From assembly GCA_014764515.1 (NCBI GenBank), contig JACXWD010000002.1, forward strand, positions 62,001 through 126,000: DNA of 64,000 bases, read 5' to 3'. The notes beneath the pieces are model-generated. The model did no database searches. It worked only from the letters and a program-made list of their open reading frames with translations, and had not been told where the DNA came from. Origin of the DNA: Candidatus Polarisedimenticola svalbardensis (GTDB lineage Bacteria; Acidobacteriota; Polarisedimenticolia; Polarisedimenticolales; Polarisedimenticolaceae). The first letter of the stretch is position 1. The number at the start of each line of letters is the position of its first letter. Of this stretch, positions 1-64,000 are shown piece by piece. The translations under genes were made by a program, and so were the position numbers.

Positions 1-1
1 G

Positions 2-544
2 GCGTTCGGCCGATTCCTGGTGGACAGCTTCGATGTTCTGGAACGATCTCCCAAACCGGTCATCGCAGCGGTGAACGGCTTCGCCCTGGGAGGCGGCTGC
101 GAGCTTGCCATGGCATGCCATATCAGGATTGCCGCAGACAACGCCCGGTTCGGCCAACCCGAGGTCAGCCTGGGCCTGATCCCGGGAGCAGGCGGGACCC
201 AGAGGTTGCAACGCCTGGTCGGCCGGGGAAAGGCGATGGAGCTGATCCTTACCGGCGACATGATTCCTGCCGCAGAGGCCCACCGCATCGGCCTGGTGAA
301 CCAGGTTGTGCCGGCGGCGGAACTCCGAACCCGGGTGGCCGCCGTAGCCGAAGGGATCGGGTCCAAAAGCCCGGTGGCCCTTGCCAGGGCGATCGAAGCG
401 GTGATGACCGGCGGTGACCTGGGACTCGATGACGCCATGCGGATCGAGTCTTCCCTGTTTGGGCTGTGCTTCGCCACCGGCGACATGAAGGAAGGAACCG
501 CGGCGTTCCTCGAGAAGCGCAAGCCGGAATTCCCGGGGACCTGA
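2..544 (+). CDS. Enoyl-CoA hydratase/isomerase family protein, 5' truncated by window edge
   Basis: Frame open from base 2; KPVIAAVNGFALGGGCELAMACHIRIAADNARFGQPEVSLGLIPGAGGTQRL is the classic crotonase signature. Confidence 0.92.
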   Translation, partial: AFGRFLVDSFDVLERSPKPVIAAVNGFALGGGCELAMACHIRIAADNARFGQPEVSLGLIPGAGGTQRLQRLVGRGKAMELILTGDMIPAAEAHRIGLVNQVVPAAELRTRVAAVAEGIGSKSPVALARAIEAVMTGGDLGLDDAMRIESSLFGLCFATGDMKEGTAAFLEKRKPEFPGT

Positions 545-548
545 ACCG

Positions 549-2513
549 GTGAAACGGCTGCGGTTCTTCCGCATCCTGCTGCCGGCCATCCTGGTGCCTT
601 TCCTGGTGCTGGTCGGACTGGAGCTGCGCAAACGGATCGACCCCTGGTCTCCACCAGTCGGGCGGACCGAAGAGGGGACCAGTGCCCAGGGGATCAAATT
701 CACCGACCACGATGGAGAGAAACAGACCTTTACCATCGAGGCCGAGTCCTATTCGGACATCGGGGACGGAACGCAGCGGCTGCAGGGTGTGCGTCCTCTG
801 ACGGTATACCGCGATTCCGGTGAGCCGCTGGTGATCTCCGCCGACTTCGCCGACTGGGAGGGGGAGCCCGGGGCGAGATTCGTACGGGTCGAGGGCGGCA
901 TCGAAGTTCGCGAGGAAGCAGACGGTCTGCTCGTCAACATTCCGGTGCTTGAGATCGACGAAGCGTCGGCTGAGGCTCGCTCCCTGGGAGGTGTCCGGTT
1001 CGAGGCGCCTGGAATGACCGGAACCGCAGCATCGGTGATCTACCCACTGGACGACCGGCCGACCATGTTCCGGGACCTGGCCGTAACAATGAGCGACCGT
1101 TACAGGCTCCGTTCCGAGACCGCCACCCTGGTGGAGGGCAGCGACGAGATCCTGCTGGAAGGAGGCGTTCGCCTCCTGGGACCGGATATGGAACTCGAGT
1201 GCGCAGTCTTGAGGATCTTTCGGGACGACGAAGGAAACCTGCAGAGAGTCCTGGCGGTTGGCGGTGTGGAAGCCGGAGCGTTGCTGAAAGAAAACAGCAA
1301 CGCGCGGATGAAGTCGGGCAGTCTTGAGCTCAGCTGGAGCGAGGCCGGCGAAATCGATTTCCTGCTTATGGACCAGGATGTGATCCTGCAGGTGGATGAG
1401 CAGGGCCTGGCTGCCCGGATGGTTCGTGTGAGCAACCGGAAGCGCCAGGACGAGCGATGGGATTTTCTGGCGGCAGGCGGCGTCTACCTCGAGGGCCTCT
1501 CCCGGGACGGCAAGGTCAGCCTGCAATCGTCACGGCTGGAGGGAGTGCTCGAGTCGGACGGAAAATTGAAGGATGCCGACGTCACCGGCTCGATCCGGTT
1601 CACCGGCCCGGAAACGATGGCGGAGGCTGACAGCGCCCGGATAGAAAAGAGCGAAGCGCAGTACGCCATTGCACTGCATTCCTCGCCGGCCCTGCGGGCG
1701 AGGGTGTCCAGCGCCCGGCATCGGATCACCGGCCAGAATATCCATCTCCGGTCCGGAAGTCAGTACATCCTTGCCGAGGGACGGGTGGAGGCCACTCTCC
1801 TCCCGGAAAGCGGCGACTCTACAAAGGATGCCGGCATGTTCCGGAAAGGAGAAGCGGTCCATTTCGTAGCCCGGGAGATGCACGGTTCTCCCGACGGCGA
1901 GACGATCCGGTTCACCGGCGATGTCAGGGGATGGCAGGGTGAGCGCACCCTGTCCGCCGATTCGGTACAGCTCAAGAAAGCCGGCGGTGACCTCCTGGCC
2001 GAAGGCAAGGTCGGGACCCGGCTTCCGGGGCGACGGGCCGATTCCCTTGCCGACGCCGATTTCATCCACATCAGTGGAGACAGCCTGGTTTATTCCCAAC
2101 AGTCGGCGACGGCTGTGTATACCGGAAATGTGCATGTGAGGCAGGCCGAAGGCTGGCTGACCACCGAGCGTCTTGAAGCGGAGCTGCAGAAGGACGACTC
2201 GGATCTTGAAGTCCTCAGAGCGATCGGAAACGTGGTTCTCGAATACAGGGCGCGTTCCGAAAGCGGTGGCACAGAACAGGTCCAGGGCGATTCCGACCGT
2301 GCCGAATACACACCGGCCGACGCGGTGGTGCGTCTGTTCGGAGAACGCAAACGGGCGACGCTCCGGAGGTCCGGTCCTGAGGCGGTTAGCATCTTCGGCC
2401 GGATCCTGCGTTATTATCTCGATGAGGGCACCATCGAGGTGGAAAAAGGCCTGTCGGGCAGGACCAGGATCCAGACGCCGGAAGGCGGCCAGGAGGAACC
2501 GAGTGGAGGGTAG
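549..2513 (+). CDS. LptC/LptA-type (OstA-like) LPS transport protein, apparent LptC-LptA fusion
   Basis: N-terminal single TM segment ([21 protein letters not shown]), then repeated OstA-like beta-jellyroll stretches (e.g. [39 protein letters not shown]); immediately upstream of lptB. Confidence 0.8.
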
Positions 2514-3237
2514 TGAAGGCCTCAGCGCCGAAGGACTGGTAAAGAGCTTTCGGGGCCGCACGGTTGTGGACGGTGTTTCCGTATCCATCGAACCGGGCGA
2601 AGTGGTCGGGTTGCTCGGCCCCAACGGCGCCGGCAAGACGACCTCGTTCCACCTGATTCTCGGTCTGGTGCCGCCGAACAAAGGCAAGGTGCGCCTGGAC
2701 GGCAAGGACATCACCAACCTGCCGATGTATCTGAGAGCCCGTCACGGCATCGGCTACCTGCCGCAGGAACCTTCCATTTTTCGAAAAATGACCGTGACGG
2801 AAAATATCCTCTCGGTACTGGAGCTGCGCGGCCTGCCGGTTCAGCAGGCCAAGGAGCTCTGCGAATCCCTGTTGCAGGAGTTCGGCCTTCTAAAGGTCGC
2901 CGGCTCCCACGGCTACGCACTGTCCGGAGGGGAGCGGCGCCGGGCCGAAATTGCCCGGGCCCTGGCCGGTGATCCCAGGCATATGCTCCTGGACGAACCG
3001 TTCGCGGGAATCGACCCGATCGCGGTCTCGGACCTCCAGCGAATCGTGGTCCGGCTCAAGGAAAAAGGGCTCGGTGTACTTATCACGGACCACAATGTCC
3101 GGGAGACTTTACAGATCACGGATCGGGCCTATATTATTAGTCAGGGTCGCATATTCAGGCACGGGACCCCATCCGAACTGGCCTCGGACAGCGAAGTGCG
3201 TCGGGTATACCTCGGAGATAAATTCAGGCTTCACTGA
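2503..3237 (+). CDS. lptB: LPS export ABC transporter ATP-binding protein LptB
   Basis: [36 protein letters not shown] Walker [17 protein letters not shown] signature, [11 protein letters not shown] Walker B; GTG start at 2503 preceded by AGGAGGA; overlaps upstream CDS by 11 nt. Confidence 0.93.
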
Positions 3238-3281
3238 CGCGCCTGGATGACGGGCTGGGACGTCGGAGGAGCGGAGACTGG

Positions 3282-4709
3282 ATGGCTCTTGAGCAGAAAC
3301 TAAGTATCCGGATGAGCCAGCGGCTCGTCATGACACCCTCCCTGCAGCAAGCGATCAAACTCCTCCAAATGTCCAAGCTCGAGCTGGCGGAGGAGATCCA
3401 GCAGGAATTGCTGGAAAACCCGGTCCTTGAGGAGAGTCAGCTGGAGGAATCCGGGTCGGACAAGCCGGAGCCGGAGGCGGAGGCCGAACCGGAAGCGGCG
3501 GCGGACAGCTTCGACGATATCGACTACGAAGCCTATTTCCAGAATGTGGACAACGACATGCCTCCGCCGCCTCGTCGTGAGGTTCGTGAGGACCTGCCCT
3601 CATTCGAGACCATGCTGTCCAACCCACCGGACCTGACCGACCACCTGACCTGGCAGCTGGAAATGAACGACATCGACCCGCTCCACAAGGAGATCGGTGC
3701 TGCGATCATCGGCAACCTGAACCATGACGGCTACCTGAGGGCGACCCTTGAAGAGATCCGGGACATGGGCGGGTACGCCATGGAGGCGGTCCTGGAGACG
3801 GTAGAGACCATCCAGGGGTTTGATCCTGTAGGAGTCGCATCCAGGGACCTGGTGGAATGCCTATGCGTGCAGCTCAAGCACCTGGGGCAGGCCGACACAC
3901 CGGCAGAGGCGATCGTCCGCTACCACATGGACAAACTTCAGGGGAAAAAATACAAGGACCTGGCCGCCGCCCTGGAACTGGACATGGAAGATCTGGAAGC
4001 GGAAATAGAAATCATCCGCGGCCTGGACCCGCGTCCGGGGCAACGCTACAACACCGAGGACAACCATTACGTCATCCCCGATGTCCAGGTAGTCAAAATC
4101 GACGAAGAATACGTGGTGATCCTCAACGACGACGGCCTTCCCCGGTTGAAAATCAGCCCGGTCTACCGCCGGATGCTGAAGGCCAAGGGTAGCGGGGCCG
4201 AGCGGGCGGAAACCAAGGAATACGTCAGGAACAAGCTCCGTTCGGCGTTCCGTTTGATCAAGAGCGTCGAGGAGCGCCAGCGAACGATTTACAAGGTTGC
4301 TTCGGCCATCGTCAAGTTCCAGAAGGACTTCCTCGACTACGGTATTGAGCAGCTGAAACCGCTTGTCCTGAAGGATGTTGCGGAAGAAATCGGTATGCAC
4401 GAGTCGACGGTCAGCCGGGTGGTGAACAACAAGTACATGCACACCCATCGCGGCCTGTTCGAGATGCGCTACTTCTTCCACAGCGGGATCGCATCCAACA
4501 GGGGCGGGGCGAACATATCGAGCCATACGGTCAAGGAACAGATCCGGAAGATCGTACTCGGCGAAGATCCGAAGAAACCGTTGTCCGATTCGGCCATTGT
4601 GAAGATCCTCAAGGCCTCCGGACTGCAGATCGCACGGAGGACTGTGGCGAAATACCGGGACGAGTTGAAGATTCCATCGTCCAGCGCCAGGAAGCAAGGC
4701 TTCCGCTGA
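3282..4709 (+). CDS. rpoN: RNA polymerase sigma-54 factor
   Basis: N-terminal QRLVMTPSLQQAIKLLQMSKLEL, C-terminal RpoN box IARRTVAKYRDELKIPSS. Confidence 0.97.
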   Translation: MALEQKLSIRMSQRLVMTPSLQQAIKLLQMSKLELAEEIQQELLENPVLEESQLEESGSDKPEPEAEAEPEAAADSFDDIDYEAYFQNVDNDMPPPPRREVREDLPSFETMLSNPPDLTDHLTWQLEMNDIDPLHKEIGAAIIGNLNHDGYLRATLEEIRDMGGYAMEAVLETVETIQGFDPVGVASRDLVECLCVQLKHLGQADTPAEAIVRYHMDKLQGKKYKDLAAALELDMEDLEAEIEIIRGLDPRPGQRYNTEDNHYVIPDVQVVKIDEEYVVILNDDGLPRLKISPVYRRMLKAKGSGAERAETKEYVRNKLRSAFRLIKSVEERQRTIYKVASAIVKFQKDFLDYGIEQLKPLVLKDVAEEIGMHESTVSRVVNNKYMHTHRGLFEMRYFFHSGIASNRGGANISSHTVKEQIRKIVLGEDPKKPLSDSAIVKILKASGLQIARRTVAKYRDELKIPSSSARKQGFR

Positions 4710-4767
4710 GATATAGAGGTTCTGTGGATTACAATCAATTCCAATCATCCGCCCAGGAGGTCAATCC

Positions 4768-5337
4768 ATGAAACTGGACATTACAGGACGCCACATTACG
4801 GTTTCCGACGGACTCAGGGAGCACACGGAAGAGCGCCTCGAGAAAATAGACAAGTTGTTCGACGAGGCTATCGACGCCCATGTGGTTCTGTTCGTCGAGA
4901 AGCACCGTCACGTGGCGGAAATACAGATCAAGAGCCGGGCCGGTGTGTTTTCGGGCCAGGAATCCACCGGGGACCTGTATATCTCCATCAACGAAGCGGT
5001 TGAAAAGATAGAAAAACAGATCCGCCGGTTCAAGGACAAGAGGACCGATCGCAGGCGCAGGGAGGGGACTACGGCAGCGGAGGCGGTGGCGGTGTTCACC
5101 TCCGAGAACCAGCCCGAGGGATCGGCGTCCGGACAGGATCAGGCCGGCGACGACACCGGCAGGATCGTCCACAGCGATCGTTTTCGGAAAAAACCGCTCT
5201 CTCCGGAAGACGCCGTCATGGTGCTGGTGAACAGCGGGGAAGACATTCTCGTCTACCGCGACGCTGAAACCGACCGGTTCAACGTCGTGCACCGTCTGCC
5301 TGACGGGAACTTCGGCGTCGTGGATCCGGAGTTCTGA
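4768..5337 (+). CDS. hpf: Ribosome hibernation promoting factor, long form
   Basis: KLDITGRHITVSDGLREHTEERLEKIDKLF N-domain plus C-terminal KPLSPEDAVMVLVNSGEDILVYRDAETDRFNVVHRLPDGNFGVVDP; SD AGGAGG upstream. Confidence 0.95.
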   Translation: MKLDITGRHITVSDGLREHTEERLEKIDKLFDEAIDAHVVLFVEKHRHVAEIQIKSRAGVFSGQESTGDLYISINEAVEKIEKQIRRFKDKRTDRRRREGTTAAEAVAVFTSENQPEGSASGQDQAGDDTGRIVHSDRFRKKPLSPEDAVMVLVNSGEDILVYRDAETDRFNVVHRLPDGNFGVVDPEF

Positions 5338-5455
5338 GCCGCATCCACCCGTAATGCTTGACCACCACGATGGTCCCTGATAACTTCTGTGTCTACAGGA
5401 TTTTGGGGAGCTTTCGCCTGGGAAGGCGAACGTAGCGCAGTCGAGGTGTGCCCAG

Positions 5456-7132
5456 ATGAAGGATGACGATCGCAAGGGTAGCCGAACCCTGGGAGAATGG
5501 GAGAACCGGACACTGAAGCCGTTCACCGACAGAACCGGTGAGCGGGATGTGGACTTCTCGACGGTGTCCAGCCTTCCCATCGACAGGCTGTATACGCCGG
5601 AGGATCTGGGTCCGGACTGGAACTTCGACGAGAAAGTCGGATTCCCGGGGGAGTACCCGTATACCCGCGGAGTTTACCCGAGCATGTACCGGGGCCGGCT
5701 CTGGACCATGCGGCAGTTCGCCGGGTTCGGAAGCGCCGCCCAGACCAATGAACGTTTCAAGTATCTTCTTGGCCACGGTCAGACCGGGCTATCCGTTGCA
5801 TTCGACCTGCCGACGCTCATGGGCCGGGACAGCGACGACCACATGGCCCGGGGAGAAGTCGGCAAGGAGGGGGTCGCCATCGATTCCCTGGCCGATATGG
5901 AAGTGCTGTTCGAGGGGATCCCCCTGGACCGGGTTTCCACCTCCATGACCATCAATGCACCGGCTGCGGTGATTTTCTGCATGTACCTGGCTGTAGCGGA
6001 GAAGCAGGGCGTTTCCTTCGACAGCCTGAACGGCACGTTGCAGAACGACATCCTGAAGGAATACATCGCCCAGAAGGAATGGATCTACCCGCCCAAGCCG
6101 AGCATCCGGATCATCACCGACCTGATCGGTTTCTGCACACGTTCGGTGCCGAAATGGAACACGATCTCCATTTCCGGTTACCACATCCGCGAGGCCGGCT
6201 CTACGGCGGCTCAGGAACTGGCGTTCACCCTGGCCGACGGCATCGGGTACGTGCAGGCCGGCATCGAGGCCGGCCTTGAGGTGGATGCTTTTGCCCCCAG
6301 GCTCTCGTTCTTCTGGAATTCGCACAACGACTTCTTCGAGGAAATCGCCAAAATGCGGGCCAGCCGCAGGATGTGGGCCCGGATCATGCGGGAGCGGTTC
6401 GGCGCCACCGATCCCCGGTCCTGGATGTGCCGCTTCCACACCCAGACCGCCGGGTACAGCCTGACGGCGCAACAGCCGTACAACAACGTGGTTCGTGTTA
6501 CGACCCAGGCCCTGGCGGCTGTGCTGGGAGGCACCCAGTCCCTGCACACCAACTCCCTTGACGAGACCCTGGCCCTCCCTTCGGAGGAGGCGGTGACCAT
6601 CGCCCTCCGGACCCAGCAGATCCTGGCCGAGGAATCGGGAGTGACCAATACCATCGACCCCCTGGCAGGCTCCTATTTCGTGGAAGCACTGACCGACCGC
6701 ATGGAACGGGAGGCGATGGAGTACATCGACCGCATCGACGAGCTGGGCGGGATCGTTCCGGCCATCGAAACCGGTTTCCCGCAGAAGGAGATAGCCGACG
6801 CCGCCTACCGTTACCAGCAACAGCTGGAGGATGCCTCGAAAGTGGTGGTCGGGGTGAACAAGCATCGCATGGATGAGAAGTCGAAACCGGATACCCTCAA
6901 AATAGGCCATGAAGTCGAGGAAGATCAGCTGGCTCGCCTGGAGAAACTGAAATCGTCCAGGGATCAGGCGGCTGTGGATCGTTGCCTCGCCGCCCTGTCC
7001 GAGGCGGCCTCCGGGGACGAAAACCTCCTGCCGCTGATGCTGGCGGCGGTGCGGGAATATGCCACGGTGGGAGAAGTGAGTGAAGCACTGGTGCCGGTAT
7101 TCGGACGGTACCGGGAAGTTTCCTTCATCTGA
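5456..7132 (+). CDS. Methylmalonyl-CoA mutase family, catalytic large subunit (no B12-binding domain)
   Basis: [90 protein letters not shown]. Confidence 0.94.
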
Positions 7133-7147
7133 GAAGCGGAGCGCGAC

Positions 7148-7558
7148 GTGAACGAGAACAGGAAACTCAGGTTGCTGGTGGGAAAGGTCGGCCTGGACGG
7201 CCATGACCGGGGTGCGAAGATCATCGCCCGGGCATTCCGGGACGCCGGCTTTGAGGTGATCTACACCGGCCTGCACCAGTCTCCCGAAATGGTGGTGGCC
7301 ACCGCCATCCAGGAAGATGTGGATGCGGTCTCGCTGTCGATTCTCTCCGGCGCCCACAACTACCTCTTCCCGAAGGTAATCGAGCTCCTGAAGGAGCAGA
7401 AGGCGGACGACATAGCCGTCTTCGGAGGAGGAATCGTTCCGGAGGAAGACATTCCGGGACTAAAGGAAGCCGGAGTGGTGGAGATCTTCACTCCGGGCGC
7501 CTCCACCGATTCGGTCATTCAGTGGGTCCGGCAGAACATCAAGCCGCGGAATTTATAG
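7148..7558 (+). CDS. Methylmalonyl-CoA mutase small subunit / cobalamin-binding domain protein
   Basis: [32 protein letters not shown] (DxHxxG B12 motif); GTG start; follows the large subunit. Confidence 0.94.
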
Positions 7559-7568
7559 CGAGGCGACT

Positions 7569-8261
7569 ATGGCGCACACCATTCTTCTGGCTGACGACAG
7601 CATCACCATCCGGAAAGTCGTAGAGCTGTCCTTTCACGACACCGACATCCGTGTGGAGAGCGTATCCTCGGGACAGGAGGCTGTGGACCGCCTCCCGGAG
7701 ATGAAACCGGACCTTGTTCTGGCCGATGTCTTCATGCCGGGACCGACCGGGTACGACCTGTGCAGGATGATCAAGGATTCCGAAAATCCGGTTCCGGTCC
7801 TCCTGCTGCGCGGCGCATTCGAGCCGTTCGATGACAATCGGGCCGAGGCGTGCGGATCCGACGGACATCTGGTGAAGCCGTTTGAGGCCAGGGCGCTGGT
7901 TGAGATGGTCACAGCACTGCTGCAGCGTGCCGAGGACCCGGTCGATCAGATCAGCGCGGCGCTGGAGGAGTCCGAACGCGAAACTCTGGAAGCGGAAGCG
8001 CTTCTGGACGATCTCGCCGACGAAGCAGCCTTCAGTACCGGACCGGCCGTGGAACTGGATGTTGCCGACATCCCGGCGGAGGAGATTCCGGCGGTGGAGG
8101 AGCCTTCCGGTGATTCCGGCGAGGCGGCCCTGCGCCAGGCGCTGGCCAACGCCAGCGAAGAGATCATCCGTGAGATCGCCTGGGAAGTGGTCCCCGAACT
8201 GGCCGAGGCCCTCATCCGGGAGCGCATCCGCGAACTCGAGCGGGAAAAATCAGAAACCTAG
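7569..8261 (+). CDS. Response regulator receiver-domain protein with C-terminal helical tail
   Basis: ILLADDSITIRKVVELSF, DLVLADVFMPGPTGYDLCRMI, LVKPFEARALVEMV; C-terminal EEIIREIAWEVVPELAEALIRERIRELE. Confidence 0.87.
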   Translation: MAHTILLADDSITIRKVVELSFHDTDIRVESVSSGQEAVDRLPEMKPDLVLADVFMPGPTGYDLCRMIKDSENPVPVLLLRGAFEPFDDNRAEACGSDGHLVKPFEARALVEMVTALLQRAEDPVDQISAALEESERETLEAEALLDDLADEAAFSTGPAVELDVADIPAEEIPAVEEPSGDSGEAALRQALANASEEIIREIAWEVVPELAEALIRERIRELEREKSET

Positions 8262-8318
8262 TCGAACCTCACAGGTTGGAAGCGGTCTGCTGCAGCCTGA
8301 TCAGGGCCGGGGATATCA

Positions 8319-10970
8319 ATGGAACTGGCGAAGGAATACCAACCGGGATCGGTTGAGGAACGGTGGCTCAGGGAATGGGAAGAGGCGGGCCTGTTCCGGG
8401 GTGATCCGGAAAGCGGAAAAGAACCGTTCTGCATGGTCATTCCTCCGCCTAACGTCACCGGGAACCTGCATATCGGCCATGTCCTGGTCTACACCCTCCA
8501 CGACATTATGGCCCGCTGGAAGCGGATGCAGGGCTTCGACGTTTTGTGGCTTCCCGGCACCGACCACGCCGGCATCGCCACCCAGATGGTTGTGGAGCGT
8601 GCTCTGGCTGCTGAAAACAAGACACGCCACGACCTGGGCCGGGTCGAATTCGAGAAACGTGTCTGGGAGTGGAAGGAGACTTACGGCAACCGCATCATCG
8701 AGTCCCTGAGGCTGCTGGGATCGTCCTGCGACTGGGAACGGCAGCGCTTCACCCTGGACGAAGGCCTTTCAACAGCAGTCCGGGCCGTGTTCTGCCGGCT
8801 TTATAACGAAGACCTGATCTACCGGGATCGCTACATCGTGAACTGGTGTCCCCGGTGTCACACAGCGATTTCCGACCTGGAGACCGAACACAAGCCGATC
8901 CCGGGAAAGCTCTATACGGTCCGGTACCCGGCCAAGGATGGATCCGGCGACGGTATTCAGGTCGCCACAACACGGCCGGAGACCATGTTCGGAGATGTGG
9001 CGGTGGCGGTACACCCGGATGACGATCGGTTCCGTGACCTGGTCGGGACGGAGGTCTGCCTGCCTCTGACCGACAAGACGATTCCGATTATCGCCGATCC
9101 GTTCGTGGAGCGCGAGTTCGGCACCGGGGCGGTGAAGATTACTCCGGCCCACGACCCGAACGATTTCGAGGCCGGAAGGCGCAACAAGCTTCCCGAAGTG
9201 GTGGCCCTGGACAATTCAGGCCGCATGACCGCCGCCGCCGGTCGGTTCGAGGGCATGGACCGCTTCGAAGCGAGAGATGCCGTGGTCGCGGCGCTGCAGG
9301 AGGAAGGCGTCCTCCTCAAGGTCAAGGATCACGATCACGCCGTCGGCCATTGCCAGCGCTGCCATACCATGATCGAGCCTCTGGTTTCGAAGCAGTGGTT
9401 CCTGAAAATCCAGACCCTGGCCGAACCGGCGATTCAGGCGGTTGAAGAGGGGCGAACCGAATTCATTCCAGGCTCCTGGGCCAAGACCTATTTCGAGTGG
9501 ATGAGAAATATCCACGACTGGTGTATCTCCAGACAGCTGTGGTGGGGTCATCGCATACCGGCCTGGTATTGCGACCCCTGCGACGAGACGTTCGTTCTCG
9601 AGGAAGACCCGGACCGCTGCCCATCCTGTTCCGGTCCTCTGCGCCGGGACGAAGATGTCCTGGATACCTGGTTTTCCTCGGCGCTGTGGCCGTTTTCCAC
9701 CATGGGCTGGCCCGAGAAGACCAGGGACCTCCAGCATTACTACCCGACCCAACTGTTGATCACCGGTTTCGACATCATCTTTTTCTGGGTTGCCAGGATG
9801 ATCATGATGGGCACGAAATTCATGGGTGAAGTGCCGTTCCGCCATGTGTACATTCACGGACTGGTCCGGGACTCGGCGGGACAGAAAATGTCCAAGTCCA
9901 AGGGCAACACGGTGGATCCGGCGGAGTTACAGGAACGCTACGGCACCGATGCCGTTCGTTTCTTCATGGCGATCCTGGCTTCCCCCGGCAGTGATATCCC
10001 GCTGGATGCCGATCGCATGGACGGGTACCGGGCCTTCGCCAACAAGCTCTGGAACGCTTGTCGTTTCGCCATGATGAGGCTTGGAGACGCCGGTAAACCC
10101 CTCAGCTTCCGGGACCAGGACCTGTCCCGGGTTGATCGCTGGATCCTGTCCCGGGCGGACCGTCTGGTGCAGGAGGTGGATCGAGCCCTGGAGCAGTTCC
10201 GCGTCGACAGGGCTTCCGACGCGCTGTACCACTTCGTCTGGCACGAGTTCTGTGACTGGTACATCGAATTCGTGAAACCGGACTTGTCGTCGGAGGATGG
10301 CGGCCTGAAGGCAGAGACGTCAAGGGCGGTCCTGCAGACCGTGCTGGATCGTCTTCTGAGGATGCTGCACCCGTTCATGCCGTTTATTACCGAAGAGCTT
10401 TGGGAGAAGCTTCCCAGGGATGCGTCTCATCTGGCGGTGGCGGCCTGGCCGGTCACCGACGGCGGCCGGATCGATCCCGAGGCGGAGGACGATATCCAGG
10501 TTCTAAAGGACCTGATCGCCAAGGTGCGGAACCTGCGCGCCGAATCCCGGATCGATCCCGGGAAGAAAGTCGATCTGCTCGTCCATGCGACTTCCAAAGC
10601 CGGTTGGGAGCTGGTATCCGAGGAGTCCGGCAGGATTGCCGCGCTGACACGGGCCTCGGCGGTCCGCCTCGTGGACCGGTTCGAGGACGGTCTGATTGCG
10701 GCAAAGGGAGTGAGCAAGGGGTTCGAGCTGGCGATCCCGCTGGCAGGTCTCCTGGACCTGGATGCGGAGCGGACCCGGCTGGACAAGGATCTCGCCAAGG
10801 CCGAAAAGGACCTGGCCGGCCGGGAGAAGAAGCTTCACAACCCGTCGTTCATGGAACGGGCGCCTGCCGAAGTGGTGGAAAAGGAGCGCAGCATCTGTTC
10901 CGAGCTCCGGGAAAAGGTTCAGCGGCTCCGAGGCTCTCTCAAGAACCTCGAGGGAGGAGACGCCTCGTGA
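8319..10970 (+). CDS. valS: Valyl-tRNA synthetase
   Basis: PPPNVTGNLHIGHVL (HIGH), KMSKSKGNTVDP (KMSKS), C-terminal coiled coil LDLDAERTRLDKDLAKAEKDL. Confidence 0.98.
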   Translation: MELAKEYQPGSVEERWLREWEEAGLFRGDPESGKEPFCMVIPPPNVTGNLHIGHVLVYTLHDIMARWKRMQGFDVLWLPGTDHAGIATQMVVERALAAENKTRHDLGRVEFEKRVWEWKETYGNRIIESLRLLGSSCDWERQRFTLDEGLSTAVRAVFCRLYNEDLIYRDRYIVNWCPRCHTAISDLETEHKPIPGKLYTVRYPAKDGSGDGIQVATTRPETMFGDVAVAVHPDDDRFRDLVGTEVCLPLTDKTIPIIADPFVEREFGTGAVKITPAHDPNDFEAGRRNKLPEVVALDNSGRMTAAAGRFEGMDRFEARDAVVAALQEEGVLLKVKDHDHAVGHCQRCHTMIEPLVSKQWFLKIQTLAEPAIQAVEEGRTEFIPGSWAKTYFEWMRNIHDWCISRQLWWGHRIPAWYCDPCDETFVLEEDPDRCPSCSGPLRRDEDVLDTWFSSALWPFSTMGWPEKTRDLQHYYPTQLLITGFDIIFFWVARMIMMGTKFMGEVPFRHVYIHGLVRDSAGQKMSKSKGNTVDPAELQERYGTDAVRFFMAILASPGSDIPLDADRMDGYRAFANKLWNACRFAMMRLGDAGKPLSFRDQDLSRVDRWILSRADRLVQEVDRALEQFRVDRASDALYHFVWHEFCDWYIEFVKPDLSSEDGGLKAETSRAVLQTVLDRLLRMLHPFMPFITEELWEKLPRDASHLAVAAWPVTDGGRIDPEAEDDIQVLKDLIAKVRNLRAESRIDPGKKVDLLVHATSKAGWELVSEESGRIAALTRASAVRLVDRFEDGLIAAKGVSKGFELAIPLAGLLDLDAERTRLDKDLAKAEKDLAGREKKLHNPSFMERAPAEVVEKERSICSELREKVQRLRGSLKNLEGGDAS

Positions 10971-11824
10971 GTACGCGGCCGTCACCGGAGGCTGTGAACC
11001 GTATCCTGGACGCTGCCCTGGCCGAGGACCTTGACCTGGCCGGAGATATAACCACAGCCGCCGTCATCCCGAAGGGCAGCACGGCAACCGCCAGGATAGT
11101 CGCCCGGTGCGAGTTGGTGGTGGCCGGCGTAGACGTGGCCTGCGGCGTGTTCCGGCGTCTCGATTCCCGGCAGGTGAGTGTGGATGTCGCCGTCCAGGAT
11201 GGGGACGAAGTTGCCGCCGGCACGCTTCTGGCGACGGTAACCGGCGACGCCGCAGTGATCCTGACCGGTGAACGGGCCGCACTGAATATCCTGGGACGGA
11301 TGTCCGGCGTAGCCACCACCACCCGGTCCGCCGTACGGGAGATCGCAGGTACCGGGGCGGTGATCCTGGACACCCGCAAAACCATGCCCGGTCTTCGGGA
11401 ACTGGACAAGTACGCGGTGGCTGCAGGCGGGGGTACCAACCACCGGCTTGGCCTTTTCGACGCCGTCATGATCAAGGACACCCACCTCGGCGTTACCGGA
11501 TCGGTTTCCGGTGCGGTCCGGGCAGCCCTGTCAGCAGGGCACGCCCCCGGGATCATCACCGCGGAAGTCCGCTCCACCGATCAGTTGGAGGAGGCGATAG
11601 AGGCCGGCGCCGGCAGGGCCCTTCTGGACAACATGGACCTGGCCACGTTGCAGGCATGTGTGGCCCTCGGCAAAGGCAGGATCGTCCTGGAAGCTTCCGG
11701 CGGGCTCCGTCCGGGAAATCTCCGCGCCGTTGCGGAGACCGGTGTCGACTTCCTCAGCCTCGGCTGGTTGACCCATTCGGCGCCCTCTGCCGATGTCGCC
11801 ATGGAAATAGACGGCGGCTGGTGA
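10967..11824 (+). CDS. nadC: Nicotinate-nucleotide pyrophosphorylase (carboxylating)
   Basis: EDLDLAGDITTAAVIP, ERAALNILGRMSGVATTT, ILDTRKTMPGLRELDKYAVAAGGGTNHRLGLFDAVMIKD; GTG start overlapping the valS stop. Confidence 0.97.
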   Translation: MSTRPSPEAVNRILDAALAEDLDLAGDITTAAVIPKGSTATARIVARCELVVAGVDVACGVFRRLDSRQVSVDVAVQDGDEVAAGTLLATVTGDAAVILTGERAALNILGRMSGVATTTRSAVREIAGTGAVILDTRKTMPGLRELDKYAVAAGGGTNHRLGLFDAVMIKDTHLGVTGSVSGAVRAALSAGHAPGIITAEVRSTDQLEEAIEAGAGRALLDNMDLATLQACVALGKGRIVLEASGGLRPGNLRAVAETGVDFLSLGWLTHSAPSADVAMEIDGGW

Positions 11825-11831
11825 CCGTGCC

Positions 11832-12629
11832 GTGCTGGATGCCGACCGTCTTGAAACGCTGATCCGCGACAACCTCCTGGTGACCCGACTGCGCGTTATC
11901 CCCGAACTGGTGTCCACCCAGGATGAGGCCCGGCGCCTGGCCGAATCCGGCGCATCTCCCGGCACCGTGGTCTTTGCTCACCGGCAGACCGGTGGCAGGG
12001 GCAGCCGGGGGCGGCGGTGGTATTCCCCTGAAGGGTCCGGCCTGTATTTTTCCATTCTTCTCGGTCAGGCAGGTGATGCGGCCACACCGGCGCGCTGGAC
12101 CCTGGCCGCATCGCTGGCGGTATGCCGGGCCTGCCGGGATTATGCCGTTCCGGCCGAGATCAAATGGCCCAACGATATTCTGATCCGGGGCCGCAAAGTG
12201 GCGGGCATCCTTGCGGAACTGCGAAGCGGACCGTCCAATCCGGTCCTTGCTCTCGGGATCGGAGTCAATGTGGGTCAGAGAGAAGGGGATTTTCCGGACG
12301 AACTGACGGAGACCGGAACTTCCCTGCTGATGGAGGGGGGCGTCGATTGCGGCCGGGAGGAACTGGCCGCCGCCATACTGGGACAGCTCTCCACCATTGC
12401 AGGACTGATGTACCATGGCGATTGGGCCCAGGTTCGTGAAGACTGGATAGCCATGGCCTGCGGCATCCAGGGAGCGCCTGTTCGGCTCCGGGATGATGCC
12501 GGAGTGGCGGCCGGCCCCTGCGGGACCACAGCCGGAATTGATGAAGGCGGCGCCTTGATAGTCCGCCTGGAAGACGGATCCAGGACGATTCTGCACTCCT
12601 CCGAATCCCTGGTGCCCATGGAGACTTGA
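11832..12629 (+). CDS. birA: Biotin-[acetyl-CoA-carboxylase] ligase
   Basis: VFAHRQTGGRGSRGRRWYSPEGSGLYFSILL and IKWPNDILIRGRKVAGILAE. Confidence 0.95.
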   Translation: MLDADRLETLIRDNLLVTRLRVIPELVSTQDEARRLAESGASPGTVVFAHRQTGGRGSRGRRWYSPEGSGLYFSILLGQAGDAATPARWTLAASLAVCRACRDYAVPAEIKWPNDILIRGRKVAGILAELRSGPSNPVLALGIGVNVGQREGDFPDELTETGTSLLMEGGVDCGREELAAAILGQLSTIAGLMYHGDWAQVREDWIAMACGIQGAPVRLRDDAGVAAGPCGTTAGIDEGGALIVRLEDGSRTILHSSESLVPMET

Positions 12630-12632
12630 GCG

Positions 12633-13403
12633 ATGCTGCTTGCCATTGACGCCGGAAATACACATACCGTGTTCGGTCTTTTCGACGGGCGCAACATGGA
12701 GGCGCTGTGGCGGATCGGCACCAGGAAAGAGCTGACCTCGGACGAGCTGGGCGCCTGGGTGCGTCTTCTCCTCGGGGATGCCGGGTTCAACTCATCGGAC
12801 ATTGACGGGGTGATCGCCTGCAGTGTCGTACCGGACATGAATACGGTGTTGACGGACACCAGCAGGGTCTGTTTCGGCCGGGCTCCACTGTTTATCGGGC
12901 CGGGGATCCGTACCGGTATGAAAATCCGCTATGAAAACCCGCACGAAGTCGGCGCGGACCGAATCGTCAACGCCGTGGCGGCCAAGGAGCGTCTGGGCGC
13001 GCCGGTGATGGTTCTCGATTTCGGGACCGCCACCACACTGGATGTAGTGGATGAAGACGGGGAGTACCTGGGCGGCGTGATCGCACCGGGACTTGAGATA
13101 TCCGCGGAAGCCCTGTTCGAAAAAGCGGCCAGGCTCTCCAGAGTCGATATCCGCAGGCCGGACCGGGCCATCGGCCGCACCACCGAAGACAGCATCCGTT
13201 CAGGCCTGTTCTTCGGGTACGCCTCCCTGGTGGAAGGGGTCATCCGGCGTGCAAGGGAAGAACTGGGCCAGGATGCTCCCGTGATTGCAACCGGCGGCCT
13301 GGCCCCTGTATTCGAGGGTGAAATCGGGATCATCAAGGATATCGTTCCAGGGCTGACGCTGGAGGGATTGCGGATCATCTGGGAGAAGAACCACAAACGA
13401 TGA
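12633..13403 (+). CDS. coaX: Type III pantothenate kinase
   Basis: MLLAIDAGNTHTVFGLFDG, GADRIVNAVAAKERL, MVLDFGTATTLDVVDEDGEYLGGVIAPG. Confidence 0.96.
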   Translation: MLLAIDAGNTHTVFGLFDGRNMEALWRIGTRKELTSDELGAWVRLLLGDAGFNSSDIDGVIACSVVPDMNTVLTDTSRVCFGRAPLFIGPGIRTGMKIRYENPHEVGADRIVNAVAAKERLGAPVMVLDFGTATTLDVVDEDGEYLGGVIAPGLEISAEALFEKAARLSRVDIRRPDRAIGRTTEDSIRSGLFFGYASLVEGVIRRAREELGQDAPVIATGGLAPVFEGEIGIIKDIVPGLTLEGLRIIWEKNHKR

Positions 13404-13870
13404 GAATATTTTTCGTCTGCAGCGGCAACATCTGTCGCAGCCCGATGGCGGCGGAATACGCCCGGCACCGGGCGGCACAGGCCGGCCTGAGCCACCTTAT
13501 TGTGGATTCCGCGGGCACACTGGGCATCGTCGGCGCCCCGGCTTCCGAGTACGCGGTGCAAGTCCTTCGGGAAAACGGCCTGGACCTTACGTCCCACCGG
13601 TCCAGGGGTGTGCGCAAGAACGACATGACCGATTCCGACCTGGTCCTGGTGATGGAGCATCGCCACATGGCGGAACTGGAACACCGGTTTCCCCGTCGGG
13701 AGGGAAGCGTCTACCTGTTGCGCGCCTTTGACCACGGCCCCGATCCGGCCTCGGGCGCGCCGGACCTGGACGATCCGATCCAGCAGCCCCTGGATGATTA
13801 CCGGGCGCGGTTCGCCGAAATCCGTACTGCGGTGGACCACCTTGTGATCCACCTCCGGAATTCCAGGTAG
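13400..13870 (+). CDS. Low-molecular-weight protein tyrosine phosphatase family
   Basis: MRIFFVCSGNICRSPMAAEY (CX5R P-loop) and PDLDDPI acid motif. Confidence 0.93.
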   Translation: MRIFFVCSGNICRSPMAAEYARHRAAQAGLSHLIVDSAGTLGIVGAPASEYAVQVLRENGLDLTSHRSRGVRKNDMTDSDLVLVMEHRHMAELEHRFPRREGSVYLLRAFDHGPDPASGAPDLDDPIQQPLDDYRARFAEIRTAVDHLVIHLRNSR

Positions 13871-13875
13871 ACGCC

Positions 13876-14499
13876 GTGGACAGGACCGGTCGGCAGTACG
13901 TCCGGAAACTGGAAGATGCCCTTGCACGGCGTGCCGAAGGTCCGAGGGTATTTACCCAGCGGGACTACCGCCTGGCGACCCGGTGGCATCAGGAGGGGGT
14001 ACCGATCGGGTTGATCCTGGAGACCCTGGATCGGCGGAAGGTCGCCGCCCGCAGCCTGGCCCAGATCGCCTCCCGGGTGGACGAGAGCTGGAAGGCGGTG
14101 TGCGCCGGGAAGCTCCGGGCTGATGAGACCGAACCGCCGGCCTCTGTTGCGGATAGAGGTCCTGAACGGGAACTGGCCGACGCCCTTCTGCAGGCGCCGC
14201 CGTCGACAGGGCTTCATGCCCTTCTGCTGAGACTGCAGGAGGCTTACCGTGGCGACGCATCACCTGCGGATCTCGAAAAGCTGATCGAGGAACAACTGCC
14301 TGGCGCTGTGCTGCCGGAGCAACTGCAGGAAGCCGAGGAGCTGGCACGACTCAGCCTGGAGTCCCATCGGGGAAGGATGCCGCCGGACGTATTTCGCGAA
14401 ACGATGCGCAGGGGCGTTCTGGCCAGGTTGCGGCGCGTGACCGGTATCCCGCGCTTTCGCCGGGGTTCTGGCCATGGCGGTTCTGCCGCAGTAGACTGA
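13876..14499 (+). CDS. Hypothetical protein, all-helical, charged
   Basis: Open frame of 207 codons tightly packed between LMW-PTP and comEC; no family recognised with confidence. Confidence 0.7.
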   Translation: MDRTGRQYVRKLEDALARRAEGPRVFTQRDYRLATRWHQEGVPIGLILETLDRRKVAARSLAQIASRVDESWKAVCAGKLRADETEPPASVADRGPERELADALLQAPPSTGLHALLLRLQEAYRGDASPADLEKLIEEQLPGAVLPEQLQEAEELARLSLESHRGRMPPDVFRETMRRGVLARLRRVTGIPRFRRGSGHGGSAAVD

Positions 14500-14529
14500 C
14501 GGCCCCAACCTGCCTCCCGGGGTTTCCCG

Positions 14530-16884
14530 GTGTTTCCGTTCCAGCCGAAACGATACCCCTGTGTGATCCTGGCCGGATGCTACCTTGCCGGCAGGGTGGC
14601 GACGTCGATGCTGACCGATCCTGCGGTGCCGGTGATCCTTGCTCTCGTCGTTCTCGGGCTCTCTGCCGTCGGTATGCTCGTCCAGCGCTCTCCGGCCCGC
14701 ACCACGCTGGCATGCGTTGCGCTGTTCCTGGTCGGTGTGGCCCACGGCAACGCCGACCTCCAGGAAGACGACTCCGGGGTCCCGTTTGTAGAATCGGAAA
14801 TCATCGGCCGTGTGCTGGAGATGCCGGAGCTGTCGGCAGGAGGCGACACCATCCTGCGCATCGATGTGGACGGCCGGGTGTACCGCCTGAAAGTCCGCCG
14901 GTCCATGGCAGGATCCGACGACAGGATTCTGGCGCTGCGTCATGGCGACCAGGTCCGGGTCTGGGCGCGGACCGGCCTGCCTGCCCCTTACGCCAATCCG
15001 TCGGCGGATCGACCGGCCCGCTCCCTCCGTTCGGCCGGTATCCATCGAGTGGGAACGGTCAAAAGCGCCAGGCTCGTTGAGCGCATGGCTACAGGAGAGA
15101 CAGGCCTTCTGAGGCAGGTGGACTTCGCCAGAGCCAGGTTCCGCACCGGGCTGGACCGTATCTGTGACGGCGACGCCGATCCCCGGGGACTGTTGGGAGC
15201 CATGCTCCTGGGTGACCGGGCAGGTCTGTTGCCGGACACGGTCGATCGACTCCGTTCCGCCGGCCTGGTGCATCTCATTGCGGTGAGCGGGCTCCATGTC
15301 GGCCTGATCCTGCTCCTGGCTCTAGGCGCCCTGAACAGGCTGCCCCTCCCCATCGGTTTCCGCTTCCTTGGCGCTCCGCTGATGCTGGCCGGTGTGGTTC
15401 TGCTCATGGGGACTACTGCGTCGATCCTGAGAGCTGCCGCCATGGCTCTGATCGCCGGCTGGGGCAACCGGTTCGGGAGGTCCGCTGGTCCGGTGAACAT
15501 CATGGCGGCGGCAGCGTTGCTCCTGGTCACCCTGGAACCGTCGTCGATCCATAACGCCGGGTTCCGGTTGAGCTTCGCCGCCACAGCGGGAATCCTGCTC
15601 CTTTACCGACCTCTGAGACGGCTGTTACCGTTGCCCGCCTTTCCAGGTGCACCTCTGGCGATTTCAATCGCCGCCTACCTGGGAACGGCGCCTTGGACCG
15701 CAGCCCTGTTCGGAACGGTCGCCCCGGTTTCGCTCCTGTCGAACCTGTGCAGCGCTCCGCTGTGTGGTGTGATTCTGCTGTCCGGCTATCCGGCCATGTT
15801 TCTCTCCGCCGCCGGGTTGCCGACACTGGGATCCGGAACGGTGGCATTGGCCGGGTGCCGTTGGCTGATCCGGCTTGCAGAACTGGCGCCGGGATCGGTA
15901 CAGCAGGTGCCGGCCCCGACCGTTGTGGTGATCACCGGCCTCCTGGCGCTGATACCGCTCCTTGCCCGTCCTCGCAGCGCCACCTGCCGCAGCTTTCTTC
16001 TTCTGGCTCTGGCCATGGCCATGACCTGCCTCCACCTGGGGAAGTTGCCGCCTGTGCTTCGCGGCGGCGTTCTGGAGGTTACGGTCCCTGATGTCGGCCA
16101 GGGGCAGGCGGTGCTGGTTCGCAGCGGGACCGGAGCCGTGCTGGTGGATGCCGGTGGCTCCCGGTCCGCCACTTTCGATGTGGGCGCCCGGGTTGTAGCG
16201 CCCCAGCTTTCAAGGATCGGCATACGCCGGCTGGATGTTCTGGCCATCAGCCATGAACATCTCGATCATGCTGCAGGCGCCGGGGCGATTCTCAAACGGT
16301 TCGAGGTCGGCCACCTCTGGATCCCGCCGGGAACTGCATCCCGGGCGGCAATCCGCCCGCTGGTGGAGCTTGCCAGGCAAAGACACGTGCCGGTGGTTCT
16401 GGCGGCACAGGGGACGGTCCACCGTGGTGAAGGCTGGACCTTGTCGTCCCTTCACCCGGGGAACGGTCTGGAGCATCTTTCGGTCAACGACCGATCCCTG
16501 GTCCTCCATTTCCGTACGGAGTGCGGCGCCGTTCTGCTCCCAGGCGATCTGGAGAGGGCGGGAGAGCAAGTACTCCTGGAAGCGGTTTCGGATCCGGGGT
16601 CACTGGATGCCGACCTGTTGCTGGCAGGCCATCATGGCGCCGCCAACAGTTCCTCTCTCCCGTTCCTTGCGGCGGTCTCGCCCCGGATTGTGCTGATTTC
16701 CGCCGGTCGGGGAAATCGTTTCGGTCATCCGGATCCGGGAACCGAGGACCGGTTCCTGTCGTCTCCAGCTACCGTAGCCTCCACCCACCGGGATGGGCTC
16801 CTGAGCTGGCGCAGGGACCGGTCCGGCTGGACACTCACGGGATATACGACAGGGGAATCGGCAGGAAGGCCAGCACGAAGATAA
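14530..16884 (+). CDS. comEC: DNA internalization-related competence protein ComEC/Rec2
   Basis: LLGAMLLGDRAGLLPDTVDRLRSAGLVHLIAVSGLHVGLIL and C-terminal metallo-beta-lactamase region VTVPDVGQGQAVLVRSGTGAVLVDAGG...SHEHLDHAAG. Confidence 0.95.
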   Translation: MFPFQPKRYPCVILAGCYLAGRVATSMLTDPAVPVILALVVLGLSAVGMLVQRSPARTTLACVALFLVGVAHGNADLQEDDSGVPFVESEIIGRVLEMPELSAGGDTILRIDVDGRVYRLKVRRSMAGSDDRILALRHGDQVRVWARTGLPAPYANPSADRPARSLRSAGIHRVGTVKSARLVERMATGETGLLRQVDFARARFRTGLDRICDGDADPRGLLGAMLLGDRAGLLPDTVDRLRSAGLVHLIAVSGLHVGLILLLALGALNRLPLPIGFRFLGAPLMLAGVVLLMGTTASILRAAAMALIAGWGNRFGRSAGPVNIMAAAALLLVTLEPSSIHNAGFRLSFAATAGILLLYRPLRRLLPLPAFPGAPLAISIAAYLGTAPWTAALFGTVAPVSLLSNLCSAPLCGVILLSGYPAMFLSAAGLPTLGSGTVALAGCRWLIRLAELAPGSVQQVPAPTVVVITGLLALIPLLARPRSATCRSFLLLALAMAMTCLHLGKLPPVLRGGVLEVTVPDVGQGQAVLVRSGTGAVLVDAGGSRSATFDVGARVVAPQLSRIGIRRLDVLAISHEHLDHAAGAGAILKRFEVGHLWIPPGTASRAAIRPLVELARQRHVPVVLAAQGTVHRGEGWTLSSLHPGNGLEHLSVNDRSLVLHFRTECGAVLLPGDLERAGEQVLLEAVSDPGSLDADLLLAGHHGAANSSSLPFLAAVSPRIVLISAGRGNRFGHPDPGTEDRFLSSPATVASTHRDGLLSWRRDRSGWTLTGYTTGESAGRPARR

Positions 16885-17743
16885 CCAGCAGGGCAAGAGC
16901 GACCCAGTTTCTTGCAGTTCCCAGACTCCCGCCTTCCACCATCAGGCGCGGGTGCCGGTTCCGCATCAGCAGCAACACGATGAACCACAGGCTGTATACC
17001 GAGGGGGTACGTGTCGTCCATGTTGTAAAGACGATCCATCCCCCCAGGAGAGCGATGGTGCTCCAGGACAACAACCGGTGCAGCCTTCGTGAAATGGAGT
17101 AGGCGACATGGCCGCCGTCCAGCTGTCCCACCGGGAAAAGGTTCAGGGTGGTCAGGAACAGGCCGAACCAGCCTGCGAAGAACACCGGCCGCATCATCAG
17201 TTCGGAAGTTTCATACATCAGGCTGAGAACGATGTAAGTGAGCAGGGAACTGCCGTAGCTCCAGTACCCGCCAGCCACCGTCTCCGGGAGAGGGACGCCG
17301 GTTCCGGCCCCGGCCAGCAGGACCGGAACCGTAACGACGAATCCTGCAAGGGGGCCGGCTGCTGCAATGTCGAACAGGGCCCGGCGATTGGGTATCGGCC
17401 CCTGGATCCGGATCACCGCCCCGAAGGTGCCGAACATCAGGAACGGCGCCGGGACGAAGAACGGCAGGGTGGCCCGAACACCGTAACGCCGGCAGGCCAG
17501 GTAATGGCCCATCTCATGGGCGAAGAGGATCGCCAGCATGCACGCTGCAAACGGGATGGAAGGGACCAGTGCGGCCGGCGTGAACGGCAGTTTCCAGACG
17601 GAAATCTGCGCAAACTCGGGGGGGACACCGGCGAACCATACTGCGCCGGAAACCAGGGCCGACCAGGCGGTAAGCAGGAACAGAAGGATGTGGAGCCAAA
17701 GGCGGTTGCCCCTCTTCCTGATTCTTGCGATCGGTGGCTCCAT
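16835..17743 (-). CDS. Site-2 protease family (M50) membrane metalloprotease
   Basis: FAHEMGHYLACRRYGV (HExxH) and NLFPVGQLDGGHVAYS; start set at the ATG complement 17741-17743 rather than the ORF maximum. Confidence 0.93.
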   Translation of the reverse strand: MEPPIARIRKRGNRLWLHILLFLLTAWSALVSGAVWFAGVPPEFAQISVWKLPFTPAALVPSIPFAACMLAILFAHEMGHYLACRRYGVRATLPFFVPAPFLMFGTFGAVIRIQGPIPNRRALFDIAAAGPLAGFVVTVPVLLAGAGTGVPLPETVAGGYWSYGSSLLTYIVLSLMYETSELMMRPVFFAGWFGLFLTTLNLFPVGQLDGGHVAYSISRRLHRLLSWSTIALLGGWIVFTTWTTRTPSVYSLWFIVLLLMRNRHPRLMVEGGSLGTARNWVALALLVIFVLAFLPIPLSYIP

Positions 17744-17897
17744 CCCGCCGATTATAGACCAGGCTGTCCCTTGGAGGAGACAGTAGCTGTTCTCCCTGAA
17801 GGACTCGGCGGGGCAACCCCCTCCGAGCTTCCGGCCTATTTCCAGGGTATGTTTATTGCATGATCCAGTACCGGAACGGCCAGGCCGGAGGTGACCG

Positions 17898-18911
17898 ATG
17901 ACAGAAAACAGATCCGCTCGAAAATTCGGGAGGTTCATGACAGTGGTCGTGATCCTGTTCCTGGCCGCCGGCGGATTGTCCGTCCTGGCCGGCAGCGCCA
18001 AGCGCTCCAGGCCGTCCGGATCCGGGAGCGGCGGCAGCAGCGCCAGGCCCTCGGCTTCGATTGCAGGCCCGAGCCGGCCGGGTAACAGCCCCGGTGGCAC
18101 CAGCACCCGGGTATCCGGTCGGGCCGGTTACGGCTACGGTCACGGAGGCTATCACCACGGTGGTTACTCCTACTATCCCGGGGGCTGGTACGGCGGATAC
18201 GGCGGTTATGGCTGGCCTTACGGTTACGGCTGGTACGGCGGCTACGGCTGGCCGTACGGCCTCGGCTGGTATGGCGGCTACGGTCCTTACGCCGGGACTC
18301 GTTATCGCATGGTCACTGTGGCCGTGAGCCCCAACCAGAATGCTCCCGCCGTTCTGGAGACCGATATCCATCCGAAAAAGGCGCACCTGATTCTGGATGG
18401 CGACGATCTGGGCAAGGTGAAATATTTCAACGGCAACTGGGATCGGCTGCCGCTCTCCCCAGGTCAGCACAAACTGGTGTTTGCGGCCGAGGGTTATCGC
18501 ACCCTGAGGGTTGAGATGGAGGCGGAGCCGGGTCGGTTCTACCGTCTCGACTATCGTATGGAAAAGGGCGAAGGGGAGGATCCCAGATCAATGGCCCTGC
18601 CCCGTGCCGCTCCGAAAAAGGCGGCTGCCGAAACGAACGTGCGCATGGAGATGGACACCGGTGAGAGGTCCGGCCTGTCTCGCGGCCTGCTCAGGATCCG
18701 TGTTGTTCCGGGGGATGCCGCTGTCTATCTGGACGGCGAGTTCCTGGGTCGAGGCGAAGAACTCGCCCGGCTTCACGGCGCACTGCCGGTTGCCGCCGGT
18801 GTTCACCGGGTGGAGATCGTCCGTCCCGGCTTCCATTCAAAGACCCTGGAAGTCGATGTGCCGGAAGGTGGCGATGCGTTGCGAATCGAGGAGGAGTTGG
18901 ACAGGGAATAG
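17898..18911 (+). CDS. Exported PEGA-domain protein with Gly/Tyr/Trp-rich low-complexity segment
   Basis: N-terminal TM; GYGYGHGGYHHGGYSYYPGGWYGGYGGYGWPYGYGWYGGYGWPYGLGWYGGYGPYAG; two PEGA-like units (DIHPKKAHLILDGDDLG..., RVVPGDAAVYLDGEFLG...). Confidence 0.85.
   Translation: MTENRSARKFGRFMTVVVILFLAAGGLSVLAGSAKRSRPSGSGSGGSSARPSASIAGPSRPGNSPGGTSTRVSGRAGYGYGHGGYHHGGYSYYPGGWYGGYGGYGWPYGYGWYGGYGWPYGLGWYGGYGPYAGTRYRMVTVAVSPNQNAPAVLETDIHPKKAHLILDGDDLGKVKYFNGNWDRLPLSPGQHKLVFAAEGYRTLRVEMEAEPGRFYRLDYRMEKGEGEDPRSMALPRAAPKKAAAETNVRMEMDTGERSGLSRGLLRIRVVPGDAAVYLDGEFLGRGEELARLHGALPVAAGVHRVEIVRPGFHSKTLEVDVPEGGDALRIEEELDRE
18127..18290 (+). repeat. Imperfect GGC-TAY/TGG-rich repeat encoding Gly/Tyr/Trp-rich domain
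   Basis: Recurrent ggctggtacggcggctacggctggccgtacgg-type units. Confidence 0.85.
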
Positions 18912-18928
18912 TCCCGGTCCGCTTGCGG

Positions 18929-19198
18929 CTATTGCAGGTTGCGGAGGTTCTTCCCCGGTTTAAAGCGTATGGTTTTGCCGGGTGGGATTCGTACTTCGCG
19001 GCCTGTGCGAGGGTTACGACCGATCCCTTTCTTTCGAGGCTTGACCTGGAATACGCCGAACCCGCGCAGTTCGATCCGCTCTCCGTTTTCCATGGCCCGT
19101 TTCATCGCAGCGAAAACGGCTTCCACCGCATCAACAGCTTTGACCTTGGTAATCTTCGCCTCCTCGGCGACCCTGTTGATGATATCGGCCTTGATCAT
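18929..19198 (-). CDS. HU/IHF family DNA-binding protein
   Basis: MIKADIINRVAEEAKITKVKAVDAVEAVFAAMKRAMENGERIELRGFGVFQVKPRKKGIGRNPRTGREVRIPPGKTIRFKPGK; ATG at 19198 with AGGAGG SD 8 nt upstream. Confidence 0.95.
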   Translation of the reverse strand: MIKADIINRVAEEAKITKVKAVDAVEAVFAAMKRAMENGERIELRGFGVFQVKPRKKGIGRNPRTGREVRIPPGKTIRFKPGKNLRNLQ

Positions 19199-19236
19199 CC
19201 GGAGAACCTCCTGAAAACTGTCGGACACACCGGGTA

Positions 19237-19265
19237 AGTTTACGGAGGATGTGAGGTCCCGTCAA
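19237..19265 (-). promoter_or_regulatory. Sigma-70-type promoter for HU gene
   Basis: Minus strand TTGACG-N17-TAAACT (-35 at 19260-19265, -10 at 19237-19242), just upstream of the SD/ATG. Confidence 0.65.
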
Positions 19266-19363
19266 GGGTGGACGGGGCCTAAACCTAAACATTTAATGCA
19301 CTTAGCCGGACTATGCTTGTGGCGCCGTTCAACGGGTGCTAGTTTGGGCCGAGGAGTCCCGAC

Positions 19364-20722
19364 GTGAAAATGCCTTTGGTAGCCATTGTGGGCGCGCCCA
19401 ACCTCGGCAAGAGCACCCTGTTCAACCGGCTTGTAGGCTGGCGGAAGGCGATAGTCACCGATGAGCCGGGGGTCACCCGCGACCGGAATTACGGAGAGGT
19501 CCGGGACGAGCAGTACCCGTTCCGCCTGGTAGACACAGGCGGCCTGACTCCCAGAACCGCGGCGCCGTTCGCCGGCGAAATCATGGAACAGGCCGAGGCG
19601 GCCATCGACGAGGCGGCATGTGTGGTTTTTGTTGTGGACGCCCGGGCAGGGGCCACCGCGGTGGATCACGAGGTGGCGGCCTGGCTGAGGCGCAAGGGAA
19701 AACCGATCATCCTTGTGGCAAACAAGGCGGACACGCCGACCAAGGATGATCTGGCCCACGACCTGTACGATCTTAACCTGGGCGAGGCGATCCCGGTTTC
19801 CGCCGCCCACGGCCGGGGAATGGATCTCCTGCTGGAGGCGGTGGCGGAACGGATAGCGGACGAGTTCGCAGGTGCCGTTGATTCCCTCACGGCTGAAGAA
19901 AACGGCGATGAGGGTGAAGAACCGGAACATGCGATCCGGATCGCAATCGTGGGCCGGCCGAACGTCGGCAAATCCTCGGTGCTGAACAGGCTGCTGGGTG
20001 AGGACAGGGTCATGGTCAGTGACGTGGCAGGCACGACCAGGGATTCCATCGACACCGAACTGACCCACGGCGATCGAACCTATCGTGTTATCGACACCGC
20101 CGGGATACGCCGCAAGGGGAGGGTCCGGCTCTCGGCGGAAGCGTCATCTGTGGTTCTTGCTCGCAAGAGCATGGAGCGCGCGGATGTGGCGATCCTGGTG
20201 TTGGACGGATCCGAACCGTTTACGGCGCAGGACGCTCACATCGCCGGTTACGCCCGGGACGCCATGAAGCCGACCGCAGTGCTGGTGAACAAATGGGACC
20301 TGCTCGACGAGAGAGAGCAGGCGGCCAAGGACTGGTCCGAGGAGATTCGGTACAAGCTGAAATTCGCCAAGGAAGTTCCTGTCCTGTTCGGCAGCGCCCT
20401 GACCGGCCAGCGCATTATCAAGCTCCTGGATCTGGCAACGACGCTCTACGCTCAGGCAGGCATCCGGATACCGACCGCCGAGCTCAACCGCTGGATCCAG
20501 GAAGTTGCGAAAATGGAACGCGCCGCCCCGGCGCGAGGGAGGAGTATCCGGCTGTTCTACGGCACCCAGACCGGATCCCATCCTCCCAGCATCGTCCTGT
20601 TCTGCAACGATCCCCGGCATGTACATTTTTCCCTGGAGCGGTTCCTCAGGAACAACCTGAGGGAAAGATTCGGATTCGGCGCCGCGCCGATACGGCTGCG
20701 ATTCAAAGGCAGGCGGGAGTAA
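19364..20722 (+). CDS. der: Ribosome biogenesis GTPase Der (EngA)
   Basis: Two G domains (GAPNLGKSTLFNRL and GRPNVGKSSVLNRLLG) plus KH-like C-terminus. Confidence 0.97.
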   Translation: MKMPLVAIVGAPNLGKSTLFNRLVGWRKAIVTDEPGVTRDRNYGEVRDEQYPFRLVDTGGLTPRTAAPFAGEIMEQAEAAIDEAACVVFVVDARAGATAVDHEVAAWLRRKGKPIILVANKADTPTKDDLAHDLYDLNLGEAIPVSAAHGRGMDLLLEAVAERIADEFAGAVDSLTAEENGDEGEEPEHAIRIAIVGRPNVGKSSVLNRLLGEDRVMVSDVAGTTRDSIDTELTHGDRTYRVIDTAGIRRKGRVRLSAEASSVVLARKSMERADVAILVLDGSEPFTAQDAHIAGYARDAMKPTAVLVNKWDLLDEREQAAKDWSEEIRYKLKFAKEVPVLFGSALTGQRIIKLLDLATTLYAQAGIRIPTAELNRWIQEVAKMERAAPARGRSIRLFYGTQTGSHPPSIVLFCNDPRHVHFSLERFLRNNLRERFGFGAAPIRLRFKGRRE

Positions 20723-20844
20723 CCCGACTTTCCGCCCCAACCCGCCAGTACTTGCATAATGGTTATCCGGGGACTATGTTCGCCCCGGAAGAAGCATGCG
20801 CGGAATGGATCCGGGCGCCACCTGCATAGGGGAAACGTGTCGTT

Positions 20845-22464
20845 ATGGTGCTTTTTAACTATTCGACCAAGGAACTGACGGCCAAGATCGTCTATTACGG
20901 CCCTGGATTGTGCGGCAAGACCACAAACCTGCAATACATCCACGCCAATCTACCTGGAAATATCAAGGGCAAGATGCTGTCGCTGGCGACCAAGACCGAC
21001 CGGACCTTGTTCTTCGATTTCCTGCCTCTGGATCTGGGCATGATCCGGGGCATGAAAACCCGGGTGCAGCTATACACAGTCCCGGGACAAGTGTTTTACA
21101 ACGAGACACGCAAACTGGTGCTCAAGGGCGCCGACGGGATCGTGTTCGTTGCAGACTCCCAGGAAACCATGGCCGGTGCGAACGTTGAAGCGTTCAAGAA
21201 CCTGGAAGAGAACCTCAGGGCCCACGGCCTGAACCTCTCCGAAATGCCGCATGTCATCCAGTTCAACAAGCGCGACCTTCCTCGGCTGTCCGGAATCGAA
21301 GAAATGAATTCGGCCATCAACCGGTTCAACGCCCCGTTCTATGAATCGGTGGCCACCAGCGGTATCGGTGTCCAGGACACCCTGAAGGCGATAACCAAGC
21401 TGGTCCTGTTGAACCTGACTCAAAAATACGACCCCCGAACCGGTAAAAAAGCGACCCCGGACAAGGTCGAGCCGGCGGTGCCAACGCCGTCGCCGGCGGC
21501 CGGACCGGGCATTTCGATGCCGGTACCGGAACCGCCTGCAGATAGCCCGGGGCTGCCGTTGTCCGCCACGGACCCCGGCATTTCACTGCCGGAGTCCGGA
21601 CTACCACTGTCCGTGTCCGAGCCTGCCGTTGAAGAAAAAGCCCTGCCGCCTTCCATGACCCTGCCCGAACCTCCGGATTTCAGCATCGCAGGGGTCGGTC
21701 CATCGGATCGCGCCAGTTTTGCCGATGCGGATCAGGACACAACTCCCGATTTCGCCGACAGCGATATCGACGACCTGGTAGGCGAGGTCGGAGAGCGGGA
21801 ATTCAGCGCGTCACCGTCCATCGAGGAGCCCGAGCCGGAAGTGGAGGTCTTTGACCTGGGCGAAGAACCGGAAGAAATCGAAGCGGATCCGATCCAACTG
21901 GAGGCGGAGTCGCTGGATGTTCCGGAATCGATTCCGGTGGAAATGTCTCCGCTGGATGCGGAGCCACCGGAGCCGGAATCGATAGCGTTCGACCCGCCGG
22001 CGCCGACGCCGACCGTGGTCGCACCTGAACCATCTTTCCCCTCCGTAGCCGATTTACAGGTTGATCGCAATTTCGACCCGGACTGGAAAACCGAACCGCT
22101 TACTTCGTCTCTTCCCGACCCGCCGGCTGAAGACGGGCCGCTGGACCTTCCTTCCGTCGAGACCTTCGACATTCCGGACCAGACCCCGGAACCGCCATCC
22201 GGGCCGGAACAGATCGAATGGAACCCCGAGCCGGAAGCAGCCGACACCCCGGACGAAGTCGAGGTCGTGGAGGCTGCTGAAGAAACCGTTCGCCTCACCG
22301 ACGTGGTTGAAGACAATACCCTGTTCGCCGATCCGGGCCTGGATATCGTTAAGCTGGCCGCAGGCGGCGTCACCGAAATCGTTCTCCCGGTGGAGCTCGG
22401 TACCGGTGCCGAACGCAAGCGGTTCAAGCTCTCCCTGAACCTCCGTCTGGACCACGTCGAGTAG
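20845..22464 (+). CDS. MglA-type (Ras-like) GTPase with long acidic/Pro-rich C-terminal extension
   Basis: KIVYYGPGLCGKTTNLQYIHANLPGNIKGKMLSLATKTDRTLFFDFLPLDLG...VQLYTVPGQVFYNETRKLVLKGADGIVFVADSQ...IQFNKRDLP; ~340-residue tail rich in P/E/D/S. Confidence 0.92.
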   Translation: MVLFNYSTKELTAKIVYYGPGLCGKTTNLQYIHANLPGNIKGKMLSLATKTDRTLFFDFLPLDLGMIRGMKTRVQLYTVPGQVFYNETRKLVLKGADGIVFVADSQETMAGANVEAFKNLEENLRAHGLNLSEMPHVIQFNKRDLPRLSGIEEMNSAINRFNAPFYESVATSGIGVQDTLKAITKLVLLNLTQKYDPRTGKKATPDKVEPAVPTPSPAAGPGISMPVPEPPADSPGLPLSATDPGISLPESGLPLSVSEPAVEEKALPPSMTLPEPPDFSIAGVGPSDRASFADADQDTTPDFADSDIDDLVGEVGEREFSASPSIEEPEPEVEVFDLGEEPEEIEADPIQLEAESLDVPESIPVEMSPLDAEPPEPESIAFDPPAPTPTVVAPEPSFPSVADLQVDRNFDPDWKTEPLTSSLPDPPAEDGPLDLPSVETFDIPDQTPEPPSGPEQIEWNPEPEAADTPDEVEVVEAAEETVRLTDVVEDNTLFADPGLDIVKLAAGGVTEIVLPVELGTGAERKRFKLSLNLRLDHVE

Positions 22465-22514
22465 AGTCGTTCTCCCGGCAGACCGGTTCGACTGCGGGAC
22501 CCGGGGGTGAGACA

Positions 22515-23411
22515 ATGTTCGTGGAGGACGAAGTGCTTACGTGCAGAACGGTTGCGCGGACATTGGGTATATGCCTGCTGGCTCTGGTCGCAGCCGGCCA
22601 GGCTGCTGCCGGTGGACGGAACTACTACGAGTGGACCGCCGTGGCGCCGGATGTGGTGATTGCGAAAATTCTCGGCGAAGAAGGCCGGTCTCCCATAGCC
22701 GTTGCCGAGCAGGTCCTGAAAGGCGACCTGGCCCCCGGCCAGGAGTTTCTGGTCGATCTCAGGACTGCCAACAAATCCCGTTTGTCGCACCGTGCCAAGC
22801 TGCGTCTGCTCCATGGCGAACGCTACCTCCTGCTCCTGGAACACGACCCGGCAGGGCGGCGTCCATGGCCTCTTTACAGCCTGGTGCGAGGCGTGGACGG
22901 CGCCGAAGAACTTCCCCGAGAGGGTGAGGAGGCCCTTCTGGATGCGCTCCGGACCTTCCTGGTTCTTCACGAGATCGAAGACCATGACCGGTTGTGGGAG
23001 CGCCATTCCGACCTGCTGGAATCGGTCAATCCGATTGTGTTGCGCACCATTCTGGACCAGTACGTCAAGTTCAGCCGCGGTCTGCCTGCACTGATCCCGT
23101 CGATCCTGCCCCTGGCAGCCCACCCGGCGCCGGATGTCCGCTCCGGTGCGGTGACGCTGATCGGGCAGATTTACCGGGACCGGGAGATGGGACCGGAAGG
23201 GGATGACTCCGGTGTCGAGGGAGAGCTGATCGCCCTGGCCCGGCGGGATCCTGCCGTGGATGTGCGTGTCGCCGCCACCATCGCGGTGGCCCGGCTTCCC
23301 GGGGAAGGGCCGGTTCGGATCCTGCAGCAGATTTCACGCGAAGACCCGGACCAGCTGGTGCGTTATACGGCCCAGAAGCTGTTGCTGGAGGCTCAGGATA
23401 ATGAGCGTTGA
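22515..23411 (+). CDS. Secreted protein with C-terminal HEAT-like repeats
   Basis: N-terminal signal peptide (LGICLLALVAAGQAAAG); HEAT-like PDVRSGAVTLIGQIYRD / VDVRVAATIAVARLPG / DQLVRYTAQKLLLEA. Confidence 0.75.
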   Translation: MFVEDEVLTCRTVARTLGICLLALVAAGQAAAGGRNYYEWTAVAPDVVIAKILGEEGRSPIAVAEQVLKGDLAPGQEFLVDLRTANKSRLSHRAKLRLLHGERYLLLLEHDPAGRRPWPLYSLVRGVDGAEELPREGEEALLDALRTFLVLHEIEDHDRLWERHSDLLESVNPIVLRTILDQYVKFSRGLPALIPSILPLAAHPAPDVRSGAVTLIGQIYRDREMGPEGDDSGVEGELIALARRDPAVDVRVAATIAVARLPGEGPVRILQQISREDPDQLVRYTAQKLLLEAQDNER

Positions 23412-23415
23412 ATGA

Positions 23416-23444
23416 TTGACCCGGGCATCCGGGGTGCCTATTCT
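23416..23444 (+). promoter_or_regulatory. Sigma-70-type promoter for cNMP-FHA gene
   Basis: TTGACC-N17-TATTCT; begins a few nt after the HEAT gene stop. Confidence 0.6.
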
Positions 23445-23483
23445 GTCCCACCGAATGCAGATCACCGGGGAAACGAGGTAGGC

Positions 23484-24254
23484 ATGGCAAGTCATCCGTT
23501 TCAGAATTTCATGGTGCGATACGGCGGCGGCGAGCGCATTTTCACCGAAGGTGAACTGGCGGCCAACATGTACATCGTACAGTCGGGCAAGGTCCGCATG
23601 TTCCGGATCATGGAAGATGAAAAACGGATCCTTGGCGAGATGGAGAAGGGCGACTTTTTCGGAGAGATGTCCATTCTGGAAGGGTTGCCTCGAACGTTTT
23701 CAGCCGAAGCACTCGAGGATGTGGAACTGATCGAAATCAATTCCATGACCTTCGATAAAATGATCAAGGGCAACATCGAGATCGCCATACGGATGCTCAG
23801 GAAGCTGTCCATCCGTTGCCGTGAACTTGAACGGCGGATCATGGAGGTTCACCCGGCCGCCGGCAAGGGGCCTTCCCAGCCCGGCCCGTCCGGTGTGTCC
23901 AGGCCGGTCTCGACCGCTGATGGCGACTCCGGGCTGCGGCTGGTGGAAGAGACCGAAGACAACCCTGTCGTCTTCCAGTTTGAAGGTCCGACAATCCTGG
24001 TGGGACGATACGATCCTGTGACCGAGATGCGGCCCGACGTGGACCTGACCCAGCTGGACCTCAAGCGCAGCGTGTCCCGAAGACATGCTCTGCTTCAGGA
24101 ATCCGACGAGGGATTTACCATCACCGAAGAAGTCGGAGCCCTCAACGGCACGTCGGTGAACGGCGAGAAGCTGGTCACCGGTAAGCCCCACCCGATTGCG
24201 GACGGAGATGTCCTCAGCTTCGGCATGGTCAAGCTCTTGTTCAGGACGTCCTGA
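23484..24254 (+). CDS. Cyclic-nucleotide-binding (Crp/cNMP) domain plus FHA domain protein
   Basis: IFTEGELAANMYIVQSGKVRMFRIMEDEKRILGEMEKGDFFGEMSILEG (cNMP) and RSVSRRHALLQESDEGFTITEEVGALNGTSVNGEKL (FHA). ATG 23484 chosen because a promoter overlaps the earlier start. Confidence 0.9.
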   Translation: MASHPFQNFMVRYGGGERIFTEGELAANMYIVQSGKVRMFRIMEDEKRILGEMEKGDFFGEMSILEGLPRTFSAEALEDVELIEINSMTFDKMIKGNIEIAIRMLRKLSIRCRELERRIMEVHPAAGKGPSQPGPSGVSRPVSTADGDSGLRLVEETEDNPVVFQFEGPTILVGRYDPVTEMRPDVDLTQLDLKRSVSRRHALLQESDEGFTITEEVGALNGTSVNGEKLVTGKPHPIADGDVLSFGMVKLLFRTS

Positions 24255-24835
24255 TGCCGGGCCGGAAAATCGCTGCCGTGCTTATGGCGCTGACGGCGAT
24301 CCTTCCGGCAGCAGCCGGCCCGAGTCCGGCGGGACCTGCGCTGGTAGTTGAGGTGCTGTACGGACCGGAAGGCGGGCCAGACAGGTTCCGGACCGATTTT
24401 GAAGACGAACTCCTCCTGAATCTCAGGTCCCGCGGTTGTTTCGGGGCGATCCTGGCCGGCGGCGAAGGGGGAGACGTTCTGTTCCGCGTGGTTCTCGAGG
24501 CCCCGCTGGAAGAAGAACTCAATACGCTGTCCCTGGCAGGCTCCATCCGTAACGAGGATGAAATGGGCACCTCCAGCACCACCAGCAGTATTCGCATCCA
24601 TGCCGACATGGAGATTGTCGTGACCGCATCCGGGGAACTGTTCAGGAGCAAGCGGATCCGGGGCCAGGCGTCTTACCGGCCGACATTTGCATGGGAAGAC
24701 GGCTCGGTGAAGTCGAGGGACGACTTGATCCGGGACTTTGCGGCCCAGATGGCCGGTTATGCCTGCAAGGCCAACGGCAAGAAACTCAGGAAGAAGCTGG
24801 CCGGCAAGGGTTCGGAGCCGTCCCCGATTCGTTGA
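24254..24835 (+). CDS. Exported hypothetical protein
   Basis: Start overlaps the upstream stop (TGATG); signal peptide MPGRKIAAVLMALTAILPAAAGPSPAG; no recognised domain. Confidence 0.75.
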   Translation: MPGRKIAAVLMALTAILPAAAGPSPAGPALVVEVLYGPEGGPDRFRTDFEDELLLNLRSRGCFGAILAGGEGGDVLFRVVLEAPLEEELNTLSLAGSIRNEDEMGTSSTTSSIRIHADMEIVVTASGELFRSKRIRGQASYRPTFAWEDGSVKSRDDLIRDFAAQMAGYACKANGKKLRKKLAGKGSEPSPIR

Positions 24836-24870
24836 CCCTCCCGTACCCCCATGTTAGAGTTCCCCGCCTT

Positions 24871-25671
24871 ATGGAAATCGAGCCCAACACCGGTCCCGCC
24901 GAAGAGAGTCCCGCCGAGGGCTCCTCGGAGGCATACCGAATCCACGTCGAGGGGTTCGATGGTCCGCTGGACCTGCTGCTGCATCTGGTCCGGATCAACG
25001 AAGTCGATCTTGCCGACATTCCGATCCTGACCATCACCGAGCAGTACAACCAGTATCTCAGCCTGATGCGGGAGATGAACCTCGAGATAGCAGGGGAGTA
25101 CCTGGTCATGGCGGCGACCCTGATGCATATCAAGTCCCAGTCCCTGTTGCCGCCGGACCCGACAACGGAAGACGAAGAGGGCGCCGAGGACCCGCGGACC
25201 GAGCTGGCCCAGCAGCTCCAGGAATACCAGAAATACAAACAGGCTGCTGAAACGCTGCAGGCGATGGACAACCGCCGAACATTGATCTGGGTCCGGGAGG
25301 ACGGTGTTCCGGAAGAATTCGCCGGTGAAGAGCTGTTGACCGTTGACCTGTTTGACCTGATCGGATCGTTCAAAAAAATGCTGGGGCGCCTGGACGAAGA
25401 GTCCCGGCTGCGCATGAAGAAAGACTCGGCGTCCGTGGCCGACAAGATCACCTGGCTGACCGAACTCCTTGAAGAGCAGACCACGATTTCGCTGAACGCC
25501 CTTCTCGAGACGCTGGACGTCAGGCAGGAACGGATCGCCGCATTCCTGGCGGTTCTGGAAATGATGCGGTTGCGCCTGATCATCGTGTTCCAGAGGAAAC
25601 TGGTTGGCGAAATCCGCGTCGCAAGGGCCGAGGACCTGGAGCCCGGGCCACCTGCAGGCGAAGGAGAGTGA
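24871..25671 (+). CDS. scpA: Segregation and condensation protein A
   Basis: YRIHVEGFDGPLDLLLHLVRINEVDLADIPILTITEQY...YLVMAATLMHIKSQSLLP; ATG at 24871. Confidence 0.96.
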   Translation: MEIEPNTGPAEESPAEGSSEAYRIHVEGFDGPLDLLLHLVRINEVDLADIPILTITEQYNQYLSLMREMNLEIAGEYLVMAATLMHIKSQSLLPPDPTTEDEEGAEDPRTELAQQLQEYQKYKQAAETLQAMDNRRTLIWVREDGVPEEFAGEELLTVDLFDLIGSFKKMLGRLDEESRLRMKKDSASVADKITWLTELLEEQTTISLNALLETLDVRQERIAAFLAVLEMMRLRLIIVFQRKLVGEIRVARAEDLEPGPPAGEGE

Positions 25672-25674
25672 TCC

Positions 25675-26367
25675 TTGACTGAAAAACCTGAGGAACGGCC
25701 CCCGGCCGAGTTGCTGGAGTCCACCCTGGAGGCGATCATCTTCGCCTCCACGGACCCGGTTCGGCCGGCGGAGCTTGGAACTGCCCTGGGAGGAATCCCC
25801 GATGAAGAGGTGGTTGCCGCTCTGGAAAGTCTTTCGAGCCGATACGCCCGGGCCGACACCGGCCTGATCCTGGAGCAGGTGGCAGGCGGCTATCGTCTGG
25901 CGACCCGCTCCAACGTCGGGGCCTGGGTCCGTACGTATTTCCGGAACCAGAACCGCACCCGCCTGACGCCGGCCACGCTGGAAACCCTGGCCATCGTCGC
26001 CTACCGCCAGCCTGTAACCGCACCGGAGATACAGGCGATCCGGGGCAAGGATCCAACCTATGGCCTGAAGGTCCTCCTTGAAAAACGCATGCTACGGATC
26101 ATGGGGCGCAAAAAGGTGGTGGGTAACCCGCTGCTGTACGGCACATCCCGACAGTTTCTGGTCCACTTCGGGCTGAATAGCCTGAAAGACCTCCCTTCCA
26201 TCGAGGAGTTCGACGCATTCCTGGACACGCTGGGGCAGGCCCAGCCTGTCCTGTTCGAAGGAGCGGAAATCGCCGAACCCGCCGACACCGTTGCTGCCGA
26301 ACCGACTGCCGCCGAGCCTGCCACCATCCCCGAGCCGCCCCAGGACACTCCTGGCGGCGGTCACTGA
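25675..26367 (+). CDS. scpB: Segregation and condensation protein B
   Basis: LESTLEAIIFASTDPV, TLETLAIVAYRQPVTAPEIQAIRG; TTG start; Pro/Ala/Glu-rich C-terminal tail. Confidence 0.95.
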   Translation: MTEKPEERPPAELLESTLEAIIFASTDPVRPAELGTALGGIPDEEVVAALESLSSRYARADTGLILEQVAGGYRLATRSNVGAWVRTYFRNQNRTRLTPATLETLAIVAYRQPVTAPEIQAIRGKDPTYGLKVLLEKRMLRIMGRKKVVGNPLLYGTSRQFLVHFGLNSLKDLPSIEEFDAFLDTLGQAQPVLFEGAEIAEPADTVAAEPTAAEPATIPEPPQDTPGGGH

Positions 26368-26380
26368 CGGAAGCCCAGCC

Positions 26381-27139
26381 ATGAGCGAACGTCTTCAGAA
26401 GTTCATGGCCGACGCCGGCGTCTGTTCCCGGAGGGCTGCAGAACGGATGATCCTGGAAGGCCGGGTTACTGTGAACGGCGAGATCGTGACCAGGATGGGC
26501 GTGACTGTGGATCCTGGGGCCGACGCAGTCAAGGTAGACGGAAAACGTATCCACCCGCGCAAGGCTCCCCACATCTACCTTGTGCTGAACAAGCCTCGGG
26601 GCGTGGTGACCACCATGTCCGACCCTGAAGGCCGCCCCACCGTTGCCGACCTGATTCCGAAAGGGATGCCGCGGTTGTTCCCGGCCGGGAGGCTCGACTT
26701 CAACAGCGAGGGGCTCCTGCTCCTGACCGACGACGGCGAGCTGGCCAGAAATCTGACCCATCCCTCACGGAAAATCACCAAGGTCTACCAGGTCAAACTC
26801 AAAGGCAGGCCCGATCCGGGGGAAATCCGCAGGCTGGAACAGGGCATCTTCATTGAGGGCCGCAGAACCGCTCCTGCGGAAATCCGGTTTCTGAAGCCCG
26901 GGCCGAACCCGTGGTATGAAATCCGGGTGACCGAGGGCAGGAAACATCTGGTGCGGAAGCTGTTCGAGTCGGTGCGCCACCCGGTGATCAAGCTGAAAAG
27001 GACAGGGTTCGGCCCGCTGGTCCTAAGGGACCTGCCCGTGGGGCAGACCCGCTCGTTGCTGGCGTCTGAAATCGAGGAGTTGAGATCTCGCCGCAGGCGC
27101 AAACCAAGGCCCGCGAGAACACGTCGAAAACCAGCGTAA
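26381..27139 (+). CDS. rRNA pseudouridine synthase, RluB/RsuA family
   Basis: S4 domain MSERLQKFMADAGVCSRRAAERMILEGRVTVNG; GRLDFNSEGLLLLTDDGELA catalytic motif. Confidence 0.94.
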   Translation: MSERLQKFMADAGVCSRRAAERMILEGRVTVNGEIVTRMGVTVDPGADAVKVDGKRIHPRKAPHIYLVLNKPRGVVTTMSDPEGRPTVADLIPKGMPRLFPAGRLDFNSEGLLLLTDDGELARNLTHPSRKITKVYQVKLKGRPDPGEIRRLEQGIFIEGRRTAPAEIRFLKPGPNPWYEIRVTEGRKHLVRKLFESVRHPVIKLKRTGFGPLVLRDLPVGQTRSLLASEIEELRSRRRRKPRPARTRRKPA

Positions 27140-27162
27140 TCCTTTGAAAACGAAGATGTTGT

Positions 27163-27192
27163 CTTGACAACCCGGGAGGGGTTCACTAGGAT
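27163..27192 (+). promoter_or_regulatory. Sigma-70-type promoter for rpsA
   Basis: TTGACA-N18-TAGGAT, leaving a ~115 nt leader before the rpsA ATG. Confidence 0.6.
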
Positions 27193-27313
27193 GACTTCTT
27201 TTCCCGGCGTCTGGATCGACGACCGGAACCTTGACGGCAATTCCGCCAGGGAAGAACGGGTTCTCCGGCCCCAATGATCCGGCAATCAACAGACGGAGAA
27301 ATAGGAAAAAACA

Positions 27314-29353
27314 ATGTCTACCGACCAGGAAACACCCAAATCGCCCGAGACCATGGAAGAGTCCGAAGAAACCGCCCAGAAAGTGGAAGAGACCGTCGAA
27401 CCTGTCGAGAAGGTCGTAGAGGCTGCTGAAGCCTCCGACGAAGCCTCCGACGAAGCTTCCGACGAAGCTTCCGAAGACACCCAGGATGAAACCGCAGCCG
27501 ATGCCGAGGAAGGCGCCGACGAAGACGACGCCGACGAAGATTTCGAATCGGTGTATGCCGCCTGGGAAGAAAGCCAGCCCACATTGAAGCCGGGTGCGGT
27601 TGTGACCGGCAGGATCATGAAGATCCTGGAAAAAGAGGTCATCGTAGATATCGGGTACAAATCCGAAGGCATTATCAACCTCGACGAGTTCCGCAACATG
27701 AAGGGCGAACACGAGGCGAAAATAGGCGACGAGGTAGACGTTCTTCTCGAGAAGACCGAGGACGCCCAGGGTTACGTCGTTCTCTCCAAGGAGAAGGCGG
27801 AGCGTCTCAAGATCTGGGACGTGGTGGAGCAGGCGTTCGAGACCGGCGAAGCGATCCTCGGCAAGGTGGTGGACCGTATCAAAGGTGGCCTGAAGGTGGA
27901 TATCGGCTTGCCGGCGTTCCTCCCGGGGTCTCTGGTGGACGTCCGTCCGGTGCGGAATCTGGAGAGCCTGAGAGGCCTTGAGTTCCGCATGCGGGTCATC
28001 AAGGTCAACAAGCGGCGGGGGAACATCGTCCTGTCCCGGAAGGCGATCCTGGAAGAGGAGAACGCCGAGAAGAAGACGAAGACGCTGGAAGACCTGGAAG
28101 AAGGCAAGATCATCCGCGGCGTGGTCAAGAACCTCACCGAGTACGGCGCCTTCATCGACCTGGGTGGAATCGACGGCCTGCTGCATATCACCGACATGTC
28201 CTGGGGCCGGATCAACCACCCCTCCGAAAAATTCCAGATCGGCGACGAGGTCGACGTCATCGTCCTCAAGTTCGACCGTGAGCGCGAACGTGTCTCCCTG
28301 GGCTTCAAACAGCTCCAGGAGGATCCGTGGGAAGGCGCCATCGAGAAATACCCGGCCGAAACCCGTGTGCGGGGCAAGGTGGTCAGCCTGACCGACTACG
28401 GCGCATTCATCGAAGTGGAAGAAGGCGTGGAAGGACTGGTTCACGTTTCCGAAATGTCCTGGACCAAACGGGTCAAACATCCTTCCAAGATCCTCAACGT
28501 TGGTGACTGGGTCGAAAGCGTGGTCCTGGAAATCGACCAGGAGTCCCGGCGGCTGTCCCTGGGCATCAAACAGACAGAAGCGAACCCCTGGGACATGATC
28601 AACACCAAGTACCGCGTTGGCGACGTCCTGACCGGAACGATCAGGAACATCACCGACTTCGGCGTGTTCATCGAGGTGGAAGAAGGTATCGACGGCCTGG
28701 TCCACATCTCGGATATTTCATGGAACACCCGGGTGGCCCATCCCAGCGAAGTCCTGAACAAGGGCGATGAGGTCAAGGCGGTAATCCTGAAGATCGATTC
28801 GGAGAACCAGCGTCTGTCCCTGGGTCTCAAACAGCTGCAGCCGAACGCCCTTGAGGATTTCTTCAGCAGCAACAACGTTGGAACCATCCTTCCCGGCAAG
28901 ATCGTCCGGTTGACCGAGTTCGGCGCTTTCGTGGAACTGTTCGACGGCGTGGAAGGACTGGTGCATGTTTCCGAGATGTCCAAGGACCGCATCGAGAAGC
29001 CGGAAGACGCCTTCGCGGTGGATCAGAAGGTCATGGTCAAGGTCATCAAACTGGATGCGGTAGAGCGCAAGATCGGGCTGTCCATCAAGGAAGCGGAAAA
29101 CGCCGATGCTTACCAGGCCTACTCGGCTGAAGCCGGTGGAAGCGGCAGCGCAAGCACCAGCGCCGGCGCCACCCTGGGCGACCTGAAGAGTGCAGAGATC
29201 CTCAGCACCCTGAAAATGGGCGGCAGTGCCGAAGAGCCGGAACAGCCGGAACAGCCGGAAGAGACGGCTGCGGTTGAGAGCTCCGAGACAGAAGTCGGTG
29301 AGACCGAGGAGCCTGCTGCGGAAACGACGGAAACCGAAGAAGAAGACAAATAA
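27314..29353 (+). CDS. rpsA: 30S ribosomal protein S1 (six S1 domains)
   Basis: Six S1 motifs (e.g. GVVKNLTEYGAFIDLGGIDGLLHITDMSW; GKVVSLTDYGAFIEVEEGVEGLVHVSEMSW); acidic N-terminal extension with EASD repeats. Confidence 0.96.
   Translation: MSTDQETPKSPETMEESEETAQKVEETVEPVEKVVEAAEASDEASDEASDEASEDTQDETAADAEEGADEDDADEDFESVYAAWEESQPTLKPGAVVTGRIMKILEKEVIVDIGYKSEGIINLDEFRNMKGEHEAKIGDEVDVLLEKTEDAQGYVVLSKEKAERLKIWDVVEQAFETGEAILGKVVDRIKGGLKVDIGLPAFLPGSLVDVRPVRNLESLRGLEFRMRVIKVNKRRGNIVLSRKAILEEENAEKKTKTLEDLEEGKIIRGVVKNLTEYGAFIDLGGIDGLLHITDMSWGRINHPSEKFQIGDEVDVIVLKFDRERERVSLGFKQLQEDPWEGAIEKYPAETRVRGKVVSLTDYGAFIEVEEGVEGLVHVSEMSWTKRVKHPSKILNVGDWVESVVLEIDQESRRLSLGIKQTEANPWDMINTKYRVGDVLTGTIRNITDFGVFIEVEEGIDGLVHISDISWNTRVAHPSEVLNKGDEVKAVILKIDSENQRLSLGLKQLQPNALEDFFSSNNVGTILPGKIVRLTEFGAFVELFDGVEGLVHVSEMSKDRIEKPEDAFAVDQKVMVKVIKLDAVERKIGLSIKEAENADAYQAYSAEAGGSGSASTSAGATLGDLKSAEILSTLKMGGSAEEPEQPEQPEETAAVESSETEVGETEEPAAETTETEEEDK
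27428..27475 (+). repeat. Four tandem 12-nt units (GAAGCYTCCGAC) encoding EASD repeats in rpsA
   Basis: gaagcctccgac gaagcctccgac gaagcttccgac gaagcttccgaa read directly. Confidence 0.9.
29237..29263 (+). repeat. Three tandem 9-nt units (CCGGAACAG) near the rpsA 3' end
   Basis: ccggaacag ccggaacag ccggaagag, encoding PEQ repeats. Confidence 0.85.
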
Positions 29354-29438
29354 ATCCTCCGGATTCATCGAACCTGGACGTATAGTCATAGCGTAGGGGT
29401 GGCCGCAAGGCCGCCCCATCAGGCGCGGGGAGGACAAC

Positions 29439-29765
29439 ATGACCAAAGCCGACCTTGTTGAGGAAGTGGTCGGAGTCTGCAACCTCAGCAAGAAAGACGC
29501 CGAGGTGATCGTCAATACAGTCTTCTCCTCTATAACCGAGGCGCTGGAAAAAGACGACAAAATCGAACTCCGTGGATTCGGCAGCTTCCGCGTGCGTAAG
29601 CGTCGATCGAGGCAGGGCCGCAATCCGAAGACCGGCGATCAGGTCGAAGTGCCGGAGAAACGGATTCCGTATTTCAAGCCCGGTAAGGAACTGAAGGACC
29701 TGATCAACAGCGGGGAGAACAGTCCTGGCACCGAACCGGACCCGGGGGCGTTGCCGGGCGCCTGA
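29439..29765 (+). CDS. HU/IHF family DNA-binding protein
   Basis: MTKADLVEEVVGVCNLSKKDAEVIVNTVFSSITEALEKDDKIELRGFGSFRVRKRRSRQGRNPKTGDQVEVPEKRIPYFKPGKEL. Confidence 0.95.
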   Translation: MTKADLVEEVVGVCNLSKKDAEVIVNTVFSSITEALEKDDKIELRGFGSFRVRKRRSRQGRNPKTGDQVEVPEKRIPYFKPGKELKDLINSGENSPGTEPDPGALPGA

Positions 29766-29788
29766 TCTTTCAGGCCGCCCAATCAATC

Positions 29789-31144
29789 ATGGACCGTTCC
29801 GTCCACAACAAAGGCACGTACCACATCGAGACGTGGGGGTGTCAGATGAACGTCCATGATTCGGAAAAGCTGTCCGGATCGATGGAAAGGGAAGGCTACC
29901 TTCGAGCCGCCGGTCCCGACGGTGCGGACGTTGTGCTTCTGAACACCTGCTCCATCCGCGAGAAAGCTTCGGAGAAGGTCTTTTCCGAACTGGGCCGCCT
30001 GAGGAAACTCAAGGACCGCAATCCGGACATGATCCTGGGCGTTTGCGGATGCGTCGGGCAGCAGGAAGGTGCGGAGATCTTCCGCAGGGCGCCTTTTGTC
30101 GATCTGGTCATCGGTCCCAGATCAACCGCTTCGCTACCTGCATTGATGGAGAGGGTGCGGCAGGGCGAAACCGATGTAAGCCTGCGTGTGGACACCGAAT
30201 ACCGTCGTGATTCCATTGATTTCCCCTACGACCAGATCCGGAGGGAAGGGGAGGCGGCCGGGAAGGCGTTCGTCACCGTAATCGAAGGCTGCAACCACCG
30301 ATGCACCTTTTGCATCGTTCCGCGAACCCGGGGGAAAGAGGTCTGTCGCGGGATGGACGACATCCTGGCCGAAGTGGGCCAACTGGCGGACCGGGGGGTG
30401 CTGGAAGTGGAATTCCTCGGCCAGACCGTGAACGCCTACAGGGATGACCGGGGGAACGGCCTTGCGGAGCTTCTGGTTGCGACCTCCCGGATCGACGGCA
30501 TAGAACGGATCCGGTTCACGACTTCCCATCCGGCCCAGATGACGGAGCGTTTGATGGACGCCATGGCGGAAGCCGGGCCCCGGGTCGTCCCGTTCCTGCA
30601 TCTGCCGGTGCAGTCCGGTTCAAGCTCCGTTCTCAAGGACATGCGCAGGGGATACGATCGGGGCACCTACCTTGCGAAGGTAGCCGCTCTCCGTGAACGC
30701 ATACCGGGAATCTGCCTGGGTACCGATATCATCGTCGGATTCCCTACCGAGTCCGACGTCGATTTCAGGGAGACGCTTTCGCTGATGGAAGAGGTCCGCT
30801 TTCACAGTTGCTACAGCTTTACCTACTCCCCACGGCCCGGGACGGCCTCCGAGGCGTTCCACGACGGTGTAGGCCCGGAGGAGAAGCAGGCCAGACTTCA
30901 CGAGCTGCAGCTGGTTCAGAAGGGGATCCAGGAGAGGCTCCACGCCTCCTGGGTCGGTCGTACGGTAGAAGTGCTGGTGGAGGGGGCCAGCAAAAGCGAC
31001 GCCTCCAGGATGACCGGCAGGACACCTGAGAGCCGGATTGTGAATTTCACGGGGAATGCCGTAATTGGCCGTATGGCCCCGATCCTGGTGGAATCTTCAT
31101 CGGCTTACGCCCTCTTGGGAAGAAAGATCGAGCCGGAAGCTTGA
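29789..31144 (+). CDS. miaB: tRNA-2-methylthio-N6-dimethylallyladenosine synthase
   Basis: YHIETWGCQMNVHDSEKLSG, VIEGCNHRCTFCIVPRTRGKE radical SAM CxxxCxxC, C-terminal TRAM domain. Confidence 0.96.
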   Translation: MDRSVHNKGTYHIETWGCQMNVHDSEKLSGSMEREGYLRAAGPDGADVVLLNTCSIREKASEKVFSELGRLRKLKDRNPDMILGVCGCVGQQEGAEIFRRAPFVDLVIGPRSTASLPALMERVRQGETDVSLRVDTEYRRDSIDFPYDQIRREGEAAGKAFVTVIEGCNHRCTFCIVPRTRGKEVCRGMDDILAEVGQLADRGVLEVEFLGQTVNAYRDDRGNGLAELLVATSRIDGIERIRFTTSHPAQMTERLMDAMAEAGPRVVPFLHLPVQSGSSSVLKDMRRGYDRGTYLAKVAALRERIPGICLGTDIIVGFPTESDVDFRETLSLMEEVRFHSCYSFTYSPRPGTASEAFHDGVGPEEKQARLHELQLVQKGIQERLHASWVGRTVEVLVEGASKSDASRMTGRTPESRIVNFTGNAVIGRMAPILVESSSAYALLGRKIEPEA

Positions 31145-31170
31145 CCGGCCTGTTTCAGGCTATGTATATT
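31141..31170 (+). promoter_or_regulatory. Sigma-70-type promoter for DUF151 nuclease
   Basis: TTGACC-N18-TATATT; -35 overlaps the miaB stop; spacer contains GCCTG-TTT-CAGGC. Confidence 0.55.
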
Positions 31171-31214
31171 CATTGGGGTACGGCTTAATTCACCGCAGTC
31201 CCCGGGGTAATTGG

Positions 31215-31700
31215 ATGTCACTGGAAGTAAAAGTACGCGGCCTGATGATCGACCCGGTTTCCAGCATGCCGATCATCATCCTGAAAAACAGCAGTGGCGA
31301 CCAGGTCCTGCCTATCTGGGTCGGGATCTTCGAAGCCAACGCCATCGCCATGGAACTGGAAAAGATCGTCTCGCCCAGGCCGATGACCCACGACCTGCTG
31401 AAAGACGTCATTCAGGCCCTTTCAGGCGGAATGGAGAAGGTGGTCATCACCGACCTCCGGGACAATACGTTCTACGCCATGATCCATATCAAAGGCAAGG
31501 ACGGCTCGGTGGCAGTGGATGCCCGGCCCAGTGACGCCATCGCCCTCGCCCTCCGGGCCGGCGCACCGATCCATATCGAGGAACGTGTCATGGAGCAATC
31601 CAGCGCCACCGGGGAGGATTCGGCAGCGCTCGAGGCCGAGAGGCTGCGCCGCTGGCTGGAAAAAATCGACCCTGAGGAGCTTGGCCACTACGAGATGTAG
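31215..31700 (+). CDS. Bifunctional nuclease family protein (DUF151)
   Basis: VKVRGLMIDPVSSMPIIILKNSSGDQVLPIWVGIFEANAIAMELEKI...RPSDAIALALRAGAPIHIEE; start at 31215, not the longer ORF. Confidence 0.94.
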   Translation: MSLEVKVRGLMIDPVSSMPIIILKNSSGDQVLPIWVGIFEANAIAMELEKIVSPRPMTHDLLKDVIQALSGGMEKVVITDLRDNTFYAMIHIKGKDGSVAVDARPSDAIALALRAGAPIHIEERVMEQSSATGEDSAALEAERLRRWLEKIDPEELGHYEM

Positions 31701-31717
31701 GGGCCGGTCGGGGAAGG

Positions 31718-31746
31718 TTGACACGTCCCAAGGCACCGGTTACACT
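31718..31746 (+). promoter_or_regulatory. Sigma-70-type promoter for parAB
   Basis: TTGACA-N17-TACACT, ~105 nt upstream of the parA ATG. Confidence 0.65.
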
Positions 31747-31850
31747 CCAGCCGTTACCCATTTCCACGCAACTACTACATTCGGTAGCATCCACTGGCGA
31801 CACCGCCATATGCTGTGGTGCCGGTGCCAAAGAGCTGAAACGGGCGTTCC

Positions 31851-32618
31851 ATGCGGACTTCGGTAATCGTCGTAGCCAACCAGAAAGGCGGAGTGGGGAA
31901 AACCACAACCGCAATCAACCTATCGGCCGCCCTGGCCCAGCGAAACTACAAGACACTGCTGATCGATCTCGACCCACAGGGAAACGCTTCGCTGACGTTC
32001 GTCGACACCCGGGAGCAGACCCATACGGTCTACGAGCTGCTGGTGGATCGCAACGTCAAGGTCGAGCAGACCATTCAGGCCAGCGAGAGCGACAAGCTGG
32101 ACGTCATCGGGGCTCGCATTTCCCTGGCCAATGCCGACTCCAAACTGATCGGCGAGTTCGACAGTTATTATCGTCTCAAGGACAAGCTTGAGTCCCTGGA
32201 CGGCAAGTACGATTTCATCATCGTTGACACACCTCCAACCCTGGGGATCCTTACCGTCAACGCAATGGTGGCCGGTACACACCTGGTGGTCCCGGTACAG
32301 GCTTCCTACTTCTCCCTTGAGGGAACTGCGGATCTTCTGGATACCTACGACAGGATACGGAATCGGCCCAACCCGAACCTGAAGTTCCTGGGGGTCGTCA
32401 TTACGCTCCACGACAAGCGCACGATCCTGGCTCGTGAGGTGACCGAGGAGATTCGCGAAAAATTCAGCGACAAGGTGTTCGACACCATGATCTCCAAGAG
32501 CGTTCGCCTCGAGGAGAGTCCGGCTCATAACCAGAGTATTTTCACATTTGCGCCGCGTTCCACCGGAGCGCTTGAGTACTACAAACTAGCTCAGGAGGTG
32601 GTTGATCGTGTCCGGTAA
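31851..32618 (+). CDS. parA: ParA family chromosome partitioning ATPase
   Basis: VIVVANQKGGVGKTTTAINLSAALAQRNYKTLLIDLDPQGNAS deviant Walker A. Confidence 0.96.
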   Translation: MRTSVIVVANQKGGVGKTTTAINLSAALAQRNYKTLLIDLDPQGNASLTFVDTREQTHTVYELLVDRNVKVEQTIQASESDKLDVIGARISLANADSKLIGEFDSYYRLKDKLESLDGKYDFIIVDTPPTLGILTVNAMVAGTHLVVPVQASYFSLEGTADLLDTYDRIRNRPNPNLKFLGVVITLHDKRTILAREVTEEIREKFSDKVFDTMISKSVRLEESPAHNQSIFTFAPRSTGALEYYKLAQEVVDRVR

Positions 32619-33543
32619 GCAAAGAGGTCTCCCGAAGAACAAGAAGCTGCGACACGACACCCACTTCGTGGACGAGATCACAGCCGACTCGTCGGAAGCG
32701 ATCGGCCGGCTGATCGAGATCGGTCAGATAAGGCCGAACCCGGAGCAGCCCAGGAAGTCGTTCGGCGACCTGAGCGAGATGGTTGAGTCGGTCAAGGAGA
32801 AGGGGATTCTCGAGCCGATCCTGGTCCGCTTTTCCGAGGCCGAAGAGAATTACGAGATCATTGCCGGCGAGAGGCGATTCCAGGCAGCTAGCCTGGCAGG
32901 TCTTCGAAAGGTGCCTTGCATCGAGGTCGATGTCGACAATCGGGGCATGCTTGAAATATCCCTGGTTGAGAACCTTCAACGCAAAGACCTGAATGCTTTC
33001 GAAGAGTCTGCGGCAATCCTGCGGCTTTCCGAACAGTTCCGGTACACCCATGAGGAGATCGCCAGAAAGCTCGGTAAGTCCAGAACGATCATCACCGAAA
33101 CCCTGAGTCTGAACAGGATTCCCGAAGACGTTCAGGACCGATGTCGGCAGGCCGACATTATGTCGAAATCGATGTTGCTTCAAATCGTCAGGCAGGATTC
33201 CCATGAAGCGATGCACCATCTGGTGGACAAGATCACCGGTGAAGGCATGACCCGGGAGGAAGCCAGGCGGTTCAACAAGGCCGACGGTTCGGGCAAGCCC
33301 CGGGTGCGCCGCTTCAGCTATAACTACAAGCCTGAAGATAGACCTTTCAGATTCAACATGACCTTCGACAAGAAGGATGTTGAAAAGGAAGAAGTGATCC
33401 TGGCTCTCAAGGAAGTTCTGGAGAACCTGGTTCGTGAGCTGGAGATCGAGCGGTTTGAAGCAGGAGCTGAACAGGAAACGGACCGCAAGAGATCGACACG
33501 AACCCCAAGAGCCGAATCAAGAGGCAATGCGGAACTGACCTGA
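32608..33543 (+). CDS. parB: ParB/RepB/Spo0J family partition protein
   Basis: IRPNPEQPRKSFGDLSEMVESVKEKGILEPILVRF...YEIIAGERRFQAASLAGL...SLVENLQRKDLNAFEE; GTG 32608 (TTG 32602 also possible) overlapping the parA stop. Confidence 0.93.
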   Translation: MSGKQRGLPKNKKLRHDTHFVDEITADSSEAIGRLIEIGQIRPNPEQPRKSFGDLSEMVESVKEKGILEPILVRFSEAEENYEIIAGERRFQAASLAGLRKVPCIEVDVDNRGMLEISLVENLQRKDLNAFEESAAILRLSEQFRYTHEEIARKLGKSRTIITETLSLNRIPEDVQDRCRQADIMSKSMLLQIVRQDSHEAMHHLVDKITGEGMTREEARRFNKADGSGKPRVRRFSYNYKPEDRPFRFNMTFDKKDVEKEEVILALKEVLENLVRELEIERFEAGAEQETDRKRSTRTPRAESRGNAELT

Positions 33544-33693
33544 TTCTTGCCTAATGAGGCCGGCCCCGAACGATGAAATCGACCCTTCCAGAGCAGGTTC
33601 CCTCAAAGACCAAATACCATAGTAGACATAAGATACATTATCGGACGCTGGCAAAATTGATGAAAACAAAGCCAAATCCACTCCCCGCCCACG

Positions 33694-33722
33694 TTGACAG
33701 CGACGTTTTCCGCTCCTAGACT
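33694..33722 (+). promoter_or_regulatory. Sigma-70-type promoter for lptFG
   Basis: TTGACA-N17-TAGACT; -10 ends 9 nt before the ATG. Confidence 0.6.
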
Positions 33723-33731
33723 CCAAAACAT

Positions 33732-36167
33732 ATGATCGGTATACGCCGGATCACAGGATACGTTTTCAGGGAACAGTTGGGCCCGACTGTTCTCGGCTTT
33801 TCCCTGTACACGTTCATCCTTCTGATGAACGCGTTCTTCCTGGTTGCCCAGAAGACCGTTGCCAGCAATCTGGGATGGGATCTCACCTTCAGGCTCTTCC
33901 TGCTCAGGGTTCCAAGCCTCCTGGTTCTGACCATTCCCATGGCGATCCTCCTGGGCGCGCTCATCGGGATCGGACGCCTGTCCTCGGATTCGGAGTGGAT
34001 CGCAATCCAGTCTTCCGGCCACGGTCTCAGAACCCTGGTCAAGCCGTCGATCCTTCTTGGTCTGCTCGGCGCCTCCATCTCTCTTTACCTGTTCTGGGTT
34101 GTTGTTCCCCGGTCCAACATCGCGCTTCGGACCACGCAGATGGAGGTCATGCTCGCTTCCAACATGGCCTCGGACCTCAAGCCGCGAACCTTCTACTTCA
34201 CTCCGGAAGGCCGGGTGATGTTCGTGGATGAGATTACCGCCGGCTCCAAGGGACTCCTGGAGGGTGTGTTTATCCACAACCCGATCCGGCCCAACCAGAC
34301 TCGGGAGCTGATTCTGGCCCGGGAAGGCAACCTCTATCCCTCATCCGACGGGTCCGGCAGCCTGGAAATGGATCTGCGAGATGTGGTGCTGCACCTTTAC
34401 AAGCCGCATTCTCCGGAGAGTTACCAACACAGCACCTTCGACAATTACCACATCGTCTTGCCTCCCCCGGCTCATATCCAGGCTCTCAAGGAACCGCCCC
34501 GAAAGACCGTGAGGAACATGGGTCTTGGCGAGTTGCGCGATGAGTTGTCCAGGGCCGGCCGGGATTCCAATGCCATCATCGCCGATGTCCGCAAGCGAAA
34601 TGCCCTGATGGAATTGAACACACGGGTCGCCCTTCCGCTGGCCTGTTTGCTGTTCGCCATTCTGGCCGTTCCATTGGGTGTCACCAGGGCCCGATCCGGC
34701 AAAGGGGCCGGATTCGCCATGAGCATGCTGGTAATTACCGTTTACTACCTGATCCTCACCATCTGCCAGGATCAGGCCAGAAGAGGCCGGATCCCTCCCA
34801 CACCGGCGATCTGGTCCGCCAACGCCGTCATTCTGCTGTGGTGCCTGTACGCCCTCTGGAAGCTGCGGAGGCCAGGGGGTGAGTCCCGGGGCGTCCTGAG
34901 CGCCCTGTTGGACCTTGCCATCACCTTCTGGCGACGGCTGGCGGCGCTGCTCTCCCCTGCTACATCCAAGGCCCAGAGTCAGGAGGAGAACCTTCTGGAA
35001 GGCGAGGCGCCGGAAGTTCAGGAAGCGATCCGGAAAAAGGTCGGGTTCCGTTTTGTGCCACGGCTGGATTCTTACGTCGGATCCCATTTCATCCGGCTGT
35101 TCCTGTATGCCCTGCTGTCCAGTTACGTTATTTACGGCATCGTGGAACTCAAGTCGCTGATAACCCAGATGATGGAGCACCAGCAGCCTCCAGGGCTTCT
35201 CCTGAGCTATTTCAAGTACTTCGCCCCCGGCATGATCCCCTTTACCGTGCCGATCGCCTGCATGGTCGGAGCGATCGTCGCCGTCACGATCCTTTCAAGA
35301 ACCGGCGAACTCGACGCCATGAAGGCCAGCGGCATCAGCGTCCGGCGCGCCACCGCTCCGATCTTCCTGGCTACCCTCGCCATATGCGGCGTGTACTTCG
35401 TGGCGCAGGACAAATTGATTCCGGTCACGAGTCAGAAGAGTCTTGAGATCAAGGATCAGATCCACGGCAGGTCTCCCAGAACCTACGGCGCCCGCCCCGG
35501 CGGCTCCTGGGTTTTTTCCGCAGACGGCACCCGCCTGTACCACTACCGCATGTTCGACAGCGACCCCGGGTTTTTCCAGGCGCTGAACAGCTTCACCATC
35601 GACCGGGACGCCATGAAAGTCCGGTCACACCGTTTCGGCGACGCCGTCAACTGGGTTGATGATGCCTGGGTCCACACCAGGGGCTGGTACCGCACCTTCC
35701 CCGCAGACGGCACCGCCGGCATCTACAGTCATGAGGAAACCGCGGTGGTGGAAGGGTTGGACGGACCGGAACATTTTGCCCAGCGGGAATCGGGGATGAG
35801 ACGGAACAACGATGCCAAGATTGAACAGTTCGACATGGAAGCGCTGAAGGCGGAAATCCTGAGCCTGCGTCAGTCCGGCTACGATACGACCCGTCTGGAA
35901 GTTTCCTATTTCGGCCGGTTCTCCCGGCCGCTGACGCCTCTGGTCATGGTCATGCTGGGCCTGCCGTTCGCCTTCCGCATCGGCCGCAAAGGATCGCTGT
36001 ACGGGATCGGCGTCGCCATCCTGCTGGTGATCCTGTACTGGGCCACCTTTGCCATCTTCAACGCCCTGGGCCTTGAAACCATCCTGCCGCCGTTCCTTGC
36101 GGCCTGGGCTCCCAATATTTTCTACGGACTCCTGGGCGCCACCCTGATGCTGTACGTCCGGACCTGA
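33732..36167 (+). CDS. LptF-LptG fused LPS export permease
   Basis: Two consecutive YjgP/YjgQ units: FREQLGPTVLGFSLYTFILLMNAFF...LRVPSLLVLTIPMAILLGALIGIGRLSSDSE, and SHFIRLFLYALLSSYVIYGIVELKSLITQM...APGMIPFTVPIACMVGAIVAVTILSRTGELDAMKASG. Confidence 0.93.
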   Translation: MIGIRRITGYVFREQLGPTVLGFSLYTFILLMNAFFLVAQKTVASNLGWDLTFRLFLLRVPSLLVLTIPMAILLGALIGIGRLSSDSEWIAIQSSGHGLRTLVKPSILLGLLGASISLYLFWVVVPRSNIALRTTQMEVMLASNMASDLKPRTFYFTPEGRVMFVDEITAGSKGLLEGVFIHNPIRPNQTRELILAREGNLYPSSDGSGSLEMDLRDVVLHLYKPHSPESYQHSTFDNYHIVLPPPAHIQALKEPPRKTVRNMGLGELRDELSRAGRDSNAIIADVRKRNALMELNTRVALPLACLLFAILAVPLGVTRARSGKGAGFAMSMLVITVYYLILTICQDQARRGRIPPTPAIWSANAVILLWCLYALWKLRRPGGESRGVLSALLDLAITFWRRLAALLSPATSKAQSQEENLLEGEAPEVQEAIRKKVGFRFVPRLDSYVGSHFIRLFLYALLSSYVIYGIVELKSLITQMMEHQQPPGLLLSYFKYFAPGMIPFTVPIACMVGAIVAVTILSRTGELDAMKASGISVRRATAPIFLATLAICGVYFVAQDKLIPVTSQKSLEIKDQIHGRSPRTYGARPGGSWVFSADGTRLYHYRMFDSDPGFFQALNSFTIDRDAMKVRSHRFGDAVNWVDDAWVHTRGWYRTFPADGTAGIYSHEETAVVEGLDGPEHFAQRESGMRRNNDAKIEQFDMEALKAEILSLRQSGYDTTRLEVSYFGRFSRPLTPLVMVMLGLPFAFRIGRKGSLYGIGVAILLVILYWATFAIFNALGLETILPPFLAAWAPNIFYGLLGATLMLYVRT

Positions 36168-36172
36168 TCAGG
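36163..36172. repeat. Perfect 10-bp palindrome CCTGATCAGG containing both convergent stop codons
   Basis: TGA of lptFG (36165-36167) abuts the TCA (TGA on minus strand) of the phosphodiesterase-TPR gene (36168-36170). Confidence 0.95.
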
Positions 36173-39164
36173 ATCCGGATTCCAGATCCGACACCCGTTC
36201 CGCCAGTCTGGCCTGGGAACGATCCAGCTCCAGCGAGCGCTTCCAGTACGACAGGGCCTCCTGATTCCGACCGAGCCGGAGGGCCGCCTCACCCATGACA
36301 TTGAGCAATGCAGGGGAATCCCCCAGCCGGCCCCGGGCCTCCTGCAACAGCTTCAGGCCCTCACCATAGCGGCCGTCTTCCAACTCGAGGTAGCCCTGCT
36401 GGAGGAGTGCCTGGGACCTGGCCCTGGGATCGGCGGCCGCCGCCAGCAGTTCCTGCCTGGCGTCATCGGTCAGGCCGCGGGACCTTAGAACCAGAGCCAG
36501 GTTCACCCGGGCGTCGCCATACCCGGGCTCCAGTTCCAGGGCGCGCAGGAGGTATTTTTCCGCTCCGTCATATTCTCCCCGGGCGATGCGGATACCGGCA
36601 AGGTTGTTGTAGGGCGATGGATATTCCGGCGCCGCCAGAACCGCCCGCTGCCAGAGTTTGTCCGCTTCATCCATCTCACCAGTGGCAAAATAGAGGCTGG
36701 CCAGGTTGTTCATGACGACTGCATTGGTCGGCGCTTTCTCGAGGGCTCGCCCGTACAGATCGATGGCGTTCCCTGTTTCCCCCCGGTCCTGGTACACCAG
36801 CGCCAGGTTGTTATACGCGCCCATGAAATAGGGATCGGCCTCGATCGCCGCCAGATACCATTTTTCCGCCTCCACCCCATCGTTCCGGCTCCGGGCCAGG
36901 TTTCCCAGATGGTTGCGCGGCTGGGCTATATCCGGATCCAGGTCTGCGGCCCGTATCCAGGCTCTCTCCGCACCGTCCGGGTCACCCTGCTTTTCCAGCG
37001 CCTGTCCCAGGGTCGTGATGATCTCCACCGCCTCCGGCTCCCGCTCCAGGATGGACTGCAGCAGCGAGACCGCTTTCCCAAGATCGTTCCGTTCAAGGGC
37101 CAGCCTGGCAAGGTGGTGGGCCGCTACCCGGTAGGCGTGGGGATATCCCATGGCTCGCTGAAAAATTTTACCAGCCTCATCATTCCGTTCCTGCATCAGG
37201 ACGGAAAGCCCCAGGTTCACCAGCAGCGTGGGCTGCTCTCCGTTCTCTTCGATCCCGGTGCGGAACTCCGCTTCGGCCTCGGCGAAGAGCCCCTCCGCCA
37301 TGAGCGCCACCCCGGAATTATTCCTGGCAGTTGTTGAATTCTTACTTTCTGAATCGCTGGAGATATATCCCAGCGATCTGAGCTTCTTGAGGAGGTCTTC
37401 GTCGCCCTCCCCTCCCGAACCTGCGTCGGCTCCTGCTCTCCGCTCCGGATCGTCGGTTCGGAACCGGACCGGGTTCTGCTCCAGAAAGGCCGGGTCGATC
37501 GCTCCGGCCAGGACCTTGCCGGGCCATGAAGACGGCACCGGCTGGCCGTAGAGAGCCAGGATGGTCGGCGCAATGTCATACACCGAGGCCTGTTCCAGGC
37601 TGGCTGCCGGAACGATGTGCCGTCCGGACAGGATCAGCATGCCGAACTTGCGGTGCCAGGAGGCTGCCTGCCCGTGGCCGATCCTGCTGTCGGCGGTCTG
37701 GGGGCGGGTGGCGTCGGAGGCAAACCCATGGTCCGAGAGAACCATGACCGTCCAGTCTTTCCCCCGGCCCGCAAGGAGTTCGCCCAGGTAACGGTCGGCC
37801 TGTTCGTAATAGCGGTCCACCACATGGCGGAAACGTGCCTGGCGCCGGACCGAAACCCCGGGAAGCAATGGATCCCGGAAGCTCATGAACAGGTGCCCGA
37901 CAGTGTCGGTGCCTTCGAGATAAACCGCCTCGAACCCCGGTGAATACTGCTCATGGAGCCGGCGGGCAATACCTACGTAACTGTCGCCGGACGCAAGGAG
38001 TGTACTGAAGCTGTCCAGGAGCTCCCGGTCGGCTCCCTGGTAGTCCTCTTCCGAGGAATCGTCCGGCGAAAAGAAGGAAGCGGTCCGTTCCCACGGTATC
38101 TCGTCGGGAGAAACGATATCGGTGCGTATCTCGTTGTAAAGTTCCGGAGGCCAGGTCTTGCCCTGTTCGTCGTCCGGATCCGTTTTGAAATCGAACAGTT
38201 GGTAGGCGATCCGTTCGGAGACCAGATACCCGTTGACGGCATCGGCCGGCCATGTGGCCCACCAGCCGACCACACCGGTTCGGGTTCCGGCCTCGCCCAG
38301 CATCTCCCAGACCGTGGCGGCCTTGCGATGGGCGGAGGTCACCGGCTGCTTGTTCCCACCAGCAGGATCCTGCACCAGGAAATCCAGGATGCCGTGTCGG
38401 CTCGGCTCCACCCCGGTAACCACTGATGTCCAGATAACCGGCGAGAGCATGGGACTTATGGTCAACAGCTTGGTCCGGACTCCACCCTCTATCAGGCGCT
38501 CCAGGTTCGGGAGCCGGCCTGCAGCCAGGAGCGGGTCCAGGATGACCCAGTCGGCGCCGTCCAGGCCGACCACAAGCATGCGGGTGTCGGCAGCCGGGTA
38601 GGACCTTCCGTCCACCGCCAGCAGGTAGTCCAGGGAGTCCAGAGAGAGCTCCCTCAGGTCGGCGCCACGTTGGGCCAGTCCGACCTTCAGACGCTGGCTC
38701 AGCTCATCCTGAAAGGCGCCGGTGCCCAGGTTGCGGTGGACCCCGCGGTCCATCCCTGCGCCGGCTTCCCGGACGGCGGCGAGAAGAAGATCCCGGGCGC
38801 CTGCTCCCTGGTCGGCGGTGGCGATGTCGGCCCATGCTTCCGGCCGCAGGCGGACGGTTGCCCAGCCCCGGAACCCATATCGTGATCCGTCGGCGCCGGG
38901 GATCAGGGCGTCTTCGGCCTGGGGCAACGGCAGGACCACCGCATCCCTCGGATAGCGATCCAGGTGGACCAGGCCGGGTGGGGCGACGGCGAACCGGCCG
39001 TCAGCCGGCCGGGGGTAACCCAGGAACGACGGACCTCGCAGAACACCGAATTCGGATTCCGGGCTCAGGGAGTGCATCCCGGAGGCAAACCAGACGATTG
39101 CCAGAGCAATCGCCGCAACGAATGCGATCGAACCTTTCGAAGCGCCCTTACCGTTGCGGTTCAC
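36168..39164 (-). CDS. Membrane-anchored phosphodiesterase/alkaline-phosphatase superfamily protein with C-terminal TPR array
   Basis: LVVGLDGADWVILDPLLAAGRLPNLERLIEGGVRTKL...SPVIWTSVVTGVEPSRHGILDF, VLSDHGFASD; then about 9 TPR units (e.g. NNLALVYQDRGETGNAIDLYGRALEKAPTN). Confidence 0.88.
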   Translation of the reverse strand: MNRNGKGASKGSIAFVAAIALAIVWFASGMHSLSPESEFGVLRGPSFLGYPRPADGRFAVAPPGLVHLDRYPRDAVVLPLPQAEDALIPGADGSRYGFRGWATVRLRPEAWADIATADQGAGARDLLLAAVREAGAGMDRGVHRNLGTGAFQDELSQRLKVGLAQRGADLRELSLDSLDYLLAVDGRSYPAADTRMLVVGLDGADWVILDPLLAAGRLPNLERLIEGGVRTKLLTISPMLSPVIWTSVVTGVEPSRHGILDFLVQDPAGGNKQPVTSAHRKAATVWEMLGEAGTRTGVVGWWATWPADAVNGYLVSERIAYQLFDFKTDPDDEQGKTWPPELYNEIRTDIVSPDEIPWERTASFFSPDDSSEEDYQGADRELLDSFSTLLASGDSYVGIARRLHEQYSPGFEAVYLEGTDTVGHLFMSFRDPLLPGVSVRRQARFRHVVDRYYEQADRYLGELLAGRGKDWTVMVLSDHGFASDATRPQTADSRIGHGQAASWHRKFGMLILSGRHIVPAASLEQASVYDIAPTILALYGQPVPSSWPGKVLAGAIDPAFLEQNPVRFRTDDPERRAGADAGSGGEGDEDLLKKLRSLGYISSDSESKNSTTARNNSGVALMAEGLFAEAEAEFRTGIEENGEQPTLLVNLGLSVLMQERNDEAGKIFQRAMGYPHAYRVAAHHLARLALERNDLGKAVSLLQSILEREPEAVEIITTLGQALEKQGDPDGAERAWIRAADLDPDIAQPRNHLGNLARSRNDGVEAEKWYLAAIEADPYFMGAYNNLALVYQDRGETGNAIDLYGRALEKAPTNAVVMNNLASLYFATGEMDEADKLWQRAVLAAPEYPSPYNNLAGIRIARGEYDGAEKYLLRALELEPGYGDARVNLALVLRSRGLTDDARQELLAAAADPRARSQALLQQGYLELEDGRYGEGLKLLQEARGRLGDSPALLNVMGEAALRLGRNQEALSYWKRSLELDRSQARLAERVSDLESGS

Positions 39165-39187
39165 CGGTCACCCCCCGGGGATCCGAG

Positions 39188-40339
<1,152 letters not shown>

Positions 40340-40396
40340 CGAGAAACTCCTATCAGGTAAACCAGGGATAAGTGGCGTGCAGCGCCCGGACCGGTG

Positions 40397-40425
40397 AATT
40401 TACCATCCCATCGGGTTTGGTTCAA
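40397..40425 (-). promoter_or_regulatory. Candidate promoter for metK
   Basis: Minus strand TTGAAC-N17-TAAATT, overlapping the end of dnaE; AGGAG SD before the metK ATG. Confidence 0.45.
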
Positions 40426-43400
40426 CGTTCATAGCGGTTTGGCTGGGCCCGGTACCGAACCCGCCCCGGTCCCAGCAGCCGATCCAGGTCGTCACTGAGC
40501 TCCTGGCACGGCCGCACCCGCAGGGCGCTTTCGACCTGGGCCACGAATCGGTACCGGCCGGGGTTACAGACCTCAAGATAAAGACGGGCATCCCCACTGT
40601 GCCGGGAGACTGTTTTCCGGAGAGTATCCACCAGTGTTTCATCCAGTTGCACCGAGTTGATCCGCACCTGTACGGCATCGGCCTTTCGATCCCTCAACTC
40701 TTCCAGGGGGCAGATGTCGTCGGCCAGAATCTTGTACTGCTCCTCTTCCACCTGAAGCCTGCCTGTGATCAGGAACGGCTTGCCGTCTTCGAGGATGGCG
40801 CCGCTTGTCTTGTAGATCTTGGGGAAAATGACGGTTTCCACACGTCCCTGGCTGTCCTCCAACTGGAGAGTGGCGAACCAGTCTCCCTTTCTGGATTTGC
40901 GCCGGTTGAGGTTGGTGACCAGCCCGCAGACGGCAACTTCCGAACCACCCGGTGTCTTCGCCAGCTTGTCGGTGGTGTGGGAAGCGAAGTCCCGGATCAA
41001 CCCGGCATGGGCTTCCAGGGGATGGCCGGAAATGTAGAAACCGAGGGTATCTTTTTCGTGGGCCAGTCGTGTTCTCTCGTCCCATTCCGGTGTCTCAGGG
41101 AGCAGCTCCGCCCGGGCCGGCTCCTGCTCGCCCTCACCGCCTCCGAACAGGTTGCCCTGCCCGGCCTCCCGGTCGGCCCGCTGCTTGTGCCCGTACTCCA
41201 GCGCTCCATCCACCCCGGCGGCCAGGCTGCTGCGACCGTACCCCAGGGAGTCCAGGGCGCCGGAAAAGACCAGCGCCTCAAGGACACGTTTGTTCGCCTG
41301 CCTGGAGTCGACTTCCGCGCTCAACGCGTGCATCGACTCGAACCGGCCCACCCGTTCCCTGGCGTCCAGGATCGCCTGTATCGCCCCTTCGCCCACACCC
41401 TTGATGGCGGACAGGCCGAACCGGATCCCACCTTCCTCCACGGTGAAGTCCATGCCGGACCCGTTGACGTCGGGAGGGAGGACTTCGATGCCCATACCCC
41501 TGGCCCGGCCGATGTAGTTTACAAGCTTGTCCGTATTGCCCTTGTCGTTGGTCAGCACGGCAGCCATGAAATGCAGCGGGTGGTGAGCCTTGAGCCATGC
41601 GGTCTGGTAAGCAACCAGAGCGTAAGCGGCGCTGTGAGATTTATTGAAACCGTATCCGGCAAAGAACGCCATGAGGTCGAAAACCGCCTTGGCATCCTTT
41701 TCCGAGACACCTTTCTCTTCGGCGCCGGCGATGAATTTCTTCGCCTCGGCCTCCATGACCTCTTTCTTCTTCTTGCCCATGGCCCTGCGGAGGATGTCGG
41801 CTTCGCCCAGGCTGTAGCCGGCCATCTTGGAGGCGATCTGCATGACCTGTTCCTGGAAGACGATCACACCGTAGGTCTCTTCCAGGATCTCCTCGGTCCA
41901 CGGATGAGGGTATTCAACCCGGATCTTGCCGTGGCGCCGTTTGATGAAATCGTCGATAAGGCCGCCGCCGATCGGACCTGGCCGGAACAGGGCGTTGAGG
42001 GCGATGAGATCCTCGAACCGCTCCGGCTTGAGACGACGCAGGATGTCCTTCATACCGTCGGATTCGAACTGGAATACACCGTCGGTATCCGCCCGGGAAA
42101 ACAGTTCGTAGACCTTGGGGTCGGTCAGCGGCAGATGCGGGAGGTCGGGCCGCTCTCCGGTTTCCGCTTCTATGGAATCCAGGGCGTCATCGATGAGGGT
42201 CAGGGTCTTCAGTCCGAGGAAGTCCATTTTCAGAAGGCCGATTTCCTCGACTTCGTCTTTGGCCCACTGCGTCGTAACCTCGTCCCCGGCCTTGGTGCCG
42301 CGATACAGAGGGGCGAATTCGTCAATCGGCCTGGGAGCGATAACCACTCCTGCGGCATGGGTCGAGGCATGGCGGCAAAGCCCTTCCAGGCGGGTGCCGA
42401 CGTCCAGCAGCTGGCGGACCTGGTCGTCCCCGTCGTAGATCGCCTGCAGTTCCGGGACGTCCTTCAGCGCACCCCGGATGGTGATGTCCTGGCCCGGCTG
42501 GTTCGGCACCAGCTTGGCGATCTTGTCCACCTCGCCGTACGGAATCTCCAGCACACGTCCTACGTCACGGATGACGGCTCGAGCCGCCATGCTGCCGAAG
42601 GTGATGATCTGGGCCACGTTCGGTCTGCCGTACTTCTCGGTAACGTATTCAATCACCCGCTCCCGCTTTCGAAAGCAGAAATCGATGTCTACGTCCGGCA
42701 TGCTGACCCGCTCCGGGTTCAGGAAGCGTTCGAACAGCAGGTCGTACTCCATCGGGTCGATGTCGGTGATCTGCATGCAGAACGCCGCCAGCGAACCGGC
42801 TGCGGATCCCCGCCCCGGCCCCACCGGGATACCGCTCTCCCGGGCGTAGCGGATGAAGTCCCAGGTGATCAGGAAGTATCCGGGGAACCCCATTTCCCGG
42901 ATCACCTTCAGCTCCAGTTCCAGCCGGGCCTTGTACTTCTCGATCGGGTGGCGCAGCAGGCCGGCTTCTTCCTTCTGTTTCCAGCCCTTCATCCTCTTCG
43001 CGAATCCGTCCCGGGCCACTTTTTCGAAGTAGCCGTCCAGGTCGTACCCGTCGGGGACCGGAAATTCCGGCAGATGGTTCGGCTGGTCCTTGAACGTGAA
43101 ATCGCAAAGATCTGCGATCGCCTGGGAGTTCTCCACCGCCTCGGGACGCCAGTGGAACAGATCGGCCATCTCCGAGCGGGACTTGAGGTAATGCTCGGTG
43201 GTGTAGGTCATCCTGCCGCGGTTGTTGATTGTTTTCCCGGTGTGGATACAGACCAGGATCTCGTGGGCCTTGTGGTCATCGGGAAGGAGGTAGTGGCAAT
43301 CGTTGGTAGCGACCAGGCCGATATCAAGGTCCCTGGCCAGGCGGACCGAACCATCATTGACCAGCTTCTGTTCCTCGATGCCGTGATCCTGCATCTCCAG

Positions 43401-43934
43401 CCAGTATCCGGCGTCTCCGAACAGATCCCGGTACCAGCCGGCCGCTTTTTCGGCCTCGGGCATGCGATCCTGACGCAGGAGGGTCGGGATTTCGCCTGCC
43501 AGGCAGGCCGACAGGCAGACCAGACCTTCGTGATGCTTTTCCAGGAGCTTCTTGTCGATCCGGGGACGATGGTAGAACCCCTCCAGGTAGCCGGCAGAGG
43601 CGAGTTTGATCAGGTTCTTGTACCCGGTGTAGTCCTTGGCGAGAAGGATCAGGTGGTGGTAGTTCTTGATGCCGGGACCGGCCGGTTTCTTGTCGTGGCG
43701 GGAACCGGGGGCGACGTAAGCCTCAATCCCGATGATCGGCTTGATGCCGTGGCGCGCCGCAGTTTTCCCGAAGTTCATGGCGCCGAACAGGTTGCCGTGA
43801 TCGGTGATCGCCAGGGCGCTCTGGCCGTCCTTGGCCGCATGCCTGCACATCTCATCCAGACGCTGTGCCCCGTCCAGCAGCGAGTAGGTCGTATGGTTGT
43901 GCAGATGGACGAAACCGGGCGGCTGGGTCGGCAT
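40422..43934 (-). CDS. dnaE: DNA polymerase III alpha subunit
   Basis: PHP domain FVHLHNHTTYSLLDGAQRL; PDVDIDFCFRKRERVIEYV; YGFNKSHSAAYALVAYQTAWLKAH; C-terminal OB fold. Confidence 0.98.
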   Translation of the reverse strand: MPTQPPGFVHLHNHTTYSLLDGAQRLDEMCRHAAKDGQSALAITDHGNLFGAMNFGKTAARHGIKPIIGIEAYVAPGSRHDKKPAGPGIKNYHHLILLAKDYTGYKNLIKLASAGYLEGFYHRPRIDKKLLEKHHEGLVCLSACLAGEIPTLLRQDRMPEAEKAAGWYRDLFGDAGYWLEMQDHGIEEQKLVNDGSVRLARDLDIGLVATNDCHYLLPDDHKAHEILVCIHTGKTINNRGRMTYTTEHYLKSRSEMADLFHWRPEAVENSQAIADLCDFTFKDQPNHLPEFPVPDGYDLDGYFEKVARDGFAKRMKGWKQKEEAGLLRHPIEKYKARLELELKVIREMGFPGYFLITWDFIRYARESGIPVGPGRGSAAGSLAAFCMQITDIDPMEYDLLFERFLNPERVSMPDVDIDFCFRKRERVIEYVTEKYGRPNVAQIITFGSMAARAVIRDVGRVLEIPYGEVDKIAKLVPNQPGQDITIRGALKDVPELQAIYDGDDQVRQLLDVGTRLEGLCRHASTHAAGVVIAPRPIDEFAPLYRGTKAGDEVTTQWAKDEVEEIGLLKMDFLGLKTLTLIDDALDSIEAETGERPDLPHLPLTDPKVYELFSRADTDGVFQFESDGMKDILRRLKPERFEDLIALNALFRPGPIGGGLIDDFIKRRHGKIRVEYPHPWTEEILEETYGVIVFQEQVMQIASKMAGYSLGEADILRRAMGKKKKEVMEAEAKKFIAGAEEKGVSEKDAKAVFDLMAFFAGYGFNKSHSAAYALVAYQTAWLKAHHPLHFMAAVLTNDKGNTDKLVNYIGRARGMGIEVLPPDVNGSGMDFTVEEGGIRFGLSAIKGVGEGAIQAILDARERVGRFESMHALSAEVDSRQANKRVLEALVFSGALDSLGYGRSSLAAGVDGALEYGHKQRADREAGQGNLFGGGEGEQEPARAELLPETPEWDERTRLAHEKDTLGFYISGHPLEAHAGLIRDFASHTTDKLAKTPGGSEVAVCGLVTNLNRRKSRKGDWFATLQLEDSQGRVETVIFPKIYKTSGAILEDGKPFLITGRLQVEEEQYKILADDICPLEELRDRKADAVQVRINSVQLDETLVDTLRKTVSRHSGDARLYLEVCNPGRYRFVAQVESALRVRPCQELSDDLDRLLGPGRVRYRAQPNRYER

Positions 43935-43978
43935 TTTGGAGTCGGCACCTTTCAGGGATCAGGGAAGAAGCCCGAATA

Positions 43979-45055
43979 TTAGCACGACTCGTCAGACCCG
44001 GATCCGCCTGCAGGCATATGCATGACCCTTTGCGGGAACGGGATTTCCACCCCGTGTTCCCTGAACTTGCGGAACGTCAGGATATGGAGATGATGCAGGC
44101 ACAATCCCCGTATGGCAGGATCTTCGACCCAGCATAACAGCCTGAAATCCAGCGATGAATCACCGAAACTGGTGAACCTCACCCGGGGCTCCGGTTCATC
44201 GACGACTTCCTGCACCTCCTGCGCGACCTCAAGGAGGATGGCGCTTACCTGGTCCACGTCCGAGCTGTACGAAACCCCGACGTTAAGGGCGACCCGGAAC
44301 TTGGGCGAAGGACCACCGGACTCGTTGACGATGGTGGAGTTGGCGATCATGGCGTTGGGCACGGTGACTTCCACGTCGTCCCGGGTCAGGATCCGGGTGG
44401 AACGCAAGCCGATATTGGTGACGCAGCCGCGCTCACCACCATCGAGAACGATGTAGTCGCCTATCTTGTAAGGGGCGTCCGCCAGGATGAAGATGCCGCC
44501 GAACAGATTGGCCAGGGTGTCCTTGGCTGCGAAGCCGATGGCGATGCCGACGATCCCGGCGGATGCCAGGAGCGGTTTGACATCCGTACCCCAGGCCGAC
44601 AGCACCAGGTAGACGCCCAGGGCGATCATCACCAGCTTCAGGACGTTGTCGAACAGCGGCAGGCTTCCCGGGTCAAGCCAGTGCAGGCGCTTCTCGTTGC
44701 GGCTGCCGGCATGCAGGATCATGCGGATAACCCTGCCTGCAGCCACCAGGACCATGATGAACACGATCATCTTCAGAATCGATCTCGCCCAGGTCAGATA
44801 CGGTTCGGGGATTTCAAGAACGCCGATGGCCAGCCCGACGGCAATCAGCCAGAGGGTGTAGAACACCGGTTTCCTGAGCACTCGAACGATGTTGTCATCC
44901 AGGTCGGAAACGGTGCGCCGCACCACACGAAGGATGACTGCCCGGAAGATCACCTGTGCCAGCCAGGCTACGATGCCGCCGCCGACAACGAACAGGCCGG
45001 CCTGGATCCACTTGTTCAGCAGAAGTTCCTGGATCATCGGATAATCGTCAAGCAT
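43979..45055 (-). CDS. MscS family mechanosensitive ion channel
   Basis: LLASAGIVGIAIGFAAKDTLANLFGGIFILADAPYKIGDYIVL pore helix/beta domain. Confidence 0.94.
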   Translation of the reverse strand: MLDDYPMIQELLLNKWIQAGLFVVGGGIVAWLAQVIFRAVILRVVRRTVSDLDDNIVRVLRKPVFYTLWLIAVGLAIGVLEIPEPYLTWARSILKMIVFIMVLVAAGRVIRMILHAGSRNEKRLHWLDPGSLPLFDNVLKLVMIALGVYLVLSAWGTDVKPLLASAGIVGIAIGFAAKDTLANLFGGIFILADAPYKIGDYIVLDGGERGCVTNIGLRSTRILTRDDVEVTVPNAMIANSTIVNESGGPSPKFRVALNVGVSYSSDVDQVSAILLEVAQEVQEVVDEPEPRVRFTSFGDSSLDFRLLCWVEDPAIRGLCLHHLHILTFRKFREHGVEIPFPQRVMHMPAGGSGSDESC

Positions 45056-45064
45056 GTTCCAACC

Positions 45065-46609
45065 TCACTCCCACTCGATCGTGCCCGGCGGCTTGCTGGT
45101 GATATCGTAGACCACCCGGTTGATGCCCCGGACCTCGTTGACGATCCGGTTGGCCACCAGGGCGAGAAACTCGTCGGGAAGACGGGCCCAATCGGCAGTC
45201 ATGAAATCGGTGGTGGTCACGACCCGGATGGCGGCTACGCTCTCGTAGGTGCGCTGGTCACCCATGACGCCGACGGTTTTGACCGGCAGAAGCACCACGA
45301 ACGCCTGGGCCGTGCTGTCGTACAACCCGGCCGCCCGAAGTTCGGAAATGAAGATCGCATCGGCTTCCTGGAGAACCGCTACACGTTCGGCGGTCACCTC
45401 TCCAAGGATTCTGACCGCCAGCCCGGGGCCGGGGAACGGGTGTCGTCCGACAAACGCTGCCGACAGGCCCAGTTCCCGGCCGACCTCCCGCACTTCATCC
45501 TTGAATAGATCCCGCAGCGGTTCCACCAGGGAGAGGTTCATGCGATCCGGCAGGCCACCGACGTTGTGATGGGTCTTGATGGTGGCCGAAGGGCCTTTTA
45601 CCGACGCAGACTCGATCCTGTCCGGATAGATCGTCCCCTGGGCAAGGAACGTGGCGTTGTCGATCCGCGCCGCCTCCTGCTCAAACACCTCGATGAACGT
45701 CTGTCCGATAATCTTGCGTTTCTTTTCCGGTTCGGTCACTCCTGCCAGTCGGGACAGGAACATCTCCCCGCTGTCGGCCAGTCGGACATCCAGATGGTAG
45801 TCTTCCCGAAAGCGGTGGATGACCTCGTCCACTTCACCCTTGCGCAGCACCCCGTTGTTTACAAAAATGCAGGTCAGGGCATCGCCAAGGGCGCGGTGGA
45901 GCAGAAGCGCCATCACCGATGAATCGACCCCTCCGGACAAACCGCAGATAACGTGGGCATCGCCAACCTGGTCCTGCACTTCCCGGATCGCCTGATCCAC
46001 GAAAGAGGCCAGGGACCAGTCTCCTTCTGCGCCGCACACGCCGTACAGGAAATTTCTCAGGATGGCGGTCCCCTGGTCGGTGTGGTGTACCTCGGGATGG
46101 AACTGCAGGCCATAGAGGCTGCGCTCCCTGTCTTCCACTGCGGTGAAAGGCGCCCCGTCGCTTTCCGCCGTCTGGACGAAACCGGGCGCCGCCGAAAGTA
46201 CCCGGTCGCCGTGGCTGGCCCAGACCTGCTGATCCCGTTCAAGACCGGTGAACAGTGCGGACCCTTCCGCCTGGACCCGGGCCTGGGCCCGGCCGTACTC
46301 GCCGTGACCGGCCTCTACGCTGCCGCCCAGGCGGTGCATCATGAACTGCATGCCGTAACAGATTCCCAGCACCGGAATACCGAGACTGAAAACGGCATCC
46401 TCGACCACCGGCGCGTGCTCGTCGTAGACCGACTCGGGGCCACCGGAAAGGATCAGTCCGATCGGATTCCTCGCGCGGATCCGATCCAGGGAGACATCGA
46501 ACGGCAGGACTTCGCTGAATACTTTCAGTTCGCGGGTCCGCCTGGCGATCAACTGGGTGTACTGGGAGCCGAAGTCCAGGATCAGTACGGCCTGGTTCTG
46601 TTGCTGCAT
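45065..46609 (-). CDS. guaA: GMP synthase (glutamine-hydrolyzing)
   Basis: VLILDFGSQYTQLIARRTREL; GICYGMQFMMHRLGG; VICGLSGGVDSSVMALLL; C-terminal KPPGTIEWE. ATG at 46609 preferred over TTG 46618. Confidence 0.98.
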   Translation of the reverse strand: MQQQNQAVLILDFGSQYTQLIARRTRELKVFSEVLPFDVSLDRIRARNPIGLILSGGPESVYDEHAPVVEDAVFSLGIPVLGICYGMQFMMHRLGGSVEAGHGEYGRAQARVQAEGSALFTGLERDQQVWASHGDRVLSAAPGFVQTAESDGAPFTAVEDRERSLYGLQFHPEVHHTDQGTAILRNFLYGVCGAEGDWSLASFVDQAIREVQDQVGDAHVICGLSGGVDSSVMALLLHRALGDALTCIFVNNGVLRKGEVDEVIHRFREDYHLDVRLADSGEMFLSRLAGVTEPEKKRKIIGQTFIEVFEQEAARIDNATFLAQGTIYPDRIESASVKGPSATIKTHHNVGGLPDRMNLSLVEPLRDLFKDEVREVGRELGLSAAFVGRHPFPGPGLAVRILGEVTAERVAVLQEADAIFISELRAAGLYDSTAQAFVVLLPVKTVGVMGDQRTYESVAAIRVVTTTDFMTADWARLPDEFLALVANRIVNEVRGINRVVYDITSKPPGTIEWE

Positions 46610-46623
46610 GCTCGTCAAGACTC

Positions 46624-47685
46624 CTATGCCACGCGGGCGATGACGTCCCGCACCAGCTGTTCCAGGATCAGTCCCGGATCGACAGTGCTGCTTTTCAGGG
46701 CTTTGTCGGCTTTTCCCAGCAAGGCCGGGAAGGCCAGGATTTCCCCGAAGGAGTAGCGCTCAACCCCCTGGAAAAGGCGATCCTTGATATAGAACGCCCT
46801 GGTGGCGGTCACGATTTCCGATCGCGGCCTGCCCGCTTCGATCATCGCCCTGGCCTGAAGCATGGTCCGGGTGCGGTGGGCGATACCGCCCAGAAGCTGG
46901 ATCGGGTTCCCACCGGATTCCACCAGTTTTCGGGCCGCAAGGAGGCCGGCGGCTTCGTCACGGTCCAGTATGGCGTCGGCGACCTCCCAGCCCTGGAGCA
47001 GTTCGGTGCCGCTGAGGACCTGTCTGGCATCTTCAAGACCGACCTTGACTTTGCCGTCCCCGCCGAACCAGTCCCGGATCTTGTCCAACTCCCCGATCAC
47101 CCGGTACAGGTCACCCTGGCTTGTCTCCATGAGAAAGGCGCCGACATCCTGAGACAGGGTCAGATTCCGTTCCGCGGCCTTGCTGCGGACGTCGGCGGCG
47201 AAACGGCTGACGTCGGAGCGTGAAACTTCACCGAACTCCAGGGTATGAGCAGCAGAAAACAAGGCCTTGTGGAGCTTGCGCCGTTTGTCCAGATCCGGGG
47301 CCCTGACCAGGAGAAAGCTGCCCTCAGGAGGCTTGCCGGCATACTCGGACAAGGCCTCGGGCTCTCCTTCCAGACTGGAAAGCTCACGGACCAGAATCAC
47401 CCGCTGGGGCGAAAACATTCCCAGGGAGCGGGCGGCGGCAACCACCGAGGCGACGTCAACCTTCTCTTCCGCGTAAATCGAGAGGGAGAAATCGGTGGAT
47501 CCAGGCGGCACCAGCGCCGCCAGCAGCTCGGTCTGCGCAACATCCAGATGGTACTGGTCCTTGCCGGTGAGGAGCGTAATTCCCGGCGGCCACCCTGAAG
47601 CCAGTCGCCCGCGGAACTGCTCCAGGACCGTGCCACCGTAACCTTTGAGAGACAGACGGCCGCCGGACTTGCCCCGGCCCGCCAT
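46624..47685 (-). CDS. holA: DNA polymerase III delta subunit
   Basis: ITLLTGKDQYHLDVAQTELLAAL...SLSIYAEEKVDVASVVAAARSLGMFSPQRVILVREL; LGGIAHRTRTMLQAR; position next to lptE/leuS is a classic neighbourhood. Confidence 0.92.
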   Translation of the reverse strand: MAGRGKSGGRLSLKGYGGTVLEQFRGRLASGWPPGITLLTGKDQYHLDVAQTELLAALVPPGSTDFSLSIYAEEKVDVASVVAAARSLGMFSPQRVILVRELSSLEGEPEALSEYAGKPPEGSFLLVRAPDLDKRRKLHKALFSAAHTLEFGEVSRSDVSRFAADVRSKAAERNLTLSQDVGAFLMETSQGDLYRVIGELDKIRDWFGGDGKVKVGLEDARQVLSGTELLQGWEVADAILDRDEAAGLLAARKLVESGGNPIQLLGGIAHRTRTMLQARAMIEAGRPRSEIVTATRAFYIKDRLFQGVERYSFGEILAFPALLGKADKALKSSTVDPGLILEQLVRDVIARVA

Positions 47686-48203
47686 CAGAACCCCTCAAGT
47701 ATCGACGAGACCAGGGTGCCTGCGGCGCCCCGGGCGATATCGTCCAGGGCCAGGGTTGACTCGTCGAAGAACTCACCTTCCTCCTGGACGTCATATTGTT
47801 GACGGAACATCAGCCGGGACTGACTCCAGAGGATCTCGTCGGTGGCCGTCTCCCGGAGGGTCGCCTGCAGGGTCACCACGGTTTCGACTCGTGTGGCCCG
47901 ACCGGCGCTGCTGAACTGAACGGGACGGGTGGACAGGCTCTGGATGGCGCCATCCAGCACGGCGTCGGCTTTCTTCGGATCGGAAACGATCCGGTAACGC
48001 CCACGCTGGGAAAACTCGCGAGCCACTTCTTCGGTCACCCGTTGTTCGATTTCCGGCCGGGTGGTGCGGTTCTCGAAGGCGTTGATCGCTACCGACTGGA
48101 TGTGGTCCGGAAGCACCGACCCTTTCCCAACAAGGGCGTACCCGCACCCGGCCAGGGACAGGATCATCGTCGCCAGGATCGACGACAGGAATCCCCTGTT
48201 CAT
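47685..48203 (-). CDS. lptE: LPS assembly lipoprotein LptE
   Basis: Lipobox ILSLAGCGYALVGKG; DHIQSVAINAFENRTTRPEIEQRVTEEVAREFSQRGRYRIV; between leuS and holA. Confidence 0.92.
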   Translation of the reverse strand: MNRGFLSSILATMILSLAGCGYALVGKGSVLPDHIQSVAINAFENRTTRPEIEQRVTEEVAREFSQRGRYRIVSDPKKADAVLDGAIQSLSTRPVQFSSAGRATRVETVVTLQATLRETATDEILWSQSRLMFRQQYDVQEEGEFFDESTLALDDIARGAAGTLVSSILEGF

Positions 48204-50698
48204 CCGACGACCAGGTTCAGCAGTTTGTCCGGAACGAAAATCACCTTGCGCACCTGCTTGCCGTCGAGATGCCTGGCCACGGCTTCGTCCTCCCGTGCCT
48301 TGGACAGGGCGGTATCACGGTCCACCCCTCGAGGGAGAAACATCCGTGCCCTGAGCTTGCCGTTGACCTGGACAACCACGGTGACTTCATCTTCTTCCAT
48401 GAGGTCTTCACGTGCAACGGGCCAGGTCGAATCGGAAACAAACGGCGCATTGCCCAGACGCTCCCAGATATCTTCTGCAAAATGGGGAGCGAACGGCGTC
48501 AACAGAAGGGATACGGATTCAAAACATTCCCGCAACGCCCAGGCCAGCCCGCTATCGTCGTCGTGGCCGACCACCTGCTCCGTCAACGGCGCCGCCGTAT
48601 TGATCAGTTCCATTACGGCGGAGACGACGGTGTTGAGGTGCATCCTGGGGCCGAGGTTGAAGGTCACCCTGGCGATGGTCTGGTGGGTTTTGCGACGCAG
48701 CGCCAGGGCGTCGCCGCTGCATCCTCCGGCCGGTTCCGGCGTACCCGGACCTGGGAGACTTGAAACCACGTTGTCCACGGTCCGGGCCAGCCGCACCAGG
48801 AACCGGTAGCAGCCTTCCACTCCGGCCTCGTTCCAGTCCAGCCCACGGTCCGGCGGCGCCGCAAACAGCGAGAACAGCCGGATGGTGTCGGCGCCGTAAC
48901 GGGCTACCAGATCGTCCGGGTCGACGACATTGCCCTTGGATTTGGACATCTTGAAACCGTCCTTGTTCACCATGCCCTGAGTGAACAACCGGTTCACCGG
49001 CTCGTCGATGTCCACCAGTCCGAGATCCCGCATCATCATGGTCCAGAAGCGGGTATAGATCAGGTGCATCGTGGCATGCTCGACGCCCCCGATATAGAGA
49101 TCGACAGGAAACCAGGACCGTGCTTTCTTCCAGTCAAACGGCTGATCGCTGTTCTTCGGATCCAGGTAGCGGAAGTAGTACCAGCAGGAGTCCACGAACG
49201 TGTCCATGGTGTCGGTGTCGCGGCGGGCGGGACCCTTGCAGGTGGGACAGGTCGTTTCGACGAAGGACGGCACCCGGGCAAGCGGCGAACCGCCTTCACC
49301 GGTGAATTCGATCTCTTCAGGCAGCAGCACCGGAAGCTGGTCGTCAGGAACCCCCACCGGACCACAATCCGGGCAGTGGATCACCGGAATCGGCGTGCCC
49401 CAGTACCGCTGCCGGGAGATGCCCCAGTCTTTCAGCCGGTACGTCACCGTGCGCTTGCCGAACCGGTTCTGCTCCGCATGGTTGCCCATGGCCTCCTTGG
49501 CCTCTTCGGTGGCCAGGCCGTCGAAACCGGCCGATGCGCAGGAAGTTCCGTACCCACTGAATGCGCCTGTCATGGTTTCCGGGTCGGGAACTGCTCCGTC
49601 CACCGGCTTCACCACCGGGCGGATGGTCAACCCGTACTTCCGGGCGAAGGCGAAGTCCCGTTCGTCATGGGCCGGGACACTCATGATCGCGCCGGTGCCG
49701 ACGTCGGTGAGGACGAAGTTGGCGATCCAGATCGGAACCCTCTCCCCGGAGAACGGGTTCACGGCGTAGCGGCCGGTGAATACGCCGAGCTTTTCCGCAG
49801 CGTCGGCGAAACGGTCCTCGAGGTTGTGGGCCAGTTGCTCATCAAGGAAAGCCTGAACCGCGTCCCGCTCCGGAACGTCACGGATCAGTTCCTGGATATC
49901 GGGGTGTTCCGCCGCCAGGGCCAGGTAGGTGGCGCCGTAGGTCGTATCGATTCGCGTCGTGAACACCTTGATCTTCAGGTCGCTGCCGTCTACGTCAAAC
50001 AGCAGTTCCGCGCCTTCGCTGCGGCCGATCCAGTTCTTCTGCATGGTCCGGACCTTTTCGGGCCATGGCTCCAGGCGGTCCAGGTTGTCCAGCAATTCCT
50101 GGGCGTAGTCGGTAATCCGCAGGAACCACTGCTCGAACTGCCGTCGCGCCACCGGAGAATCGCAGCGCCAGCAGCGCCCCGAGACGACCTGCTCGTTGGC
50201 AAGGACCGTGTTGCACGAATCGCACCAGTTCAACGGTCGGTTGGTGCGGTAGGCGACGCCTTTTTCCAGCATGCGGAGGAAGAACCACTGGTTCCAGCGG
50301 TAGTACTCCGGCAGGCAGGTCGCAATCTCCCGATTCCAGTCGTAGCCGAGGCCGAGGCGCTGCAGCTGGGTCCGCATGGTGGCGATGTTGTCCAGGGTCC
50401 AGCGCCGCGGCGCTTCGCCTTTCTGGATCGCCGCGTTTTCCGCAGGCAGACCGAATGAGTCCCATCCGATAACGTGGAGAACCTGCTCGCCCTGCATGCG
50501 GTGGAATCGGGCGATGGCGTCCCCGATGGCATAGTTGCGTACGTGACCCATATGAAGCTTGCCACTGGGGTACGGCAACATTTCCAGGCAGTAATACTGC
50601 TTGCGGGAAGGATCGACGCCGTCGGTGCGGAACAGACCGGCTTCGTTCCAGCGCGACTGCCAACGGGCTTCGATCGCCTTCGGGTCGTAGCCGCTCAT
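48200..50698 (-). CDS. leuS: Leucyl-tRNA synthetase
   Basis: LEMLPYPSGKLHMGHVRNY (HMGH), KMSKSKGNVVDPDDL. Confidence 0.98.
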   Translation of the reverse strand: MSGYDPKAIEARWQSRWNEAGLFRTDGVDPSRKQYYCLEMLPYPSGKLHMGHVRNYAIGDAIARFHRMQGEQVLHVIGWDSFGLPAENAAIQKGEAPRRWTLDNIATMRTQLQRLGLGYDWNREIATCLPEYYRWNQWFFLRMLEKGVAYRTNRPLNWCDSCNTVLANEQVVSGRCWRCDSPVARRQFEQWFLRITDYAQELLDNLDRLEPWPEKVRTMQKNWIGRSEGAELLFDVDGSDLKIKVFTTRIDTTYGATYLALAAEHPDIQELIRDVPERDAVQAFLDEQLAHNLEDRFADAAEKLGVFTGRYAVNPFSGERVPIWIANFVLTDVGTGAIMSVPAHDERDFAFARKYGLTIRPVVKPVDGAVPDPETMTGAFSGYGTSCASAGFDGLATEEAKEAMGNHAEQNRFGKRTVTYRLKDWGISRQRYWGTPIPVIHCPDCGPVGVPDDQLPVLLPEEIEFTGEGGSPLARVPSFVETTCPTCKGPARRDTDTMDTFVDSCWYYFRYLDPKNSDQPFDWKKARSWFPVDLYIGGVEHATMHLIYTRFWTMMMRDLGLVDIDEPVNRLFTQGMVNKDGFKMSKSKGNVVDPDDLVARYGADTIRLFSLFAAPPDRGLDWNEAGVEGCYRFLVRLARTVDNVVSSLPGPGTPEPAGGCSGDALALRRKTHQTIARVTFNLGPRMHLNTVVSAVMELINTAAPLTEQVVGHDDDSGLAWALRECFESVSLLLTPFAPHFAEDIWERLGNAPFVSDSTWPVAREDLMEEDEVTVVVQVNGKLRARMFLPRGVDRDTALSKAREDEAVARHLDGKQVRKVIFVPDKLLNLVVG

Positions 50699-51111
50699 AC
50701 GCCCCCCGGAAGTTTCCGATCCTTGATCGAGTCCAGTATGCCGTTGATGAAACCGCCGGAATCCTCGCTGCCGAATTTTCGTGCGATCTCGATCGCCTCG
50801 TCGATGATCACCGCCGCCGGCGTGTCCCGATCAAAAAGCATCTCCCATGTCGCCATCCGCAGCACGTTGCGATCCACCGTCGCCATGCGGTCCATGCGCC
50901 AGTTCACCGCTGCCCGCCCTATCTCTTCGTCCAGGCTGTCGGATTCGTTCCATGTGCCCCGAACGAGTTTCTCGGCGAACTCCCGCACCGATCCGGGGAC
51001 TTCCAGGCCTTCCCAGAAATCCTGAAACTGGTCCTCCGGTGATCCTCCCGACAGGTCCATCTGAAAGAGGAGTTGGAGTGCGTACTCGCGGCCACGCCTG
51101 CGCTGACCCAA
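50695..51111 (-). CDS. nusB: Transcription antitermination factor NusB
   Basis: MGQRRRGREYALQLLFQMDLSGG...IIDEAIEIARKFGSEDSGGFINGILDSI. Confidence 0.95.
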   Translation of the reverse strand: MGQRRRGREYALQLLFQMDLSGGSPEDQFQDFWEGLEVPGSVREFAEKLVRGTWNESDSLDEEIGRAAVNWRMDRMATVDRNVLRMATWEMLFDRDTPAAVIIDEAIEIARKFGSEDSGGFINGILDSIKDRKLPGGV

Positions 51112-51123
51112 AATCGGTTTTCC

Positions 51124-51600
51124 TTATGCCATGCGGCGATACAGGCTGACCATTTCGATGGCCGACAGTGCCGCTTCCCATCCTTTATTTCCGGCCTTGG
51201 CGCCGGCCCGATCCATGGCCTGCTCCAGTGTATCGGTTGTGAGGATTCCAAAAGTGACGGGCACGCCGGATCCGATGGAACTCTGCACCAGGGAGCGTGT
51301 CACACTGCTGGCGATCATGTCGAAATGCGGCGTTTCGCCCCGGATCAGCGCGCCGAGGGCGATCACGGCATCGAACCGGCCGCTGGCGGCCTGACGATCG
51401 GCCACGAGGGCCACCTCCCAGGCGCCGGGCACACGGGCCACCGATCGGCCCTCCGCCGCCCCACCGTGGCGTTCAAGACAGTCGATGGCGCCGGACAGGA
51501 GCCGCTCGCAAATCAGGTCGTTGAACCGTGGGACCACCAGGGCAAACCGCATTCCCTTTGCATCAAGGTGTCCTTCCAGGATTTCGGCTGTCTTGGCCAT
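51124..51600 (-). CDS. ribH: 6,7-dimethyl-8-ribityllumazine synthase
   Basis: VVPRFNDLICERLLSGAIDCLERHG...VPGAWEVALVADRQAASGRFDAVIALGALIRGETPHFDMIASSV; ATG at 51600. Confidence 0.96.
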   Translation of the reverse strand: MAKTAEILEGHLDAKGMRFALVVPRFNDLICERLLSGAIDCLERHGGAAEGRSVARVPGAWEVALVADRQAASGRFDAVIALGALIRGETPHFDMIASSVTRSLVQSSIGSGVPVTFGILTTDTLEQAMDRAGAKAGNKGWEAALSAIEMVSLYRRMA

Positions 51601-51611
51601 GATTTCTCCTC

Positions 51612-52475
51612 TCAATCCAGTATCGCCGCCAGGCGTTTTCTGGCTTCCGGCGATATGTAATCCTGACCGGTGATCATTGCATATTTCAGGGCTTCTCCGC
51701 ACCGGCATTCACGCCGTTCCTGCGGAAGGGCCAGGACCGTCTGCCTGAGCACATCGGCAGCCAGACGGCTGTTGGCCTTCAGGGTCGCCAGCAGGCCTTT
51801 GACCGAGACGTCCTCTTCGTCTTCGTGCCAGCAGTCGTAATCGGTCACCAGCGCCAGGGTGGCGTAACAGATTTCCGCCTCACGGCTGAGTTTTGCTTCC
51901 TGGAGATTGGTCATTCCGATGATGTCTACACCCCATGAACGGTACAACTGCGACTCGGCCCGGGTGGAAAACGCCGGACCTTCCATGCAGACGTAGGTTC
52001 CACCGTCATGGGCCTCCACACCAGCCGCCCGGCTCATGGACAGCATAGTGGATCGAAGTTCCGGGCAGACCGGATCCGCAAACGAGATATGGGCGGCCAC
52101 GCCGTTGCCGAAAAATGTCGAAATACGGTTCCTGGTGCGGTCGATGAACTGATCGGGGAGCACCACCTGCCTGGGGTGGATCGACTCCCGCATCGACCCG
52201 ACCGCCGAAGCGGACAGGATGCGGTTCACTCCCAATAGCTTCATGGCGTAGATGTTGGCCCGGTAGTTGATATCCGAGGGCAGCAGCGTATGGTTCCGTC
52301 CATGACGTGCCAGGAAGGCGACGGTGCGGTTGCCGATTGTGCCGATTCGGATCCGGTCCGAGGGATCCCCGAACGGTGTTTTGACTTCGACCTCTTCACA
52401 GTCCTGCAGGCCCGCCAGGCCGTAAAGACCGCTTCCGCCCAGAATTCCGATTTCCGCCGGAGGATAGTTCATCAC
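51612..52475 (-). CDS. mtnP: S-methyl-5'-thioadenosine phosphorylase
   Basis: IGILGGSGLYGLAGLQDCEEVEVKTPFGDPSDRIRIG...FLARHGRNHTLLPSDINYRANIYAMKLLGV. Confidence 0.95.
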   Translation of the reverse strand: MMNYPPAEIGILGGSGLYGLAGLQDCEEVEVKTPFGDPSDRIRIGTIGNRTVAFLARHGRNHTLLPSDINYRANIYAMKLLGVNRILSASAVGSMRESIHPRQVVLPDQFIDRTRNRISTFFGNGVAAHISFADPVCPELRSTMLSMSRAAGVEAHDGGTYVCMEGPAFSTRAESQLYRSWGVDIIGMTNLQEAKLSREAEICYATLALVTDYDCWHEDEEDVSVKGLLATLKANSRLAADVLRQTVLALPQERRECRCGEALKYAMITGQDYISPEARKRLAAILD

Positions 52476-54391
52476 CTTCCGCCTTTCGGGCCGATGTCGG
52501 CAAGCTCCGCCAGGATCTGCGCAAGTTCGGCCGGATCCGTCGTTTCCTGCAGACCTCTGCCACCATCCACCCGGGCCTGTGGCTCGGGGAACGATTCCCC
52601 CGGTTCTCTAGAAGCCTGGTCCACAACCAGCCAGCTCAACGGCGCCCGAACCACTGCCTGGCGGAACGCCTGGACCTTGTCCGAGGCCGGATCGCCTGAA
52701 ATTGTGACCGTCACCGGCCTGGCCAGCAGTTCCTCTACCGCCAGTCCGGCGACTACACCGTGTACCCGGAACATGGCGAGAGAACCGGCGTATTCGGCCA
52801 GCAGATCCGCCGCTTCCAGCAAGTTGCGCTGCCCTGCTCCCAGGTGGCCCAGACGGATCATGGTGCGGGCCAGTTGGATGTTTGCCCTGAACGGCATCCG
52901 TCGGGTGTTCAGCAGCCCGACCGGATCCGGTTCGGGGATATGATCCCGGAAGCGGGTTTCGCCCGGCAGCCGGAAGTTGTTGATGCAGTATTGGATGATG
53001 TTCAGGCTGGCGTCATAGTACCGGCGGTCGCCGCTGCTCTGATAGGCGTCCAGGAGGAAGAAGGCGACATCGGCCTGGGTCTCGAGAAAAGTGTGGTCCG
53101 TGGGCGAGGGCGCCAGGACATGGCGGACGCCGCGCCCGGGTCGGTACCCTTCTTTCAAAACCCGGTCCAGAGCCTGATGCCCTGCCGTGGTCATTGCCGG
53201 CAGGTTCAGGACGATCCCGGCCCGGATCAGAGCGGCGCCGGCCTGTGCATTGGGAGCCGAGAGAACCAGTTGATCCACCTCCGGCTCTTTCGCCGACTGC
53301 AGAGGCCGGGTCCAGTACCCGCCGCCGTTCTCCGATTCAAAATCGGCGGTTTGACCCAGGTAGAATCCACCTTTCGGATCCGCCAGTTTTTCCATGATGA
53401 ACCGTCCCGCACCGGCAGCAGCATCCCGGTAGAGCTCCGAGGGCTGGTCCAGGTATGCCAGCGTCAGCTGGTGCAGGAAGGCGGCATTGCGATCCAGGAG
53501 CTTCTCGTACTGGATCCCGCTCCAGTCCTGCGCCGCTGCCATGCGGTGGACGCCGCCATGTACTCCATCATGTAACGGTCCGGAGAGCAGGGCCGGCAGG
53601 TAGTTGGCGGTGAGTTCCGCCATGGCAGGCAGATACCTGGCTCGCCGGATCCGTGCGTATTCCGGAAGTCCCGGGATGACGAACTTGGGCGCCAGTCCGA
53701 ACCCGCCGTCGGAACGGTCCCAGTTTGCGGAGATCCACTGGAACATGATGTCCGATGCATCGGTATCCGGTTCACCGCTGATCGGGTCCTCGGGCTGGAC
53801 CATTCCGGCCCACTCCTGTCCCACGTGGGTCAGGAATTTGGTCCATTGATCGAAGTAGATATTGCCCTGCTCCAGGAGAAACAGCATGCGCTCCTGGTCC
53901 ACCGCACCGATGGTAATCGGCATGCCTTCCCCAGTCGGCGTGTTGTTGGTAATCAGGGGGTTGCCGGTTGGAAGCAGCAGGGACATGACCGGCATGGTTC
54001 CGGTCTGGTAGCGCTCCACGATGTCCGGTCGTTGGTCGCCATTGACGTAAATCGTCAGGTAGCCCTGGTTAAGCCGTTCCTGGATGGCCGCCTCACCTAC
54101 AAGCTCTTCACGGGTGCGATGGGCATCGAGGTTCCATCTGGAATCGATGAAGAGGAACACAGGCTTGTTGAACAGCGTGGCCCGCTGGAAGGTGCGCGAG
54201 GCCCACGGATACCAGTAGTTGCGGTGAACCAGTTCTTCCGGCGGCCAGGAGGCAAACTGCTGCTGGACAGGTACGTCGAAGTCGATGGCCCGTACCGACT
54301 GGGAAACTGCAGGACCCGGGGATCCGGGAACCAATAGCACTCCAAGAACCAGGACTCGTACCGACTGGGCGCAAAATGCCCGGAATTTCAT
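52472..54391 (-). CDS. Exported DUF255/YyaL-like protein: thioredoxin-like plus (alpha/alpha) barrel
   Basis: KPVFLFIDSRWNLDAHRTREELVGEAAIQERLNQGYLTIYVNGDQRPDIVERYQTG resembles the YyaL Trx domain; GGFGLAPKF matches the barrel motif; signal peptide from ATG 54391. Confidence 0.8.
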   Translation of the reverse strand: MKFRAFCAQSVRVLVLGVLLVPGSPGPAVSQSVRAIDFDVPVQQQFASWPPEELVHRNYWYPWASRTFQRATLFNKPVFLFIDSRWNLDAHRTREELVGEAAIQERLNQGYLTIYVNGDQRPDIVERYQTGTMPVMSLLLPTGNPLITNNTPTGEGMPITIGAVDQERMLFLLEQGNIYFDQWTKFLTHVGQEWAGMVQPEDPISGEPDTDASDIMFQWISANWDRSDGGFGLAPKFVIPGLPEYARIRRARYLPAMAELTANYLPALLSGPLHDGVHGGVHRMAAAQDWSGIQYEKLLDRNAAFLHQLTLAYLDQPSELYRDAAAGAGRFIMEKLADPKGGFYLGQTADFESENGGGYWTRPLQSAKEPEVDQLVLSAPNAQAGAALIRAGIVLNLPAMTTAGHQALDRVLKEGYRPGRGVRHVLAPSPTDHTFLETQADVAFFLLDAYQSSGDRRYYDASLNIIQYCINNFRLPGETRFRDHIPEPDPVGLLNTRRMPFRANIQLARTMIRLGHLGAGQRNLLEAADLLAEYAGSLAMFRVHGVVAGLAVEELLARPVTVTISGDPASDKVQAFRQAVVRAPLSWLVVDQASREPGESFPEPQARVDGGRGLQETTDPAELAQILAELADIGPKGGR

Positions 54392-54443
54392 GGTTTCTCC
54401 GTTGACCCGAAACAGGTTCCGATCCGATCCGGCATAAAAAAAC

Positions 54444-54472
54444 ATTATTGGAACGGTTCGGTCAGGTGTCAA
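54444..54472 (-). promoter_or_regulatory. Sigma-70-type promoter for DUF255 operon
   Basis: Minus strand TTGACA-N17-AATAAT (-35 at 54467-54472, -10 at 54444-54449) in an AT-rich divergent intergenic region. Confidence 0.7.
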
Positions 54473-54571
54473 GCAGGTGCGCCTGTCACATTTTTATTGC
54501 ACTATATCTACTTCGCTGTATCTTTAAAGTCGCAAGCCGGTAATTACATTTCCGTATTGCGCGTAAGGCAT

Positions 54572-56359
54572 ATGCAGCAAAACAAGCAAGCCGAATATTC
54601 TGCGGTGAGCCGGATCGGTGTACAGTCACTGGCGGTTCTGGCGACATTGGCGGCTACAGTTCAGGAAGGCCGAACTGCAGGGGAATTACTCCCTGTCGCC
54701 CTTGCTTTGTGCCTGTTTTCAGCGGTAGCGGCCTGGATCTGGATACGTACGGACCGGGGGCATGTGATCCGATTCGCTCCCGCCTTCGCCCTGGCCGGAT
54801 GGATCGCATTGACACCGGCAGCCGGACTCTGGATCTGCCTGGCCGCGCTTCTGGTCAACCCCAACGCCATATCCGGTCGGATATCGGTTCGCTCAGCCAA
54901 CACCGTGGCGGTCACCGTTGCCATCCTGGCAGCGTACGCAGCGGCCCGGTTGTTTTCCGCCCCCGGCCCGGTTCTCCCGGTACCGTCCATGATTCAGGCG
55001 CCGGTGTTGTACCTGATCCTCTCCGGTCTGGCAGTAGGCGGCGGCTGGCTGATCCTTAGCGTACTGACACGCTCACCGGTGCCTCCTGGAGGAAGTTTCT
55101 CGATTCATGCCGTGTTCCTTGAGATGTTGAACATCCCCCTGGCCATTCTCCTTGCGTCCTACATTGTGCCGGAGCTTCGCCTGTGGCCTTTCCTGCTGTT
55201 CTCATGCCTCATCCTCCTGGGAGCCTGGGCGCTCAGGAAACTGGCCGTAGTTAGATCCGAGTTGCAGAGTTCCAACGATGCACTGGCCGCACGTGTCAGC
55301 GAACTTGCCACGCTGCACTCCATCGGACGGGAGATCGTCTCTTCGCTGGATCTTCAGAAAGTCTTCATTATCGTTGAGAGAGAGTGCCGCAAGATCCTGG
55401 ACATCTCTCGTTTTTCCATTGCGTTGACCGAACCAGCAGGGGGTCATCTTGAGAACGTCTACTTCCACACCCGTGGGGAAGCCGGCGGGAAGGGCGGCCC
55501 GGTGCGCCGCATCGAAAAGTGGGTGGCGGCTGAAAAACGAGGTATGCGGATCGGCCACGGACAGGATGAGCTTACCCGGCGTGGCCTGCACCATGCCGGT
55601 GGACCCGGAGATTACCCATCAACCCTGGCGATTCCTCTGATCGTCGAGGAAAGGGTCGTAGGCGTACTGATGGTCCAGAGCGTCCTGCGAAACGCCTATG
55701 ACGAACACCACCTTGCCGTACTCACGACCATAGCCCAGCAGGCGGCGGTCGCCATTGAAAACGCCAAAAACTATCGCATGGCAACGGTAGATTCACTGAC
55801 AGGCGTTTCCCTTAGAGATTACTTCTTCCAGCGAGTCAAAGACGAACACCACAGGGCGTCCCGCTATCACAGCCGCTTCGCCCTTCTTATGATCGACCTG
55901 GACGGTTTCAAAGCGATCAATGACGCCCATGGTCACCAGGTCGGCGACCGCTATCTGAGTCTTCTCGGAAGTGAAATCCGCTCCCACCTGCGCTCGGCGG
56001 ACATCGCCTGCCGTTACGGCGGCGACGAATTCTGCGTCCTGTTGCCGGAAACCGGGTTCGAGGGCGCCCAGACCATCGCAGAACGATTACGCCGTTCCGT
56101 GGCGAAGCTTAAAGTGCAGCTAGACGGGGAGACTGCGTCCACAACGGCCAGCATCGGTATGGCCATCTTCCCGGAACATGGCGCCGACAGCCTGGCTTCT
56201 CTCCTGAAGCATGCGGACCAGGCGTTGTACCGGGCAAAGCGCCAGGGGAAAGATCAGGTTCTCCCGTTCGCGCCGCGGCAAGACAAGTCGTCGCCTACCG
56301 GCAGTCGCCCAAAACCTCAAGAACAGAGCGCCCGACCCGCCGGAAGAAACGTTCGCTGA
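54572..56359 (+). CDS. Membrane diguanylate cyclase with GAF and GGDEF domains
   Basis: Multiple N-terminal TMs; GAF-like region ELATLHSIGREIVSSLDLQKVF...; DSLTGVSLRDYFFQRV...CRYGGDEFCVLLPETG. Confidence 0.93.
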   Translation: MQQNKQAEYSAVSRIGVQSLAVLATLAATVQEGRTAGELLPVALALCLFSAVAAWIWIRTDRGHVIRFAPAFALAGWIALTPAAGLWICLAALLVNPNAISGRISVRSANTVAVTVAILAAYAAARLFSAPGPVLPVPSMIQAPVLYLILSGLAVGGGWLILSVLTRSPVPPGGSFSIHAVFLEMLNIPLAILLASYIVPELRLWPFLLFSCLILLGAWALRKLAVVRSELQSSNDALAARVSELATLHSIGREIVSSLDLQKVFIIVERECRKILDISRFSIALTEPAGGHLENVYFHTRGEAGGKGGPVRRIEKWVAAEKRGMRIGHGQDELTRRGLHHAGGPGDYPSTLAIPLIVEERVVGVLMVQSVLRNAYDEHHLAVLTTIAQQAAVAIENAKNYRMATVDSLTGVSLRDYFFQRVKDEHHRASRYHSRFALLMIDLDGFKAINDAHGHQVGDRYLSLLGSEIRSHLRSADIACRYGGDEFCVLLPETGFEGAQTIAERLRRSVAKLKVQLDGETASTTASIGMAIFPEHGADSLASLLKHADQALYRAKRQGKDQVLPFAPRQDKSSPTGSRPKPQEQSARPAGRNVR

Positions 56360-57023
56360 GGGACGGAATGTCCCCGCTGGTCCGATCCAGGAGTACGCGC
56401 TCGATCCGGCTCATAGGCAGAAAGACGACCGAGGGCCCCACCACACTCTCTTCTCCCCTCTCGACCTGGGAGATCCAGTCGTCGAACGAGCCGAGATCGA
56501 TCCCTTCCAGGACGATTCCCGAAGCATCCAGGGAGCGCAGGACCCCCCATATTTTTTCTTGAGGATCACGAAGATAGGCCAGGACAGTTTCGCCGGGAGC
56601 CATGGTTCCAGGTGCGTCCTTGCGGTCAGCTTCCTCCACCAGTTCCACAAGCACCCCTCCGCACGATCGGGGATGGAGGAAACCGACCCTGCTGCCGTCG
56701 GCCCCCGGCTGGGCTCCCCCGTGAAGAACCTGGAATCCGGCTTCCTCCAGGGCGCCCAGAAGGGAGTCCAGCTCCGTAACCTGGAGTGCGATGTGGTGGA
56801 TGCCCTCGCCTCTTTTTTCGATATACCGGCCTACCGGGGAATCCCCGTCAGTCGGCTCCAGCAGCTCTATGCTCGATTCGCCTACCGGCAAAAAGGAGAC
56901 CTGCACTTTTTCCGAGGCCAGTAGCTCCGTCTCGCCCGGCTTGAGCCCCAGAGCCTTCCAGAACCTGAGTCGCTCATCGAGGCTCTTCACCGCGATACCG
57001 ATATGGTTGATCTTGGCGATCAT
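56295..57023 (-). CDS. Methylmalonyl-CoA epimerase with extra C-terminal domain
   Basis: MIAKINHIGIAVKSLDERLRFWKALGLK...GEGIHHIALQVTELDSLLGALEEAGFQVLHGGAQPGADGSRVGFLHPRSCGGVLVELVEE; then ~110 additional residues. Confidence 0.92.
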   Translation of the reverse strand: MIAKINHIGIAVKSLDERLRFWKALGLKPGETELLASEKVQVSFLPVGESSIELLEPTDGDSPVGRYIEKRGEGIHHIALQVTELDSLLGALEEAGFQVLHGGAQPGADGSRVGFLHPRSCGGVLVELVEEADRKDAPGTMAPGETVLAYLRDPQEKIWGVLRSLDASGIVLEGIDLGSFDDWISQVERGEESVVGPSVVFLPMSRIERVLLDRTSGDIPSLSERFFRRVGRSVLEVLGDCR

Positions 57024-57973
57024 CGTACCTCCACCCTGGCCAGGACCTGTCCGACGGCGGTGTACGGATCCGTCGAACGGTCGGCGATGCGATCCAGCAG
57101 CCGTTCCAGGTCTTGTCCTTGAAATACTTTTTCCATCACCCTGGCGGAAAGCCTTTCCGACAGAATGGTCCTGAATCGAGCCTCGGCTCTCTCCTTGCGC
57201 CGGCGGTCTTTCCTGGAGTCGTCGGCGCTGCGAATGAATTCCTGGATGCCCCGGCACAACTCTTCCACGCCCTCGTTCCGAACGGCTACGGTCTTCAGGA
57301 TCTCAGGACGGAAGTTCTGCGGACCGCTGGCCAGGGAGAGCATGTATTCCAGGTCGGTGATCAGACGGTCCGCCCCGGGCTTGTCCGCCTTGTTGATCAC
57401 GAACAGATCGGCAATCTCAAGGATGCCCGCCTTGATCGCCTGGATATCGTCCCCCATGCCCGGCACCAGCACCACACAGACCGCGTCGGCGGCTCGAACG
57501 ACTTCGATTTCGTCTTGTCCAACACCGACGGTTTCCACGATTACCGGGTCATACCCTGCGGTATCCATCAGGTCGATGGCGTCGGCCGAGGCTCTGGAAA
57601 GGCCGCCCAGACAGCCCCGGGTCGCCATGGAGCGGATGAACACTCCGTCATCCAGGGCGTGTTCCTGCATCCGGATGCGGTCGCCCAGGATTGCTCCTCC
57701 GGAATATGCCGAAGAAGGGTCGACGGCGATCACCCCGACTCTGTGGCCGGCACGGCGGAAAGATCCGACCATACGATCCACGAGGCTTGATTTCCCGGCT
57801 CCGGGAGATCCGGTCACGCCGATCACTGTCGCTTTACCGGTATGGGGAAACGCCTCCTTGAGCAACTCCACCGCGCCGGGGGCGTTCTCCTCGACCATGC
57901 TGATCCCTCTGGCAAGGGCGCGGACCGAGCCGCTGCGCAAGGCTTCAACCAGTGCGGTCGGCTGTTTCAACAC
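57020..57973 (-). CDS. meaB: Methylmalonyl-CoA mutase-associated GTPase MeaB
   Basis: VIGVTGSPGAGKSSLVDRMVGSFRRAGHRVGVIAVDPSSAYSGGAILGDRIRMQ; FVINKADKPGADR. Confidence 0.97.
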   Translation of the reverse strand: MLKQPTALVEALRSGSVRALARGISMVEENAPGAVELLKEAFPHTGKATVIGVTGSPGAGKSSLVDRMVGSFRRAGHRVGVIAVDPSSAYSGGAILGDRIRMQEHALDDGVFIRSMATRGCLGGLSRASADAIDLMDTAGYDPVIVETVGVGQDEIEVVRAADAVCVVLVPGMGDDIQAIKAGILEIADLFVINKADKPGADRLITDLEYMLSLASGPQNFRPEILKTVAVRNEGVEELCRGIQEFIRSADDSRKDRRRKERAEARFRTILSERLSARVMEKVFQGQDLERLLDRIADRSTDPYTAVGQVLARVEVR

Positions 57974-57980
57974 TGCACCC

Positions 57981-59129
57981 TCAACCCAGGTCGGCGATCA
58001 ATTGCCGTGCAATGACCATGCGCTGGATTTCGCTGGTGCCTTCGCCGATGGTGCAGAGCTTCATGTCGCGGTAGTACTTTTCCGCAGGGAAGTCCTTGAC
58101 GTACCCGTATCCTCCGAAGATCTGCAGGGCGCGGTCGGCGACCCACACGCCGACTTCGGATGCATACAGTTTGGCCATGGCCGATTGCCGGGTGGTCCGC
58201 ATACGGTTGTCTTTCATCCACGCCGCCTTGTAGGTCATCAGGCTGGCCGCTTCAAGGCGGGTCGCCATGTCGGCCAGCATGAACCGTATCGCCTGGAAGT
58301 CACCTACCGGACGGCCGAACTGTTCCCGCTCCCGGGAGTACTTCAAGGCGGCCTCGAACGCCCCCCAGCCCATTCCGAGGGCCAACGCGGCGATGGATAT
58401 CCGGCCACCGTCCAGGATCTTCATGGCGTCAACGAACCCCATGCCCCGTTCCCCCACCATCTGCGATGAGGGCACGCGGCAGTCATCCATGATGACCTCT
58501 GCGGTGTCCGAGGCCCTGAGGCCCATCTTGTTTTCCTTTTTGCCTGGACGGAAGCCGGGAGTTCCGGTTTCGATGGCGAAGGCCGATATCCCCTTGTTCC
58601 CCTTGTCGGCATCGGTTACGGCAAACACCACGGTCAGGTCCGAAACCGAACCATGGGTGGTGAACGTTTTCGAGCCGTTCAGGATCCAGTGCTCACCGTC
58701 CTGAACCGCCACCGTCCGGGTGCCGGCAGCATCGGATCCTGCCGTCGGCTCTGTCAGGCTCCAGGCGCCGATCCATTCCCCCGTTGCGAGCTTCGGGACG
58801 TATCGGCTGCGCTGGTCGTCGTTGCCGTGACGGTAGATATGATTTGTGCACAGGGAGTTGTGCGCCGCAACGGAGATCCCGATCGATCCGTCGACCCGGG
58901 AGAGCTCCTCCACGATGGTGACGTACTCGGCGTACCCCATGCCGGCTCCGCCCAACTCTTCGGGGAAAAGAACGCCCAGGAATCCCAGGTCGCCGCATTT
59001 CCGAAGTACTTCCCGGGGAAACTCCTGCGATTCGTCGAATTCCATCATGGTGGGGCGGATTTCCGCCTCAGCGAATTCCCGCACGGTTCTGCGGAGCAGG
59101 TCCTGATCCTCACTAAAGCCGAATTCCAC
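57981..59129 (-). CDS. Acyl-CoA dehydrogenase
   Basis: [85 protein letters not shown]. Confidence 0.97.
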
Positions 59130-59179
59130 GGTGAGCCTCCTGACAATCGGGATCGATCGAAGCTAGAAACGGCTGAATA

Positions 59180-60223
59180 TTATGACATACCAGGTCCGTC
59201 CGGCAGCGCGGCGATCGACTCCACCGCATGCCGGATATCGTCTTCCCCTACGTCCAGATGGGTAACGAGGCGAATCCGGCCCGAACCCATGCCGATCCCC
59301 AGGACCTGTCGCTCCGCCAGAGCCGAGAGAATGGAGCCGGCGTCGAACGGCTCCACCACCTCGGCAACAACGATGTTGGTGACGACTTTTTCGAGGTCGA
59401 TGCTGAAAGCGGGGTGATCCGCCATGGCCACCGCCAGCTTCCTGGCCCGCTCATGGTCCTCGCCCAGTCGCCCCACATGGTGCTCCAGGGCGTAAATACC
59501 TGCTGCGGCCAGGATTCCGCTCTGCCGCATCCCTCCTCCCATCCGTTTCCGGACGATCCTGGCTTCCCGCATCAGGTCGGCGGATCCGCACAGCAGGGAG
59601 CCGACCGGCGCCCCCAGGCCTTTGGAGAGGCAGAACATGGCGGTATCGAACCGGGACGCCAGGTCTGCAGGGCTGCATGCCAGGGCGGCTGCCGCGTTGA
59701 AAATCCTGGCGCCGTCCAGGTGGGTGCGGATGTGGTGGCGCTCCGCAAGCTCCAGAAGCGCTGTGGTGACGTTCACATCCAGGACGGTTCCGCCTGCATG
59801 ATTGGCAGTGTTTTCAAGGGCCAGCAGGGTCGGACGGGCCATGTAGTAGATTTCAGGTGCGATGGCCTGTTCCAGCTGTGGCGGAGACGGCGCGCCGGAC
59901 TCTCCCTCGAGGACGCGGGGCACGGTTCCGCTCCAGGCCGCCATCGCCCCCAATTCGTAGTTGTAGATGTGAGAGCTGCGATCCAGCAGAACATCATCGC
60001 CTGGAGAGGTGTGCAGGTGAACGGCGACCTGGTTCCCCATGGTGCCGGTCGGTACGAACAATGCCGCCTCGAAACCCAGGCGATCCGCCGCCATCGCCTC
60101 CAGCCTCCGGACCGTAGGGTCTTCTCCGAACACGTCGTCGCCGACTTCGGCTCCGGCCATGGCCCTCCGCATCCCTTCGGACGGACGGGTCAGTGTGTCA
60201 CTGCGCAGATCAACCATCGCCAA
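59180..60223 (-). CDS. ltaE: Low-specificity L-threonine aldolase
   Basis: MVDLRSDTLTRPSEGMRRAMAGAEVGDDVFGEDPTVRRLEAMAADRLG; THLDGARIFNAAAAL; CLSKGLGAPVGSLLCG. Confidence 0.96.
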   Translation of the reverse strand: MAMVDLRSDTLTRPSEGMRRAMAGAEVGDDVFGEDPTVRRLEAMAADRLGFEAALFVPTGTMGNQVAVHLHTSPGDDVLLDRSSHIYNYELGAMAAWSGTVPRVLEGESGAPSPPQLEQAIAPEIYYMARPTLLALENTANHAGGTVLDVNVTTALLELAERHHIRTHLDGARIFNAAAALACSPADLASRFDTAMFCLSKGLGAPVGSLLCGSADLMREARIVRKRMGGGMRQSGILAAAGIYALEHHVGRLGEDHERARKLAVAMADHPAFSIDLEKVVTNIVVAEVVEPFDAGSILSALAERQVLGIGMGSGRIRLVTHLDVGEDDIRHAVESIAALPDGPGMS

Positions 60224-60235
60224 CCTCCTGGTCGC

Positions 60236-61423
60236 TCATTCTAACGGGAGATGACCCAGCAAAGCGCCGAAAACAGCATTGGATTGCAAACGGCCGGTCC
60301 GGGTCAACCGGATGCGATCGCCGCTCCGGACCAGGAGGCCCTGCTGCTCTGCGTTCTCCCAGACCGTCCGGTAGGATTCCTGGAGGTCCAGGCCGTACCG
60401 GGCTCCGATCCGGGTGGCGTCCACGCCTTCACGGAGCCTCAGGCCCATGAACAGTGTTTCCTCCAGTCTCCGAACCGGATCCCATCGGTCCAGTTCGGCC
60501 ACAGGATCCCGGCCGGCGGCAAGGTCGGAGATGTAACCATCCAGGTCCCGGCGGTTTCCTCTTCTCTCGCCCTGGTGGTAGGCATGAGCCCCCAGACCGA
60601 AACCGGCGTACGGCAGGTCCTGCCAGTACTTCAGGTTGTGACGGGAGACCCTGTCCCGTTCGCCGGGCACGGTCCTGGCGAAATTTGAAATCTCATACTG
60701 CCGGTACCCGACCGATTCCAAATAGTCGGTGGTCTCCTCCCATGCGTCGGCCAGATCGTCATCTTCCGGACGGGCGGTCCGCCCGGCCTGCATCGCACGG
60801 GTCAGGGGCGTGTCCTTGTCGGTTTCAAGGAGGTAAACGGAAAAGTGGTCCGGCCTCAGAACGGCGAGTCGTCTGAGGGTAGCGGTCCATCCTCCAGGAT
60901 CTTCACCGGGGAGTCCTGCGATCAGATCCACGGCGACCTGTCCGATATTCGCGGCCCGGGCGTCCTCTACCGCCTTTAGGGCGCGATCTCCGTCATGCCC
61001 CCGGCCAACTTCGCGGAGCACCTTGGGGTCAAGGGACTGTACGCCGATGGTAAGCCGACCGACGCCGGCATCCCGGATCCGGGCAACGGCTTCAGCACTC
61101 AGGTCCTCCGGATTCGATTCCAGCGTAATCTCCGCCCCGGGCAAAACATCGAACCGATTCCGAACCGCCTGGACAAGATCGTAGATCTGGCTCCCGGTCA
61201 GCCGGGAGGGTGTGCCGCCACCGAAGAATATCGTATCGATGACTTGTGGAGCACCGTGCTGCAACTCTGCGATTTCCCGGTGAAGGGCAGCGAGATACGG
61301 CTCCATGGCGTCGTCCCGCCCCGCCACGGTGGCAAAGTCGCAGTAGGTGCATCGCCGGGAACAGAACGGAATATGGATGTAGACCCCGCCCGGGCCTTCA
61401 GGTTCTGGTGGTCGGGCGATCAT
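60236..61423 (-). CDS. hemW: HemW-like radical SAM coproporphyrinogen III oxidase family / heme chaperone
   Basis: VYIHIPFCSRRCTYCDFATVAG (CxxxCxxC), TIFFGGGTPSRL, VAVDLIAGLPGE; ATG at 61423. Confidence 0.93.
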   Translation of the reverse strand: MIARPPEPEGPGGVYIHIPFCSRRCTYCDFATVAGRDDAMEPYLAALHREIAELQHGAPQVIDTIFFGGGTPSRLTGSQIYDLVQAVRNRFDVLPGAEITLESNPEDLSAEAVARIRDAGVGRLTIGVQSLDPKVLREVGRGHDGDRALKAVEDARAANIGQVAVDLIAGLPGEDPGGWTATLRRLAVLRPDHFSVYLLETDKDTPLTRAMQAGRTARPEDDDLADAWEETTDYLESVGYRQYEISNFARTVPGERDRVSRHNLKYWQDLPYAGFGLGAHAYHQGERRGNRRDLDGYISDLAAGRDPVAELDRWDPVRRLEETLFMGLRLREGVDATRIGARYGLDLQESYRTVWENAEQQGLLVRSGDRIRLTRTGRLQSNAVFGALLGHLPLE

Positions 61424-62181
61424 CAGACGATCGCTACGGCTTCTCGCGGGACCCATCCAGTCAGGCCGTCAGGGAGGGCTATCTGGATCCAGTCGTCCCT
61501 GAAGGAGCGGATGACGAGATCCAGTCCTTCATGGGCCACCACCAGCGTGGCGTTGTTTTCGCCGGGGCCTGCCAGGATCTCGACCTCGGCCACGAGAACC
61601 ACCGCGGTGCGGTTGGGCTGCAGCCGGTTCATGGTAAACCACCAGGAACAGGCCATGACCAGAGCGGCAACAGTCAGCGCGACAGCAGCCCATCCATGCC
61701 AGGCTTTCCATCGTCCCGGAAGGACAAGGCCGGCCGCCAGAACCAGAATGACCGCCCAGAACAGGGCCAGGGCCGTACCGGCCTGCCTGTCAGGCCCCAA
61801 ACGGTGTTGCAACCGGACCAGCCACTTCACGATCGCCGCGCTTTCAGGACGAACGACCCTGTCGGCACGTTTTGATTCAGCGAATGTCAGGTTGCCCTCT
61901 ATCTCCCCGTCGGAAGGATCCAGCAGTGCGGCTCTGCGGTAATGAAGGATCGCCTCACCCAGGTGGCCCTGCTTGAAGACGGCGTTCCCCAGGTTGTACT
62001 CAACCCTCGGGTCCTTGATGCCGTACCGCAGGATCTCCTGGTAGTAGCCGGCAGCTTCCATGAATCTTCCGGAGGCATACGCTTCGTTCCCTTTGCGGAA
62101 CAGCGTCTCCGGCTCGCCGGCGACCGACGGGACGGCGGCAACAGCCAGGCAAACGGCAATGATCCCGGCAACGACTCTCAC
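61423..62181 (-). CDS. TPR plus SH3-like domain membrane protein (BatE-like)
   Basis: LFRKGNEAYASGRFMEAAGYYQEIL...VEYNLGNAVFKQGHLGEAILHYRRAALLDP; two TMs; C-terminal SH3 (VAEVEILAGPGENNATLVVAHEGLDLVIRSFRDDWIQIALPDGLTGWVPREAV); GTG start overlaps the upstream stop. Confidence 0.87.
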   Translation of the reverse strand: MRVVAGIIAVCLAVAAVPSVAGEPETLFRKGNEAYASGRFMEAAGYYQEILRYGIKDPRVEYNLGNAVFKQGHLGEAILHYRRAALLDPSDGEIEGNLTFAESKRADRVVRPESAAIVKWLVRLQHRLGPDRQAGTALALFWAVILVLAAGLVLPGRWKAWHGWAAVALTVAALVMACSWWFTMNRLQPNRTAVVLVAEVEILAGPGENNATLVVAHEGLDLVIRSFRDDWIQIALPDGLTGWVPREAVAIV

Positions 62182-63962
62182 AGCACCTTCTCCATTTGAG
62201 CCAGTACATCCCGCGCTTCCCTGAGTGTCTCCTCCTGCCTCCCGGTTTGCGAGGAAGCAGGAACATACCGTGCAAAATCGCAGGCTTCCACACAATCCCG
62301 GAACCGCCGGACCAGATCCGCCGGTACGGAACGGGATACCAGGAGGCGTTCGACATCATCGTAGGTCAGGCCGGAAGAGGAGCGGTCAAACCGGTCGCCG
62401 ACATACTCCACCAGGGCTCTGGCGACTTCTTCATGGAAAACGGATCCCTCCACACCGTCCATCCGCTTGCCGGCGGCTGCCAGCCTGTTGCGAGCCCGGG
62501 ACCTGGCCTTCCGTGCCCGCACCCGGCTCAAATCGCCGGTTCGTCTCGCATACCATCGGCCGGCACCGATCCCGGCAGGGAGCAGCAGGACAGGAGCCAG
62601 CACCAGCAACTGGAACCAACCCTCTCCATGGATCCGACGGGAACCGAGTTCCAGGTCACCTTCCACAAGTTTGATGTACTGGATATCCGTTCCCTGTGGG
62701 ACCAGGCGGCCGCCAGGTCGGGCACCTGCTGCCGCGCCATCGCCCTTGACCACCGTCAGGACCAGATCCTTCTCGATCCCTTCACGGTAGCGGCCGGCTT
62801 TCGGATCGAACCAGCCGAATCGGACTTCGGGGATGGCGAACTCGCCTGGAGAGGCCGGCACAATAAGCCATTCCCAGGTTTTGCGGGAAACCATTTTCCC
62901 GGACCGGGTGGTAGTTGATTCTTCGGAGTTCGGCTCCTGGATCCTGAGACCAGGCGGAGGGTCCAGAACCGGCGGCTGAACCGGCTTGAGAAATCCTTCA
63001 CCTTCCACAGTTACTCTCAGTGCGACCGCATCGTCCACCATCGCTTCGGTACGATCCAGCTCGGCCGACATCAGGAACTCGCCTACGGCGCCGCTGTAGG
63101 AGCGCGGGCGGCTGTCGGAGGGCAGCGGTTTGACCTTCAGGGTCAACGGCTCGGTCTTCCGCAGGATGCGCTTCCCACGGTCCCTGCTGAAGAAGTCCTT
63201 GAACAGGTCCCTGCTCCGGGCTGTAACCACCAGCTGGAGACTGTACGGATCGATGGTGATCGAACCCTGGCTGGTCGGCACCAGCATCCGCCGTTCCAGC
63301 GGGAAGGCGTAGTACTGCTCCCCCGCCAACTCGGTGACGTACCTCTCACGTTCCGGGTCTGTCGGGACCTGCTCAACCCAGAATAGAGAAAAATCCGGGC
63401 GATCCACCCAGTTCAGGTCACCGACCTGTGGCCTTGCCAGCAGCGTCAGGGTAAGAAGCACCGGTTCGCCTACGAACGCTTCCCGCTGTGAAAGCTCCGC
63501 CTTGAGGAAAACCTGCTCTTCCGGCGCCTGGTTCGGGGGAACTGGAACACCGGCACGAGGCTGGGCGGACGATCCTGCTGTGACCTTTAAGCGGACAGGC
63601 TGGGTCCGGTAGGTGGTTTCTCCTACCTGGATCTCCACAGGAGGAATGATCGCCTCGCCGGGACCCAGGGCCCGGAGGCTCCAGGTGAAGGTGTACGTCG
63701 TGGAAGAAGTGGTGCCGGAAGGTCCACTGAAGATCTGGGTGCTGCGACCGGGAGAAGGTCCTGACAGCGCCCCCAGGTTCTGGAGGTCAGCCAACCGCCC
63801 GATGCTCGGGTTCTGGTCCGCCTTTTCAACCTGTATGGTGAACTGCAACACCTGGGTGTCCGTGATGCCGCTGTTCGGCTTCAGGAAAGTCCGGATCACC
63901 GGGTCTGCCGCGAAAGCGCAGAGCGCAACGAACCACAGCAAGGTGAAAAACACCAGGCGCAT
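62178..63962 (-). CDS. BatD/oxygen-tolerance family protein
   Basis: N-terminal signal; LQFTIQVEKADQNPSIGRLADLQNLGALSGPSPGRSTQIFSG, AFVGEPVLLTLTLLARPQVGDLNWVDRPDFSLFWVEQVP; adjacent TPR-SH3 gene. Confidence 0.88.
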   Translation of the reverse strand: MRLVFFTLLWFVALCAFAADPVIRTFLKPNSGITDTQVLQFTIQVEKADQNPSIGRLADLQNLGALSGPSPGRSTQIFSGPSGTTSSTTYTFTWSLRALGPGEAIIPPVEIQVGETTYRTQPVRLKVTAGSSAQPRAGVPVPPNQAPEEQVFLKAELSQREAFVGEPVLLTLTLLARPQVGDLNWVDRPDFSLFWVEQVPTDPERERYVTELAGEQYYAFPLERRMLVPTSQGSITIDPYSLQLVVTARSRDLFKDFFSRDRGKRILRKTEPLTLKVKPLPSDSRPRSYSGAVGEFLMSAELDRTEAMVDDAVALRVTVEGEGFLKPVQPPVLDPPPGLRIQEPNSEESTTTRSGKMVSRKTWEWLIVPASPGEFAIPEVRFGWFDPKAGRYREGIEKDLVLTVVKGDGAAAGARPGGRLVPQGTDIQYIKLVEGDLELGSRRIHGEGWFQLLVLAPVLLLPAGIGAGRWYARRTGDLSRVRARKARSRARNRLAAAGKRMDGVEGSVFHEEVARALVEYVGDRFDRSSSGLTYDDVERLLVSRSVPADLVRRFRDCVEACDFARYVPASSQTGRQEETLREARDVLAQMEKVL

Positions 63963-64000
63963 GGCGGTTCGGCTCAGGTCACTGCGCATCACCAGTCTTT

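Follow-up and report, generated by a model that had tools for sequence, protein, structure and literature searches.

A phylum-wide single-chain LptF-LptG permease in the Acidobacteriota and an apparent one-chain LptC-LptA bridge protein

The window analysed here is a 64,000-nucleotide stretch of the Candidatus Polarisedimenticola svalbardensis genome, and Table 1 presents the features in it that bear on the LPS exporter. With an ATG start and a single frame, lptFG encodes a protein of 811 amino acids. The Pfam family PF03739 matches this protein in two stretches (443.4 bits in total, cut-off 27.9), and the two units score 246.6 and 200.4 bits in a search of the organism's own genome. Hydropathy and the family alignment both give a transmembrane (TM) bundle, a periplasmic domain and a further TM bundle, twice over. 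A sequence-only reading of the locus had proposed two complete units of the LptF/LptG family in one 811-residue ORF, and the paired Pfam stretches, hydropathy and alignment bear this out. The charged linker quoted in that reading corresponds to residues 401-438, inside the inter-unit stretch of residues 378-444. With LptFG as the query, phmmer matches LptF chains from LptB2FG structures in the PDB (6mjp, 6s8g, 5x5y and others); an AlphaFold model made from two sequences has a pLDDT of 33.9, too low to be of use. On the opposite strand, an ORF at 36168-39164 (-) whose stop adjoins that of lptFG encodes 998 amino acids with a type I phosphodiesterase/sulfatase-like domain and C-terminal TPR repeats, and it is also present in the uncultured Acidobacteria MAG L033.

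Table 1. Exporter genes, their parts and syntenic markers in the window.
Feature	Position	Strand	Basis or remark
lptFG, fused LptF-LptG permease	33732..36167	+	ORF, Pfam, NCBIfam, own-genome search
LptF unit, residues 10-377	33759..34862	+	PF03739 10-377; TIGR04407 8-377
Linker between units, residues 378-444	34863..35063	+	sequence and length unconserved
LptG unit, residues 445-808	35064..36155	+	TIGR04408 445-808
Glu88, coupling-helix Glu of LptF unit	33993..33995	+	at least 90% conserved, 33 fusions
Glu526, coupling-helix Glu of LptG unit	35307..35309	+	invariant, 33 fusions
lptCA, putative LptC-jellyroll-LptA, 654 aa, GTG start	549..2513	+	profiles; adjoins lptB-rpoN
LptC-like part, TM helix (6-24) and jellyroll, approx. 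residues 1-187	549..1109	+	profile A1, hydropathy
Middle jellyroll, approx. residues 188-448	1110..1892	+	hhalign to C-terminal LptA region
LptA-like part, approx. residues 449-649	1893..2495	+	PF03968; TIGR03002; PDB LptA 2r19
lptB ATPase, start approximate	2521..3237	+	TIGR04406 349.9 bits, cut-off 240; PF00005
rpoN (sigma-54), syntenic marker	3282..4709	+	directly after lptB
miaB - DUF151-type - parA - parB, directly upstream of lptFG	29789..33543	+	conserved neighbours

The identity of each half was assessed with NCBIfam models and a tree. Taken alone, the N half scores 197.6 bits with the LptF model and 94.9 with the LptG model, while the C half scores 172.9 bits with the LptG model and 91.7 with the LptF model. 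A FastTree phylogeny was made from 50 aligned fusions, each cut in two, along with LptF and LptG from E. coli. One branch, with a support of 0.99, separates the 50 N halves and E. coli LptF from the 50 C halves and LptG, so that 102 of 102 sequences are correctly placed. Both halves match the same Pfam family, as they would if a single permease had been duplicated in tandem; however, such an origin is very improbable given the far higher score of each half with its own NCBIfam model and a tree that parts the N halves and E. coli LptF from the C halves and E. coli LptG with no exception. Together, the scores and the tree indicate a joining of lptF and lptG that retains the gene order of the E. 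coli pair, and the LptF-then-LptG assignment made at the outset is therefore upheld.

The genome from which the window derives (3.69 Mb in 180 contigs, 100% complete, 4.86% contamination) has exactly two PF03739 places, both in the lptFG ORF. The expectation that the genome would hold no separate lptF or lptG was thus confirmed by a PF03739 search of the whole assembly, which matched the lptFG ORF alone. LptF and LptG as separate polypeptides are the textbook form and not a requirement of the family, and here they are not separate. The genome also carries lptD, encoding 787 amino acids, on contig C85. The number of contigs and the level of contamination may raise the concern that the single frame reflects an error of assembly or sequencing, or two genes read through by chance. 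Against this, the same single frame is found in L033, an independent assembly and the nearest named relative (87% identical over the whole protein), and fused frames occur in genomes of many families, some of them assembled as one contig. An artefact therefore has a negligible probability, and the chance reading is refuted by the recurrence of the frame across the phylum. The gene order miaB-DUF151-parA-parB followed by lptFG is found in the own genome, L033 and three further genomes (G145, G167 and G143), and extends to distant acidobacterial families.

PF03739 was matched in 293 of the 297 genomes sampled from the phylum Acidobacteriota. The description of the fusion as phylum-wide rests on the frames displayed, the approximately 150 best of these 293 matches, and almost all of them encode 750-910 amino acids. 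Within the same order, ten of ten genomes have a fused frame (798-987 amino acids), and lptFG is also fused, at about 730-815 amino acids, in family f32, the most divergent and one with poor Pfam scores. Where checked, the short frames among strong PF03739 matches are no more than a few hundred bases away from the end of a contig. Among genomes that seemed to lack the fusion (G293, G012, G287, G138 and G258, as well as G102, G239, G091, G228 and G211), every short frame proved to stand at such an end. The fused lptFG is a phylum-wide trait of the Acidobacteriota, and is ordinary there rather than a local oddity. Acidobacterial proteins of about 780-810 amino acids with two PF03739 domains are present in public annotation, so the architecture itself is not unseen.

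Some members of the family depart from the common form. One genome (G059) encodes an LptFG fusion of 950 amino acids when read from the first possible start (L049:1150-3999), and its N end would be about 110 residues longer than others, a putative extension. The same genome and G237 each hold a weak PF03739 relative of 270-280 amino acids (L115:3509-4321 and L164:3702-4541, respectively) in which a periplasmic jellyroll is not evident; these are possibly degenerate or differently used permeases.

A 2022 survey that uses the distribution of Lpt genes to discuss outer-membrane evolution described lptF and lptG as "apparently lacking in Acidobacteria" (PMC8871954). This published absence is contradicted by the phylum-wide lptFG. 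The survey selected orthologues by E-value, length, profile coverage and copy number, a selection that could have excluded proteins of double length. In a literature search largely without subscription journals, no paper was found that describes an lptFG or lptCA fusion, or lptFG as a trait of the phylum.

In the exporter, the coupling-helix Glu of each permease unit contacts LptB. Conservation of this residue was counted over 33 diverse fusions and is high in both units (Table 1), and Glu88 aligns with the Glu of the E. coli-type LptF motif SEITVM. Since both residues are conserved, this argues that both halves of LptFG still dock LptB. As judged from the known topology, the linker would be cytoplasmic and would run from where LptF TM6 ends to where LptG TM1 begins. 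Across 50 fusions, its length ranges from 29 to 86 amino acids (median 54) and its sequence is unconserved, and such variability suggests a segment without conserved structure. A linker that varies in this manner would also suit a chain that is made whole and then cut to yield ordinary LptF and LptG. This outcome is unlikely, since no conserved cleavage motif is seen and, in the genomes examined, no split frame occurs away from contig ends, although splits would be tolerable if separation were the working state. A flexible linker with a median of 54 residues would equally permit two fused chains to pair, either by domain swapping or as an LptFG dimer, in which case the fusion would not by itself secure a one-chain transporter. 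Intramolecular packing of adjacent halves is simpler, and the solved LptB2FG structures contain one F chain and one G chain, making a paired form decidedly improbable. A 1:1 stoichiometry would be fixed by the fusion, unless processing or domain swapping were to break it.

Turning to lptCA, this gene lies 31 kb from lptFG in the window. On its own, the protein has a sole Pfam match, to the LptA/LptD_N family (PF03968) at its C end. It exceeds the cut-off for LptA (TIGR03002, 74.1 bits against 71.7) and falls below that for LptC (TIGR04409, 15.8 bits against 38), and phmmer against the PDB gives weak, mixed matches. Within the own genome, no separate LptC was found with PF06835, and no second ORF matches PF03968. 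Profile A1, built from 25 lptCA relatives, is more informative. With hmmsearch, its positions 8-187 match LptC (6mit_C, residues 5-185, TM included) at an E-value of 4.4e-5, and in the PDB it matches the solved LptA 2r19 at 8.2e-17; the LptA matches cover positions 449-570, and a match to another LptA structure covers 523-649. All 25 members match TIGR03002, 22 of them match TIGR04409 (E<=0.1) and 19 match PF06835, and 24 have one N-terminal TM. The middle and C-terminal segments align with each other with an hhalign probability of 97.7-97.9%, while the LptC segment aligned with the single E. coli LptC gives an uninformative 3.5%. An AlphaFold model of the 654 residues from a single sequence is likewise unusable, with a pLDDT of 34.5 and the N-terminal helix alone reaching 70-90. 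The profile, family and hhalign matches together point to LptC, an extra LptA-like jellyroll and LptA in one chain. The LptC assignment of the window copy, weak when taken alone, derives from its relatives. By these comparisons, lptCA appears to be an LptC-LptA bridge made as one protein, with a predicted function in LPS transfer. LptA in its textbook form is a free soluble periplasmic protein; the chain here has an N-terminal TM instead. The jellyroll portion of about 620 residues equals roughly four modules of LptA or LptC size (about 155 residues each).

The lptCA profile finds matches in 220 of 247 acidobacterial genomes and in 134 of 141 genera, and all frames among the matches listed are about 600 amino acids or longer. 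Family f32 gives weak matches or none with the profile, and in one of its genomes (G097) a single ORF of 570 amino acids with an N-terminal TM stands before lptB-rpoN. Across the cases read, the length of lptCA is about 570-780 amino acids. A seemingly separate LptA of 163 amino acids in G102 appears to lie near a contig end, as judged from a shortened locus. The order lptCA-lptB-rpoN is kept in all five genomes checked (that of the window, G097, G145, G167 and G143). Of 23 cases in which lptCA and lptFG share a contig, 22 have lptFG downstream of lptCA, at a distance of 13.5-40 kb and on the same strand.

The explanation we favor, with a probability of about 0.9 as a whole, is that LptFG is a one-chain exporter permease and that the bridge receiving its substrate, LptCA, also seems to be one chain. 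In an ancient event, adjacent lptF and lptG genes would have been joined in-frame in the ancestor of the Acidobacteriota. One LptFG chain may then combine with two LptB ATPases into LptB2-(LptFG), each half docking one LptB via its conserved coupling-helix Glu. This complex would extrude LPS from the inner membrane and pass it to the periplasmic jellyroll. The extraction would presumably be driven by LptB, the gene for which is present in the window. From the LptF jellyroll, LPS could be handed into the LptC part of LptCA (anchor and first jellyroll), and then proceed through the middle jellyroll and LptA to LptD. Since a linker of about 54 residues is long enough and forces no new packing, the normal mechanics of LptB2FG would be expected from one chain.

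By itself, the lptFG fusion is a solid but modest finding, being common in the phylum, and it gains interest when set beside the apparent one-chain bridge of LptC and LptA. It is somewhat better than an even bet that the exporter of the Acidobacteriota has been consolidated into LptFG and LptCA, with one LptCA perhaps spanning the periplasm and the length of the bridge held in one gene. If lptCA is expressed as read, the length of the periplasmic bridge would be genetically fixed, unlike the bridge of LptA copies in E. coli. How many LptA molecules make up the bridge is described in the literature as unknown (PMC7237710; PMC10094684). A single LptCA chain might be the whole bridge, which would make this open question directly testable, and the natural variation in lptCA length could be compared with the width of the periplasm. 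The one-chain LptFG would also be convenient for asymmetric mutagenesis of the LptB2FG complex.

The LPS exporter is known as a system of seven separate parts. LptFG resembles the LptB2FG(C) complexes of E. coli, Klebsiella, Vibrio and Pseudomonas (6mhu, 5l75, 6mjp, 5x5y and 6mit) in having the same two units, in following the E. coli lptF-lptG gene order, in keeping the coupling Glu and in the presence of a matching LptB. It differs in being one chain of 811 amino acids with a linker, whereas LptF and LptG of E. coli are two subunits encoded by overlapping genes (2219-3319 and 3319-4401 of L064). In the solved structures, the TM helix of LptC sits between LptG TM1 and LptF TM5, where it helps to gate the cavity (PMC6744409). 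LptCA shares an N-terminal TM and jellyroll with E. coli LptC (6mit_C) and a C-terminal jellyroll with E. coli LptA (2r19). The E. coli gene order is kdsC-lptC-lptA-lptB-rpoN, and lptCA holds the lptC-lptA slot directly before lptB-rpoN. While E. coli has separate LptC (191 amino acids) and LptA (185 amino acids) proteins, lptCA encodes one chain of 654 amino acids with about 260 extra jellyroll residues.
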